DNA of 64,000 nt from Sipunculus nudus. Its lineage: Eukaryota > Annelida > Sipuncula > Golfingiida > Sipunculidae. Made by a program: the position numbers and the translations under genes. Shown piece after piece: positions 1 to 64,000 of the stretch. The number at the start of each line of letters is the position of its first letter. Position 1 is the first letter of the stretch. Under the pieces are notes generated by a model, which was given only the letters and a program-made list of their open reading frames with translations, had not been told where the DNA came from and did no database searches. The stretch covers positions 68,136,118 through 68,200,117 of the forward strand of contig CM049317.1 of NCBI GenBank assembly GCA_026874595.1. The letters run 5' to 3'.

Positions 1-70
1 TTGTACAGTAGTACCAATCTTTTGATAATCTCTCTCTTTTAACGACAGTTCAGAGGTTGGTCTCTTAGGC
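1..70 (+). repeat. 70-bp interspersed repeat, copy 1 (truncated by window edge)
   Basis: This stretch aligns almost end to end with 2,884-2,954 in the same orientation. Both begin TTGTACAG, share TTTAACGACA, and end with TTGGTCTCT followed by AGG. About 80% of positions match with one or two small indels. The left edge cannot be seen because the window starts here. It could be part of a larger mobile element; I do not recognise the family. Confidence 0.6.
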
Positions 71-1798
71 TTTAACTCTCCTGCACGATAATTACGAGAA
101 GTAAAGAAAATGCAAGGTCATTTTGTCTATTAGATGCACACGGTTAATATTAGAACAAAATATGAGACAATCATATACATATATCTGTGTGTTTAAATTC
201 AAATGTTCCCTTTGAAGATGACTGAACCGAGTGCTCGAGTGAAAATTATCAACCAATTTCAGCGCTTCACCTGATAAATGGTGCAGGAAACGTTTTGCGG
301 TAAACATGGGGCAAAACTTCCAATGCAGCCCCTGGCAATCACGAGCCAAGTGCATGTGGTGGTCAGTGGTGGTCACTGGACCAAAGAAAACCGTAGAACG
401 CAAACTTTACATTGTGTTCACAACTCGGACATGGTTCTTGCACGCGTCCTTGAAACCATTTCAGTCCAATATGGCCGCCACGCGCCCGCACCGTACATAC
501 ACCAAACCACAACCCATCAGCTGAAGCGGGCACAAATTTCCTCCCCGTGCCAGCTCGGGTTAGAATCAGCGTGGGGCGTCCGTGGTGCATTGTTAATGTT
601 AATTTCCTGATGCGGCAAATATATGATCTGGTTAGAAGGATGTGCTAACATGCAGAATTTAATACCTGTAATTAGGGTGATGATTCGGGGGTACTGTGGC
701 CCTCTTAATATATAAGCACTCGCCCCGGGCATATAGAGCAATTTGCCTGCCTTCCCCATGACGAATAGCCCCCCCCCCCCCCGCCCCCTATCTCACATAC
801 AGGCCCTATCGGTTCTCGCTCGGAAACCTGACGAATTTTTACTGTACAGCACGCCTGTACTACCCAGAATGTTATTTCAAATTACTGTACGAAACTGCAT
901 AATGTGTAAGCTACCATGCGATCTACTCTTTATATAATATTTATATAATTTATATATTTAAATATTCATATAGTTTTTATTGAATCTTCTTATTTCCTTA
1001 AATCACGGATACATGCGGTAGAGCGGAGTGTCTACGAACGATTCCGATTAGTTTGCGTCGTTGTTGCAGTGAATGAAATGCCTTAACACCATGTATATAT
1101 ATAATATGTTACATAATCATCACAAAAACTGGTAGTACCCCAGGAGACGGCAAACCGCACCCATCATACATTGGGCTTGTTAAAAATATGCAACAGTTAT
1201 CTACCAGGAAGCAGATGATACAGTAGAAATCGGTGACGCTAGTGTTTGGGAAGTGGAGAAATACTTTACGAATGAGCTCTCTTGCTATGCCACCTGTACC
1301 AAAACCGCAGGAATTTGGCCCAGTTGCCAGTAGTGGTTGGCCACAGCGACCCGATCAAAGCGAGTGTACGTCAGATCAACTGACGTTACACTGACCTCTT
1401 AAAGGTCAATGACATGGCATTAACAAATATTGTCAAATCTGTACCTGAGAGACGACGAAGTGGTGCTCTAAGCTATAGAGTTCGTGTCTATTATAAGAAA
1501 TATAAAAGTGCGTTTTATCTTTGTCATTAATTGAAACGTTATTTCATACATAAAACCTATATAGCTTCACGGCATGCGTCCGTTTTAACAATTATGTGGA
1601 ACGCTATGTCTTCAGTAACAAGGGATACTGTACTAGTAAAACGAGAAAAATACAAATTGCGGATGGAAAATCAAAAACAAGATGGGCTAGCGGATACCAC
1701 CTGGTATACGTCCATTATATACTAATATATCATTTATATTATATCAACTTGACATCAATTGAGTCAGTTCAAAAATGCAGAATATATGCGAATGGCGA
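71..1798. other. Unassigned DNA with a GC-richer patch
   Basis: No recognisable gene. A GC-richer patch at about 330-600 is open on both strands: an ATG-initiated 110-codon frame at 278-610 on + (begins MVQETFCGK) and shorter frames on the minus strand. None shows a known domain, signal peptide or convincing splice sites, so I do not call them. A poly-C tract lies at 769-782. The rest is AT-rich. Confidence 0.5.
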
Positions 1799-1801
1799 AT
1801 A

Positions 1802-1851
<50 letters not shown>
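1799..1851. repeat. (TA)n microsatellite
   Basis: About 26 TA dinucleotides with one GT interruption near 1,807. The Ile/Tyr-alternating reading frame across it is a product of the repeat. Confidence 0.95.
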
Positions 1852-1855
<4 letters not shown>

Positions 1856-2883
1856 TGTATATATCACATGTCGAAGGCCCACCTCATTTTTAATTTTTAG
1901 GTGAAAAACAACACCGACAATAGATATATAACACTAATCAACGTAATCCTTTGCAAATTTAAATGTGTTAACTATACTGGGCCTATAAATAAACCACTGA
2001 TTGCTAGAAAGAATAATGGCAAAACAAAGCCTCTTAAGAAAATTAATGCATCATTTGGATACACTTCAGCTATTTTTTTATTAAACTTGTACTTAAAACA
2101 ATTTATTTTATAAGACATGCGTTGTTTTCTTTAAAAATCCTAGATGCGCACGTGCACGTTTGTTGGCGCTTGAATTAGACCAATGTATGTCAAACATTCT
2201 CCTAAATTAGGCCTTAAGTTCTTTTTTTGTTATGTTTCTCACTGGGACACGGCAGCGCATGAACCATATGTAATAAATAAAACATGATATGGTAGCATTA
2301 TTTCACGATGAATCATATACGTTGATGCAATATTCACCTGTCACTCCCGATTCTATCGTAAGAATAAAGAGCCATTCTGCAACTACTTGCCTACCCCCCC
2401 CCCCCCCCTTACGATCTCCCTTCTCCGGCGTTTGGGACCGGGATGCAACTAAACTGTGACATCTGTTTAAGTTATGTACAAGATATATAGGATCTTGCCG
2501 CGCTCCTGTCTTTTTTATGTGTCATGTTAACGTTTATTCATGACGACATCCGTGCATGCCATGATTATATATGTGGTTTGCGGTTGAATGGCAAACAACT
2601 ATACTATATCACCAGGCAGCATATACACACCAGCAACACCGTTTCTCCGTTGAGTTTCGAACACGAGTTTTCAAAGAAACAAACTCGCTGAAGCCGGAAG
2701 AAATTAAATCTTGTTTTTAATTTCTACTTGTCTATAGCAAAAAATGTAGACGACGAAATTATCGCCTGCAATTAGGTGTATACCGGTCTTTTGCATATCT
2801 TGTGTCTTCTGCTGACCTCTGTGACCTTGGGTCTATATCTGTGAGCTCACTTGTTAAGTGCAAGTGGCTCAATAAAGCACGTG
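1852..2883. other. Unassigned AT-rich DNA
   Basis: No gene or RNA signature seen. It contains a 15-base poly-C tract at 2,394-2,408. The short frame at 1,901-2,113 has no family resemblance. Confidence 0.5.
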
Positions 2884-2954
2884 TTGTACAGTTGTACAAA
2901 TCTTTTGACAATCGCTCAAATTTAACGACAGGTCAGAGAGTTGGTCTCTCAGGT
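2884..2954 (+). repeat. 70-bp interspersed repeat, copy 2
   Basis: Direct-orientation counterpart of positions 1-70. Its right end, GGTCTCTCAGG, runs into the left end of the MITE at 2,943-3,253, so either the MITE inserted at the edge of this repeat or both belong to one larger element. Confidence 0.6.
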
Positions 2955-3253
2955 ACGACACGTTTATCCCGACCTCCGTATTATAATATTTTGATTTTCA
3001 GTAGATATTTACCGATTTTGAGGGATATCCATTCGAGTATTTCTTTCAAGAAAATAAAGTAAAAAAAAAAATCGATAAAATTTCGGTTTGTATTAATATG
3101 TTTTTCCCTGTTTTAACTGTTCTATACATCTTTAGTAAAACAATTCTGCAATTGAGCATGTTTTCCCCGAAGATATGTAACTTTTACCGAAAATATGTTA
3201 TAAAAGAAAACAAATTCGCTCTCCATTCTGTTGATAAAAAATGCCTGAGATAC
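2943..3253 (+). mobile_element. Degenerate MITE, GGTTCTCAGGCAC family, copy 1
   Basis: A 311-bp segment homologous to 13,254-13,547. The left end is GGTCTCTCAGGTAC and the right end ATGCCTGAGATAC, a decayed pair of inverted repeats. Shared internal landmarks in the same order are TTGATTTTCA, ATTTTGAG, ATTTCTTTCAA and TTTTCCCCGA. There is no coding capacity, so it would be a non-autonomous DNA transposon. No clear target duplication remains. Confidence 0.6.
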
Positions 3254-5380
3254 AAGACTTTTTTGTCTTAGCAGGTCCTTCAGTGAATCAAGAGTATTCT
3301 GAATATTTTTTTTCTCAAATCTTAAATAAAAACCATAAAAATGTATCATACCACGGCAGTTCAAAATACCGATGTACATTAACTTATATTTGGTTTCGAA
3401 TCTTACAATAGCCACGCTTTAAAACGCAATAAGTATATGAAACAAAACGAAAAAAAAAAAAAAAACGCAGCCAAGGATTGTTTCAAATGGGAGGTTCATG
3501 GTGGCATGAAAAGTTTCACTGCTTTTCTAAACAGTGGGGATCTGAAGTTTCATTTCTCCCATATTTAATATTCGGAGTTTTTAATACATATACCAAATGA
3601 AGTAAGAATATTATAATGTGGCAATAAATATAACGATATAATATAATATAATTATAGCCTATAATGTAATATAATGTGATATAAACACGCACGCATGCAC
3701 ACAAACATATCCCGGTACTGCCTTGGTATTGCCCTGAACTTGCACCTGCGCTCCCCCTTCATATGTCAAAAGGATATATGCTTCAAGTGATCTCGGTGCA
3801 AAAATTTGTGTAAACAGAATCTAGACGCATATTACATATTTCTTACATACCCCGGTGCCGTGATTGCTAAACACCAGTATGCGGTCGGTATGCATATATC
3901 GTGTGTTGTTGTGCTTGTCAAAATGGTATATCTCTGGACCACTGTGATCCATAACTGTTTGACATGATACTGTGCGTGCAGAATATAATAGAAGAGGCAA
4001 CTGTGTATACTTGTATGGAGCCGCTTTACAGTAGTGCCAACCAAGGAATGCCTAAGATTCAGACATATTGGAATTTTAGGTTCCAAGTCGCCTGTACGAC
4101 GAGCGCACCTGATCTTTAAAGTGCACATGGCTTACAAATATAATTTTACCGTCACCATCTGAGATTTATTTATTGCAGAAAAATGAGTTACAAATCGCTG
4201 CACTGTCAGCAAGCCGTTTTTAGTAAGACGCGAGGCGCTTTCAGACTTTGTCAATGGCGTCGTCTCTTGCCCACTGAAGGCGGCAGCTTGGCGCACTAGA
4301 TGACCTCCCGAGGTCAATCAGTGCAAGTGACTGTGACGACCCCCAAGAAATTAGAGCGCGGCATTCTCACTACCTATTAATTTAAAATTATCTTATGAAT
4401 CGGAACTTTTAAGAGATTAAATCAAAGAATAATTGGTCGGCTGCATGATAGCAATAAAACATATATGATTTCCCACATATACACACTGTTTCAATTTCAA
4501 TTAGGCCTAGTTAAAATTAAATCTGATTGGCTAAGACATTAGTTTCTCAGTTTAAAGTACCATTTATTTATTAAATTCATTTATCCGATGCCAGATGATT
4601 TTACTTTAATCGTGAAAAAATAAACCTAGTTTGTATTGATTCCTGATCTAAATATCCCCCCCCCCCTGAAATTATTGTGAATATGTGTCCAAATTTGCAT
4701 TGAAAAGAGGAACCTAATCTCGGCTGCAACATAATTTATTGGAAGTTATTAATGCTTAATTAATATACTAAAACTAACACAGATATATAGTAAGGATTGA
4801 CGGTATGGAAAATTTGCCAGATCTGGCTGTCATTCTGATGTTAATCACCAAGATGTATTCTTCATAATTTATAAAAAGAAATTACATGCATCCATTTGAA
4901 ATGAGCGATTAATGTCTACATAAATAAAAATTAAATACATGTAAATTAATGATAAACACTTTCTGAATAAACAATATGCAGATTATTAACGACAAAATGT
5001 AAAATTTCACAAGTGTACTACTTGAAGAAATTCAAAGAGATTATCAAAATTTGATTATAATTAACCACGAAACCTTTTCAAGGTAAACGTAAGAAAGTGC
5101 TCACGCTTTATATATGTAACATAATGACAGGCTAGTGATATACGTTTGCATATTAGCTTCCAAAACATGCACTGATATAACGGGATAAGTGTCATTCCGT
5201 GTAAGTAATGACAAAATCGATACGGAGACGATTTATAAAGGCATGACAAATGACAGGGCAAGCTTCCCATACCAATAGCTCAATCTTGATATGAGCACAT
5301 ATGTGGACAAAAGTATAAAGTATATAGGTCGGTTGTTCAGTTTAAGAAAACAAGAATTCACATATACACCAAGTAACACA
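3254..5380. other. Unassigned AT-rich DNA
   Basis: Nothing recognisable on either strand. Poly-A at 3,450-3,465 and poly-C at 4,656-4,666 are the only obvious simple features. Open frames at 3,832-4,317 on the minus strand carry no motif and look random. Confidence 0.5.
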
Positions 5381-5625
5381 CACGTCTCTCTCTCTGTCCA
5401 TCTTGCCGTCCGTCCATCTCAATGTCCGTTCATCCGTTCAGTCTCTTTGTCTTTGTCTCTCTCTCTTACCCTCCGTCCATCTGCATGACCATCCGTACTT
5501 CTGTACCTCCTGGCCTGTTTACTGCTTGCCGGAATCAAAGATTTCGGCAAACATGCAGATCAGTTCTGTATGTTTGTTTGTGTGCGAGTTTGTGTGTGTT
5601 GTCTGTGTGCCAACTACAGGTCGCA
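5381..5625. repeat. Cryptic simple CT-rich then TG-rich tract
   Basis: Pyrimidine-rich blocks built from GTCTCTCT, CCGTCCATC and similar words at 5,381-5,475, followed by TGTTTGTTTGTGTG-type sequence near 5,570-5,620. The Ser/Leu-rich frames here come from the simple sequence. Confidence 0.7.
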
Positions 5626-5801
5626 AATTTGCACCAATTGCTTTCAAACTAACACAGTTGGTGGATAATCAAAAGTCATGGAAGCTTATTGTTTTTTTTT
5701 GGTCAATAAAGGGCAAGGTCATCAAAACATCTTAAAAAGGATTTTTATAAATATCTTCCTCACAAATGGTCGTAGCTACTTAACCTTCATCAGTACACCT
5801 G

Positions 5802-5821
5802 GGGGTCCATTTGGACCCCAG
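5802..5821. repeat. Palindrome GGGGTCCA..TGGACCCC, site 1
   Basis: Inverted repeat of GGGGTCCA and TGGACCCC around a 2-3 nt centre, a few bases inside the left end of the piggyBac-like element. Such subterminal palindromes are candidate transposase-binding or cruciform sites. Confidence 0.7.
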
Positions 5822-5962
5822 GGGTGTATTTCTTGCGATATTTTTTTATTGATCAGTTGTTGTCTTTTCTCTTTTTAGGTATTTGTCAGGTATATTGTTG
5901 TTATTACGGTTAAAGATAGTGTGGTTCCATTGAACCATATGATCCGTATTTAAAATATTCTC

Positions 5963-5983
5963 TTGGGGTCCAAGTGGACCCCA
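5963..5983. repeat. Palindrome GGGGTCCA..TGGACCCC, site 2
   Basis: Second copy, TTGGGGTCCA then AG then TGGACCCCAG, about 160 bp further in. Confidence 0.7.
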
Positions 5984-6215
5984 GTGGGAAACAGTGGACG
6001 ACATAATAATATTGTTTAATTTTTATCTCTTTTATTCAAAAATACTACCTCTCTGACCCCGTTAGGCACTTAGGGATATAATATTGTGCATTTATTTCAT
6101 ATTTCTATTCAAACACAGTTAGAAATCAGTCAAGCTACATCATTTTCGAGGCGATGAGTATAATTCATGGGCGCTACTTTGACCCTTCAAATGAATTTTC
6201 TGATATGGGCGAGAT

Positions 6216-6326
6216 GATGGCGATGATCATATTGATTGTCCTGAAATTATTCCTGCAGATACTTTTGACTGTCCTGAAGTCACATCTAAAGATACTCCTG
6301 ATTGTCCTGCAGTCCTTGTGTGAGAC
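6216..6326 (+). pseudogene. Remnant of acidic N-terminal region of a piggyBac-like transposase
   Basis: The frame starting at 6,216 reads Asp-rich sequence (DGDDHIDCPE) followed by two further Asp-Cys-Pro words (FDCPEV, PDCPAV) and then a TGA. PiggyBac transposases usually carry an acidic, poorly conserved N-terminus, and this stretch lies on the + strand in the same frame as the first half of the Cys-rich tail at 6,459. There is a stop codon just upstream (6,201-6,203). The assignment rests on position and composition; no catalytic residues can be identified. Confidence 0.4.
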
Positions 6327-6458
6327 CTTTATGATGGCCTTCTAAATCAACGTTTGCAAAATCTCTGGGCAATTCAGAAATCTGTGAAATCAGCATTTAT
6401 AGACCTTAGCATGCTTGATGTTCACCAACACGCTGTATAGGGACCTTCAGCAACCATA

Positions 6459-6585
6459 AGGCGTTGCTACCTCTGTCCCAGACCAGACAGACAGACAGAC
6501 AATTTGCCAATGCTGCACCATATGTGACATTCATGCCTGCGCAGATCAGTCTAACCTCAGCATACGATGCGATGAGTGTCGGTGA
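6459..6585 (+). pseudogene. Remnant of C-terminal Cys-rich domain of a piggyBac-like transposase, frameshifted
   Basis: Two abutting frames make up a Cys-rich zinc-binding tail. Frame one from 6,459 reads RRCYLCPRPDRQTD, giving the first C-x2-C pair. Frame two from 6,511 begins with Cys-Cys, then CDIHAC, and ends at RCDECR with a TGA at 6,583-6,585. The order (C-x2-C, basic/polar linker, C-x2-C, an Ala-Cys motif, a final C-x2-C next to the stop) fits the C-terminal Cys-rich domain of piggyBac transposases. The frame change coincides with a GACA microsatellite (about 6,485-6,501), so slippage there probably broke the frame. Confidence 0.6.
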
Positions 6586-6767
6586 GGCTACAGATATATA
6601 AGACTGGAAAACTGGTTTTATTTTTCATTTCCTTTGAGACTTTTGATGAGTTTCTTAATACCAAATATAAATATGACTTGCAGTTTATTCCTATTTTATT
6701 TTCAGTTAGTAAAAAAAAAATTACGCCTTTGCTGGTTTTGAAATCAATTTCTTTGAAATTGCAGTGT

Positions 6768-6789
6768 TTGGGGTCCAATTGGACCCCAA
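6768..6789. repeat. Perfect 22-bp palindrome, site 3
   Basis: TTGGGGTCCAA followed immediately by its complement TTGGACCCCAA. It is the most intact of four such palindromes in the piggyBac-like element. Confidence 0.85.
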
Positions 6790-7118
6790 TACCAATTTTT
6801 ATAATTCCAAGTAAAAATTTCTGGACTTTGTTTTATTATCTGGATAAAATGTATTTTATTTTATATTGCACCACTTAAATTTTCAATGATAAATAGTACT
6901 GATATGCTAGCCTGAACAAACTGAGAGAAAACACGGCTAAAAAAGAAAAATTTATGTAATTCTTGGAAAATATATTATTGATACCTATATTAAAAGTATT
7001 TTCTCCCTTATGTTCTATTTTCTGTTCTACATTTGTCCAAAAAGCCTATATTAACCATGGGATAATCAAATAAATATGATATTTATGTAGTATACATTGA
7101 ATATGCATTAATCACTAC

Positions 7119-7138
7119 TGGGGTTCAGATGGACCCCA
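7119..7138. repeat. Palindrome GGGGTTCA..TGGACCCC, site 4
   Basis: Fourth copy, with one mismatch, close to the right end of the element. Its position mirrors site 1. Confidence 0.65.
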
Positions 7139-7180
7139 GGTGTACGGATTGATAAGTTTTCCGACGTGTACTAATGAAGG

Positions 7181-8490
7181 TTTAGCAATAACTCATTTTA
7201 ATCGTAATTGCAAGGCCTTATTTCTAATGTGATGTGACTGAAATCCGCTGTTACTATTGTATCGCATTTTTGGGGGGAAATCATGATATTCGAAAATAAG
7301 GGGTCTTATTTTTCTAACTTTGTCAGTTTTAAAGCTACAGGGGTCTAGTTTTTTGCATCAGGTAGCATACAAGTAGAGTTAAATGATTAAATTACAAGTC
7401 CCGCAATATCTCATACGATATCTCGTCAAACGAGATATTTCGAGATATCGCTTATTGATAGCCTAAAGTCCACAAGTATGCAGGAATCATTTTGAAACTG
7501 ATATATCTTGTATCATTCACTTATATCGCGAAATGGATTTTTTTCATTTTCCGAATATGGCCGCTAGGGGGTGCACTGGAACCACTTCAACCTATCATGT
7601 TTTAGCCAAATCTCCAAAACTATAAAACCTTAATTACATTAACTATAGCTTACTTTCTTCCTATGGGTCTTCTCCATAATTTGGCTTCATCTTGTCTCAA
7701 TCTTGTGTCACTTTGTCAGTATGTCTGTCTGTTTGTCGGTTGTTGTCAGCTTTGTCGGCTTTCAGGTTCTTTTGTGTGATATATATCGTTCACCGGCTCA
7801 ATTTTTCAGCAATTGCTCTCTCTTTCTCTCTCTTGTATGTAATTACTTATGCCATCAGCTATCAGCCAATTTGTGATAAATCATTTATTGATTTACAGGT
7901 TTGATTTACAAGTCCTTCTTTTCTTGGCGTTTCTAAAGGGATCCTACACACCCTGTGTCAATATACCACTTGGCTGAAATATTAAGCATTAAACATACTT
8001 ATGAGTTAAAGTAAACCATGGTAACTAGAGAAAACTAGACAAAATTACATAAAAACGTTGGCACTGATGATCGGCACGATACAAACACAGGGACAGATCG
8101 GAGGGGGGTTAACCCCCCCCCCCCCCCCCACATACACAAACACACTTTTTTCACAAGCTGACCCACCCCCCACCCCTCCTCAGGGAGGTATGGAGATTTT
8201 CTTAGGCCGCAAGTACGTCGATTTTAATAGTAAATCCCCGGCTAAAAATGGTCTATCCTCCTTTGGACCTCATACCAACATACGTGACAAAACATACACT
8301 TCAGGTACAAGATGAATGCATTTACAGTGTACAACCAAACGGCGCGAAACAAATACATTGAAACTAAGACACGATGGGAGAAGAGCAATGCGAAGAGGTT
8401 ATGCTGTCACCCATTTTTTGTTGTTTGTTGGCCGGCTGAACCCAAAATTACAGTTTCTGGAAAGCTTTGTGGAAGGGTAGGGGAGGACCG
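7181..8490. other. Unassigned DNA with inverted-repeat and poly-C patches
   Basis: No gene recognised. A 9-bp stem hairpin (ATATCTCGT/ACGAGATAT) lies at 7,418-7,438 beside related CGAGATATC words. A TGTC/CTCT-type simple patch lies at about 7,715-7,835 and a 17-base poly-C at 8,113-8,129. Confidence 0.5.
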
Positions 8491-8580
8491 AATCACACTT
8501 TGGTGTGGATTTGGATATAGAGGCGCATCTAATGGGATTGACTCCCCTTTGGCGGAGGTTTGCGCTCTGATTGTCATTAA
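8491..8580 (+). mobile_element. Fragment of RTE-like LINE 3' end
   Basis: Contains TTTGGTGTGGATTTGGATA followed 34 bp later by GGCGGAGGTTTGCGCTCT. The second motif recurs at 15,961, 26,366 and 28,675 (complement). From memory these words occur at the 3' end of widespread RTE-clade retrotransposons and their SINE partners. There is no reverse transcriptase in the window. Confidence 0.45.
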
Positions 8581-9039
8581 AAAAAGACTATTTAATTTAA
8601 ACTCTGACATGTAAAAATTAACCCTACTGGGTTTCAGGCTGTTGTATGCACGTAATAATCGAGAAATCATAACTTGTCATTTAGACAATAGAATAAATCT
8701 CTCGAGGTTCCACGGAGACGTCATCTTCAAGGCTCCAAACTCACTGCGCATAATCGGACTGACTGGAGTGCGACTCTGCTTGTTATTGTTTGTGGGCATC
8801 AAAATCATAAAGCACCGGGGCTTCTACATACACAGACGGCGCAGCAATAAATGCAGTGAAAACGGTTGGATAAGAAATTTTAAAGGCAAATAACATACAC
8901 ATGAGTGTTTTTGTGGTAAGGACTTCGCGGAATTAGTAATATTTGGTAAGCGTGTGCATGGGAAACGTAACCAGAAGGTGTGTCCTTGAAACCTAATAAA
9001 TTTTTCTTTCAATGTCTGAAAGTTGAGATAAGATGTCCC

Positions 9040-9184
9040 TTCCGTCCCCCAGTGTTCAAAAGGAAGAGGATCGTTTTAAGTAGATACGACCTCTGGCGGA
9101 AGGGTGAGCTCTAGAGCTGGTTTCGAACCAGGGACCTCCAGCTCCTTAGCTCATCGTTTTAACCAAAAGACAACGCCCAACCTG
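9040..9184 (-). mobile_element. tRNA-derived SINE (head plus short body)
   Basis: Read on the minus strand, an A-box-like TTTTGGTTAAAACGATGAGC (complement within 9,150-9,170) is followed by a B box GGTTCGAAACC (complement of 9,119-9,129) at normal tRNA spacing. The flanking sequence does not pair into an acceptor stem and no credible anticodon loop forms, so it is a SINE head and not a functional tRNA. The body continues toward 9,040. Confidence 0.6.
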
Positions 9185-10119
9185 ATTTGCAGCCTAAACA
9201 CGGCAGCCTAAAGATCTTACAGGAGATGCTCTTTAACTCGGGCTGTTTTTCTTTAACAGCACATTGGTTATTTATTAAGCTCAACAACCTCATAAGTGAG
9301 CCTATGTGAACCCCGAAATACGCTTCCTTGATGGCAAGCTACAGGGCCTGGATAAAACAGGAGTGGCGTCTGTTTTGTATTTACGTTATGGGATATCGTT
9401 CATATACAAGACAAGCTCATCCGCAAAACACATCGCGCTGGATAGTATCAATTAAAGATCTACGTAGACTTTAAACGTACGCAGCATCTACGCTCATTAT
9501 ATGTCAAAAGTTGGCTAGCGTCAGGGTGTGGCTTCGCTTTCACCAGCAGCTGCTGTTTAAGCTGTCCGATCAGTTCAGCTTGTATTGGCCCCCGACCACC
9601 GGAAGTCGATCCCGGGGGCGGAAGAAATAGGTGGGGACCACACCCCACCCAGGAAACCCCGCGCCATCGCTGTATGACGCATCTACCCCCCGCGTGAGTC
9701 GGGCACACCAAGAGGTTACAAGGAGCAAGCTGCAATGAAAAGCGGTCTCATATCTTACACGCTTTTTTCCTGTTCCACACCCTATCGGCTTGTTCTGTGA
9801 ACCATTTAGCACGTGTTAAATTGATCTACTATGTACAAAACAATTACCGTCATCAGTCCCTGATCGCTGGAAAAATAACCAGAGATCTCAGACACGAGAA
9901 GCTACACTCATCATAGCAATGATGTGAGAAAATTATTTCCCATGCAGGTAAAACACGAAGAATATGCCTACTTAATATTATGTTATATTATGTATTATCA
10001 TAGTTTATTATAATATATCATGATATAATGAAATAATTTACAATATTTTTATTGCTTTTTTTTACATTTGTGTTCATCTATGCCGAAGGCCCGAAAGATG
10101 GTAAAATGCACATTTGCTA
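9185..10119. other. Unassigned DNA, GC-richer centre
   Basis: A GC-richer stretch at about 9,480-9,780 is open in two minus-strand frames for 80-90 codons, but neither has a recognisable motif. I cannot tell whether it is an exon or part of an old repeat. Confidence 0.4.
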
Positions 10120-10640
10120 ATTTGTTATTTGTAATATTGTAATATTGTGGTCATGAAGCGACTAAACTGTAATGGTCTTGTAGTGACTCTCATTGTAATG
10201 GTCATGCAATGAATCTCATTGTTATGGTCATGTAGTAACTCTTAATCGTAATGATCATGTAACGACTCTTATTGTAATATTCCGGTCATGTTGGGACTTT
10301 AATTGTAATGGTCATATAGTGACTCTAAATGTAATGGTCATGTAGTGACTCTTATAATTATGATCTTGTAGTGCGCTAATTGTTATAATTGTTATGGTCT
10401 TGAAGCCACTCTTATTGTAATGGTCATATAGTGACTCAAATTGTAATGGTTATGTTGCGACTTTAATTTTAATCGTCATATAGTGACACTTATTGTATTG
10501 GTCATATAGTGACTTATTGTAATGGTCATACAGTATCTCTTATTGTATTGGTCATATAGTGACTTAAATTGTAATGATCATTTAATGACTCTAGTTTTAT
10601 GGTCATATAGTGACTTTAATCTTAACTTTCATAACGTTAA
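10120..10640 (+). repeat. Diverged 25-bp minisatellite
   Basis: About 20 units of 25 bp with the core TAATGGTCATGTAGTGACTC. Units differ by substitutions and by 1-7 bp length changes, indicating an old array. Confidence 0.85.
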
Positions 10641-13253
10641 AATATCCTTCGTTCTGCCGCATCAGTTAATATGACTGATACCGGATTGAGAGCAATGTAC
10701 AAGATACAAAAATGCAGTCATACAGTAAAGGACATAGTAAATGTAAGAAATGATAAAGGTCAAAGGCCACAGAAATAGCATTCGCAGGGATGTGTCCGTC
10801 CAGTGTGGGTTATCTGTATATGCTACCATGAAGCGTCCAAATATGGTAGTGTCCCTGTGTCGGTCTTGAGGTCAGGTTAACCTATCAAAAGCTTGCTAAT
10901 TTCGGAATCAAATTCTTCTTCTCTTGTCTGTTAACTACATATAAACAGCTCGGGGCGCTATAAATTGCTTAAGTTTTCTCTGTATCTGACGAGCCTGAGA
11001 AGGTCAGTAGGAAATTATTGGACCGCAGTTAATGCAGGCAGGATAAAAGTTGTCCGGACAATGACACTCCAAAAAAAAAATAATGAAAAATGAATGTAAT
11101 TATACCTGGTAATTACTCATCGTCCTAAAGCTTGCTATTAACGGCAGGGGACTATTATTTATCCATCACTTTTAATTAATAAAATCGACCGAAATTATGG
11201 TAATGACGTGGAACAGCCTACATTCTTGCTTGTTGGCGACTCTACCCAATATCACTCAAGACACAAATTCTGACAAATTCTGATAATACAGATTATTACC
11301 AGTTATTACTTTATAACCAATGAAATGAAGCGACTCTGGCTATCCTTACCAAATGATGAAACAATAACGCTGAATATCTACAAATAATAAATGTTTTTGA
11401 AAGCCCAACTATGATGTGAACCAGGGTCGATTAAACATGAATGTAAGACTGCAAATTATACGGAGACGTTAGTGTTTACAGTGTTGTTATCGGGTAATAT
11501 ATAATATTTTATACTGCTTATATTAATGATAAATGTATAAAATTATACCTGGAACTAGTAAATATATTTTCTAATAAATAGATAATATTAATATTAATAT
11601 TAACATATTAGGAAATATGTTAACTAGATTATCAAAATTTAAGGAAAGAAGGCAGAAGACACAAGACATTATAATAACACTTTATAATATCTGAGAACTG
11701 TGTCTCTGGTACCTAAAACCTTTTCTATGCAATCATTACACGATTAAGTGACAACCAACATAATGTACACAATACAAAAAAAGTAAAACTGCCGTCTCAA
11801 CAAGAACACATACCAGTAACGGGATAGGTTTATAAGCCTTTATTCGATTGGTCAAATTCTCCATGCCCTCATGCCAATGCTAGACGTTTGTTTTCAAATA
11901 ATAACAGCCGTGTGTCGGCAGGTGCGTAGAGGAAGTATACGGAAGTCATTTGATTAGTGCTGTTGCTTTGTTCGTTTTATTCATAAAATGCACGCTAGGG
12001 CGGCTAGATGAAGCAAAGGGATCTGAAAGCATATTCACCAGAATTTTAATAGTAGGAAGATGCATTTGAGAAGACAATCCATGTGGAATTGACAAATTGC
12101 TTAAAACACGATATACTTGAAATCGGTGTACTATAGGCATCCTATAAATCAAATAAAGACCAAGTAACGTGACATGAAATATTCCGACTAGTCCGTCTGA
12201 TCTGGCTTTATGTATTCATGTCACTACCCAATCCTGACACATTAAATATTTTTTTTGGTGAATTATCATCTTTATGAAAGGTTTGTTTTATAAATTAATG
12301 TCGCTGTATGTAAAGGAACATATGGATCATGGGTAAAATATCAACAGGATTCTGATTATAGAACTCCAGAGTGACCCAAGTGCCAGTGCCACGAGGCTCG
12401 GTTCGGTGCTATATTTTCTAAATAAGCTGCCGAAGAGATTCTTAGATAAAAAGGAGACACTTTTAACACCGGAAGCTTTATAGAATCCCTATCTTTAGAG
12501 CATAATGCTGACTGTGCTTCAAAATGTTTCCCTTCGCTAGCAGTATAGGGGGCTATCGTGAGCCATTTTCGGGTTTCCAAATATATATCATTCAGACGTG
12601 CCTTATAATTCAAAAGCATCTTGTACCAGGGAATCTGTTGTGCTATACAATGTCGAACCCTCATGTTGCAAAACGTTTAGTATATGTTTTTAACCAAATG
12701 TTTCATGTTCTGTAACATGTTTTAGGACATATTTCAGGTCAGGTTCATTCTAGAGTGTAAGCTAACAAAATTGCAGATTTAAGGTCACATCCGTGGAGAT
12801 GCCAAAACCATTGCAGAAAATGGTTGTCTCGGCCACATGTTGCAGATGCGTGTGCGGGTATGATACCTTATGAAGCAACTTGTTTCAAGAAATATGTGGC
12901 TCATCATGCTGCACAACGTATTCCTATAAGTTTATATGGCCGGCTTTATGGGCAGAATTTGTAACTGCTGACCAGTATTTATAGTCATGACGTGAGCTGA
13001 GCCTTAAACACTGTGTAGCTTATACACATAAAGTAAACAAAATACAAGTTTCAGAGATTCACATTCCGGTAAGTAGTTTTGTCCGAGCTCTGGTGTCTAA
13101 CCAGTAAAATGAAACAAGAAAAGTACACCGGCTTTCCGATAAAAAGAAACAGGAAATATTTGCGACGAACAGGAAATGCAGTTTACAAGAATTCCTTCTG
13201 CAGGAAATACTGCTGGGGATAAAATTTGTCCTTATTAGGCCTATAAAATGTAG
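10641..13253. other. Unassigned AT-rich DNA
   Basis: No gene, RNA gene or mobile element recognised. A perfect 12-bp palindrome TTGTCCGGACAA lies near 11,050. The reading frames at 11,946-12,152 and 12,356-12,664 carry no motif. Confidence 0.5.
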
Positions 13254-13547
13254 GGTTCTCAGGCACCGCGCGCGTCAATTCCCCCCCCCCCCCCCCGCCA
13301 AAAAAAAATTTTTTGATTTTCAATAAAAACTTAACAATTTTGAGCTCTATCGCTCGGACATTTCTTTCAAAAAGATTAAATTTTCGATTTTTATCAGATT
13401 TCCTTTGTTATGTAGTGAATTGCAAAACAGTTCTGTTATTATCATTCTTTTCCCCGATCAAATGATATTTTTATAGAAACATACAGAAAAAAAAGTAAAA
13501 AAAATCGCCCTCGCCCACTGATTTCTGGAAAAAAGTGCCTGAGAACC
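13254..13547 (+). mobile_element. MITE, GGTTCTCAGGCAC family, copy 2
   Basis: A 294-bp element bounded by a perfect 13-bp inverted repeat: GGTTCTCAGGCAC at 13,254-13,266 and GTGCCTGAGAACC at 13,535-13,547. It contains poly-C (about 13,279-13,296) and has no coding capacity. The interior aligns with 2,943-3,253. The layout is typical of a non-autonomous DNA transposon. The superfamily is unclear because no target duplication is obvious. Confidence 0.8.
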
Positions 13548-15839
13548 AAACCTTTGTGTTTTGGCCTTATAACCCATACTTTAAATAGTGTTATTGGTGG
13601 AGGACATTGGTAAGGAAAACGGGTCCTTGCCCATACCGCATTTTCCCCTCAACCTAGAGAATACTGTTACCACTTGTATTTTCCAACAGGTCTCGTTCGA
13701 GCTGTAAGCCCCTGGTGTTTGCAAATAAAATTTAAATTGCATACATGTACTGTTAATTTATTCATAAATGTTAAAGGTCTTTGTCATATGCTCAAGTATC
13801 TATTTGCCATCACAATATTCCATTTATAATGTTACTACATGTGTCGTGTACTGGTACATACGCAATGGCACGCATTTAACACAATATTCTATAAGGCGAA
13901 TTTTGCGAAAGCACAAATTATGTATACTCTTGGTTTAAACAGTTTCAGCAACATTTATACACTTTCCTCTGCTGAGTCTGCTCTGTACTGAACGCTTTAC
14001 TAGCAGGAACTGCTGATAACTTGTCAACATGAAAAGACAGCTGGGTGGAAAAATCACTTGCAAACTGCCTTGTTTATCTCAATAGTAGACCCGCCCAAAA
14101 TTAGTTGTCACCTTGTAATCGGCTATTTCCTGTTCATATATATATATTCCATTTTTCCAATATAAACACATTTGACATTTACATTAACGGGTAGAGGCTC
14201 CATCCAACCTCGTTTTCGAATATATGGGATCCGCCATTTGTATTTTTTCTACTTCAGGTGATGCTGTATTCTTTTGTAGCGAAGATATGGATATATCATT
14301 TAACTGTAAGACCTGTCATTTCTAAACATGCAATTGCATAAGGCTGACGTAGTGCAGTATGTACTGTAAGACCAGTTGTTACCTGTAATAATATATCACA
14401 TGCGCAAATCATACACTTAGGAGGAACTAACAATTTGACACGGTATAAACGATATGTTAGTATTCCTAAATGCCTTTAACTCAAAAGACCATGTAATTAA
14501 CACAGCCCCTGAATTTGGTTGCATGGGACCTTCATTAAATACCACGAGGTACGGTAATGATGTATCTAAAAGCACACAACTACTAATTTCCTTCCTGGGC
14601 CTTGAACATTGCAATGATAGTACAGCAATCGTAACCACCAATTATCACGATGGCACAATTGCCTATGATGTAATTATACCCTCAAGACACGAGGTGCCAA
14701 ACGGCCTACTTATCCGATAACTATTATTTCCATGTCCTGTCTATATTTTTTGTTTTCTTTTCAGACTGATCAGAGATGTGATCAGAATAGCTCTGTGTTT
14801 TCTGCAACGTTAAGGACCGAGGCAGTGAATCTATTAAGAAGTTGCGAGATGTGGACGGTCACGTGTACAAGCCTGTGGTGACATCCAGTAAAATATCTGT
14901 TTATAGCCACCTTCCATTCATTTATAGCGAGATGCACACCATACAATTTTATCTTGCATGTAATATACATAGCTGTAATTGCATCAAATACCCCTCCCTA
15001 TATACAGCCAATTCACTGCCGAAAATTTAGAATCCAAATTTCATTCTAGTATCTATCGCAGACATTCATGAAATTCTGTGAGATATCACAGAAAATCGAT
15101 CTTTGAATTTACTAAGCCACGTCGGCACAACAACAGCATCTATTTATTACACATATTTTCAATTTATTTACAGTTCATGAGACATAAGACATTTTATGGA
15201 GCACCAAGAAATCTTCAAAATACTGCTAAGGAAAACCGGTTCAGCTCAGCATCTTTTTTTTTTTTTTTTTGTAGTTGTGTGTGTGCGTGTCGTATGTTCC
15301 TGTCATGATCAAACGCCCAATTATTCATCGCAAGCATTCCACTTTGCGCTGTTCTTTTTACGTCTTAAAAATGGTTGTCGCAAGCCGGATGTCGCTTATG
15401 ACTTAATCCCGGATGTTGGAAGTCGGCTGTCGGTACAGGAAAATCCCCGGATGTGGGATATTGGAAGACTTTGAGGCAAACAATTATATTCAAGGTTATC
15501 ACATTTGTTATACAAATATACGTTTTATTTAAAGCAAGTTTTACAGTTTAAGAAACAGATTTAGTTTTCATTTGTCAACGGGTAGAATGTTGTACTAGTT
15601 TACAAACTAAAGCTCGCAAATAAGTCGGTTTTAACCTTAATATTACATCGAAACAACAATGATTTATCTACATTTGAGACATAAATCATTCGCACATACA
15701 TTTTTTTAATGTTTTATTTTTTAATTTTAAACAAAAAGCACACAAAGTCTCTGATATTTTGGAACTGGCATGACTGTTTTAACAACATCCCTATCCATCT
15801 TCTGCCAAGGATGATTTCACTGGTATCTGTTTGTAGGAT
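13548..15839. other. Unassigned AT-rich DNA
   Basis: No supported gene. An 88-codon + frame at 14,454-14,720 (begins MLVFLNAFNSKDHV) is protein-like in composition but matches nothing I know and has no clear splice context. A 20-base poly-T lies near 15,250-15,270. Confidence 0.45.
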
Positions 15840-15992
15840 TACTCTTGACTGATGTCCATGAAACTTTGTGGAGGGACTTGGCATTGTGAAGCAAACATTC
15901 TACTATGATTTAGTGCAGCTAGGGATAAAACGGAGGTTCCAGTTGGAGTATTTTGCCGTAGCGGAGGCATGCGCTCTACTTAAGCCTTTCTA
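15840..15992 (+). mobile_element. RTE-like LINE 3' end, diverged
   Basis: Begins near CCATGAAACTTTGTGGAGGG and ends with GTAGCGGAGGCATGCGCTCT at about 15,955-15,974. This pairing of an upstream AAACTTTGTGGA word and a terminal GCGGAGG-x-ATGCGCTCT word is seen again in the minus-strand copy at 28,640-28,740 and the longer copy at 26,080-26,385. No coding part remains. Confidence 0.55.
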
Positions 15993-16739
15993 ATTTAAAA
16001 GATCTTCACCTGTCAAAAGCTAAAGCACGCCAGTTACACTCTTTAATCTGGTAAGCCCGTTTTTTTTAATGCAACAGAGGATCACTGATAATTGTAGAGC
16101 GCGCGTGGGTGTTTAATTACATTTGTAATCATATGTCAAACTTGCAGCAAACATGAAAGAAACGTACCAGATAAAATATGACAGTAACGAGATAGTCCGA
16201 GCCACAAGGAGCCAGTTGGCACTTCTGAGATTTGTTAGACGCCTATAAAGTGGTGTTTGGCGTCCTTTGATATATTGTTCGTTTGTGTTTATTTAAGTAT
16301 AATCACTTAGTGTGTTTTCATATGCCTCAAGCACTGGGTTCGACCTTTTTCTCTTTCGCCTGATGGCTCAAAAGCGCTGATCATGATGTGGGTCTGTAAC
16401 CCGTCTTGGTCTCGGGACTAACTTTTGACAATTTTTTGTATTAATCTAGGTCCTGGTATCAGGGTCATAGTCTATGTTACAATATTATTCACCTTTCTTT
16501 TACTGCAGCATATGACCAGTGCACCCATTGCATCCTTGGTGATGAAGGTGCATCCCCGTGGTTAACATTTTGTCCGTGAGTATTATAGCGGAAATTGACC
16601 CGGGAACTAACGAAAATTAAACCACTAACATGAAATCAATAAACACACATCTTTCTTTTATGCCTTATTCTCTGACTGTAACAAATCGTATACGCTCTTC
16701 AACGCCTGGTTATCTTTCTTCTAAAACGCCTCTTAGCGT
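15993..16739. other. Unassigned DNA
   Basis: No gene or repeat recognised. Confidence 0.4.
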
Positions 16740-17640
16740 GCCTGCCTCTCTTCTAAATGCCTGAACGTCCTGTGTCACTCTCTTCTACAAAACCTGTTAC
16801 TCCTGCGTCACTCTTTTCTACAATCCCTGTTACTTCTGTGTCACTCTCTTCTACAACACCTGTTACTCCTGCGTCACTCTCTTCTACAATCCCTGTCACT
16901 TCTGTGCCACTATCTTCTACAATACCTGTTACTCCTGCGTCACTCTCTTCTGCAATCCCTGTTACTTCTGCGTCACTCTCTTCTGCAATCCCTGTTACTT
17001 CTGCGTCACTAACTTCTACAACACCTGTTACTCCTGCCTCACTCTCTTCTACAAACCCTGTTACTCCTGTGTCACTATCTTCTTTAATATCTGTTACACT
17101 TCCGTCACTTTCTTCTACAATCCCTGTTACTTCTGTGTCACTTTCTTCTACAACACCTGTTTAATACTCCTGCGTCACTCTCTTCTACAATCCCTGTTAC
17201 TTCTGTGTCACTCTCTTCTACAACACCTGTTACTCCTGCGTCACTCTCTTCTACAACACCTGTTACTCCTACGTCACTCTCTTCTGCAATCCCTGTTACT
17301 TCTGTGTCACTTTCTTCTACAACACCTGTTTAATACTCCTGCGTCACTCTCTTCTACAATCCCTGTTACTTCTGTGTCACTCTCTTCTACAACACCTGTT
17401 ACTCCTGCGTCACTCTCTTCTACAACACCTGTTTAATACTCCTGCGTCACTCTCTTCTACAATCCCTGTTACTTCTGTGTCACTCTCTGCTACAACACCT
17501 GTTACTCCTGTGTCACTATCTTCTATAATATGTTACACTTCCGTCACGCTATTCTAGAATACCTGTTTCTCCTCCGTCAATCATCTTCTGTAATACCTGT
17601 TACTCCTGTCATTCACTTCAACAACAGCTGTTACCTTTAC
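16740..17640 (+). repeat. 33-bp minisatellite with Ser/Thr/Pro-rich reading frame
   Basis: About 27 units of 33 bp, usually alternating in two subtypes to give a 66-bp pattern. One subtype contains ACTCCTGCGTCACTCTCTTC, the other ACTTCTGTGTCACTCTCTTC. Since 33 is divisible by three, a + frame from ATG at 16,757 stays open for 135 codons as an 11-residue repeat (TPASLSSTIPV / TSVSLSSTTPV), mucin-like in composition. It stops at 17,162 because of a 4-bp TAAT insertion, which recurs at about 17,330 and 17,433. No signal peptide, splice site or flanking coding sequence is evident, so I treat it as a minisatellite; a decayed mucin-like exon is the alternative. Confidence 0.85.
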
Positions 17641-18686
17641 GTCTCTCTTTTACAACTAAACTTCCATTACCACTAACACCACTGATTCAGCTTTTATTCC
17701 ATCCTGCGTGTACACTGCATTCATTGAAAAACTATTTCTCCAAACAACATATTGGCGCTTCCCATCAATGATGATGAAATTAAACGTGGATTTTGAACTA
17801 GGACAATAAAGAAATGAACGCATATCTGTACTTCGGAAAAAATAGAAGAGAGTATTTTCTAAAAGACTTTGATTCTATTTTAGGGCAAGACAAATGAAAA
17901 GTCGTGTCATCAATATCTCTTTGCGCAACACTCGTAATCCGTATATCAGTCTATACGTAGCCGCCCGATTCTCTGTGTAAATCAGGTCTTTTTCCGACTC
18001 TGTCTGGTAAGAACAAGAAATATGTAGCCTTTCTAAACTGTGCGGTAAATATAGTCAACAATAATGGAAGAATAGTTATTATTCGGAATTTTCATGCGCT
18101 CAAGTAATACAGATGTACGAGGACTAATATCAAGAATGGAATAGCAGATGTGCAAAAAAGACGCGAAAACTCGCGAGGAATCCGGGGCTAAATAGTGTTT
18201 GTAGTAGCCAGGTGGTGCGATATAATAACCTGGTAGTTGCTCCAGAGGAAAAAGAAGCAACTTAACGCTGTAAAAGATCTGTAGTAGATCCATTTATGCC
18301 TGCAGCCAACCATTAGCAGTATACCTGTACCCGCTGTTTGACATATCTTATATTGCTACTGTGCTAAACACTGTGATACGGTTATAGGAGGCACGCGTGC
18401 TATGCACACGAGTCGGGGCTTCATAATATCGTTACATACAAGTATCTGCGTGCGTCATACCTTTCAGCGGGGCTTTTCCATACCAAAGGTATTAATGTAT
18501 TTTTTCACGATGCGACCGTAGATTTAGTTTATTAAACTTCGATTTTGAAAAAAAGGCAATTATCATCTTTGTGTCTTTAACTAGTTTCATTCCAGCGGAA
18601 CAATATGCATTTTATATTTTATATATCTTCGTAGGCGATCGATTTTGAGACAGGTCGAAGCTCGAAACGCTCCCGACTAGATCAAG
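17641..18686. other. Unassigned DNA
   Basis: No gene or element recognised. The minus-strand frame at 18,033-18,293 has no motif. Confidence 0.45.
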
Positions 18687-18819
18687 TAAAACGGTTTTAG
18701 AGAGATAAAAACGGTTTTAGAGAGATAAAAACGGTTTTAGAGAGATAAAAACGGTTTTAGAGATATAAAAACGGTTTTAGAGAGATAAAAACGGTTTTAG
18801 AGAGATAAAAACGGTTTCC
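18687..18819 (+). repeat. 20-bp tandem repeat
   Basis: Six full copies and a partial seventh of ACGGTTTTAGAGAGATAAAA. They are nearly identical; one unit has AGATAT for AGAGAT. High identity suggests recent expansion. Confidence 0.95.
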
Positions 18820-19785
18820 TACCATCGACTTTGTTTATACTTTGTTCGTTAAATATATTGATGTTTGTGACACTAGAAAAGTTAAAATTGCACTCAGCCG
18901 AGCACATATACCACTGTCAAGGTAAACCATCCCCCTCCCAATTGTCGAAATCCCCCCCCCCCCCCATAGGTCGAAAATATGTATTATACAATGATCTGAT
19001 CTCATACTGGCGTTTGTTTTAACTGATTTCACTACTTCAAAATTCGGTTAAAATAATCGGGATTATATTTAGAGACTTTATGGTATTCAAACTGGAGTCA
19101 TCTTACTTAAATTTAACGATATCCCCGCCAGGAACATACAGGTCCGGCTTCTAAAGTCGAGACTCCTCCGATATCCCATAGCGAGCAGTATTAATGTGAA
19201 GTGGTTTATCTTTGGCACTAGTGGGAAATTTTCTAACAAGACGTTAAAGACTTGGAATTTGTGGGGGCAAAAGGATAATGCGTCCAATAAAGGATGACAG
19301 CACTGGAGGAGCGGATTGAGCGGCTAGGCTGTTGGCGCTGACAGCGCCTGATGTTGTGACGGTGGCTGCATCACGTTCTTAGGATAGCTCGGATGCCTGG
19401 CAGGATGCTTCCGCTGTTGTCAGCATCAACCTCGGCTGTCGCAGCCTTCCAGTACTGTCATCGCCTTATCGCAACTAATTTCAATATGATTCAACACGTG
19501 GGGGGAACTGCGTGCATCTGATAAAAACAATACAAGAAAACCACAGTGAAACCCTAATTTACGACCATTTATACAAACTGGACACTTTCTTTCATGCCAC
19601 ACCAAACTCTCAAGATTTAGGACCAGTTTTGTACCAAGAGAACCCCATCTCCAAAACTTTTCCCCAATCCTAGTCCAATAAGTTAATCGAAGATGTGTCA
19701 CTTGATTTGAGCATTTGCGTAAATATGAACCAAAAGCTCTCCTTACTGACCTGATTTCTTGGATAGATCGACATTAGGTATTTAG

Positions 19786-19786
<1 letters not shown>
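18820..19786. other. Unassigned DNA
   Basis: Contains poly-C at 18,951-18,965. The minus-strand 91-codon frame at 19,426-19,701 includes a CPVC word but no recognisable zinc-binding domain. Confidence 0.4.

Positions 19787-19837
<51 letters not shown>
19787..19837. repeat. (TA)n microsatellite
   Basis: Uninterrupted run of about 25 TA units. Confidence 0.95.
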
Positions 19838-19839
<2 letters not shown>

Positions 19840-20020
19840 AACGTATTTACCTCATTGTGTAACCGGGCGCCGTTTCTTAATATACTTATATTTTTTATCT
19901 TTCCCTTTCAAGAGCTGGCTGTAAATGAAAGTTTTGCCAGTTTACCCTGGAAGGTGTGTGATGAAAGATTTCGCAAAAAAAATCACAATACTACTCCATA
20001 TAGAACTCCATTTTGTGTTA

Positions 20021-20045
20021 GTCACATGACCTGTAATCACGTGAT
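20021..20045. promoter_or_regulatory. Paired E-box-like sites
   Basis: GTCACATGAC at 20,021-20,030 is followed five bases later by the palindrome ATCACGTGAT at 20,036-20,045. Both have the flanking bases preferred by bHLH-zip factors of the USF/MiT type. No gene start is evident nearby, so function is unproven. Confidence 0.25.
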
Positions 20046-22486
20046 CTTCAGCCGCCTCGCACGGAAGATTAGTACATCCTTCGCCCCGGAAGTAGTTTCT
20101 ACTTATAACAAACCCATTCCAATCAGGGATTGTGGGAACAGTCTGACTACTTGTTCCAATGGCGAAACTTGAAAAAAAGAAAAATTCATAACAATCCAAG
20201 AAAGAGCTCGAACTGATGCCACACTAAACATGCGTGCTTACAAGATGTTACTTATTTCATCAAGTCCGTATCAGAAAAAAAATTAATGTTGGTGTAAGCA
20301 CCCCTTATCCAATATGTTTCAGTCGCCATTATTAATGCTTATGGTACATTTATAACTATGTAACTGGTTGTAATTAGAAGCCCCAGTGCATTATGGAGAA
20401 AGGGTCTCTGTACCAACAATCCCCAATCAACAGAGTCGAACATATGCGAGTACGAATCGGCGCAGTATGAAGTGAGCGACGAACAAGTACATCTTTTCAA
20501 ACAGTAACCCAAATCGTGATTTCAGGCTCATCCGCTTGTAAATATCGCCATGCAGTCGGGCTAAATCAGCTACCATTCTTTAGCGGACTTGAACCTTAAT
20601 TCTAGAGTCTCCGTTGCATTACTTTAGTCAAATTAGTTTCATGACGGGACATTTTTTAGATAACGAATGATTCAAAGTTAATACTAAAATTCATCAATTC
20701 TCTTTCGCACATTCGTAAATGGAACTTCTCAAGCTCTTGAAAATTTCGGTGTATCGTGTTAAATACACTCATTACTCAAAAGAGACTATCCCACACATTT
20801 AGCAATGAGTAATGACATCAGGAAACAGTTAATAATATCGTAAAATTAAAGCCTGTAAAAACCGATCAAGATTTGATTTCTTTCCACTATAGTTTTACGA
20901 GACAACATCCGACCGCGTGACCCCGGCCACATATTAACCAATTTTAACGAAACCTACACCAAAGATGCCCTTGATTGCTGGCTTACAAGGTAACGCGTTG
21001 GCGGGACAGTTGTGTGGGGGCGAGACTGGCCAAGCGATACAGGATGCAGAGAAATACCGGCGGCTTACCAGTTTCCCCATCAAGGCTTAATATACAACTC
21101 TGTCTGCTGGACATCCCCAAATGGCCAGTTCTATGAAAACATAAAACAAATTGTCCCCGGACAGTTCAAATGGTAACTTAGCTCGAACATTCAGCCTCCA
21201 TTCATTTAGTATTGAAGTCCAAAGGCCGGGGGGGGGGTGCGGTTATTTTATTCTCTAATTCCACACATCCTCAAACGGTAATCTTATGCAAATTTACAAG
21301 GGGATCCATGCAAAATACCTAAAAACACCCGAAAGATGGTGGTTCCCCCATAGATCCCCATGTCATTCCGCTAGAATAGACCCTTCTAAACCTTCTCCAA
21401 CATGCCTTATCAGGCTGTAAACAAGAGCCGATGGAGGTAATAATTATTTGATTTTCTTGAGAGTAAGTGCGAGAGAGTTTTCTCACACATACTGAACATT
21501 AAGTTTCTTTTCAAGTCTAAACTGAGTCAACACAACTCCATTATGCGTAATTTGTAGGGGTCATTGCATGTCCTCACGCTGAACGCCGATTATCCTGATC
21601 TGAACCAAACTTTACAGGGTAAACTCACCACCTTAAGGGTTGTAACGCAAACAAGAAAAAATTTAAAAGTTTTATTTGCGTTATAGGCCTGTAGGTAATG
21701 GTAACTTTGTTAGGGAGCATGAGAGTGTATAATGGTTAAGAATATGTAAGGTTGCTGGTTAGCGTCTCGCTAAGAGCATTCTCCTCGCTATATATATTAT
21801 AAGACAAACTGAGGTTGACTTCAAATTCGCGAGCTAAGTTAACGTTTCCCTTTTCCATTGTTTAGTGATTGAACATTTTCGCGATCTCAGCATAAAATAA
21901 AAATAACCAAAGTTGTCAATTATCATATGCATTCATTATATCAAATAAAATGTGTGCAAAATCAAAATAATTGGACGGGATCCCAAATCACCATCGAACG
22001 ATAGTGTTCTTTAATGGCATGTGATTAAAGATCTGAGATGCAAGAGATATACAAGATCATTTACAAAGCAATCTTGGACATACACGATCTATTATTGTTT
22101 GTATTAAATACCAATGTTCTAACTTTTGATTTACATTCCATGATATGGCCTTCTATTCGAGGAGGTTTTATTTTCACAATCATCCCCTTTTCGCGATTAT
22201 CGTGAACTTGAAACAAACGAGAACAAAAGGACATCCACAGTATTGAAAAGGACTTGATCACTATTAGATCAGAATTAGGCGGCAGAATATTGTAAAACAA
22301 ATGTCTAATGCTTATCTATACGATAATCTATTATGTGATGGTAAAGACGGTGATATCAAGGTATCTAGGATACACTATGTATCTATAAATTTACTATTTA
22401 TATGGTAGAGAACATCCATTACAATAAATACATATAATCAAAAAAAAATTGTGAAATATGCAAAACAAAAATATGCTAAAAATTCG
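20046..22486. other. Unassigned AT-rich DNA
   Basis: No gene recognised. A GC-richer patch at about 20,920-21,140 has no long open frame. A poly-G tract lies near 21,228-21,237. Confidence 0.45.
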
Positions 22487-22516
22487 TATATATATATATA
22501 TATATTTATATATATT

Positions 22517-22554
<38 letters not shown>
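22487..22554. repeat. (TA)n microsatellite with TTTA interruptions
   Basis: AT-only run containing TATATTTATA blocks. Confidence 0.9.
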
Positions 22555-22559
<5 letters not shown>

Positions 22560-25500
22560 AAAAAAAAATAAATGAACTGAGGGAATATTGAAAATTCGAG
22601 AATACACCTAGTCAAACCGCCTGATTTTCATTCATAACATTACCTGATTATCCCGTTATACCTGATGCATACATCAATCAGTGCACAGCTGAATCCTTAA
22701 TCAACCAGAGTAGTAATTCAGAAAACAAATTTATCAGGGTCCGACTACACAAACATGAATAAGCATATTGCTGAATCAGCAGATATTTGTGAACGGACGT
22801 GCATCGAATTAGTCCACTTTTTACCACTTTAAAAAGTATCAGTACTCATATATACAGAGCACTACAATGGGCCAAACAACGTGTATTACCTTCACCTGTA
22901 TTCTTTCTTTACGCTGCGACCCGCGTGTCCCCTCAAAAAATCATGGTTTGTTTGGTAGTATAAAACATACAAAAGATAACTGGGTCTATGACCGTGCCAT
23001 ACACCCATCGGAACACTTCCCAGTATCCATTTGTTTGGACCAAGTTTAAAACTTCACCAAAATGAAAACCTATCGTATAGTATACCATAAGTCGCATTAA
23101 TGTGCCTCCTCAATATAAACTGAACGCGTATTTGGAGAATATGAAAGCCTGTTTAAAATAATACCTAGGGCTAAATTCCATATGAATTATTAAGAACCCT
23201 TCTGCGCATACAAATACTAAGGCACGAAATGCATTGTTTATTGACTTGGTTACTTATAACACAGTCTTCAGGATATCCCAGATCGCATTAATAGTGTCAA
23301 TAAACTTAACCGAGCTTATCAAGAAAGGCGGTGCTCAAGCAGAAATACCCGCTACCACAAGTAACAGTTCCAGATGCCAGTCAACATTCTGGCCTTCCTT
23401 GTTGGCCAATGAGCAACTAAAGAGTGTATTTATTCTCTATGAACATACGCGTGGTTTTGTTTACATCACATGTAGGGTTAACAAGAAAGATTAAATGCTA
23501 TTTTTTTACTGATAAGCACATTATCAACAACATTTTGCGTCAAGATGAATATAACAATGACTTCCTAAGGTATATTTAGTATACAAAATTAAAATTTCTC
23601 CAAGTTTACTAAAATCAACTCCAAATGCAAAAAAACTGTTCGAAGTAGAGTTATTTTTGTACAGTTTCGAATGTAAGAGAACCCATCTTCGCTCCGAAAT
23701 CGTGTATTTAATTTGTATTTAAAAATAAAGCCTGTGTAAAATGACACCTAATGTATAATGCCATATCCCATATTTTTTCACTCCATTATGACAAGTCCCA
23801 TGTACTTGTCGTAAAACCTTTTCGAAATAGTACCGTACATATGCGTATGACCACCCGTCATACTGCGACTGTCTTCTTAGTCCCTTACGTCAGCTGTTGC
23901 TTTTATGCAACAGACCCGAATTTAAATTTGATTTTTACAAAATGAACCCTTGAAAATCTTATTTTCAACACTAAAGTGATACGCCGCTGGATAAGATACC
24001 CGATCAGATCACATTGATGACAACGACATGTTTTTTTATGAGTAAAAAAAAAATCTACAGCATTCCTGCTAGCTGCGATGTCTCCTCATGTGGGTGCGTA
24101 TTGTCTTCCCTAATTGGAGCAGTGCCTTCTATTATGCTCCAGCATGCGATACTATATACAGATATACATCTGGCAGAGGCACCTGTCATCAAAACCCTAC
24201 AACAAAACATCAGCTTTAAGTCGCTCCAGAACCCTAAAATAGAATCTGACTGTAGCCAGTGGCCATATTTTCTTCTCCGGGTACTCGAGCCGATCATATT
24301 TTTTTAAACGTTTTATCTGGTGAAAGGTACAGCATTCCACTTTCATATCTCTAATTGCCGCAATTACTTTGGTGTCGCTCCGTTTCTTATACCTTCGTTC
24401 TTTACGGTACATCACCGTAAACGCTGTAAATAACTCAAGCGGTAAATAAAAATAGCAAGCAACATTTCTCCTGTGGCAGTCGTACCCGCATGTATTAGGT
24501 CTATAATTTTCACAACATAGGTTTACTTTTAAGCTGAAACGCTTTCTTTGAAAGGTTGCTTGACAGTTATTACGTTTAAACGAACAAATATTCCACCGTG
24601 CTAGTAAAGGCAGTGCGTTGATATGTACATCTGGTTTGTTGTTTTTATTCTTGCATTTGTCTGAGCTCTCTGGCCATGTTATGCAGCCAAAATATAAACT
24701 AGAACTTCATCCGCTTGCCTGCTTTCCATGAACAGAAACAATCACGCCTGGGTAAGGGGTGCGCACATTTGTGGTCCAGACCTTTAACTGAGGCCTTACT
24801 GCGGTAACCGGTTCGGACAGGCCTCCATCTTACTTACGTGTTCACAAAGGTGAAAAAAATATTAGCCCTCATACATACACACGATTAGTGTGTATTTTCA
24901 AATTAAAAAAAAATAATAATAACTAAAAATTAGTATCGTTACTGCGCTATCGTAGCCAGTGAAAAGACCTATACGTTCACGCACTCGCTTACATTTACAT
25001 AATAAAAAAATTATTAACGAATTTTACATCAACTTTTTTTCTGTTGTTATTCCTACTATTATTTATGACTTACGGATAACCAAGCATTTTCTGAGATACG
25101 TTACAACAAAATAATCCATTTTTTGTGAGCACATCAATTTACGAAGCGGCGTTTCATTTGAGGGTGGTACATGCGTTATTGTACCCGATGAGTGCGATAT
25201 CAAATGCAAATGAGTTAATAAAAGTGCATTGCATAACAAATAACTGTCCAAGCTTCTCTATATAATGGTATGTGTTCAATGTGGCCATGTGTTGGAATCC
25301 GACATGGAATATTTGCTTGCACTGCTTCTATGTTCATCAACATCATTATCGCCATCATCATTATCATCACCATCACCATCGTAATCATGCCTAATACCAT
25401 TATCTCATTATAATAACTGTGTTCCCTTATACACTTAGTTCTGTTATTACAGAAGGTCTGCTCAGTATATACTATTACCTTAACATTCACTCACAACTGA

Positions 25501-26079
25501 ACAAGTAGACTAAAACAAACCACAAAAACAAGCAGCGACACAATAAATCCAGGTCAACAAGTGCAGATTAAAAAGCTCATTTATACACGTCAAAGGTCTG
25601 AAGTATCTACATGGGTCAATGGGTCACATGACCTCAATTTTGATTGGGTCTTGCATGGTATCACGAAGGGTCTGCCGGTTGAGTTGACACGCGAGATGAA
25701 CTCGACCTTAGGCATGACAGGAGTTTGAAGTGACGCACTCCTGTAGCGCGCATATTTACGTGTGTGTGATTGCTGACACTGAGCCGGGGGGACTTGGATA
25801 TCTTCACGTTTATAACATTTATTTTTTGTTTAGTTGGAGCAGCACGGACGTCCATGTGTAAGTTTTACGGGAGCATCTCGAGTTGTCTTGAGAATTCCCC
25901 TTTATAAATCAGTCAAAGATCATTTCTTTTAAGAGTTTGTCCACGGCTTGTAGGTGGCGCTGTGGATTGAATGAGGTTGAAGGTATCCATATCATTAGAC
26001 TGGTGTATCGTTGCCTTCTCCATGAAGATATGCGTTTTTGTTTGTGTTTGTTCACTACATATCTTCTACAATCATGAAC
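22555..26079. other. Unassigned DNA
   Basis: No supported gene over 3.5 kb. Frames at 23,234-23,494 (+) and 24,014-24,307 (+, with an overlapping minus frame at 24,055-24,297) reach 80-97 codons but overlap one another on opposite strands and carry no motif. A cryptic (CAT)n patch lies at about 25,335-25,390. Confidence 0.45.
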
Positions 26080-26385
26080 AAAATCTCATGAAATTTTCTT
26101 AGCCTTTCCTGAATAAGCCAAGGAAAAATTAGTTGGATTTGTGTGCGGATCCGCCCCATGCTCCGGATCCAGGAAGGACATCCAGAAATATTCACAATTG
26201 TACGGTCACATATGCACGAATACGCCTGGGAATATGGACCGAATAAGTGAATGTCTACATGGGGGGGGGGGGGGAATTCTGCACGAACGAACCTGGCAGT
26301 GTGGGCCAAATAAAAGATTGCAAACACATTTTTGGAAGTATCCCACAATAAGGACCGCCCACATGGCGGAGGTCTGCATTCCAGA
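26080..26385 (+). mobile_element. RTE-like LINE 3' terminal fragment (longest copy)
   Basis: Landmarks in order are CATGAAATTTTCTTAGCC, GCCAAGGAAAAATTAG, TTTGTGTGCGGATCCG, CTCCGGATCCAGG, a poly-G tract (26,261-26,274) and ACATGGCGGAGGTCTGC near the end. The series matches my recollection of the conserved 3' untranslated region of RTE-clade LINEs in marine invertebrates. No reverse transcriptase or endonuclease is present. Frames through it (26,055-26,393) are not genes. Confidence 0.6.
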
Positions 26386-28639
26386 AAATGCACATTTCTA
26401 GTTTACAAGATTTCTTGATTTCATTTTTTATACGCACTGGGCCTGGAAAACCTAGAACTCGTCGTTCAGACATTGAAACGAATCTCGCAGGATCTGTCAA
26501 TATTTCATAAATTCTAATTTGAGGCTTTGTTTGGTTGAGCTCGGTAGGTCAACGCATGAACCACTGGACTGTACGTTCTACGCCCTAGTAAAGAGAAGTT
26601 GGTAATTGTATCTATAATTATCTAATTAATTATGAGTCTGAGTGTTTTTAGGAATCCTTTTTTGTACAACGTACACATGTCTCTTGTACTCATACCGGGT
26701 ACATACATATCACAGTGTATGCTATGTACATACAATTTGACTGATCACATACAGATAAATAAAAGTTCCAAGCAATTGTTAGTTTCTATCTATTGTTTGC
26801 GCTCTACACGTTGATTATGTTCTTGTTGACTGGTTGATAATTTGATTACTTATGCCATTCAGTCTGAACCCTACAACCGTGGCACTATAAACAGTCTTTC
26901 TGTGTTTTACTGAATTTCCAATCTTATTAAAGCATCGGAAAAGTGAGTATATAACCTTCATTTATGACGACCCACAAGTAAAAGATACCGACGTACACTG
27001 CAAAGGTCCTTCACAGCGGGAGGCTACATATAATGTAATGAGATTAATACTGACTTCTATCATAAACAGGTCACGGAGGGAATGAAGCCCTTGGGTCACT
27101 GAGGCGTACAGCAGACGTGTAATTTCAACACAAAGTCACAATCTGTGTATGGTAGGTTCAGATCTGGAGCCCCCTAAACGAAGGGACGTGTGTTTATTTA
27201 TTAATGGTTGTTATAAATATCAATAGCCAACAATCAATTGGCTTCTAACAGTGCCTTGCTGTAACGACCCATACGTACCTTAGCTAGTCTAGATAAGAGA
27301 CACCATAAACCGGCCGACAAGCACTTTGCAACCTAACGAAATCTCGTCGGTAAGAGAAAACACCATGTTTTACAACGTGATATATCTCCTATTTAAACTT
27401 CCCAGTTCGTTGGCAAACTGGACTTTATTTTTTCTATGATATGATTAATAAAATGATAGGAATAATATAATGTTTATTAAGTATGTTATGTATATAAAAG
27501 AATTTTCGCATTTTACCAGCGTGCTTGCATGTTACACATTGTGTATACAAAACGACAGTCTATATGGTGTTATACATAAGTATATATTTACTGTTTTAAC
27601 CGTTTAAATGTTTTCCCTTTGGATCACATTGCTTCGAACTCGATAACTATTATGATTATATATTATAATATATATATTATATAATATTTTAATAATATAT
27701 ATCATACAGTCGTTTATTCATTTATATAATTATATAATTTATAAAAAATACAATTATCTCAGTTTTTTTATATAACCCTATTTAATAACTTATTATGCCA
27801 TATAATTAAATAGAAATATAAAATTCGTTATATGATTTACGATAAAATATCCCGTTCTCTGTTATTTTATATGAAAAATGTCTATATCATAGTAATCAGT
27901 GGTTTACCATTAATCCGACATGCGGTGTGAAATATTTTTGTTGTAGTCTTTACAGAAGATGGATAAACATGAACTTTTTTTTAATGCTTTCGAGGAATGA
28001 TTCAGTCAAGATGCAACAATGGCAAGGAAATACGACATGAAGATACTCTGTAGACAGGCTCAAAAGTTTAAATTTATCATCTGAGGGTTTAATCTCGAAT
28101 CAGTCGAGAGGAAGTCGAAATAATATACTTGGATGACCACGTCCGTGTCGGTAAATGACAATGCGATGATGCAATTGTAAAATTTTTAATCCATTTATCT
28201 GAAAATGATATGCATAATAACCATATATCTGATCTGCAGTTGAATATACACATTAAACTTGACGTGGTTTTACTCATATCTAATGTTTTACAAATTATTA
28301 CATGTTATGTCTACTTTTTAATATCATAGTATGACATGAAATGTTATCTACTGTAACTGTTCGTTTGTTATGTCTGGCCGGGTGTCACTTAAAATGTCAC
28401 ACATGGAATGCAACGCCACCCAATGCCGAACATCCCCAGCTGGCTGTCACGAGAATGAAAATCTCTTAAACTACTTTGACCTACAAATACAGATATAAAT
28501 GAGTTTAAAGTATAGACGATACAATATTGTCGTGTGCCAAATATAGTTAACTGCAAAAACAAAACAACATGGGTGGCAAAATTTTCTCTACAATATCTTA
28601 ATCCATCTATTTGGGTGATACGTGTATATCGTTGACATC
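26386..28639. other. Unassigned AT-rich DNA
   Basis: No gene seen. A degraded tRNA-like stretch at about 26,533-26,585 is too weak to call. The segment 27,640-27,860 is extremely AT-rich with many short palindromes, which could act as a DNA-unwinding or matrix-attachment region; this is speculation from composition. Confidence 0.4.
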
Positions 28640-28740
28640 TTTAGATTTCCGCATCATAAGACTGGCACTCTGAGAGCGCATACCTCCGCTACTTCCAAGA
28701 TCAAAATCCGGATTAGGACTAAATTTTAATCCATGCACCC
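28640..28740 (-). mobile_element. RTE-like LINE 3' end, minus strand
   Basis: Read on the minus strand it gives AATCCGGATTTTGATCTTGG, then GTAGCGGAGGTATGCGCTCT and AGAGTGCC. These are the same terminal words as at 15,840-15,992 and 26,080-26,385, in the expected order. Confidence 0.6.
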
Positions 28741-29289
28741 TAAAATTTATGTATCCCGGTATTTTCCTGATCCATATCCTTTCCTTTCACAGCCTATCAT
28801 TGAGAAAGTGTCAGTGTGTGGATAAACAAACAGACCAACCGACAGACACAAGTGAACATACAGGTTATATGTATACAAAGTTCATCTTACTAGATAAGAT
28901 AAACACTAATAATAACAAGTCTTGGGCAGCCTGTGTCGGTTATGATATTCATAATCTATAACAGAAGTACTTATTGTACTACTTATTCTAAGACATATAT
29001 AATCCCTATAATCCCTGATCAAAGGATCGGGATTTGCACTTGGGATGTTTTAAGACTATATCCCAGCACCTTGCCAATATTAATGCTACGTCCCACTTCT
29101 ATACAATGGAAAAGACTGTTTGCACGCATGTTATATCAAGTACAAAAACAATTGTTTTGGGCCACATACGCTTACCGCGCTTGATTAATTAAATAAACGA
29201 CGTCTGTGTACTTATACTGCTTGCGCTTGCATATATATGCTCCGGTGAAATGTAACCGTCGCGCGTACCTCTTACACTGTAGTGGCACG

Positions 29290-29290
<1 letters not shown>
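28741..29290. other. Unassigned DNA
   Basis: No gene or element recognised. Confidence 0.4.

Positions 29291-29332
<42 letters not shown>
29291..29332. repeat. (TA)n microsatellite
   Basis: 21 TA units followed by ACGCGCG. Confidence 0.95.
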
Positions 29333-29335
<3 letters not shown>

Positions 29336-30195
29336 GCGCGGAGGTAGAAAGATAACACAAACATGTAATTTTCCATCCACAAAATGAGCATGTGTCGTTT
29401 TTTATCATTGCTAGTTAATAAACACGTTTGTAAAACAATAGTCCATTCCATCGATGGATGCTCATTGTTAATTGGATATATTGTCAGATCAGATCAAAAG
29501 TAAGCGACAAAGAAGGAATGAGGCACAGGCTAAATTAACACGAATTAAACCAAAGCCATATTTTCAAAGCCATATTTTCAATCTATTTCAGAAATGCAAT
29601 AAAATCAAAGTCTGGCAAATCATATTTTTCACAACATCTCAGTCTCACAGTTGAAGGTCACTGGTCACATGCAAAAAATCTACGTTTTAAAGCTCCTGAT
29701 AAATTCCTCAGTGTCATAAATATTCTGAAAACATAACCAGCAAATTGGAAAAGGCAGCTCGTGCGGAGGCTATATATGTTACTTGGCCTAATACCCAAAA
29801 AAAATTAAGCTGTACAATTCGATTCTTGTCCTGAACTTGTTTTCAGCTGATATAATTGGCTTTTATTCATTTATCCCTCTGTTGTAGCAGTGTATGTATG
29901 TGATGATATATGAGTTGTAGAAAATAATCACCGAAGTTCAATGGGCATCAACTGATGGTGCGATTTAAATTATAATCTGAAACTGGGCTTCATATGCTAA
30001 TGTGCTTCCCGGATAGTGTATGGAACTACAAATCCAAAAAAGGCAAATTTAAAAATACGTTATATCAAAAGTTACCTTGCAACCACCATGTGTGGTTTAG
30101 AAGATATCTCCCAGTGTGTTTTAATAATTAAAACCTAGTTAAATTGTACACGTTTGCCGGACGAGATGTTTAAGCTGAGAGTACCATTTCGCTGT
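29333..30195. other. Unassigned DNA
   Basis: No gene recognised. A small tandem duplication of AAAGCCATATTTTC lies near 29,550-29,580. Confidence 0.4.
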
Positions 30196-30585
30196 GGTCA
30201 TAACATACAGTTCGGGTTGCTGCAGTCATTACATAAGGTGCGGGTTGCTGTGGTCATTACATAAGGTGCGGGTTGCTGTGGTCATTACATTCGGTGCGGG
30301 TTGCTGTGGTCAATACATACGATGCGGGTTGCTGTGACTATAACATAAGGTGCGGGTTGCTGCGGTCATAACATGGGGGGAGGGGGGGGGGGCGGTGCGG
30401 GTTGCTGCGGTCATTAAATACGGTGCGGGTTGCTGCGGTCATAACATACGGTGCGGGTTGCTGCGGTCATAACATACGGTGCGGGTTGCTATGGTCATAT
30501 CATACGGTGCGGGTTGCTGCGGTCATAACATGGGGGGGGGGGGGGGACGGTGCGGGTTGCTGCGGTCATTAAATACGGTGCGGGA
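30196..30585 (+). repeat. 28-bp G-rich minisatellite
   Basis: About 14 units of 28 bp with the core GGTGCGGGTTGCTGCGGTCA followed by TAACATAC. Two units carry poly-G expansions (about 30,375-30,393 and 30,532-30,546) in the same place within the unit, about 157 bp apart. This indicates that the expanded unit was copied along with its neighbours. Confidence 0.92.
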
Positions 30586-30849
30586 AGCATGCTGTGCTGG
30601 ACTGGTCCAACGATCTATTTTTTTGTTCGTTGAGTAATAAAGGGCTGTATTACATTTACATTAAGTGCTACATTATCACGTTGTAGTGACAATGGCATTA
30701 CACACATATAGTAAATTTAAATATATGATAAAGTTAATTTTTATTTAAAAGAAGTGCATGGGTCTTTATAATGATCCATAAGATCAACATGCCTAAAACG
30801 CAAAATTATTCATGTGATCATGCGATCTACGCGGATTGAATACGGGGTA

Positions 30850-31660
30850 TCCCTGTCAGATACTTTGGAGCTAACGCTTAATACAGGGCGTCTCTATCCG
30901 ATATGACGCTATTGACGTTAAGAGGGGGTATCTCTCGTACACCCAAGTTGCTGTTCCATGGCACAGGGCGTCTCGATCTGACATGACGCCGTTGACGCCA
31001 AGAGGGGCATCTCTCGTACACGACTCTGCTGACGCCTCAAAAAGGACGTCTCTATCCGATATGACGCTATTGACGCCAAGAGGGGGTATCTCTCGTACAC
31101 GACGCTACTGACACCTAATAAAGGGCGTCTCTATCCGATATGACGCTATTTACGCCAAGAGGGGGTATCTCTCGTACACCCAAGTTGCTGTTCCATGGCA
31201 CAGGGCGTCTCTATCCGATATGACGCCGTTGACGCCAAGAGGGGCATCTCTCGTACACGACTCTGCTGACGCCTAATAAAGGACGTCTCTGTTCGATATG
31301 ACGCTATTTACGCCAAGGGGGATATCTCTCGTACACCAAAGTTGCTGTTCCATGGCACAGGGCGTCTCTATCTGACATGACGCCGTTGACGCCAAGAGGG
31401 GCATCTCTCGTACACGACTCCGCTGACGCCTAATAAAGGACGTCCCTATCCGACATGACGCTATTGACGCCAAGGGGGGTATCTCTCGTACACGACGCTA
31501 CTGACACCTAATAAAGGGCGTCTCTATCCGATATGACCCCGTTGACGCCAAGAGGGGTATCTCTCGTACACGACGCTACAGACATTTAACAAAGGGCGTC
31601 TCTTTCCGATATGACGCCTAGAGGAAGGAATTCTCTGGGCGAAATAACGCCACTGACACC
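30850..31660 (+). repeat. 79-bp minisatellite built from two ~40-bp subunits
   Basis: About ten 79-bp units. Each has half A (GGGCGTCTCTATCCGATATG, then ACGCTATTGACGCCAAGAG) and half B (GGGTATCTCTCGTACACGAC, then GCTACTGACACCTAATAAA). The halves align with each other, so the 79-mer is a dimer. A variant B half containing GTTGCTGTTCCATGGCACAG occurs at about 30,945, 31,182 and 31,340, spaced 237 and 157 bp apart (three and two units). Short minus-strand frames through it are not genes. Confidence 0.9.
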
Positions 31661-32330
31661 AGGTGCAATTCAACTTATTCTGTTTTCCTATTCCTTTTTG
31701 TCTCTGTCCTATATTCCTACATCTTATTCAGAAGACCTACTTTTTCCTGTAATTTATTTGCTTTGAAACGTGTTATTTCAAAGGTCATGTACTTCTGTGA
31801 AAGTGTGATATTTATTACTAGTGAACAATTATGGACAACAGGAGCACCCTCCATGTGATCTCGATACAATAAAGGAACAAACAGAACTACTCTCATGCGG
31901 TCTGGTATCTTATCTACAATCTTTTATAGGAGGGAATGTCATACTACATCTGACATAATGGGAAAGTATAACTGGCTATGTGACAGAGCTGTAGGGATGA
32001 AAGAAAGAGTAGTATGAGTGCAAGCAATGTCGCTATATCATATACAAAGATTTCAGTCCTACTTTTTTCCCTGTTTTTGTCCATCTATTTTCCTACTTCT
32101 GTTTCGGCTTTTTCTTTTTATCCATTCATACTTTTGTCCTACTCTCCCCTTCTTATTTTCGTTTCGTCCCATTCCTATTTTTGTCCCTTCATTTTCCCCA
32201 CACAAGTCCTGTCTTTTTCCTTATTTCCATCCCTTCATCTGTCCTACTTTTTTCCTTACACTTTCCAATTGTTACCCTACTTTGATGACAGCCTGCGGCT
32301 TGAAGGGCACCTCTGTCCGCTTAATTGAAT
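31661..32330. other. Pyrimidine-rich spacer between minisatellites
   Basis: The segment 32,050-32,290 is almost purely pyrimidine-rich, with repeated words such as TTTTGTCCC and CCTACTTTT. The hydrophobic Phe/Ser/Leu frame it yields on + is compositional. Confidence 0.6.
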
Positions 32331-32334
32331 TTGA

Positions 32335-32860
32335 TGCCCAGTGGAAGGGTACAGCTATTCTTTACAATGCCTTTGATACCTGGGGGGAGGCATCACTTTC
32401 CGTGACAAAGCCTTTGACGCCTAGTCATAGTGGAACGGTAACTCTATGCGTTGCAGTTAGTTCCTTTAACGCCGGAGGCAGGGAACCACTTTCAGGCACA
32501 ATGTCTTTGACGCCTTCTGGAAGGGTACCGCTATCCGGCACAATGCCTTTGACGCCTTCTGGAAGGGTACCGCTATCCGGCACAATGCCTTTGACGCCTC
32601 CTGGAAGGGTACCGCTATCCGGCACAATGCCATTGACGCCTTCTGGAAGGGAACCGCTATCCGGCACAATGCCTTTGACGCCTTCTGGAAGGGTACCGCT
32701 ATCCGGCACAAAGCCTTCGACGCCTTCTGGAAGGGTACCGCTATCCGGCACAATGCCTTCGACGCCTTCTTGAAGGGTACCGCTATCCAGCACAAGGCCT
32801 TTGATGCCTAGTGAGAATCCACCGCTGTCCGGTAGAATGCCAGTGATGCCCAGTGGAAGG
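32335..32860 (+). repeat. 42-bp minisatellite
   Basis: About 12 units of 42 bp. The central units begin CCTTTGACGCCTTCTGGAAG and continue GGTACCGCTATCCGGCACAA TG. The outer units are more diverged, as expected of array edges. The length is a multiple of three, so three frames stay open across it, including a minus-strand frame of 14-residue repeats (GTLPEGVKGIVPDS). Unit differences mostly change that residue sequence (K/E/N, T/S, E/G, P/Q), which argues against selection on a protein. It resembles the 79-bp array in sharing CTATCCG and TTGACGCC at matching spacing. Confidence 0.9.
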
Positions 32861-32920
32861 TCAACACTGGCCGATACAGTGAACAAGCTTTGTCAAATGA
32901 AACACCATTAACTTACAATA

Positions 32921-33087
32921 GGGTAACACCCCGTGGATGACGTCCCTAGCGAGTCTGTAACACATACAACCACAATGACGTAAAAAAACTGCATGGTATT
33001 TCCTTCTGCATGATACGAAGTCTCTCTACCAACTACAGAAGAAGAGGATACCTGTCCGTCAGGGTCAACGGACTCAGCACAATATCC
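32921..33087 (-). CDS. Possible exon of unknown protein (speculative)
   Basis: On the minus strand an open stretch reads YCAESVDPDGQVSSSSVV and onward to a hydrophobic FFYVIVVVCV segment. It ends at ATT followed by GTAAGT, a consensus 5' splice donor (near 32,920). A TTTAG acceptor-like site near 33,088 would give a phase-1 start, which is compatible with the phase-1 end of the exon at 36,034-36,274 on the same strand. The polypyrimidine tract is weak, the family is unrecognised, and phase agreement occurs one time in three by chance. It could equally be noise. Confidence 0.15.
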
Positions 33088-33171
33088 TAAAGCTGTGCTT
33101 GTACGAGGAGCCTTAAGGAAGGAAGACCTTAACCACAATATCGGCGTGTGGCTACCCGGTACCACTCCCAA

Positions 33172-33871
33172 ACAAAAAAAGGGAGATAAAAATTACTGTA
33201 TCCCTTTAATTCACAATAAGTCTACAACGAGGTTGTGTCGTCCAATGTAGTGACGTCCATGTGATCGGGAACGAGTTTAACAATATATGACCACACTGTG
33301 GTCACTGTCCGTCAGGAAATCGATATTTATGGCAAGGTCACAAGAATATTTGCCTATATAGTGCGCCTCGGGGAAAACTGAGGTTACCAAACCTCCATTT
33401 TACGTGCCCTTCCAAATGTAACGATGACATGCAGTTCTTCCCGCTGTTATCTCTTACAAATGACTCTTACATTAACACAGTACGCTTAGGCCGCGAATCG
33501 CAAGTGGACTTCGATTCAATTTCATTATCGTTTATTACCATATAATTCTCGATTCAATTTTGGCAAACATTTATAATAGTATTTCAGAGTATAATTTACT
33601 TATAGTTTTCTTCTCAGGCTATGTATGCTAAAACGAATGTTTTAATGAAGCTTACGCAGAACTAGCTAAAAATGATCGAATGCATTCGTACGTTAACATT
33701 AAGTATAGGATATCAGGTGCCTTTCATTGTTAATTTATACCAATTACTACATTATGTTTCATGTTTATTTCTCTTTTGGTATGAGCTAAAGATAAAAATG
33801 TCCGAAAATGGCAGTAAAGGCAATAACTGCAGTTAACCTATTATTTCTTTCCCGATTCGATTGTAAATTAA
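33172..33871. other. Unassigned DNA
   Basis: No gene. A 17-bp palindrome TGACCACA-C-TGTGGTCA lies at 33,288-33,304. Confidence 0.4.
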
Positions 33872-34093
33872 AAGAAGCGGATCCAAAGGGAAGAGGGTCC
33901 ATGCATGGGGTCCGGATCGCCACCCTCTTTTTCAGCTCCCGCAATCTTTTTTTTCAGACCAATTTTCGCGGCGTGAACGTCACCCTTTTCCGGACGTGGT
34001 GACCTTGTTTTGGGCTTTGTCATTTATCCTGCTGAGTTGGGAACCCCCCCCCCCCCCCCCCCCTTCCCCTCCTGTTTCCTAGATCCGCCCCTG
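33872..34093. mobile_element. MITE-like element with GCGGATC ends
   Basis: The left end has GAAGCGGATCCAAAGGG and the right end CTAGATCCGCCCCTGG, which reads CCAGGGGCGGATCTAG on the other strand. This decayed inverted repeat of CAGGGGCGGATC type surrounds a 20-base poly-C at 34,044-34,063. CAGGGG-type termini are typical of hAT elements, but no 8-bp target duplication is clear. Confidence 0.4.
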
Positions 34094-34646
34094 GAACATT
34101 GTTGTTTTTTTCTCTAGACTGATTTAATCTCTATCACGCGTCGGAACTGTTATCTAGTGTAATATATGTAGAAGCCTGAGTGACCATATTGCATCTATAA
34201 ACTGTGTTATAGTATGTGGATCCCCTCGCTCTCAGATTTGCTTTTAGTCAGTGGTCAGTTATAGAGTAATTGATAGTTGAACTGAAAGATCCAGGACTGT
34301 CTTAAGACGTGCATCGCCTATTTATTAGATTTTCCGTGGTGCTGCCTCGTTTATATGCGATACCCAGCCTTTTTATAATGTGTGCCTAACAGAGACCTTC
34401 AGTGCTGGATCAAAACTAAGAATTCACCCCATATATCATGTAAACACACACACTGACTGAACTTACTGACAGTGAGACTGGTTATGTTTGTATCTGATCA
34501 GAACATTTCCCGCCTGAGGTTTAATGCAGTGGTATAATGTGAATATCGTCAAAATGATTTTAATGTATATGGTATATACGCAGCCTTTGTCACATTACTA
34601 CACAAAGAGAAATTTCTTTGATATTTACCTGCGCATGCAGGCACAA
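34094..34646. other. Unassigned DNA
   Basis: No gene or element recognised. Confidence 0.4.
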
Positions 34647-34708
34647 TCTCTCTCTCCCACCCTCCCTCCTTCCCTCTCTCTCTCTCTCTCTCTCTCACAT
34701 ATACTGGT

Positions 34709-34785
<77 letters not shown>
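34647..34785. repeat. (TC)n followed by (TA)n microsatellite
   Basis: TC-rich run at 34,647-34,696, then a pure TA run at 34,713-34,785 (about 36 units). The same order, TC then TA, recurs at 51,299-51,416. Confidence 0.95.
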
Positions 34786-34788
<3 letters not shown>

Positions 34789-35716
34789 GAGCGGATGAGT
34801 GCTCTCAGATGTATGTGTATACAGTTAGATAAGCCGTCATTATTGTCACCATATCGTGTGTACCTTTGTACTGGGTTTAGTATCAGTGTAACAGATTCAA
34901 TATTACCTATTCTCACCACGTGGGCACGGGAGAGGGTGTTAAATGGATGTTATACATTCGCAACTAGCCATGCATCACATCGCTAAAGTGAGTGGACATA
35001 CCGGGTCGTAACTTAAGTGGAACCCTTTTCAATCTAAGACGCCCTCCTCGCTTACAAGCGCCATATTTCTGTGACAGACAATTCTTAAAATTTTACAGAT
35101 TCAAAAAATCCTGCAAAGATGAGACTGTCACGATATTTGGAATGAAAACCTAATTTCCAACAGGTTTTATTTGAAATCAACTACTTTTATATATGGTTAA
35201 TTTCTACTCTTGCTTTCGAAATTCGCGATGTGTCTGGTATGTTTTCGCTAAACTAAAGCACTATTCCGTTGACTGTAGGTTCTGTAACATTTATAAACTG
35301 CATATATCTAATTAAAAAGATTTTGTCATTTAAATAAACCACCAGAGGGTGTTGTGAATTATCTTAACTTTACCACCCAGATCTGCTATGATACCAACTG
35401 ATAGTGATATGATTTGCTCCTAATTGGGTCAGAAGTATGGTGTACCTATTTCCTATACTGTATGTAAAGCCATCCATACCGAATTCACTTGCACTTGGGG
35501 TTCGTATAATGTGCATTGCGGGTCACATGTAGTAAAAGAGTTTTAGATATCGTAAAATGCAACTCTGGCTGCACGTTGAGCGTTCAACGCCGAGTTATCT
35601 TGGCATCTGGTCCAATTGTCGTAGGTGAGTGGTACTGGCCATGCTCTGGACGGCGTGTGTATTATTATTGAGGCCTTATAGCGAGCCCTATACCGGGATG
35701 GGAAGAAGGCACTCAC
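34786..35716. other. Unassigned DNA
   Basis: No gene seen. It would lie downstream of, or within an intron of, the minus-strand gene that starts at about 36,274. Confidence 0.4.
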
Positions 35717-35847
35717 GAGTATTTAGGACGAGCTACTTGTACAAAGGTAGAACCTGTTTGGACAGAGCGGGCCCACACGGGCTCTATTGTACCTGTTAGT
35801 GGCTCTCCCCATGACAGTAGAGGGTGAATATCGGTTTGCCAGCGCAC
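35717..35847 (-). CDS. Candidate second exon of the 36-kb gene (two possible acceptors)
   Basis: Read on the minus strand, a pyrimidine-rich tract (CCCCTCCCTGCCCCATACAG) ends in an AG at 35,848-35,849, and a donor-like CTC|GTGAGTG ends the segment at 35,717. Joined to the phase-1 end of the first exon at the 35,847 acceptor, the frame runs about 40 codons and stops at a TAA inside the segment. That would give a small secreted protein containing VMGRATNRYNRAR and a two-Cys tail (LCPNRFYLC). If the AG at 35,793-35,794 is used, the exon is 76 nt and the frame stays open to the donor (GTIEPVWARS to PKY). I cannot choose between these without transcripts, and either may be wrong. Confidence 0.25.
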
Positions 35848-36033
35848 CTGTATGGGGCAGGGAGGGGGTGGGGCGCTCGGCTCATGTGACCAACTGGGGG
35901 TCACAAAAATTACTTCTAAAAGCACACAGATAGCCTTGCATGGTAAGCGTGTTTGTGACATGCTCGCAGGTCGGTCCATTGAGTCGGAACAACTTGCTCG
36001 TTTCTGAACCGATCCCGTACATTTAGCACTCAC

Positions 36034-36274
36034 CTGGTTTCGGATGTCTTACGTTTGGATATTTAACTAAGGATTCCGCATGGTTTGCCGGTGTGCTCGA
36101 GTTAGGTCCTTGCAATGATGAAAAGGTGGTGGTAGTTTGGGTCAATCCTTGAGTAGCCCCAGGGGCGGCCCAACAGCCCCCAACAACAAGTGTTGCTAAA
36201 AGGAACAAATTTGATAATCCAGTTCGGGTTCGCATGTCTAGCCCCCAAGAGCGTGTCCAGCACGGTGAAACCAT
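36034..36274 (-). CDS. First coding exon of a secreted or membrane protein of unknown family
   Basis: Two in-frame ATGs, at 36,274 and 36,235, follow an upstream stop. The second has a purine at -3 and gives MRTRTGLSNLFLLATLVVGG, a good signal peptide: basic start, about 12-residue hydrophobic core, and a likely cleavage near CWA|AP. A Ser/Thr-rich stretch (TTTTFSSLQGPNSSTPAN) follows, suggestive of O-glycosylation, then KYPNVRHPKP. The exon ends CCAG|GTGAGTG, a consensus donor, leaving phase 1. Read through, the frame ends at a TAA nine bases later, so an 83-residue single-exon protein is the alternative. Upstream (higher coordinates) lies GC/CpG-rich DNA with an inverted CCAAT box. I do not recognise the family. 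This is the best-supported protein-coding feature in the window. Confidence 0.5.
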
Positions 36275-37010
36275 CCACTATTACTTCGGTCCATGAAGCC
36301 AGTACGCTGCTAGTGCGTCCAACACGTTGTAGCCCTAGCGTTCAAACGGTACTCCCGTGCCGTAGGCGGGCCAAGAGAGGTCGAGTTGACATGTTTCAGT
36401 GAGCCTCGGCGCCACTTTTGACATATTTTAGGCCGAGCGGCCAATCAGCGCTTCACGCTCGCTCATAAGCCGAATGAGCCCAACGGACCAGGTAAACCAC
36501 GATCCCAGGTTGAGGGAGCTAACTTTGTTGCATTAGTGCGTCAATCATTTTCTACGTCTGGCAACGGGCCAGGTAATTCTACCTCTTCTCAACAGATATA
36601 AAGCGCCAACGCAAATATACTATATAAGAGCTAACTAAGGGGCCACGAAGGGGGCAGGGCGCTGTGCTAAATTACCCATTGAAACGAGCACTTTAAAAGG
36701 TCCTTTAGAATGGCCGCATTGCAAATACTGGCCCCCACAAAAGATTTGACTCGAGCCGTATGGGGACAACAGTTGAACTAACCCGCCCCGAGGATTTTTC
36801 TACCGCAAATAGCCTTAATAGACTCAGTGATACGACACACTAGCGGCCGCCACATGACACTAATTGGCTTAATTAAACAGAGGCTGTGCGGCCTGTCAAT
36901 CCTTCTCTCAATTGCAACAGTAACTTTGCGGTAACTGGGGTCACGTGACCACGGCAGGTGCACCTTGAGCAGACGACAGCGCCAAGGCACGGATCGAGTG
37001 TGATGGATGA
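36275..37010 (-). promoter_or_regulatory. Putative promoter / CpG-rich 5' region of the 36-kb gene
   Basis: GC and CpG density are visibly higher here than in the surrounding AT-rich DNA. CCAAT lies at 36,441-36,445 (ATTGG in the sense of the gene), within CGCTGATTGG. TATA-like words lie near 36,597 and 36,620. A perfect E-box palindrome is at 36,939-36,950 and a GCGGCCGC at about 36,843. A near-duplicate CAACGGRCCAGGTAA occurs at about 36,481 and 36,562. An 82-codon minus-strand frame (36,778-37,026, begins MRCSLLIHHTRSV) lies in it, with no recognised domain. Confidence 0.4.
36939..36950. promoter_or_regulatory. E-box palindrome GGTCACGTGACC
   Basis: A perfect 12-bp palindrome containing GTCACGTGAC, the core bound by MiT/TFE and USF family bHLH-zip factors in animals. 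It lies about 670 bp upstream of the candidate start codon. Confidence 0.4.
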
Positions 37011-37046
37011 GGAGAGAACAACGCATGCTTCATATATTCAATAAAT

Positions 37047-37050
<4 letters not shown>

Positions 37051-37084
<34 letters not shown>
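37051..37084. repeat. (TA)n microsatellite
   Basis: About 17 TA units, followed by another short TA block to about 37,100. Confidence 0.9.
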
Positions 37085-37086
<2 letters not shown>

Positions 37087-38662
37087 TTTATATATATACC
37101 TTTTAGACAGGTGCGAACAGGTGGATTCCTGCTTTTTCTATACAAAGTACCTCCTATTCAAGACATGTCAAAATATGTGACGTACACGTCACGCTGGGCA
37201 GATCGTAACGAAACCTTCCCAACTTCACACTTGTACATATATATATTTTTTTTGCAAATTGATAATTTAAACCTCTCTGTTCCGTGGTTAGACACATGAA
37301 AACAACCCATGTTTGCCTTGAAAATCAATATTTTTTTAATATAATATTAAATGATAATGCAATATGTTTTATCAATATTGTCATTAAAATTTAAAAAAGT
37401 GTAAGTGAACCATTGTAAGGAGAGAAAGGTATAACTTAAAAGGTAAAATAGTTTTTTTACGAAACGTTTTAATTTAAGCTGTCTACACACTTCGTGAAAT
37501 CTAATTTTAAATAATTTTTAAATTAACAATAATGAAATGAAATCTGTTTAATACAAGTTTTCTTGTATCATAAGCAGAATCTGTCTTTTTCTTTCTTGTA
37601 TTCGCCTCTCGCTCTTCATTTTATATCATCTGCGGATAAGCGTAACAGAACAATGCATATAATTTTTTCCGAGCGATATACATAATGGAAATTTAATAAT
37701 CAGTGTATTAATGCTAATGTTTGATTAATAAAACTATTAGAAATATTTCAATCAGAGTAAAAACCTCGAGGAGACAACAATTTACGTTTGTTGATAAAAC
37801 TTCTAAAGTTTGTTCTAAAGTTTTCATTTGTACGACTTTTCCCACTTATCTTATATGCCAGTGAATCATCCATGAGCTTTTAAGCCATTGGCTGCGAAAC
37901 AGCGACGTCATCATAGTGGGCGTGTCTTGGTGAAAGAACCCACTGCATGTAATCGACAAACAATTCTGTGGATGGTATTTTAATCAGAGTAAATTGCCAC
38001 ATTAATGATCTTCTAGTTACAATAATTTTCCCATTTTTATCAAGCAAACTGAATATAATCTCAACTAAATATAGTTATGGGTATTTAAGTCTTGAATGTC
38101 CATTTCTTTTTATTATATAACATTTATACCATAGCATGTACTCATTTTCTTTTCAAAAGTTTAATCCAAAGTATCACTGAAGTACCAAAGTCCTATTTGG
38201 AAGCTGTAAGTTTTTCTTTTCCTGATTTCTGAAACGTTGACAAGCTGTGTTTTATTTTATAATGGGTGAACAGGATGCATAATTTTACAATCAAATTAAC
38301 AAACATTTATGGATTCATATAGCGTGCATGTGGAAAGGCTGGGGACGCTTTCCTTTTTTTATAAAAAATGTGAAATAGGAAAGTATACACGTTGAAAACC
38401 GGAAAGAGCGCCGAAACTTCCCTCCCCGTAAAAAAATCTTATATCCGCCTTTGCAGTGTGCTGTATGATTATGGTATAATTTATGTTAGTTTTATCAGCA
38501 TATCGTTATGTCATTCATGTTCATACTACACTGTGCTATTATTTTAGTTATTTTTATAATGAAATTACAATGTTTGCCAGATATAAATATGATTCGCAGA
38601 TTATTTTACACAGCCTCTCCAAACAAGTGTTCGACTTTTTTCAGTTGTCTCTAATATACGAT

Positions 38663-38666
<4 letters not shown>
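37085..38666. other. Unassigned AT-rich DNA
   Basis: No gene. ATTTYAATCAGAGTAAA occurs twice (about 37,745 and 37,978). The segment 38,335-38,455 ends in TATCCGCCTTTGCAG, weakly like the CAGGGGCGGAT element ends, but the left end cannot be found. Confidence 0.4.

Positions 38667-38702
<36 letters not shown>
38667..38702. repeat. (TA)n microsatellite
   Basis: 18 TA units. Confidence 0.95.
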
Positions 38703-38703
<1 letters not shown>

Positions 38704-39129
38704 CCAGATATTAGTCAGGGGTAGAGCAGGTCATGGTACAAGTATGACTGATAACGTGGCTAGATGACTCAGCTGAACCAGTCACTGGCAGACCGATAGA
38801 CAGGGCTGGTGCAGGATGCATGTGTGGCCTCACGAAGTGAAGCCGCCAGCTGGCAGGTCCACGTGGGCCAGATTGTCCTAACAAACCGGCCATATTGATA
38901 CATGTTTATAATTAATAAGGTCACAATATTACACATATCAATTAGTGCACATATCTTCCCTTTTGCATGCGTGTCCATCCGTCTATCACCCACATTATCT
39001 GCCTGTCTCTGCCGCTCTCGCTCTCTTTGACCATCAATTTGTTCGCCTCCCGATACACATGCAACCGACAGATGAGTTACCGAATTGCCATTCACGAAGA
39101 AGCAGCGAAAAATAGTGGAGAGTTTAATG
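38703..39129. other. Unassigned DNA, GC-richer at 38,705-38,900
   Basis: The patch is open on the minus strand (38,769-39,095) but begins without an ATG and shows no domain. Part of that frame (Arg/Glu-rich) comes from a cryptic CTCT tract at 39,000-39,030. Confidence 0.4.
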
Positions 39130-39176
39130 ATATATAAATATATATAAATATATATATATATGTGTGTGTGTGTGTG
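39130..39176. repeat. (TA)n then (TG)n compound microsatellite
   Basis: TA/TAAA blocks followed by eight TG units. Confidence 0.9.
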
Positions 39177-39929
39177 ATTTTTTTTAAATATGATTTTTCT
39201 TCATGCATGATCCTTCAAAGAATCTAAGTTTTTGTCTGAAGCCACTTAAAAAATCTTTTACTGAATTTCCTTTATCCATTAATTATGATTAATCGAGTAT
39301 AATAACAGCCTTCCGTGAGTCATAAACTGGCGACGGAATTGTTATCAATTCTTTCGATAAAAAGGAGAGTTTTCGATGAATCACACATTGATATTCTAAG
39401 CTTGTTTAAATCCTTTTAGCAAATTTCATTGTGCCCGTTAATTCACACCGGTAATCTACCAATGAAAGACCCTCAGACTCATCCTGACGTCATTTCATCC
39501 AGGGACCTATTTGTAATTCAATTTCCTGGAGGAGGCTTTGTGAATCACGTCCTCCTGTAGAAAGTAAAGTCTGACTAAACATTTATTGATTGATCCCGAC
39601 GCCTCACTGCGCGTGACACGCATGCGCGCCATCTCGTATACCTGATGAGGCACGTTCCCGATTGAATCACTGCATCAAGTTTCTAAATAACAATATGCCA
39701 CCTCATATATCACCTGGCGTCTAATGATTGACAGGTAGACCTAGTCATCCCCTGAACTAAAGTAATGGCACATGAATCGATATGGTGTTATTCTTTGGTG
39801 TTGCTTCTTTGTGATTTTGTAAATAAGACCCTCATGACACATACCTTTATATTTTAAAAGTTTACTTTACGGACAGAAGTTAACCCTCTATTATATGTTA
39901 TGTGATGAGCTAATAGTAATAATTATCAA
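39177..39929. other. Unassigned DNA
   Basis: No gene or element recognised. Confidence 0.4.
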
Positions 39930-39997
39930 AATAATAATGATAATAATAATAATATTTTATTTTAATAATAATAATAATCATAATCACAATAAAAAAA

Positions 39998-40061
<64 letters not shown>

Positions 40062-40080
40062 GTTGTTGTTGTTGTTGTTA
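39930..40080. repeat. (AAT)n / (TTA)n / (TTG)n trinucleotide tract
   Basis: AAT-rich blocks at 39,930-39,978, then about 20 TTA units to 40,060 and six to seven TTG units to 40,080. The TTA run follows CAATAAAAAAA, so it could be the tail of a retroposon. Confidence 0.9.
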
Positions 40081-40183
40081 GAATATGTCATGTAGAACGA
40101 TACCTGTATATAATGCCTCTTTTTGCTGTCTCACGCCTCTGTGAACGCATTTATATTTCATTTGGTTTGTTTTCTCATTTACG

Positions 40184-40195
40184 AGTCACGTGACT
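40184..40195. promoter_or_regulatory. E-box palindrome AGTCACGTGACT
   Basis: A perfect 12-bp palindrome with the same GTCACGTGAC core as 36,939-36,950. No gene start is apparent nearby. Confidence 0.3.
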
Positions 40196-40450
40196 TACGT
40201 GAACATATACATGTCATATGGCTTAACGTAATCCTCAAAAAAGACTTGATGATGTTTTTGAAACAGAAAACAGAGACATTACCATATATGCGCACATATA
40301 ATCTACCTTGCTCATATTGAAGACTAGCGACTCAGAGAAAAATAACACTGTGTCTTTGGGTCTGTGTCAACTGCTGAACTCAATTCATACTTAATCGGAT
40401 CGCAAAGTAACAATAAATCTATAAGGCAAAAGTTGTTGTAGGTCCCTGTA

Positions 40451-40692
40451 CAGGAGCGGACTAAGGTTTGTATAATAAGTGTGAGGAGGTCAGACTGATA
40501 ACGGCGGGAGATAATTAGTTATGGGTTGGGGTTTGAATATTTATTTTGTAATGGTGCAATCTGGGGAGAAAAAAATTGTCCAGGACGCAATCGGTAAGCT
40601 GTCCTTCAGAATCAAGCGTGTATTGCTCCATTTGACCGACTTTTATTGGTCGTCGACCACCCCTCCTCCCCCCCTTTCCAAATCGGCCCCTG
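40451..40692. mobile_element. MITE-like element with CAGGRGC ends
   Basis: A 242-bp segment. The left end is CAGGAGCGGACTAAGG; the right end, complemented, is CAGGGGCCGATTTGGAA. It contains a C-rich stretch before the right end, as in the elements at 33,872 and 47,593. CTGTA occurs on both flanks but not at the same offset, so the target duplication is unresolved. hAT-type ends are the likeliest reading. Confidence 0.4.
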
Positions 40693-41154
40693 CTGTATGT
40701 GTTTTAATTTAAAACCCCGCGGTGCTGACTCTTTTCAAATGATCACATCAGAGGATCATAACGCCTACTGCGCATGCTCATGAAAAGGAGAGTTAAATGT
40801 CAATTTCTATTTCTAACGCTCAGTAGGCTATAGATGCATTCATGAACACACGCACATAGTATGTGGTTTTTTTTTAACATAGTGTACGGTTTTCATTCCT
40901 CAGGGCGCTGCTCCCCGCAGGCGTTTTCATCACGTTGGCGCTTATCATTGGCGGTGTTTATACTTTCGTATACCGGCTTCATATTCGCAAATATCGCAAT
41001 TTTAATTTTATCAAAGTTTCGCGAGGGTTCAACTTTCGCGATCTCATCTTAGTAAAGAACTACACAGATTTTAACCATTATTATGTTTATTACTTAATAG
41101 AAAATGGGGACCTGTTGGGTCCCGTTGCAGGGGAAGGGTATATTTCCATGTAGT
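40693..41154. other. Unassigned DNA
   Basis: No supported gene. The segment 40,985-41,050 has repeated TTCGCRA words and TTTCGCGATCTCA, the latter also found at about 21,877. Confidence 0.35.
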
Positions 41155-41215
41155 GTGTCCCCAGATCCGTAGGGTAGCGAATTCCCAGACCCGTAAGGTA
41201 GTGATGTCTGGTGCT
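41155..41215 (+). repeat. Two-copy 25-bp tandem repeat
   Basis: CCCAGATCCGTAGGGTAGCGA is followed by CCCAGACCCGTAAGGTAGTGA. On the minus strand each copy reads LPYGSG. I recall similar tandem words from other molluscan DNA. Confidence 0.65.
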
Positions 41216-41616
41216 TGATACGGAACCAATTATTCATGTCTTTGTGGTAATGGGCCAAGGTGAAGGTCAGCAATGGCGAGATGGATAGCTGTGTGGTGAT
41301 GTGAGGCCACCGGGAATTCAATTGTGTGCAAGTGGAAAGGCCAAACTAGTGTCCATTCTGTAAGTTAGCGCATGTGACTGACGCCGATAGCAAAACTGGG
41401 CCACTGTCATAGCCCGTTTCTGCAGTTTTTCTTGGACCTCTTATTCAAGAAGTATTTATTTAATACTTCCCATTTCACGAATATCTTGATTTTAAAACCT
41501 TCACGAATAAAAAAACAACCACGGTAACATCGAAGAGGCGCAGGGATAACTCGCCAGAATCCGCTGTGTGTTTTATTGTTATTCCTTATCGGACAGTTTA
41601 TGCTTCGAAAGAAACA

Positions 41617-41835
41617 ATTTATTTTTTTTTCTATGTTCACGCAGATGAGCTTTTTGTCGAACAAAATATTGAATTGTTCCTATTGTTATCAGAGAAAGAA
41701 TGTCATTCAGAGATTTTATCTGGTGGACCTTATGAAACTGTGGGTCTGTCTTGTAACTGTGATGCTGAAGCAGTTGGCACAAAGTGCATAAAGCGTCCAC
41801 AAGGGGGCGTGTATCCCAGTCCCTTCCCTCTGTAA
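41617..41835 (+). CDS. Possible terminal exon, unknown protein (speculative)
   Basis: A pyrimidine-rich stretch ending in CTTATCGGACAG|TTTATG resembles a 3' splice acceptor near 41,599-41,600. The frame downstream stays open to a TAA at 41,833-41,835 and ends with GLSCNCDAEAVGTKC followed by IKRPQGGVYPSPFPL. Composition is protein-like. However, two other frames in the same interval (one on each strand) are also open over about 70 codons, there is no known domain, and no partner exon is identified. Confidence 0.2.
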   Translation: MYFFFYVHADELFVEQNIELFLLLSEKECHSEILSGGPYETVGLSCNCDAEAVGTKCIKRPQGGVYPSPFPL

Positions 41836-44229
41836 CAGCAGATCCGGATTTAATATAAATTTTCTGACAGTCTGACGTATAGGAGTGTCAGTTATTGTGA
41901 CGTCATAAATAAGCATAAGGTGAAAGACAAGTGCAAGTTAGACATAGAAAAATAAGCTTAATATTACACCTAATTATAAATTAGTAAAATTGATTAGTTG
42001 AATAGCAATGGATGTAAATGATATCAGCCACAGATTATTTATTCCTTTTATTTATTACAACATCTTCTAGGGTGACCTTTATAAGAATAAAAGTATGTTC
42101 ATTAAACTAAAACGATAGTATATATAAAAACAGAAGATAATGTGTAACGTTAGCACAGCTAAAATGGTTCTACTAGTGTATATAGTAGATCAATTCTTTA
42201 CCTTCAAGATTGGCTAAGTTCAACCATTGCAAATTTAAATCTAGTTTTAACCTTGTCAAAGATATTTTACATTCCTATCAGATATACACCTATCCGCAGA
42301 GTCTAAGGGAAAATAGCCCCTGGGGATTTGTGTGACAATATAACAGGTAACTAAATTAACCGTATCACTATAACATAACCATTGCTCTTAATCTTAATTA
42401 TGTCATATATGTAAACAGCCCCAACGCACAGCCTTAAGCCGCATTGGATTATAGAAATAATGTTGACAATCATTAATAATTACAACAAAAAAATAGCAAA
42501 AACAACAGTATAGGGTTATGGAGTAATTGGTTAATTGCTGATATTTTAATTTGTACTGATATACTTTTAACTTTAAATAATTTTACTCTTTAATAGTTTA
42601 AACTTTTTAGCAGTAATTGTGAGCCCGCACTCTTTGTTATATATAAAAGATGTACAGTCGTGATGTTGCTGTTATTGTTTTTTATATACCATCTTAATTA
42701 TCAGACATGTTAGCAAATCAGCGACCCACCTGTCCTGATATTTACGACTAGGGTAACGTTAATTAGGTCAAACCTGTACATGCTTGCAAGAAATTTCTTT
42801 AAACCCCGTACGTTAATGTACATATACGGTTATATACCTATACAAGAATCTATGGCTAGAAAACATATAGTGTCCTGTCTCGGAAAACAATCTTTAAAGG
42901 AAAAAAATATATTTATTATGGTGATCCAGATAACCCCAAAATGGTTTCACTTAAACACTGAACAAAATAATTTTATAAAATTCACAAACATTCCAGTAAA
43001 TTTACTAATACATAAAACCACCAAATCAATAGCGACCAAAACATATTTCTTCCCAACGCAGGTAAAAAAAAGGTATGAATTTAGATTCCATGCACAAAAG
43101 CGGTTTGTCCTTTTTAGAAGGGGTCGGAATGTTAACCGTGGTGAATTTCCACAAATGCTGACATGTTGAGGTCAATGGGTGCGAACCAGCGCGGGAAAAG
43201 TTGAAGTCGTCTGCTACCTTATCTTCTGCCTGGTATAACCTCGATGTCGCGCTGTGTTTGTTTCCTTGTCTATGCGACCTGATTAAAGACGCGGGAGATC
43301 CAATAATATTAAATTCGGGAGAGGAGGAGGGGGGGGGATCTTTGAATGGCCTAAAAAATTTCATGTAAAATTATTTCAGTCATATTTATATATTGTATTG
43401 AATAAATTCAATATATAATTGATCATTACTTCATGAGGTGGTAATGGATAAATAATAATTCTGCTTATGCATTTACTGATGCCCACCTGGGAAAAATATA
43501 CATTAAGCGCCCATATACACATTTGTTCAGAACTTTCACTATGAAACTCTCTCTATATATAGAGAACCCCGCATCCCATACAGCCCGCCTGGATCCGCCC
43601 CCCGACGGAGTGTGTTCAAGTATATGCAGTCACTCAGGATAAAATACAACTTACCAGGCAAAAGTGACCTTCATTCTATACTGTCCTTCAGATTAAGCGA
43701 GTGTTAAACACAGATCGTGTATAGAGAACTACTTAACTTGCTAAACAGCAAAAAAAAAAAAAAAAAAGGGAAGGAGCAAGTCAATTATGTTTATTCATGA
43801 GCACATGACCCTCACACGAGAGAGATGATATTGACAAGGTTATTAGGGTAGTGGGTTATTTAGTGTGTTTAATGGGTGATCACGACCGCTCCTTAGATCA
43901 TTAACAACCTCACCGGGATCACTGACCCTGATAAACAAGGATTTGTTTTGACGTATATCATGTTTAAATCGTGCCTGGATGGCCTTTTTCTGTGTTATCT
44001 AACCAATTTATATCTAATATTAAAAGGATTATTCTTTTTTAATTTGATATAACCATAAAATATCATGAACAAAATATATAAATATACTTTCTATAAAAAT
44101 AAATAACTATATGTTTTTTTTCTTCACAAATCTTTAACCGGTGTTCTTTCACTTATGGAAGCATTATTCAGTTACGATATTCTATACATCTCCCTACAGT
44201 TTGTACAATTTTCATCAAATTAAGATACA
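41836..44229. other. Unassigned AT-rich DNA
   Basis: The longest ATG-initiated non-repetitive frame of the window lies here on + at 42,780-43,169 (129 codons, begins MLARNFFKPRTLMYIYGYIP and is Lys/Arg-rich at the end). It shows no domain, signal or conserved motif and may be chance. Poly-A lies at 43,750-43,767. Confidence 0.4.
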
Positions 44230-44395
44230 CGTCGGTTTGAAAGACCGCCTGTCTAATAATAACACCTGTCTATTGATACCGCCCTTCAGGAAACCAACAG
44301 CATTCATATCAGTTATAACCGATCTACCTAATAAGACCACCTGTAAATTGAGACCACTTTTGGCCAGTGCAAAGGGTTGACATATATTTCACAGG
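44230..44395 (+). repeat. Degraded ~25-bp GACCACCTGTCTA-type repeat
   Basis: Repeated words ACCGCCTGTCTAATAA, AACACCTGTCTATTGA, GACCACCTGTAAATTGA and GACCACTTTTGGCCAGT are diverged units of about 25-26 bp. I recall closely similar GACCACCTGTCTATAAAGACC repeats from molluscs and other marine invertebrates. Confidence 0.5.
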
Positions 44396-45261
44396 TTCTA
44401 ATGTATATAGCTCTCTAATTTGTATATGCCAGGTGGTCTCAGAGCAACGTTTAACGTAAGTTATGGAAAAGCTGTAACCGTATTCATAGAAAGACTCGCG
44501 AGAGTTCCAAGTCCCTATATTTGCTGACGGACTGTGATAATTATTAGTAACTAGGTATACCCATATTTTGCATGGACATGCGACATGTGACACATCCGGT
44601 TTTAGTGTGTACACACAATGGCAGCCCCCGTGAGCGGTTAGGGAAAATGTGAGGAATAATCCTGTCTGGGTTCGATAAGGACACTGGGATGGGACACGAA
44701 AGTATACTCCGAGGGTAGCGTGTCTGCAGATTGAGTTTGGTAGCAAGGGGTAGTGTATAGGAGTTGTGTATAGAGCGAAATAACCCTATTCTTGGACCAC
44801 GCCGTAATCCTCAAATTACAGTAATATATATATAATAGTCCTCGAAATAATAACACCACTATATAAATAAGGATTATTTGGAGTGCATTTACACTATGCA
44901 CGAGACATCTGTTGATTATATATATAGGCATGCATTGATTGCTGCCTGTTTATAGTCGAAATGACATACGTTGAAATAAGTTTTGAAAATTGAAACGGTT
45001 TCTCCCTAATGCTTTACTAGCAGTCAAAGTTCGACAGCATGTTAGGTTAACGTCATTCGCATTTCTAGATGCCAGGGGAGCAGAGGGCAATGGAATCGAG
45101 GCAGTGAAACAATTTTTTTTTTCAAATATTTTTTGTTAGAGATTACCTCTTCTATTTTTTTAAAGCTAGCTTAACTTAATATATGTACATCATGCAGAAT
45201 TCCATTCCAGTTCCGGACTATGCATGACAGGGCAGAATCGAACGCTTTCTTTCATTTTATA
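44396..45261. other. Unassigned DNA
   Basis: A 140-codon minus-strand open stretch at 44,324-44,746 starts at TTG and not ATG and has no recognisable domain. I see no splice architecture around it and do not call it a gene. Confidence 0.4.
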
Positions 45262-45536
45262 GCCTGGTGTCAACCAGGCCCAGTAACTACTGCACCTGCG
45301 GGCCTTGGAGGTGTAATCGTCCGGAATGCTTGGTCATACCACAGAGGAACCCCCGAAAGGCGCACTCATTTGTGAGTAAAACACGGACGTTGGCCAGAGC
45401 CTTCCCATTAAGCCTGCAGAGTGTCCACCTTAGGTTGGGCCGACCGTGAAAAATCTCACCGCCTCGGTTGAGATTCGAACTCACGATCTCTCTGCTTTTA
45501 GTCCTGTGCTCTACCCCTGAGTCACAGAAGCCGAAT
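45262..45536 (-). mobile_element. tRNA-derived SINE with terminal hairpin
   Basis: On the minus strand the head carries an A box GACTCAGGGGTAGAGCAC (complement of 45,506-45,523) and a B box GAGTTCGAATCTC (complement of 45,470-45,482) at tRNA spacing. A body of about 190 bp follows and ends in a hairpin GCCTGG-TGTCAA-CCAGGC at 45,262-45,279. The acceptor stem does not pair, so it is not a functional tRNA gene. The hairpin may be the real 3' end or only part of the body. Confidence 0.65.
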
Positions 45537-46594
45537 GCAATGGAACAAATTAGCAACATTACCGAGGACCTAATCCACATTTGTAAAAATAATTAATATA
45601 CGTAAAAAGGAGCGACGAATCCGTAAAACAATTATTTTTGTGGTGTGGCCTTACTCTAGGAAAGTTGGACAAAACTTGAAAAGTTGGAAGACGAAGTTTT
45701 GAAGAACTTTAATCATTTATCATGTGCTTATTTATAAAGTTGTGTCAGCAAGAATAATATATGAGAAACAAAAATAACTTTTGGACGGAAATTAAAACTT
45801 CTTGTCAAGAGATTTGAAGCCTTAATTTGCGTGCCAGTCAAATGTATACTGTTACAGATTTAATGGATGTAGGTAAGTATATTTTTGAAGTGGACATTTT
45901 GACAAATGTTGATATTGTGTGGGATGTTATTTTAATACGATTTATTCCATAAGCAACATCAGTTTGAATGATTGGCATTTACGGCTCTATTTATGGTAGC
46001 ATTTGCAATGCAGAGATTAAATGGGGACTATTTATAGCGTATACGTTGGCGTTCTGTGGTACAGCATTCAAGCCAGATAAGCTGGTTAAACAGCCTGTAG
46101 CTGGTATGAAAATACCATTGCTGACGTCATTGGTTCCTCTGAGAGAAATAAAAACCGCCCACGTAACAGTTGGTGACATTTGGCTGTGTTCTAATGGACG
46201 CTAATCAAATCCATCATTTTTATTGCTTACCAAAATATCGGATATGAACGATTGCATAATGGAAACCTTATAGCTTAACTTCCGTGGACCAAATATGTCT
46301 CCTCCATCAAATACTATCCTCCTACGCATACTTTACGAAAATATTTCTGGTCCCAAATGCTTTATGGAACCCGGGAATGAACGATTCATTACCTAATTAA
46401 CGTGAATAATTACCAAGATTCAACGAGAATGTACGTAAGAAGCCAGTTTGATTGTTTCTTGCATATTTAATTTGTCGATTAGTAAAATCACTCTTACTCA
46501 AGACTTATTATACAAAAGTATGGTATTTGTTTCTTAAGAATATATATAACTTTATTTATCTTACATGGATTGTACCAATGGTTATTATAAATAA
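45537..46594. other. Unassigned DNA with one protein-like frame
   Basis: An ATG-initiated + frame at 45,968-46,204 (78 codons, begins MIGIYGSIYGSICNAEIKWG) is protein-like in composition and includes a possible short membrane segment. I recognise no family and there is no clear splice context, so it is not called. Confidence 0.35.
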
Positions 46595-46786
46595 TACTAG
46601 GTACTCCCAATCGCTCAGGTGGTGGCGTTATGTAGTATCTAGAGGTGGAGGAAACCGGAGAACCCGGAGAAAACCATCCGCCTTAGACTGGCCACTACAA
46701 TCCACTCTCATTGTCACGATGGGGATCGAAATAGGGTTGCAAGCGGAGAGAGCTGAGCGTTTTACCACTCGACCGTCCAGGCTCCG
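46595..46786 (-). mobile_element. tRNA-derived SINE with conserved central domain (MetaSINE-like)
   Basis: On the minus strand: A box GGTCGAGTGGTAAAACGC (complement of 46,757-46,774), then B box-like TTTCGATCCCC (complement of 46,721-46,731), then a conserved central segment GGTTTTCTCCGGGTTCTCCG followed by GTTTCCTCCACC (within 46,645-46,678). This central segment is one I recall from SINEs spread across many marine metazoans, of MetaSINE type. The 3' end is near the AT-rich sequence at about 46,595. The architecture (Pol III head, conserved core, tail) is complete. Confidence 0.72.
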
Positions 46787-47592
46787 TATATAAAATGTGA
46801 CGTCCTGTTACTGGATTAATGTACTAGATGACATTTGTCATTTTTGTTGGTAAAGGGAAATGCATGCTTAACTCCTGTATTGTCAGGCCAAATAGCATAA
46901 ATGAAAACATGCATGTGCGCATTCCACCTCATTTTTGCTTCTTTCGACATTCTTGAGCGAAGACGGAAACTCGTGGGAGACGCAGTATAATTCTGATATG
47001 AGGCGCCCTGTGGGATGAAAAGGTATCCTGGTAACAATGAGGCTGTAAAATAGACAAAATGACTAGTGTTTTAGTTACATTTGTGTCTGAAAGGATCTCG
47101 ATTCCTTAAAGCAATGTTTGGTCCAGATCTTCTGTCACGGAGACATAAAAAACTGTATAGACACTGGTAAAACTAACTTTAATAGCAGAAGAAAAATTCA
47201 AATGCATATACAAGTGGTGTTTGTCAAATGTTGCAGAATGTATTTATTATTGCTGGCATATGTAAAATCGACGCCACAGTTCCCTTTGAGAACATCCTGG
47301 TTTGACGCCATCGAGACTTGGCGTCAGTCGTTTGAGTTGCGATGTTTGGTTTTACATTACCTCTCACTTACCTGATAACATGTGCTCCCAAGACACCAGT
47401 TGCATCCGTGGCGCCTCTGCATGTATATAAATATAACGTATGTTTGTTATAATCTATGGGATAAACATATATCTAAGGAGTTTTGTACTCTTTTTATATT
47501 TCTTAGGGCATTTACTATATATATATATAATACATGCAGGTATCAGAGATATAACTCTTCCCTAGGTTTCTTATATTATATTCTACGCCTTC
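46787..47592. other. Unassigned DNA
   Basis: No gene or element recognised. A short TA run lies at 47,516-47,530. Confidence 0.4.
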
Positions 47593-47808
47593 CAGGGGAG
47601 GATTTAGGGGGGTCACCCTTTCCGACCGAATAATCTGGGAAAAAAATTACCGATATATAAAATTACTACCAAAAAAACAGTGTCTCTACTCATTTACAGG
47701 CTTAATTTTCAAATGTTTCTACACCACCACTTACCAGTGCTTCCCCCCCCCCCCCCCACATGGCATCTCTGGATGAGCCCCCCATCTAAAATCTCCCTAT
47801 CCTCCCTG
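47593..47808. mobile_element. MITE-like element with CAGGGGAGGAT ends
   Basis: A 216-bp segment. The left end is CAGGGGAGGATTTAGGGG; the right end, complemented, is CAGGGAGGATAGGGAGATTT. An internal poly-C lies at 47,743-47,757. The layout matches 33,872-34,093 and 40,451-40,692. No target duplication is clear. Confidence 0.45.
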
Positions 47809-48925
47809 CGTATACTTTAGCATACCTTATTTCGGCCGATGTAATTTCAAAATATATTATATACCTATATACCAATGGAAAACTTACACTTGTCTTTTGC
47901 AGATGTATACTATATATGCTATACAGATATTTTCAAACATAAATATGTGCACCAAGAATGTTTGACAAGTTACATTTACCTTTTAATGTGCTCATGCTTA
48001 TCTAAACAGGTTTGGTTATAAAAACATCTGGATATAAAAATATAGATTTAAAGTGAATGGTTTTATACAGGATTATATACCTGCCACATGTATGAGGTCA
48101 CTTAAACGATATCCACCCCTGTATGTACATTAGTATCATAAACGTATCGACACTTTGGGGGAATCCATATATCGATCTGTTTTTATCCTCACACACACGG
48201 GTATTTGGAATCAGATATCACTCTCAACCAAACAACCTCACGTATACTGATTCCAGTACCTGGAAGGTTATTTGTAAAATTAGCGGCTTAGGGGCATGGG
48301 GTGGGGTTGTCCCTTCCCCACTATGCAAAGGTCCTTTAATAATATGGCGGACAAAAATAGTAACAAGTACTATAATATAAAGTATTCACCTGTGTAGCGA
48401 GTCAGTATTTCTATTAAAGAGGCAGGTAAAAACCTATACCAGTGTAACTACTTCTCTCCCCCCTCCCCCATCAAATTATATCTACAATTATTTTGATAAG
48501 ACTAGTATTTTCGCTGTGAAAACTGTAAGCCAAAATTTATGACAAAACAGGTTCAAGCGCCTTTTGCGCGGCCTGCTGCACTCCGTCCGATCAGGTACGT
48601 TCTGTTGTTGTGCATGCATGGAGTAGTGGAGGGCTGGATTTCTTGGTGCGGATTTCTGAACGGGGAAAAACTTTATCAATTAAGATGCTGTATAAAAATC
48701 TTGGTTGATTCTGGCACGAGTTACACATGTTAAAGTTTGTTCCCGCCTATTCATCGAATGATTACGCTTGTTTAGATACCCAATACTAACATTTGTATAT
48801 GTATTAATATAATTATTTTAAGTTGACGTGTCATTGAAACGCATGTTTAGCGTGATTCCTCTAAGGATTGTGAAATAAATGCATATAATAATACGTAATT
48901 AAAATTGCAATTTTATGATTGATAT
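47809..48925. other. Unassigned DNA
   Basis: No gene or element recognised. A C-rich stretch lies at 48,455-48,468. Confidence 0.4.
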
Positions 48926-48927
48926 AC

Positions 48928-48975
<48 letters not shown>
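48926..48975. repeat. (CATA)n then (TA)n compound microsatellite
   Basis: Four CATA units followed by 17 TA units. Confidence 0.95.
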
Positions 48976-48979
<4 letters not shown>

Positions 48980-49241
48980 AAGCATGTAGACACATTACAA
49001 TGTAGATTATGACGAATATTGTGTTATTGTTATCATATATTACAACAGTTCCAATGTTTACTGCTTACCTTGCCTTCTTAACAGTTACACAGGCCTATCA
49101 CAAAATCGCCTGCCAAGGAACCATTTAAAAATACAAGCTTTTCTCAGAACTTTTGTGAATCGACATTCCTGGCAGCTTTCAGTGGGCGTCCTGACACTGA
49201 AAATCCACCTCGTTAACAAGATGCACTAACTGCGGTTTCCT

Positions 49242-49330
49242 GTGGTTATGGGTTTGTCCTCCCCATAACTTTGGTGGTCAACCACTTGATCGTGAACGGA
49301 AACTTGTTGATCGTCTGATCTCAGTGCTAG
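49242..49330 (+). repeat. Interspersed repeat of ~90 bp, copy 1
   Basis: Aligns with 49,988-50,078 in the same orientation. Shared words in order are TGTGGT, GGGTTTG, CATAACTT, ACCAC-TGATC and TGATCGTCTG. Divergence is roughly 30%, so it is old. The family is not identified. Confidence 0.55.
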
Positions 49331-49567
49331 TTAAGTATAAAAATCACTAAATTTGTTTGTGTTAATCGGGTAATACGAATACACATGCATGTGCCCAATT
49401 TGTGCAGCCAGAATGAATTCATGAAAACTTTAGTAGTTATATTATGTAATGTTCATGTAATGTATTATGTAATGAATCTCGTCTGAAACAGAAAATACAT
49501 TTCTACAAACTATTTCGCAGTAGGTTCACTGAATTATAAGATAATGTGTTATTCAAACAAGGGATTT

Positions 49568-49568
<1 letters not shown>

Positions 49569-49616
<48 letters not shown>
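49569..49616. repeat. (TA)n microsatellite
   Basis: About 23 TA units, between the two copies of the 90-bp repeat. Confidence 0.95.
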
Positions 49617-49619
<3 letters not shown>

Positions 49620-49987
49620 TACCATCAACATTAGTTATCCCGTTTTTGCCGCTGCTGGTTTTTCTTTTATTCGAATTAAAATAAAAAGGCAGTTTTTTAA
49701 TGAAATTTTGTGGAAAATCAGGATAATGTGCAGGAAAAGTCAGCTTGGATTGGTATATTCTTTGCGTTTACGCATCACAGACCACATTTTCTTTTCCAGG
49801 GTTCTGAAATATTTCGGATCTGGCGGGTTCCGGAATATTTACGGAGGAAAAAAAATATTATCTATGTTCTTCAGGAAACACAAGTCTTGGTAATTTGATA
49901 TCGCACGACATTCCAGTTTGCTGAAATATTGCAAAGTCCGCTCTGGAAATCCCATTATGTTCGTACAGGTACAGATAAGAAGGTTGT

Positions 49988-50078
49988 TGTGGTAAAGGGT
50001 TTGACCTTTGCATAACTTGCGTTGTGGCCAGACCACGTGATCACGACGAGAGGCTGGATGATCGTCTGCCAGCTGTTG
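49988..50078 (+). repeat. Interspersed repeat of ~90 bp, copy 2
   Basis: Counterpart of 49,242-49,330. Here the central word is ACCACGTGATCACG, and the right part reads GGATGATCGTCTGCCAGC. Confidence 0.55.
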
Positions 50079-50386
50079 GCGCATGGTTATTTAGAGTTTA
50101 AGTGTTTTGTGGTTACAAATCTCCTGACAAAAACAGAAAAACCATTCAAATTGTGCGAGTGAAATTCTTACCTGTTAGTTTTGAGTTGTACCGTAAATTG
50201 AGACAAGAACAGAAAACTGAAATATAAAATAATATATTGTTTTTAAAAGAGAACCGACCCCTAGCTCTTATACTCCTAATGTGCTTTGAGTCCCTATAAA
50301 GGATTAAGAAAATGCCATTCCTGGGACCTATATGTTCATTCAAATAACCCCCGTTCTTTCGTTTTTTTTATATTCCCTGAGAAGCT

Positions 50387-50800
50387 GGGGGGGGGGGGTA
50401 TAGAGAGGGCTAAGGATATACTCTAGCGGCTCATCATCATCAAGCACGAAGGCACAGGGAACGACAAACAGAAAAAAACGGAATAAAGAGATAAAAATAT
50501 AATTATGTAAACAAAGCAGAGACAAACAACCAACACTAAAAGGATGGACACAAACGCAAAGACAGAAAGAGAGAGATGGGCGAGGGGTAGGAGCGGCACC
50601 CTGAAAGAAAAATATATATACCTGTGTGCTGCGAAAAGCAAATAGGCTGAGAAGTTAAACAGGGGCGAAAAATCATTATATCAGACAGACAGAAAGACAC
50701 CAGGGCCGACAGGGACCCAAATTAAGGGATGAGATTTGTATCGAGAGAAAGAGGTGCAGGGAGAGAGAGACAGATAGAAAGAGAGAAAGGTTGTATTATT
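50387..50800. repeat. Poly-G tract and purine-rich GA simple sequence
   Basis: Poly-G at 50,387-50,398. The + strand is strongly purine-rich between 50,450 and 50,790, with GAGAGA, GACAGA and AGAAAG words. The hydrophobic frames seen on the minus strand are compositional. Confidence 0.75.
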
Positions 50801-51083
50801 TTGATATTATCGTCCAGGATTCATGCAACATGTCTTGATTGAAATCATTTTTTATATAATCATGTTCTTTTTAAAGTATTAACGCGCACCTGTACAAAGC
50901 CCGGCCGTGACACGAGGAGTGGCGTCTACAGGCGTCCGTGTATGCACATCGCGTCCGAGTGTTTGATGAGCACTTCACCAAATTAGGGCAGTGGGGCAAA
51001 CTGCCAATATATACCGCAACGGAAGGTCACACGCGGTCATATTGTGTATGTGTAATGAGATGCATGTTAAAAAAAATAAACAG

Positions 51084-51084
<1 letters not shown>
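50801..51084. other. Unassigned DNA
   Basis: Nothing recognised. Confidence 0.35.
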
Positions 51085-51121
<37 letters not shown>

Positions 51122-51321
51122 CTCCTCTGACTTTCCGTCGGTCTCTCTGTCTGTATCGTTCTCTTATTTGTAGCTGTTTCAGAACCTGTGCAACTGTCTG
51201 TCAAGTTGTCCGCCTGTCTGTCAATCTGTCTGTCTGTCTGTATCACTCTCCCTGGTAAACTGTCTCAGAAGCTGAACAACTGTCTGCCTGTCTGGCAATC
51301 TCTCTCCCTCTCTCTGTCTCT

Positions 51322-51416
<95 letters not shown>
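51085..51416. repeat. (TC)n, (TGTC)n and (TA)n composite tract
   Basis: TC run at 51,085-51,118, a TGTC-rich patch at 51,195-51,290, a long TC run at 51,299-51,376 and a TA run at 51,376-51,416. The Leu/Ser-rich frames come from these repeats. Confidence 0.92.
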
Positions 51417-51418
<2 letters not shown>

Positions 51419-51846
51419 TTGAGTGATCTAGTGCATATTATCACTATTAATAACGGGTTTGTTAGTATAAGTGATGTTACGTGACTTGTGAGCTGATCTT
51501 CTCTTTTATCACGCCTACGTTTCTTTTATCGCTGAATCCGTTATCCATTCACATATATGTTACCCATACGTATCAGATAATTAATCCTAATGATAAATTA
51601 TGATCGTGATAAGACAGGATAACAAATGATTACATGCTCTTATTGATGTTCGCATTATGTCTAATAAAATATTGTCTTTACATCTGTACTCATGCAACGG
51701 TGCCACATACAGTTTAGTACATGTTCACTCCATCTGCCGGTCAAACTCATCAATGTTGAGTGTGAACCATTAATTAACCAAAGTTCTGTCTGTTCATCAC
51801 ATAGGTGGTTTGTCTATACATGTAGCTATTTCATCTTTGCACCCTT
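51417..51846. other. Unassigned DNA
   Basis: Nothing recognised. Confidence 0.35.
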
Positions 51847-52236
51847 TTGAAATACAAGAGGATATATGTAAATCCACCGGGTGAATTGTTTGATATTACT
51901 CCCTCCATAGGTCCTAGGCGTCGGGTTTGCACACCGCAGCTTGATGACCGTCTCTCAAGCGATAATAGAAGAAGTATGTCTAGTCCTCTGTTACAACCAT
52001 TCTGTTGCAAGACTCGGCATAGAGGCCTCCCTGGACCTTTTTTACAGCGAGGAGTCTTTGTTCTACAGGTACTGAATGTTGCCTGATTTTAATCTCCGTA
52101 GAGGGTTAAGGTCCCTGCAAGGTAATGTGCACACGACACGGGACTTCAGCGGCCTTGACCGACATTGACCCTGATTGCTGGAGCAAGCACTATATCCTCT
52201 GTGTATCTCGAAAGGAGTCTTTGAGTGGAATAAAAT
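51847..52236 (+). other. Protein-like open stretch and possible retroposon 3' end
   Basis: The + frame is open from about 51,847 to a TGA at 52,084 without an initiating ATG at its start. It includes RIYVNPPGELFDITPSIGP and, further on, DDRLSSDNRRSM. It could be an exon or a repeat remnant. The following 150 bp end in GAGTGGAATAAAATT immediately before the (TTA)n tract, the usual look of a LINE/SINE tail with an ATT-type simple repeat. No family is recognised. Confidence 0.3.
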
Positions 52237-52252
52237 TATTATTATTATTATA

Positions 52253-52316
<64 letters not shown>

Positions 52317-52322
52317 TTATTA
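52237..52322. repeat. (TTA)n microsatellite
   Basis: About 28 TTA units with two single-base interruptions, directly after GGAATAAAA. Confidence 0.95.
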
Positions 52323-52980
52323 TGCACCCATGGCGGACCACATGCACCCGGACGTCACCTGTCACCCAAGATTCTCGCCCTATTACCAAACACATGCATA
52401 AACCGGGTGGCACCTGCTTTTGTTTGTATACATTTACACCACCACGTCACCGATATCGCGCCGCAATAAAGTTCCCCGAGTTTTACGACAATTAAAAACA
52501 AACAGACAATCATATTCTTTATAACCGTTATATTTGAAATGAATGTTGTCAATGTATGAACTATATTTGCTCCGTTGACTAAATTATTGTTATTTTCAAT
52601 TGCCAGGCGATATGGCTCGCGTTAGACTGGAAAAAGTGCTGTGCGCACATTGATTGGCAAAAGATCCATCCATTCATAAACGAGATCTCGCGTGTCGAGA
52701 ATGGCCTGATTTGTGGGTAAAGGGTTTCGAAACTATAGATGCCTGGCTCTTAACCCAAATAAGGGCATAGACCATTTGCCACAAATTTGATACAAACGGC
52801 GAATCTCGAAAATTGGCTGTCGTAAGTGATGTGGCAGCGTCATAAGCAATATGGGTGGGCCTTGCTTTTGCATCCATTGTTTCTAAAAGGGTAATGAGCA
52901 CCTCATAACAGCAAAGTCGTGACATAGGGTAGTTTTACAAAAGGGATGGTCGTAAAAAAACGGGGGTGGGGGGGGGGGGT
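52323..52980. other. Unassigned DNA bordering the satellite
   Basis: A minus-strand ATG-initiated frame at 52,674-52,925 (83 codons, begins MSRLCCYEVLITLLETMDAK) has protein-like composition but no recognised family. A poly-G/GGGGTGGG tract at 52,962-52,979 marks the boundary with the 34-bp array. Confidence 0.4.
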
Positions 52981-55900
52981 CGTGTTAGAGAAGTGATCGT
53001 GACAGAGGGTTGGTCATGATAGAGGATTGTGTTTGTTAGAGGTGTGATCATGATAGAGGAATGGCTTTGTAAGAGAGGTGATCATGATAGAGGATTCGGT
53101 TTGTTAGAAGGGTGATAATGATAGAGGATTGGGTTTGTAAGAGAGGTGATCATGATAGAAGACTGAGTGTGTTAGAGAGGTGATCATGATAGAGGATTGG
53201 GTGTGTTAGAGGGGTGATAATGATAGAGAATAGGGTGTGTTAGAGGGGTGATCACGGTAGAGGATTTTGTTTGTTAGAGGGGTGATCACGATAGAGGATT
53301 GGGTTTGTTAGAGAGGTTGTCTTGATAGAGGATTGGGTTTGTAAGAGAGATGATCATGATAGAGGATTGGGTTTGTAAGAGAGGTGATAATGATAGAGGA
53401 TTGGGTGTGTTAGAGGGATGATCATGATAGAGGATTGGGTTTGTTAGATGGGTGATAATGATAGCGAATTGGGTTTGTTAGAGAGGTTGTCATGATAGAG
53501 GATTGGGTTTGTAAGAGAGGTGATCATGATAGAGGATTGGGTTTGTTAGAGGGCTGATCACGATAGAGGATTGGGTTTGTCAGAGAGGTTGTCATGATAG
53601 AGGATTGGGTTTGTCAGAGAGGTGATCATGATAGAGGATTGGGTTTGTAAGAGAGGTGATAATGATAGAGGATTGGGTGTGTTAGAGGGATGATCATGAT
53701 AGAGGATTGGGTTTGTCAGAGAGGTTGTCATGATAGAGGATTGGGTCTGTAAGAGAGGTGATCATGATAGAGGATTGGGTTTGTTAGAGGGGTGATCACG
53801 ATAGAGGATTGGGTTTGTTAGAGAGGTTGTCATGATAGAGGATTGGGTTTGTAAGAGAGGTGATCATGATAAAGGATTGGGTTTGTAAGAGAGGTGATAA
53901 TGATAGAGGATTGGGTGTGATAGAGGGATGATCATGATAGAGGATTGGGTTTGTTAGATGGGTGATAATGATAGAGAATTGGGTTTGTTAGAGAGGTTGT
54001 CATGATAGAGGATTGGGTTTGTAAGAGAGGTAATCATGATAAAGGATTGGGTGTGTTAGAGGGATGATCATGATAGAGGATTGGGTTTGTTAGAGGGGTG
54101 ATAATGATAGAGAATTGGGTTTGTTAGAGAGGTTGTCATGATAGAGGATTGGGTTTGTAAGAGAGGTGATCATGATAGAGGATTGGGTTTGTTAGAGGGG
54201 TGATCACGATAGAGGATTGGGTTTGTTAGAGAGGTTGTCATGATAGAGGACTGGGTTTGTAAGAGAGGTGATCATGATAGAGGATTGGGTTTGTAAGAGC
54301 GGTGATAATGATAGAGGATTGGGTGTGTTAGAGGGATGATCATGATAGAGGATTGGGTTTGTTAGAGAGGTGATCATGATAGAGGATTAGGTGTGTTAGA
54401 AGGGTGTTCATGATCGAGGATTGGGTTTGTTAGAGTGGAGGTCACGATGGAGGATTGGGTTTGTTAGAGAGGTGATCATGATAGAGGAATGGGTTTGTTA
54501 GAGGAGTGATAATTATAGAGGATTGGGTTTATTAGAGAGGTGATCATGATAGAGGATTGGATGTGTTAGAGGGTTGATCATGATAGAGAATTGGGTTTGT
54601 TAGATGGGTGATAATGATAGCGAATTTGGTTTGTTAGAGAGGTTGTCATGATAGAGGATTGGGTTTGTAAGAGAGGTGATCATGATAGAGGATTGGGTTT
54701 GTTAGAGGGGTGATCACGATAGAGGATTGGGTTTGTTAGAGAGGTTGTCATGATAGAGGATTGGGTTTATAAGAGAGGTGATCATGATAGAGGATTGGGT
54801 TTGTAAGTGAGGTGATAATGATAGAGGATTGGGTGTGTCAGAGGGATGATCATGACAGAGGATTGGGTTTGTCAGATGGGTGATAATGATAGAGAATAGG
54901 GTTTGTTAGAGAGGTGATCATGATAGAGGATTGGGATTGTAAGAGAGGTGTTAATGATAGAGGATTGGGTGTGTTACAGGGATGATCATGATAGAGGATT
55001 GGGTTTGACAGATGGGTGATTATGATAGAGAATTGGGTTTGTTAGAGAGGTTGTCATGATAGAGGATTGGGTTTGTAAGAGAGGTGATCATGATAGAGGA
55101 TTGGGTTTGTTAGAGGAGTGATAATTATAGAGGATTGGGTTTGTTAGAGAGGTGATCATGATAGAGGATTGGATGTGTGAGAGGGATGATCATGATAGAG
55201 GATTGGGTTTGTTAGAGGGGTGATCACGATAGAGGATTGGGTTTGTTAGAGAGGTTGTCATGATAGAGGATTGGGTTTGTAAGAGAGGTGATCATGATAG
55301 AGGATTGGGTTTGTAAGAGAGGTGATAATGATAGAGGATTAGGTGTGTTAGAGGGATGGTCATGATAGAGGATTGCGTTTGTCAGATGGGTGATAATGAT
55401 AGTGAATAGGGTTTGTTAGAGAGGTTGTCATGATAGAGGATTGGGTTTGTAAGAGAGGTGATAATGATAGAGGATTGGGGGTGTTAGTGGGATGATCATG
55501 ATAGAGGATTGGGTTTGTTAGAGGGGTGATAATGATAGAGAACTTGGTTTGTTAGAGAGGTTGTCATGATACAGGATTGGGTTTGTAAGAGAGGTGATCA
55601 TGATAGAGAATTGGGTTTGTTAGAGGAGTGATAATTATAAAGGATTGGGTTTGTTAGAGAGGTGATCATGATAGAGGATTGGGTTTGAAAGAGAGGTAAT
55701 CATGATAGAGGATTTGGGTTTGTAAGTGAGGTGATAATGATATAGAATTGGGTGTGTTAGAGGGATGATCATGATAGAGGATTGGGTTTGTCAGATGGGT
55801 GATAATGATAGAGAATAGGGTTTGTTAGAGAGGTGATCATGATAGAGGATTGGGATTGTAAGAGAGGTGATAATGATAGAGGATTGGGTGTGTTACATGG

Positions 55901-56990
55901 ATGATCATGATATAGGACTGGGTTTGATAGATGGGTGATAATGATAGAGAATAGGGTTTGTTAGAGATGTTGTCATGATAGAGGATTGGGTTTGTAAGAG
56001 AGGTTATCATGATAGAGGTTTGGGTGTGTTAGAAGGATGATCATGATAGAGGATTGGGTTTGTTAGAGGGGTGATAATGATAGAGAATTGGGTTTGTTAG
56101 AGAGGTTGTCATGATAGAGAGTTGGGTTTGTAAGAGAGGTGATCATGACAGATGTTTGGGTTTGTTAGGGGAGTGATAATTATAGAGGATTTGATTTGTT
56201 AGAGAGGTGATCATGATAGAGGATTGGATGTGTTAGAGGGATGATCGAGATAGAGGATTGGGTTTGTTAGATGGGTGATCATGATAGAGGATTGGGTGTG
56301 TAATAGGGATGATCATGATAGAGGATTGGGTTTGTTAGAGGGGTGATAATGATAGAGAATAGTGTTTGTTAGAGAGGTTGTCATGATAGAGGATTGGGTT
56401 TGTAAGAAAAATGATCATGATAGAGGATTGGGTTTGTAAAAGAGGTGATAGTGATAGAGGATTGGGTGTGTTAGATGGGTGATCACGATAGAGGATTGGG
56501 TTGGTTAGAGAGGTTGTCATGATAGAGGATTGGGTTTGTAAGAGAGGTGATCATGATAGAGGATATGGTTTGTTAGATGGGTGATCACGATAGAGGATTG
56601 GGTTGGTTAGAGAGGTCGTCATGATAGAGGATTGGGTTTGTAAGAGAGGTGATCATGATAGAGGATTGGGTTTGTAAGAGAGGTGATCATGAAAGAGGAC
56701 TGGGTGTGTTAGAGGGATGATCATGATAGAGGATTGGGTTTGTTAGATGAGTGATAATGATAGAGAATTGGGTTTGTTAGAGAGGTTGTCATAATAGAGG
56801 ATTGGGTTTGTAAGAGAGGTGATCATGATAGAGGATTTGGTTTGTAAGAGAGGTGATCATGATAGAGGATTGGGTGTGTTAGAGGGATGATCATGATAGA
56901 GGATTGGGTTTGTTAGAGAGGTGATCATGATAGAGGATTAGGCGTGTTAGAAGGGAGTTCATGATCGAGGATTGGGTTTGTTAGAGAGGA

Positions 56991-57840
56991 GGTCACATTG
57001 GAGGATTGGGTTTGTTAGACAGGTGATCATGATAGAGGAATGGGTTTGTTAGAGGAGTGATCATGACAGATAATTGGTTTTGTTAGATGGGTGATAATGA
57101 TAGCGATTTGGGTCTGTTAGAGAGGTTGTCATGATAGAGGATTGGGTTTGTAAGATAGGTGATCATGATAAAGGATTGAGTTTGTTAGAGGGGTGATCAC
57201 GATAGATGATTGGGTTTGTTAGAGAGGTTGTCATGATAGAAGATTGGGTTAGTAAAAGAGGTGATCATGATAGAGGATTGGGTTTGTAAGTGAGGTGATA
57301 ATGATAGAGGATTGGGTGTGTTAGAGGGATGATCATGATAGAGGATTGGGTTTGTCAGATGGTTGATAATGATAGAGAATAGTGTTTGTTAGAGAGGTGA
57401 TCATGATAGAGGATTGGGATTGTAAGAGAGGTGATAATGATAGAGGATTGGGTGTGTTAGAGGGATGATCATGATAGAGGATTGGGTTTGACAGATGGAT
57501 GATAATGATAGAGAATAGGGTTTGTTAGAGAGGTTGTCATGATAGAGGATTGGGTTTGTAAGAGAGGTTATCATGATAGAGGATTGGGTGTGTTAGAGGG
57601 ATGATCATGATAGAGGATTGGGTTTGTTAGAGGGGTGATAATGATAGAGAATTAGGTTTGTTAGAGAGGTTGTCATGATAGAGGATTGGGTTTGTAAGAG
57701 AGGTGATCATGATAGAGGATTGGGTTTGTTAGAGGAGTGATAATTATAGAGGATTGGGTTTGTTAGAGAGGTGATCATGATAGAGGATTGGATGTGTTAG
57801 AGTGATGATCATGATAGAGGATTGGGTTTGTTAGAGAGGA
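56991..57840 (+). repeat. Higher-order repeat, 25 units (850 bp)
   Basis: Begins at the rare variant GGTCACATTGGAGG and runs exactly 25 x 34 bp to the next such variant at 57,841. Shared private variants include GACAGATAATTG, GATAGATGATTGG and GGTTAGTAAAAGAGG. Confidence 0.85.
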
Positions 57841-58790
57841 GGTCACGTTGGAGGATTGGGTTTGTTAGACAGGTGATCATGATAGAGGAATGGGTTTGTT
57901 AGAGGAGTGATCATGACAGATAATTGGGTTTGTTAGATGGGTGATAATGATAGCGAATTGGGTCTGTTAGAGAGGTTGTCATGATAGAGGATTGGGTTTG
58001 TAAGAGAGGTGATCATGATAAAGGATTGAGTTTGTTAGAGGGGTGATCACGATAGATGATTGGGTTTGTTAGAGAGGTTGTCATGATAGAGGATTGGGTT
58101 AGTAAAAGAGGTGATCATGATAGAGGATTGGGTTTGTAAGAGAGGTGATCACGATAGATGATTGGGTTTGTTAGAGAGGTTGTCATGATAGAGGATTGGG
58201 TTAGTAAAAGAGGTGATCATGATAGAGGATTGGGTTTGTAAGTGAGGTGATAATGATAGAGGATTGGGTGTGTTAGAGGGATGATCATGATAGAGGATTG
58301 GGTTTGTCAGATGGTTGATAATGATAGAGAATAGTGTTTGTTAGAGAGGTGATCATGATGGAGGATTGGGATTGTAAGAGAGGTGATAATGATAGAGGAT
58401 TGGGTGTGTTAGAGGGATGATCATGATAGAGGATTGGGTTTGACAGATGGGTGATAATGATAGAGAATAGGGTTTGTTAGAGAGGTTGTCATGATAGAGG
58501 ATTGGGTTTGTAAGAGAGATTATCATGATAGAGGATTGGGTGTGTTAGAGGGATGATCATGATAGAGGATTGGGTTTGTTAGAGGGGTGATAATGATAGA
58601 GAATTAGGTTTGTTAGAGAGGTTGTCATGATAGAGGATTGGGTTTGTAAGAGAGGTGATCATGATAGAGGATTGGGTTTGTTAGAGGTGATAATTATAGA
58701 GGATTGGGTTTGTTAGAGAGGTGATCATGATAGAGGATTGGATGTGTTAGAGTGATGATCATGATAGAGGATTGGGTTTGTTAGAGAGGA
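57841..58790 (+). repeat. Higher-order repeat, 28 units minus 2 bp (950 bp)
   Basis: The same block as 56,991-57,840 with a local three-unit (102-bp) duplication of the segment carrying GATAGATGATTGG and GGTTAGTAAAAGAGG (about 58,048-58,235). It also has a 2-bp deletion at about 58,686 (TTAGAGGTGATAATT for TTAGAGGAGTGATAATT). Confidence 0.85.
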
Positions 58791-59630
58791 GGTCACGTTG
58801 GAGGATTGGGTTTGTTAGACAGGTGATCATGATAGAGGAATGGGTTTGTTAGAGGAGTGATCATGACAGATAATTGGGTTTGTTAGATGGGTGATAATGA
58901 TAGCGAATTGGGTCTGTTAGAGAGGTTGTCATGATAGAGGATTGGGTTTGTAAGAGAGGTGATCATGATAAAGGATTGAGTTTGTTAGAGGGGTGATCAC
59001 GATAGATGATTGGGTTTGTTAGAGAGGTTGTCATGATAGAGGATTGGGTTAGTAAAAGAGGTGATCATGATAGAGGATTGGGTTTGTAAGTGAGGTGATA
59101 ATGATAGAGGATTGGGTGTGTTAGAGGGATGATCATGATAGAGGATTGGGTTTGTCAGATGGTTGATAATGATAGAGAATAGTGTTTGTTAGAGAGGTGA
59201 TCATGATAGAGGATTGGGATTGTAAGAGAGGTGATAATGATAGAGGATTGGGTGTGTTAGAGGGATGATCATGATAGAGGATTGGGTCTGACAGATGGGT
59301 GATAATGATAGAGAATAGGGTTTGTTAGAGAGGTTGTCATGATAGAGGATTGGGTTTGTAAGAGAGGTTATCATGATAGAGGATTGGGTGTGTTAGAGGG
59401 ATGATCATGATAGAGGATTAGGTTTGTTAGAGGGGTGATAATGATAGAGAATTAGGTTTGTTAGAGAGGTTGTCATGATAGAGGATTGGGTTTGTACGAG
59501 AGGTGATCATGATAGAGGATTGGGTTTGTTAGAGGAGTGATAATTATAGAGGATTGGGTTTGTTAGAGAGGTGATCATGATAGAGGATTGGATGAGTTAG
59601 AGTGATGATCATGATAGTGGATTGGGTTTG
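58791..59630 (+). repeat. Higher-order repeat, third copy (partial)
   Basis: Starts with the same GGTCACGTTGGAGG marker. It follows the 25-unit version (no three-unit insertion) and leaves the pattern near 59,630, after GATGAGTTAGAGTG. Confidence 0.8.
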
Positions 59631-60565
59631 TTAGATGGGTGATAATGATAGTGAATTGGGTTTGTTATAGAGGTGATCATGATAGAGGATTGGGTTTGTA
59701 AGAGAGCTGATCATGATAGAGGATTCGGTTCGTTAGAGGGGTGATCACGATATAGGATTAGGTTTGTTAGAGAGGTTGTCATGATAGAGGATTGGGTTTG
59801 TAAGAGAGGTGATCATGATAGAGGATTGGGTTTGTAAGAGAGGTGATAATGATAGAGGATTGGGTGTGTTAGAGGGATGATCATGATAGAGGATTGGGTT
59901 TGTCAGATGGTTGATAATGATAGAGAATAGTGTTTGTTAGAGAGGTTATCATGATAGAGGATTGGGATTGTAAGAGAGGTGATAATGATAGAGGATTGGG
60001 TGTGTTAGAGGGATGATCATGATAGAGGATTGGGTCTGACAGATGGGTGATAATGATAGAGAATAGGGTTTGTTAGAGAGGTTGTCATGATAGAGGATTG
60101 GGTTTGTAAGAGAGGTTATCATGATAGAGGATTGGGTGTGTTAGAGGGATGATCATGATAGAGGATTAGGTTTGTTAGAGGGGTGATAATGATAGAGAAT
60201 TAGGTTTGTTAGAGAGGTTGTCATGATAGAGGATTGGGTTTGTAAGAGAGGTGATCATGATAGAGGATTGGGTTTGTTAGAGGAGTGATAATTATAGAGG
60301 ATTGGGTTTGTTAGAGAGGTGATCATGATAGAGGATTGGATGAGTTAGAGTGATGATCATGATAGTGGATTGGGTTTGTTAGATGGGTGATAATGATAGT
60401 GAATTGGGTTTGTTATAGAGGTGATCATGATAGAGGATTGGGTTTGTAAGAGAGCTGATCATGATAGAGGATTCGGTTCGTTAGAGGGGTGATCACGATA
60501 TAGGATTAGGTTTGTTAGAGAGGTTGTCATGATAGAGGATTGGGTTTGTAAGAGAGGTGATCATG
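59150..60565 (+). repeat. 748-bp (22-unit) tandem duplication inside the array
   Basis: Rare markers repeat at exactly 748 bp: GGGTCTGACAG (59,284 and 60,032), GATGAGTTAGAGTG (59,591 and 60,339) and AGAGAGCTGATC with GATTCGGTTCG (59,701 and 60,449). Offsets are 22 x 34 bp. Confidence 0.82.
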
Positions 60566-63500
60566 ATAGAGGATTTGGTTTGTAAGAGAGGTGATAATGA
60601 TAGAGGATTATGTGTGTTAGAGGGATGGTCATGATAGAGGATTGGGTTTGTCAGAAGGGTGATAATGATAGAGAATAGGGTTTGTTAGAGAGGTTGTCAT
60701 GAGAGAGGATTGGGTTTGTAAGAGAGGTGATCAGGATAGAGGATTGGGTTTGTTAGAGGAGTGATAATTATAGAGGATTGGGTTTGTTAGATGGGTGATC
60801 ATGATAGAGGATTGGGTTTGTTAGAGGGCTGATAATGATAGAGAACTGGGTTTGTTAGAGAGGTTGTCATGATACAGGATTGGGTTTGTAAGAGAGGTGA
60901 TCATGATAGAGGATTGGGTTTGTTAGAGGAGAGATAATTATAGAGGATTGGGTTTGTTAGATAGGTGATCACGAAAGAGGATTGGGTTTGTAAGAGAGGT
61001 GATCATGATAGAGGATTTGGGTTTGTAAGTGAGGTGATAATGATAGAGGATTGGGTGTGTTAGAGGGATGATCATGATAGAGGATTGGGTTTGTCAGATG
61101 GGTGATAATGATAGAGAATAGGGTTTGTTAGAGAGGCGATCATGATAGAGGATTGGGTTTGTAAGAGAGGTGATCTTGATAGAGGATTGGATGTGTTAGA
61201 GGGATGATCATGACAGAGGATTGGGTTTGTTAGATGGGTGATCATGATAGAGGATTGGGTGTGTTAGAGGGATGATCATGATAGAGGATTGGGTTTGTTA
61301 GACGGGTGATAATGATAGAGAATTAGGTTTGTTAGAGAGGTTGTCATGATAGAGGATTGGGTTTGGAAGAGAGGTGATCATGATAGAGGATTGGGTTTGT
61401 TAGAGGAGTGATAATTATAGAGGATTGGGTTTGTTAGAGAGGTGATCATGATAGAGGATTGGATGTGTTAGAGTGATGATCATGATAGAGGATTGGGTTT
61501 GTTAGATGGGTGATAATGATAGTGAATTGGGTTTGTTATAGAGGTGATCATGATAGAGGATTGGGTTTGTAAGAGAGGTGATCATGATAGAGGATTGGGT
61601 TCGTTAGAGGGGTGATCACGATAGAGGATTGGGTTTGTTAGAGAGGTTGTCATGATAGAGGATTCGGTTTGTAAGAGAGGTGATCATGATAGAGGATTGG
61701 GTTTGTAAGAGAGGTGATAATGATAGAGGATTATGTGTGTTAGAGGGATGGTCATGATAGAGGATTGGGTTTGTCAGAAGGGTGATAATGACAGAGAATA
61801 GGGTTTGTTAGAGGAGTGATAATTATAGAGGATTGGGTTTGTTAGAGAGGTGATCATGATAGAGGATTGGATGTGTTAGAGTGATGATCAAGATAGAGGA
61901 TTGGGTTTGTTAGATGGGTGATCATGATAGAGGAATGGGTTTGTTAGAGGGCTGATAATGATAGAGAACTGGGTTTGTTAGAGAGGTTGTCATGATACAG
62001 GATTGGGTTTGTAAGAGAGGTGATCATGATAGAGGATTGGGTTTGTTAGAGGAGTGATAATTATAGAGGATTGGGTTTGTTAGAGAGGTGATCATGATAG
62101 AGGATTGGGTTTGTTAGAGAGGTGATCATGATAGAGGATTGGGTTTGTAAGAGAGGTGATCATGATAGAGGATTTGGGTTTGTAAGTGAGGTGATAATGA
62201 TAGAGGATTGGGTGTGTTAGAGGGATGATCATGATAGAGGATTGGGTTTGTCAGATGGGTGATAATGATAGAGAATAGGGTTTGTTAGAGAGGTGAACAT
62301 GATATAGGATTGGGATTGTAAGAGAGGTGATAATGATAGAGGATTAGGTGTGTTAGATGGATGATCATGATATAGGATTGGGTTTGACAGATGGGTGATA
62401 ATGATAGAGAAAAGGGTTTGTTAGAGATGTTGTCATGATAGAGCATTGGGTTTGTAAGAGAGGTTATCATGATAGAGGTTTGGGTGTGTTAGAGGGATGA
62501 TCATGATAAAGGATTGGGTTTGTTAGAGGGGTGATAATGATAGAGAACTGGGTTTGTTAGAGAGGTTGTCATGATACAGGATTGGGTTTGTAAGAGAGGT
62601 AATCATGATAGAGGATTGGGTTTGTTAGAGGAGTGATAATTATAGAGGATTAGGTTTGTTAGAGAGGTGATCATGATAGAGGATTAGGTTTGTTAGATGG
62701 GTGATAATTATAGAGGATTAGGTTTGTTAGAGAGGTGATCATGATAGAGGATTAGGTTTGTTAGATGGGTGATAATGATAGAGAATTGGGTTTGTTAGAG
62801 AGGTTGTCATGATAGAGGATTGGGTTTGTAAGAGGGGTGATCATGACAGAGGATTGGGTTTGTAAGAGAGGTGATCATGATAGAGGATTGGATGTGTTAG
62901 AGGGATGATCATGTTAGAGGATTTGGTTTGTTAGATGGGTGATCATGATAGAGGATTGGGTGTGTTAGAGGGATGATCATGATAGAGGATTGGCTTTGTT
63001 AGAGGGGTGATCATAATAGAGGATTGGGTTTGTTAGAGGGGTGATCATGATAGAGGATTGGGTTTGTTAGAGAGGTAGTCATGATAGAGGATTGGGTTTG
63101 TAAGAAAAGTGATCATGATAGAGGATTGGGTGTGTTAGAGGGATGATCATGAATGAGGATTGGGTTTGTTAGAGAGGTGATAATGATAGAGGATATGGTT
63201 TGTTAGAGGGGTGATCACGATAGAGGATTGGGTTTATTAGAGAGGTCGTCAATATAGAGGATTGGGTTTGTAAGAGAGGTGATCATGATAGAGGATTGGG
63301 TTTGTAAGAGAGGTGATCATGATAGAGGATTGGGTGTGTTAGACGGATGATCATGATAGAGGATTGGGTTTGTTAGATGGTTGATAATGATAGAGAATTG
63401 GGTTTGTTAGAGAGGTTGTCATAATAGAGGATTGGGTTTGTTAGAGGGGTGATCATGATAGAGGATTGGGTTTGTTAGAGGGGTGATCACGATAGAGGAT

Positions 63501-64000
63501 AAGTGTGTTAGAGGGATGGTCATGATAGAGGATTGGGTTTGTCAGAAGGGTGATAATGATAGAGAATTCGGTTTGTAAAAGAGGTGATCATGATAGAGGA
63601 TTGGGTTTGTTAGAGAGGTGATCATGATAGAGGATTGGGTGTGTTAGAGGGATAATCATGATAGAGGATTGGGTTTGTTAGACAGGTGATCATGATAGAG
63701 GATTAGGCGTGTTAGAAGGGTGTTCATGATCGAGGATTGGGTTTGTTAGAGAGGAGGTCACGATGGAGGATAGGGTTTGTTAGACAGGTGATCATGATAG
63801 AGGAATGGGTTTGTTAGATGGGTGATAATGATAGCGAATTGGGTCTGTTAGAGAGGTTGTCATGATAGAGGATTGGGTTTGTAAGAGAGGTGATCATGAT
63901 AGAGGATTGGGTTTGTTAGAGGGGTGATCACGATAGATGATTGGGTTTGTTAGAGAGGTTGTCATGATAGAGGATTAGGTTTGTAAGAGAGGTGATAATG

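Follow-up and report, generated by a model that had tools for sequence, protein, structure and literature searches.

How does a tandem array of short units come to carry its variants in a fixed order, and where did its unit come from? These questions are raised by the right end of the window, the stretch of 64,000 bases analysed here (C12:68136118-68200117, from a genome of 1.43 Gb in 153 contigs). Over 11 kb of 34-bp units had been described there from the letters alone, and TRF confirms them: its 34-bp array starts at 53004 and reaches the window edge, with 323.4 copies at 83% matches and 0% indels, and is preceded by degenerate first units at 52981-53003. The array continues beyond the window. 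On examining the next 80 kb we found a further 44.9 kb of it, to C12:68245020, so that the part within the window is the first fifth of a single-strand array of 55.9 kb (C12:68189121-68245020), referred to here as the main array.

52981..64000, + strand: 34-bp tandem array, left fifth, from TRF, unit splitting, extension and 17-bp homology; consensus TTGTTAGAGAGGTGATC followed by ATGATAGAGGATTGGGT

Splitting gave 324 units in the window part (318 exactly 34 bp, 167 distinct) and 1648 in the full array (1569 exactly 34 bp, 364 distinct sequences). Unit lengths are 32-36 bp in 1647 of the 1648, the exception being the cut final unit, and none is 17 or 51 bp. Because lengths stay within this range throughout, the cut last unit aside, exchanges between units stayed in register.

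The variants do not follow one another at random. We defined subtypes by 10 diagnostic (variable) columns, and since the full array contains 125 core subtypes, the "at least five" of the sequence-only reading holds as an understatement. The mutual information of adjacent pairs of subtypes (bigrams) is 2.996 bits in the window compared to 1.997 (sd 0.042) after shuffling, and 3.115 bits in the full array compared to 1.148 (sd 0.018). Shuffling the same units never reached the observed information (0 of 1000 shuffles in the window and 0 of 1000 in the full array), and the non-random order claimed earlier is therefore upheld. Preferences of single subtypes can be strong: in the full array every one of the 40 occurrences of TAGGGGGACG is preceded by TTGAGGTGCG, and TTGAGGTGCG comes after TTTGGGGAAA in 53 of 74 cases. 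Exactly repeated runs extend to 11 units in the window, where 200 shuffles gave 2-3, and to 94 units in the full array, where 20 shuffles gave 3-4.

By searching for diagonals of at least 12 units and at least 95% identity, we identified 559 segments in the array and 0 in each of 10 shuffles. Of the array units, 95% lie inside at least one such segment; those outside are the first 8, the last 30 and four short inner stretches. The longest segment has 203 units at lag 341 (99.4% identity), and the next longest have 198 units at lag 189 (99.4%) and 179 units at lag 73 (99.0%). Block periods of 35, 38, 73, 108, 189, 268 and 341 units are nested within one another (35 + 38 = 73, 73 + 35 = 108, 268 + 73 = 341), and the recurrence becomes directly visible when the subtype string is written at 73 units per line. 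Two examples of smaller blocks are found within the window.

57080..59187, + strand: block-copy example 1; 34 units from 57080 occur again from 58032, 96.4% identical (lag 28, units 120-153 against 148-181, the copies overlapping)
58880..60783, + strand: block-copy example 2; 34 units from 58880 occur again from 59628, 97.0% identical (lag 22)

The stretch from 59628 is seen once more from 63811, running past the window edge (lag 123, 96.5%). Blocks of 35-203 units are thus about 96-99% identical whereas neighbouring units are 82.6% identical, which is the relation that marks higher-order repeats (HORs). Instead of a regular head-to-tail HOR with one fixed period, we find several nested periods and irregular copies. 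Large block copies might be produced in assembly, if both haplotypes of a heterozygous individual, or repeat reads joined wrongly, had been placed one after the other, and the identity of the largest copies (99.0-99.4%) in the one assembly used is indeed within plausible heterozygosity. However, the nested periods, together with small blocks that are more diverged (96-97%), call for many events rather than one haplotype doubling, the array is without any N inside, and the window part alone shows the variant order. Given these nested periods and diverged blocks, assembly error is unlikely to explain the whole block structure, and we regard an artefactual source of the large copies as improbable.

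Neighbouring units are less alike than those of shuffled arrays. Their identity is 0.836 in the window compared to 0.848 shuffled, below all 1000 shuffles (lowest 0.838), and 0.826 in the full array compared to 0.839, below all 300 (lowest 0.836); exactly identical neighbours are depleted (6 compared to 27 expected). We compared these values with a toy simulation in which tandem duplication, deletion and mutation took place at random, run 8 times per setting under one parameter set, in which the mean pair identity was 0.70-0.76 and so lower than the 0.84 observed. Blocks averaging 1, 2 and 5 units produced a strong excess of neighbour identity (+0.26, +0.17 and +0.05), mean blocks of 10 and 20 about none (+0.002 and -0.005), and mean blocks of 40 and 80 a deficit (-0.013 and -0.010) with exact-neighbour ratios of 0.42 and 0.26. 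The observed array has a deficit of -0.0127 and a ratio of 0.22. Individual runs with blocks averaging 10 and 20 units overlap the deficit of the array, but the mean exact ratios at these settings (2.4 and 1.3) misfit. Under the toy model, growth by steps of 1-5 units is thus excluded, and blocks of tens of units (about 40 or more) give the best fit. Together, the 559 segments, the unit order and the simulation support the earlier suggestion that the array evolved by copying blocks of several units. A nucleosome-length reading of small lag-4 and lag-5 values (136-170 bp) was set aside, as block copies inflate such lags.

Inspection of the unit itself revealed a feature that had escaped the sequence-only reading. 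The 34-mer TTGTTAGAGAGGTGATC-ATGATAGAGGATTGGGT is composed of two diverged 17-mers, and its letters suggest that this 17-bp dimer is related to a minisatellite borne by MITE-like elements. Of three 17-mers of that family the best, ATGTTAGAGGGGTGGTC, matches the 34-mer in a fixed register at 26 of 34 positions (0 of 20000 composition shuffles) and the two others at 24 and 22 (reached by 1 and 4 of 20000), where the shuffles keep composition only and a short G-rich unit is easy to match. Allowing up to 3 mismatches, the 34-mer has 930 forward and 0 reverse matches genome-wide, all on C12 among the matches listed. A search of the 152-kb neighbourhood also returned 930 forward and 0 reverse, and because the genome-wide and local counts are equal the 34-mer occupies one locus at the mismatch level searched. 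The 17-mers of the elements and of the array are probably homologous, but the 34-mer itself matches at one locus only; with a 34-bp unit (the class range being about 10-100 bp) at one locus, the array resembles a single-locus VNTR or minisatellite.

These observations also bear on whether the array could be a centromeric or otherwise functional satellite under selection, for example for chromatin or protein binding. Its HORs resemble those of centromeric satellites and the array strand has a strong bias to G over C (GC skew about 0.84), both of which would suit such a role. Against it are the single 56-kb locus in so large a genome, the lack of any Rfam match (at gathering score over the whole window, and at E up to 1 in 52501-56500) and the weak secondary structure of the one 136-base stretch folded (z -2.45). 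The centromeric reading is disfavoured because the 34-mer is at a single locus, and for the pericentromeric site proposed earlier we found no support, the array being located at 68.2 of 78.55 Mb on C12. Selection for a function of this sort seems to us very remote, and the array is presumably neutral.

Arrays related to the main array were found by DNA search on C3, C6, C7, C8, C12 (74.14 Mb) and C14. A pattern of two consecutive 17-mers has 322 + 243 matches (reversed control, 0), and the seven neighbourhoods retrieved in this way comprise six with 17-bp arrays and one, on C12 at 74 Mb, with a 34-bp array. Many of the array flanks have a layout in common, consisting of 5' TACAGTGAAATCTCGCTAACACGACCACCTGCGGGACCAGCCAAAGTGGTC, the 17-mers, a short unique stretch and a terminal ...CAGGCGAGATTTCACTGTA, and 17-mer arrays on many chromosomes sit inside this element. 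At 15 loci chosen for their 17-mers, and with ends called at set thresholds, we found the 5' end at 11, a near-complete 3' end at 5 and at least one end at 13; the C11 and C13 loci gave no element end at the thresholds used. The 5' consensus CAGTGAAATCTCGC (11 copies) and the 3' consensus GCGAGATTTCACTG (5 copies) form short terminal inverted repeats, and TA is present at the start of 9 of 11 5' ends and at the stop of 4 of 5 3' ends, the queries themselves having held TA. A 28-base pattern from the inner 5' end, with up to 3 mismatches allowed, matches 410 times genome-wide, and its reverse 0 times. Terminal TA of this kind would point to a Tc1/mariner-like, perhaps pogo-like, MITE.

Longer forms of the element occur at C10:8403093 (L043) and C15:26984251 (L044), with a related inner 5' end and partly different outermost bases. 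Each has an extended middle part that is unrelated, carries only about two 17-mers next to its 5' end and is 0.9 kb or more in length, both sequences ending before the 3' terminus. These forms may be similar to the starting state. In the C10 copy, a stretch closely similar to that around AAAGTGGTCGTGTTAGCGGG is found again near the right end in direct orientation. Among the matches listed, seven 5' ends with the one-letter variant GACCAACC are found on one strand within 1.8 Mb (C16:49.70-51.49 Mb) and one further such end on C6; the C16 cluster suggests a long-range segmental repeat.

At odds of roughly two in three, we propose that the main array is a neutral single-locus satellite, its unit being derived from the 17-mer of a MITE-like element and its growth being due to multi-unit block duplication. 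A 17-bp unit of the kind found in tandem inside the MITE-like DNA transposon would have diverged to give a two-unit 34-bp repeat, and this dimer would have become the unit of exchange. The array would then have reached 1648 units as blocks spanning tens to hundreds of units (about 1-12 kb) were duplicated repeatedly and in register, whether by unequal crossing-over or by template jumps in replication repair, and the ancestral MITE copy would since have been stripped of its ends. The edges of the array were inspected for such ends. Directly to its left lies a run of G.

52962..52979, + strand: G run (5 + 12 G around one T), next to the left end of the array, from the sequence

On the right, outside the window, the array is followed after about 35 bases by a 12-G run (C12:68245055-68245066). 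Long G (or C) runs are also seen at 30375-30392 and 30532-30546, within a 28-bp minisatellite that is unrelated to the array, and towards the end of the C15 element copy (L044 16-43).

Just past the right end of the array there are pieces of 17-mer, for example AGTGGTCATGTTACTG. When element ends were aligned with the 500-bp flanks (8 pairings), three fell in the shuffle tail (1, 0 and 2 of 300), all of them in the right flank; the left 500-bp flank showed no element-end similarity when aligned pairwise and compared with 300 shuffles. Neither alignment nor profile search detected a MITE terminus in the roughly 3 kb to each side of the array. Profile matches near the array lie only in its 17-mers or at its right edge (best E 0.011), and transposon ends at the array were rejected as candidates, both methods having given matches of the 17-mer type only. 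The end remnants expected of a MITE-derived satellite of the miDNA4 type are thus not found at the array. Because no transposon end was found beside it, descent of the main array from a MITE is put as likely and not more strongly, and with no element terminus within about 3 kb we class it among single-locus satellites with irregular HORs, its MITE derivation being likely rather than proven.

The missing ends are also what one would see if an ordinary hypervariable minisatellite had arisen independently at this locus, with the likeness to the MITE 17-mer reflecting convergence of short G-rich repeats, or if a MITE had captured an existing minisatellite. The window is also rich in other minisatellites, with units of 20-78 bp.

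10148-10620, 16746-17634, 18688-18817, 30191-30584, 30885-31617 and 32480-32809: other minisatellites of the window, from TRF

Such a local origin does not readily account for the match of 26 of 34 positions to the family 17-mer in a fixed register, with its lesser counterparts of 24 and 22, nor for the 17-mer pieces at the right edge of the array or the residence of 17-mer arrays inside the element on many chromosomes. We consider it rather unlikely.

Derivation from a MITE can be considered alongside the other arrays of the family. The number of 17-mers per locus ranges from about 5 to 283 across the 15 loci, and the C3 element, which has both ends, contains about 200. We tested neighbour likeness in 14 of the 15 arrays (C9, with 5 units, was left out). 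In 7 of 14 (C2, C4, C7a, C8, C13, C15 and C16) adjacent 17-mers were more alike than shuffled, to a degree reached by no more than 8 of 1000 shuffles; the other 7 showed no clear difference from shuffled. Patches of different subtypes within an array could be another cause of this likeness. Only C3 alternates among the 14, with lag 2 exceeding lag 1 by 0.016 (0 of 1000 shuffles); its lag-1 identity does not fall clearly under the shuffled level, 143 of 1000 shuffles being as low, and a separate splitting gave 0.928 for lag 2, 0.912 for lag 1 and 0.918 shuffled. Dimer alternation as a general property of element arrays was accordingly rejected, being seen in 1 of 14.

A second 34-bp dimer array is found 6 Mb from the main array, at C12:74143485-74170756 (L019-L022). 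It is of the same 17-bp family, with consensus TTTATAGAGGGGTGGTC followed by CTGATAGAGGCGTGTTC, and comprises 790 units in 26.5 kb, 711 of them of 34 bp. It also has block periods (lag 171, 0.932), but the likeness of neighbouring units lies slightly above that of shuffled ones (0.900 compared to 0.898, sd 0.001). No MITE end was found in the 300 bases on each side. The arrays fit a path from 17-mer to dimer to blocks, in which we infer the links between the stages. It is possible, though we advance this tentatively, that the whole path from transposon to satellite is kept in one genome, as elements with few 17-mers, elements with hundreds, one with 17-mers in transition to a 34-bp dimer, and two dimer arrays, of 27 and 56 kb, that have become free of the element. 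The mode of growth would then shift from a slippage-like mode (neighbours more alike, as in half of the tested element arrays) to kilobase-sized blocks (neighbours less alike, as in the largest array). If the descent is true, these loci form a compact series from nature in which to follow the change from internal repeat of a small transposon to satellite, and to ask whether longer arrays shift from single-unit slippage to kilobase-block recombination.

The main array is real, well structured and of a kind already known, since both VNTRs with irregular HORs and satellites borne by MITEs have been described. The human single-locus VNTR at Xp22.33, as presented in PMC2588610, spans 18 kb with a 61-bp unit and has irregular HORs (1.6 and 2.5 kb) that are arranged in a complex way; the same source describes kilobase-scale HORs in human GAATG and HsatII arrays. 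A short unit, a long array and irregular HORs are common to the Xp22.33 VNTR, as portrayed there, and the main array, whose 35-, 38- and 73-unit periods correspond to about 1.19, 1.29 and 2.48 kb. Relative to that description, the main array is larger (56 kb), has more nested periods and has a unit that is kin to the internal repeat of a DNA transposon. The higher-order structure thought unusual on first inspection is thus present, in the form of nested periods, but is less unusual than was implied, given the irregular HORs reported for human VNTRs (PMC2588610). In the account given in PMC11050224, human chromosome 15 alpha-satellite has cascading HORs, with which the main array has in common the reuse of monomer types in the higher-order unit and nested subfragments; by that account the alpha-satellite has a 171-bp centromeric monomer and mostly canonical HOR copies, whereas the main array is irregular.

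For the origin of the unit, the nearest parallel in description is miDNA4, a Tc1/mariner MITE of Xenopus tropicalis that contains a satellite. Tandem units borne by MITEs are proposed in the accounts of this element to expand into satellite arrays with loss of the element ends (PMC9659126, PMC12628747). A MITE bearing one to many tandem units is common to both systems as there described; here, by contrast, the unit is 17 bp with a 34-bp dimer, and the large array is without detectable ends. Satellites from non-autonomous DNA transposons are also described for Xenopus laevis (Xstir), Drosophila virilis (Tetris) and bivalves (HindIII and BIV160), in which elements and units differ from those here and the likeness is one of description. 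A text search of one literature library with six pieces of 16-19 letters from the repeats and the element found no paper there that contains them. The main array itself can be read as a record of its block copying, and it makes a good marker for a single locus.

Outside the array, a Pfam scan of 10 of the 48 open frames of at least 95 aa in 1-52900 gave no match for nine and, for one, a match far below the curated cut-off (E 0.071, 13.7 bits compared to 27). The plasmid collection gave no match to the window, as expected for so large a genome. A 2,500-base N run (C12:68133618-68136117), either a gap or a withheld stretch, stops exactly at the left edge of the window, far from the array. To the right of the array, the open frames listed for two of the four stretches include 6 of at least 100 aa, and within the window the 33-bp and 42-bp minisatellites are open in more than one frame.
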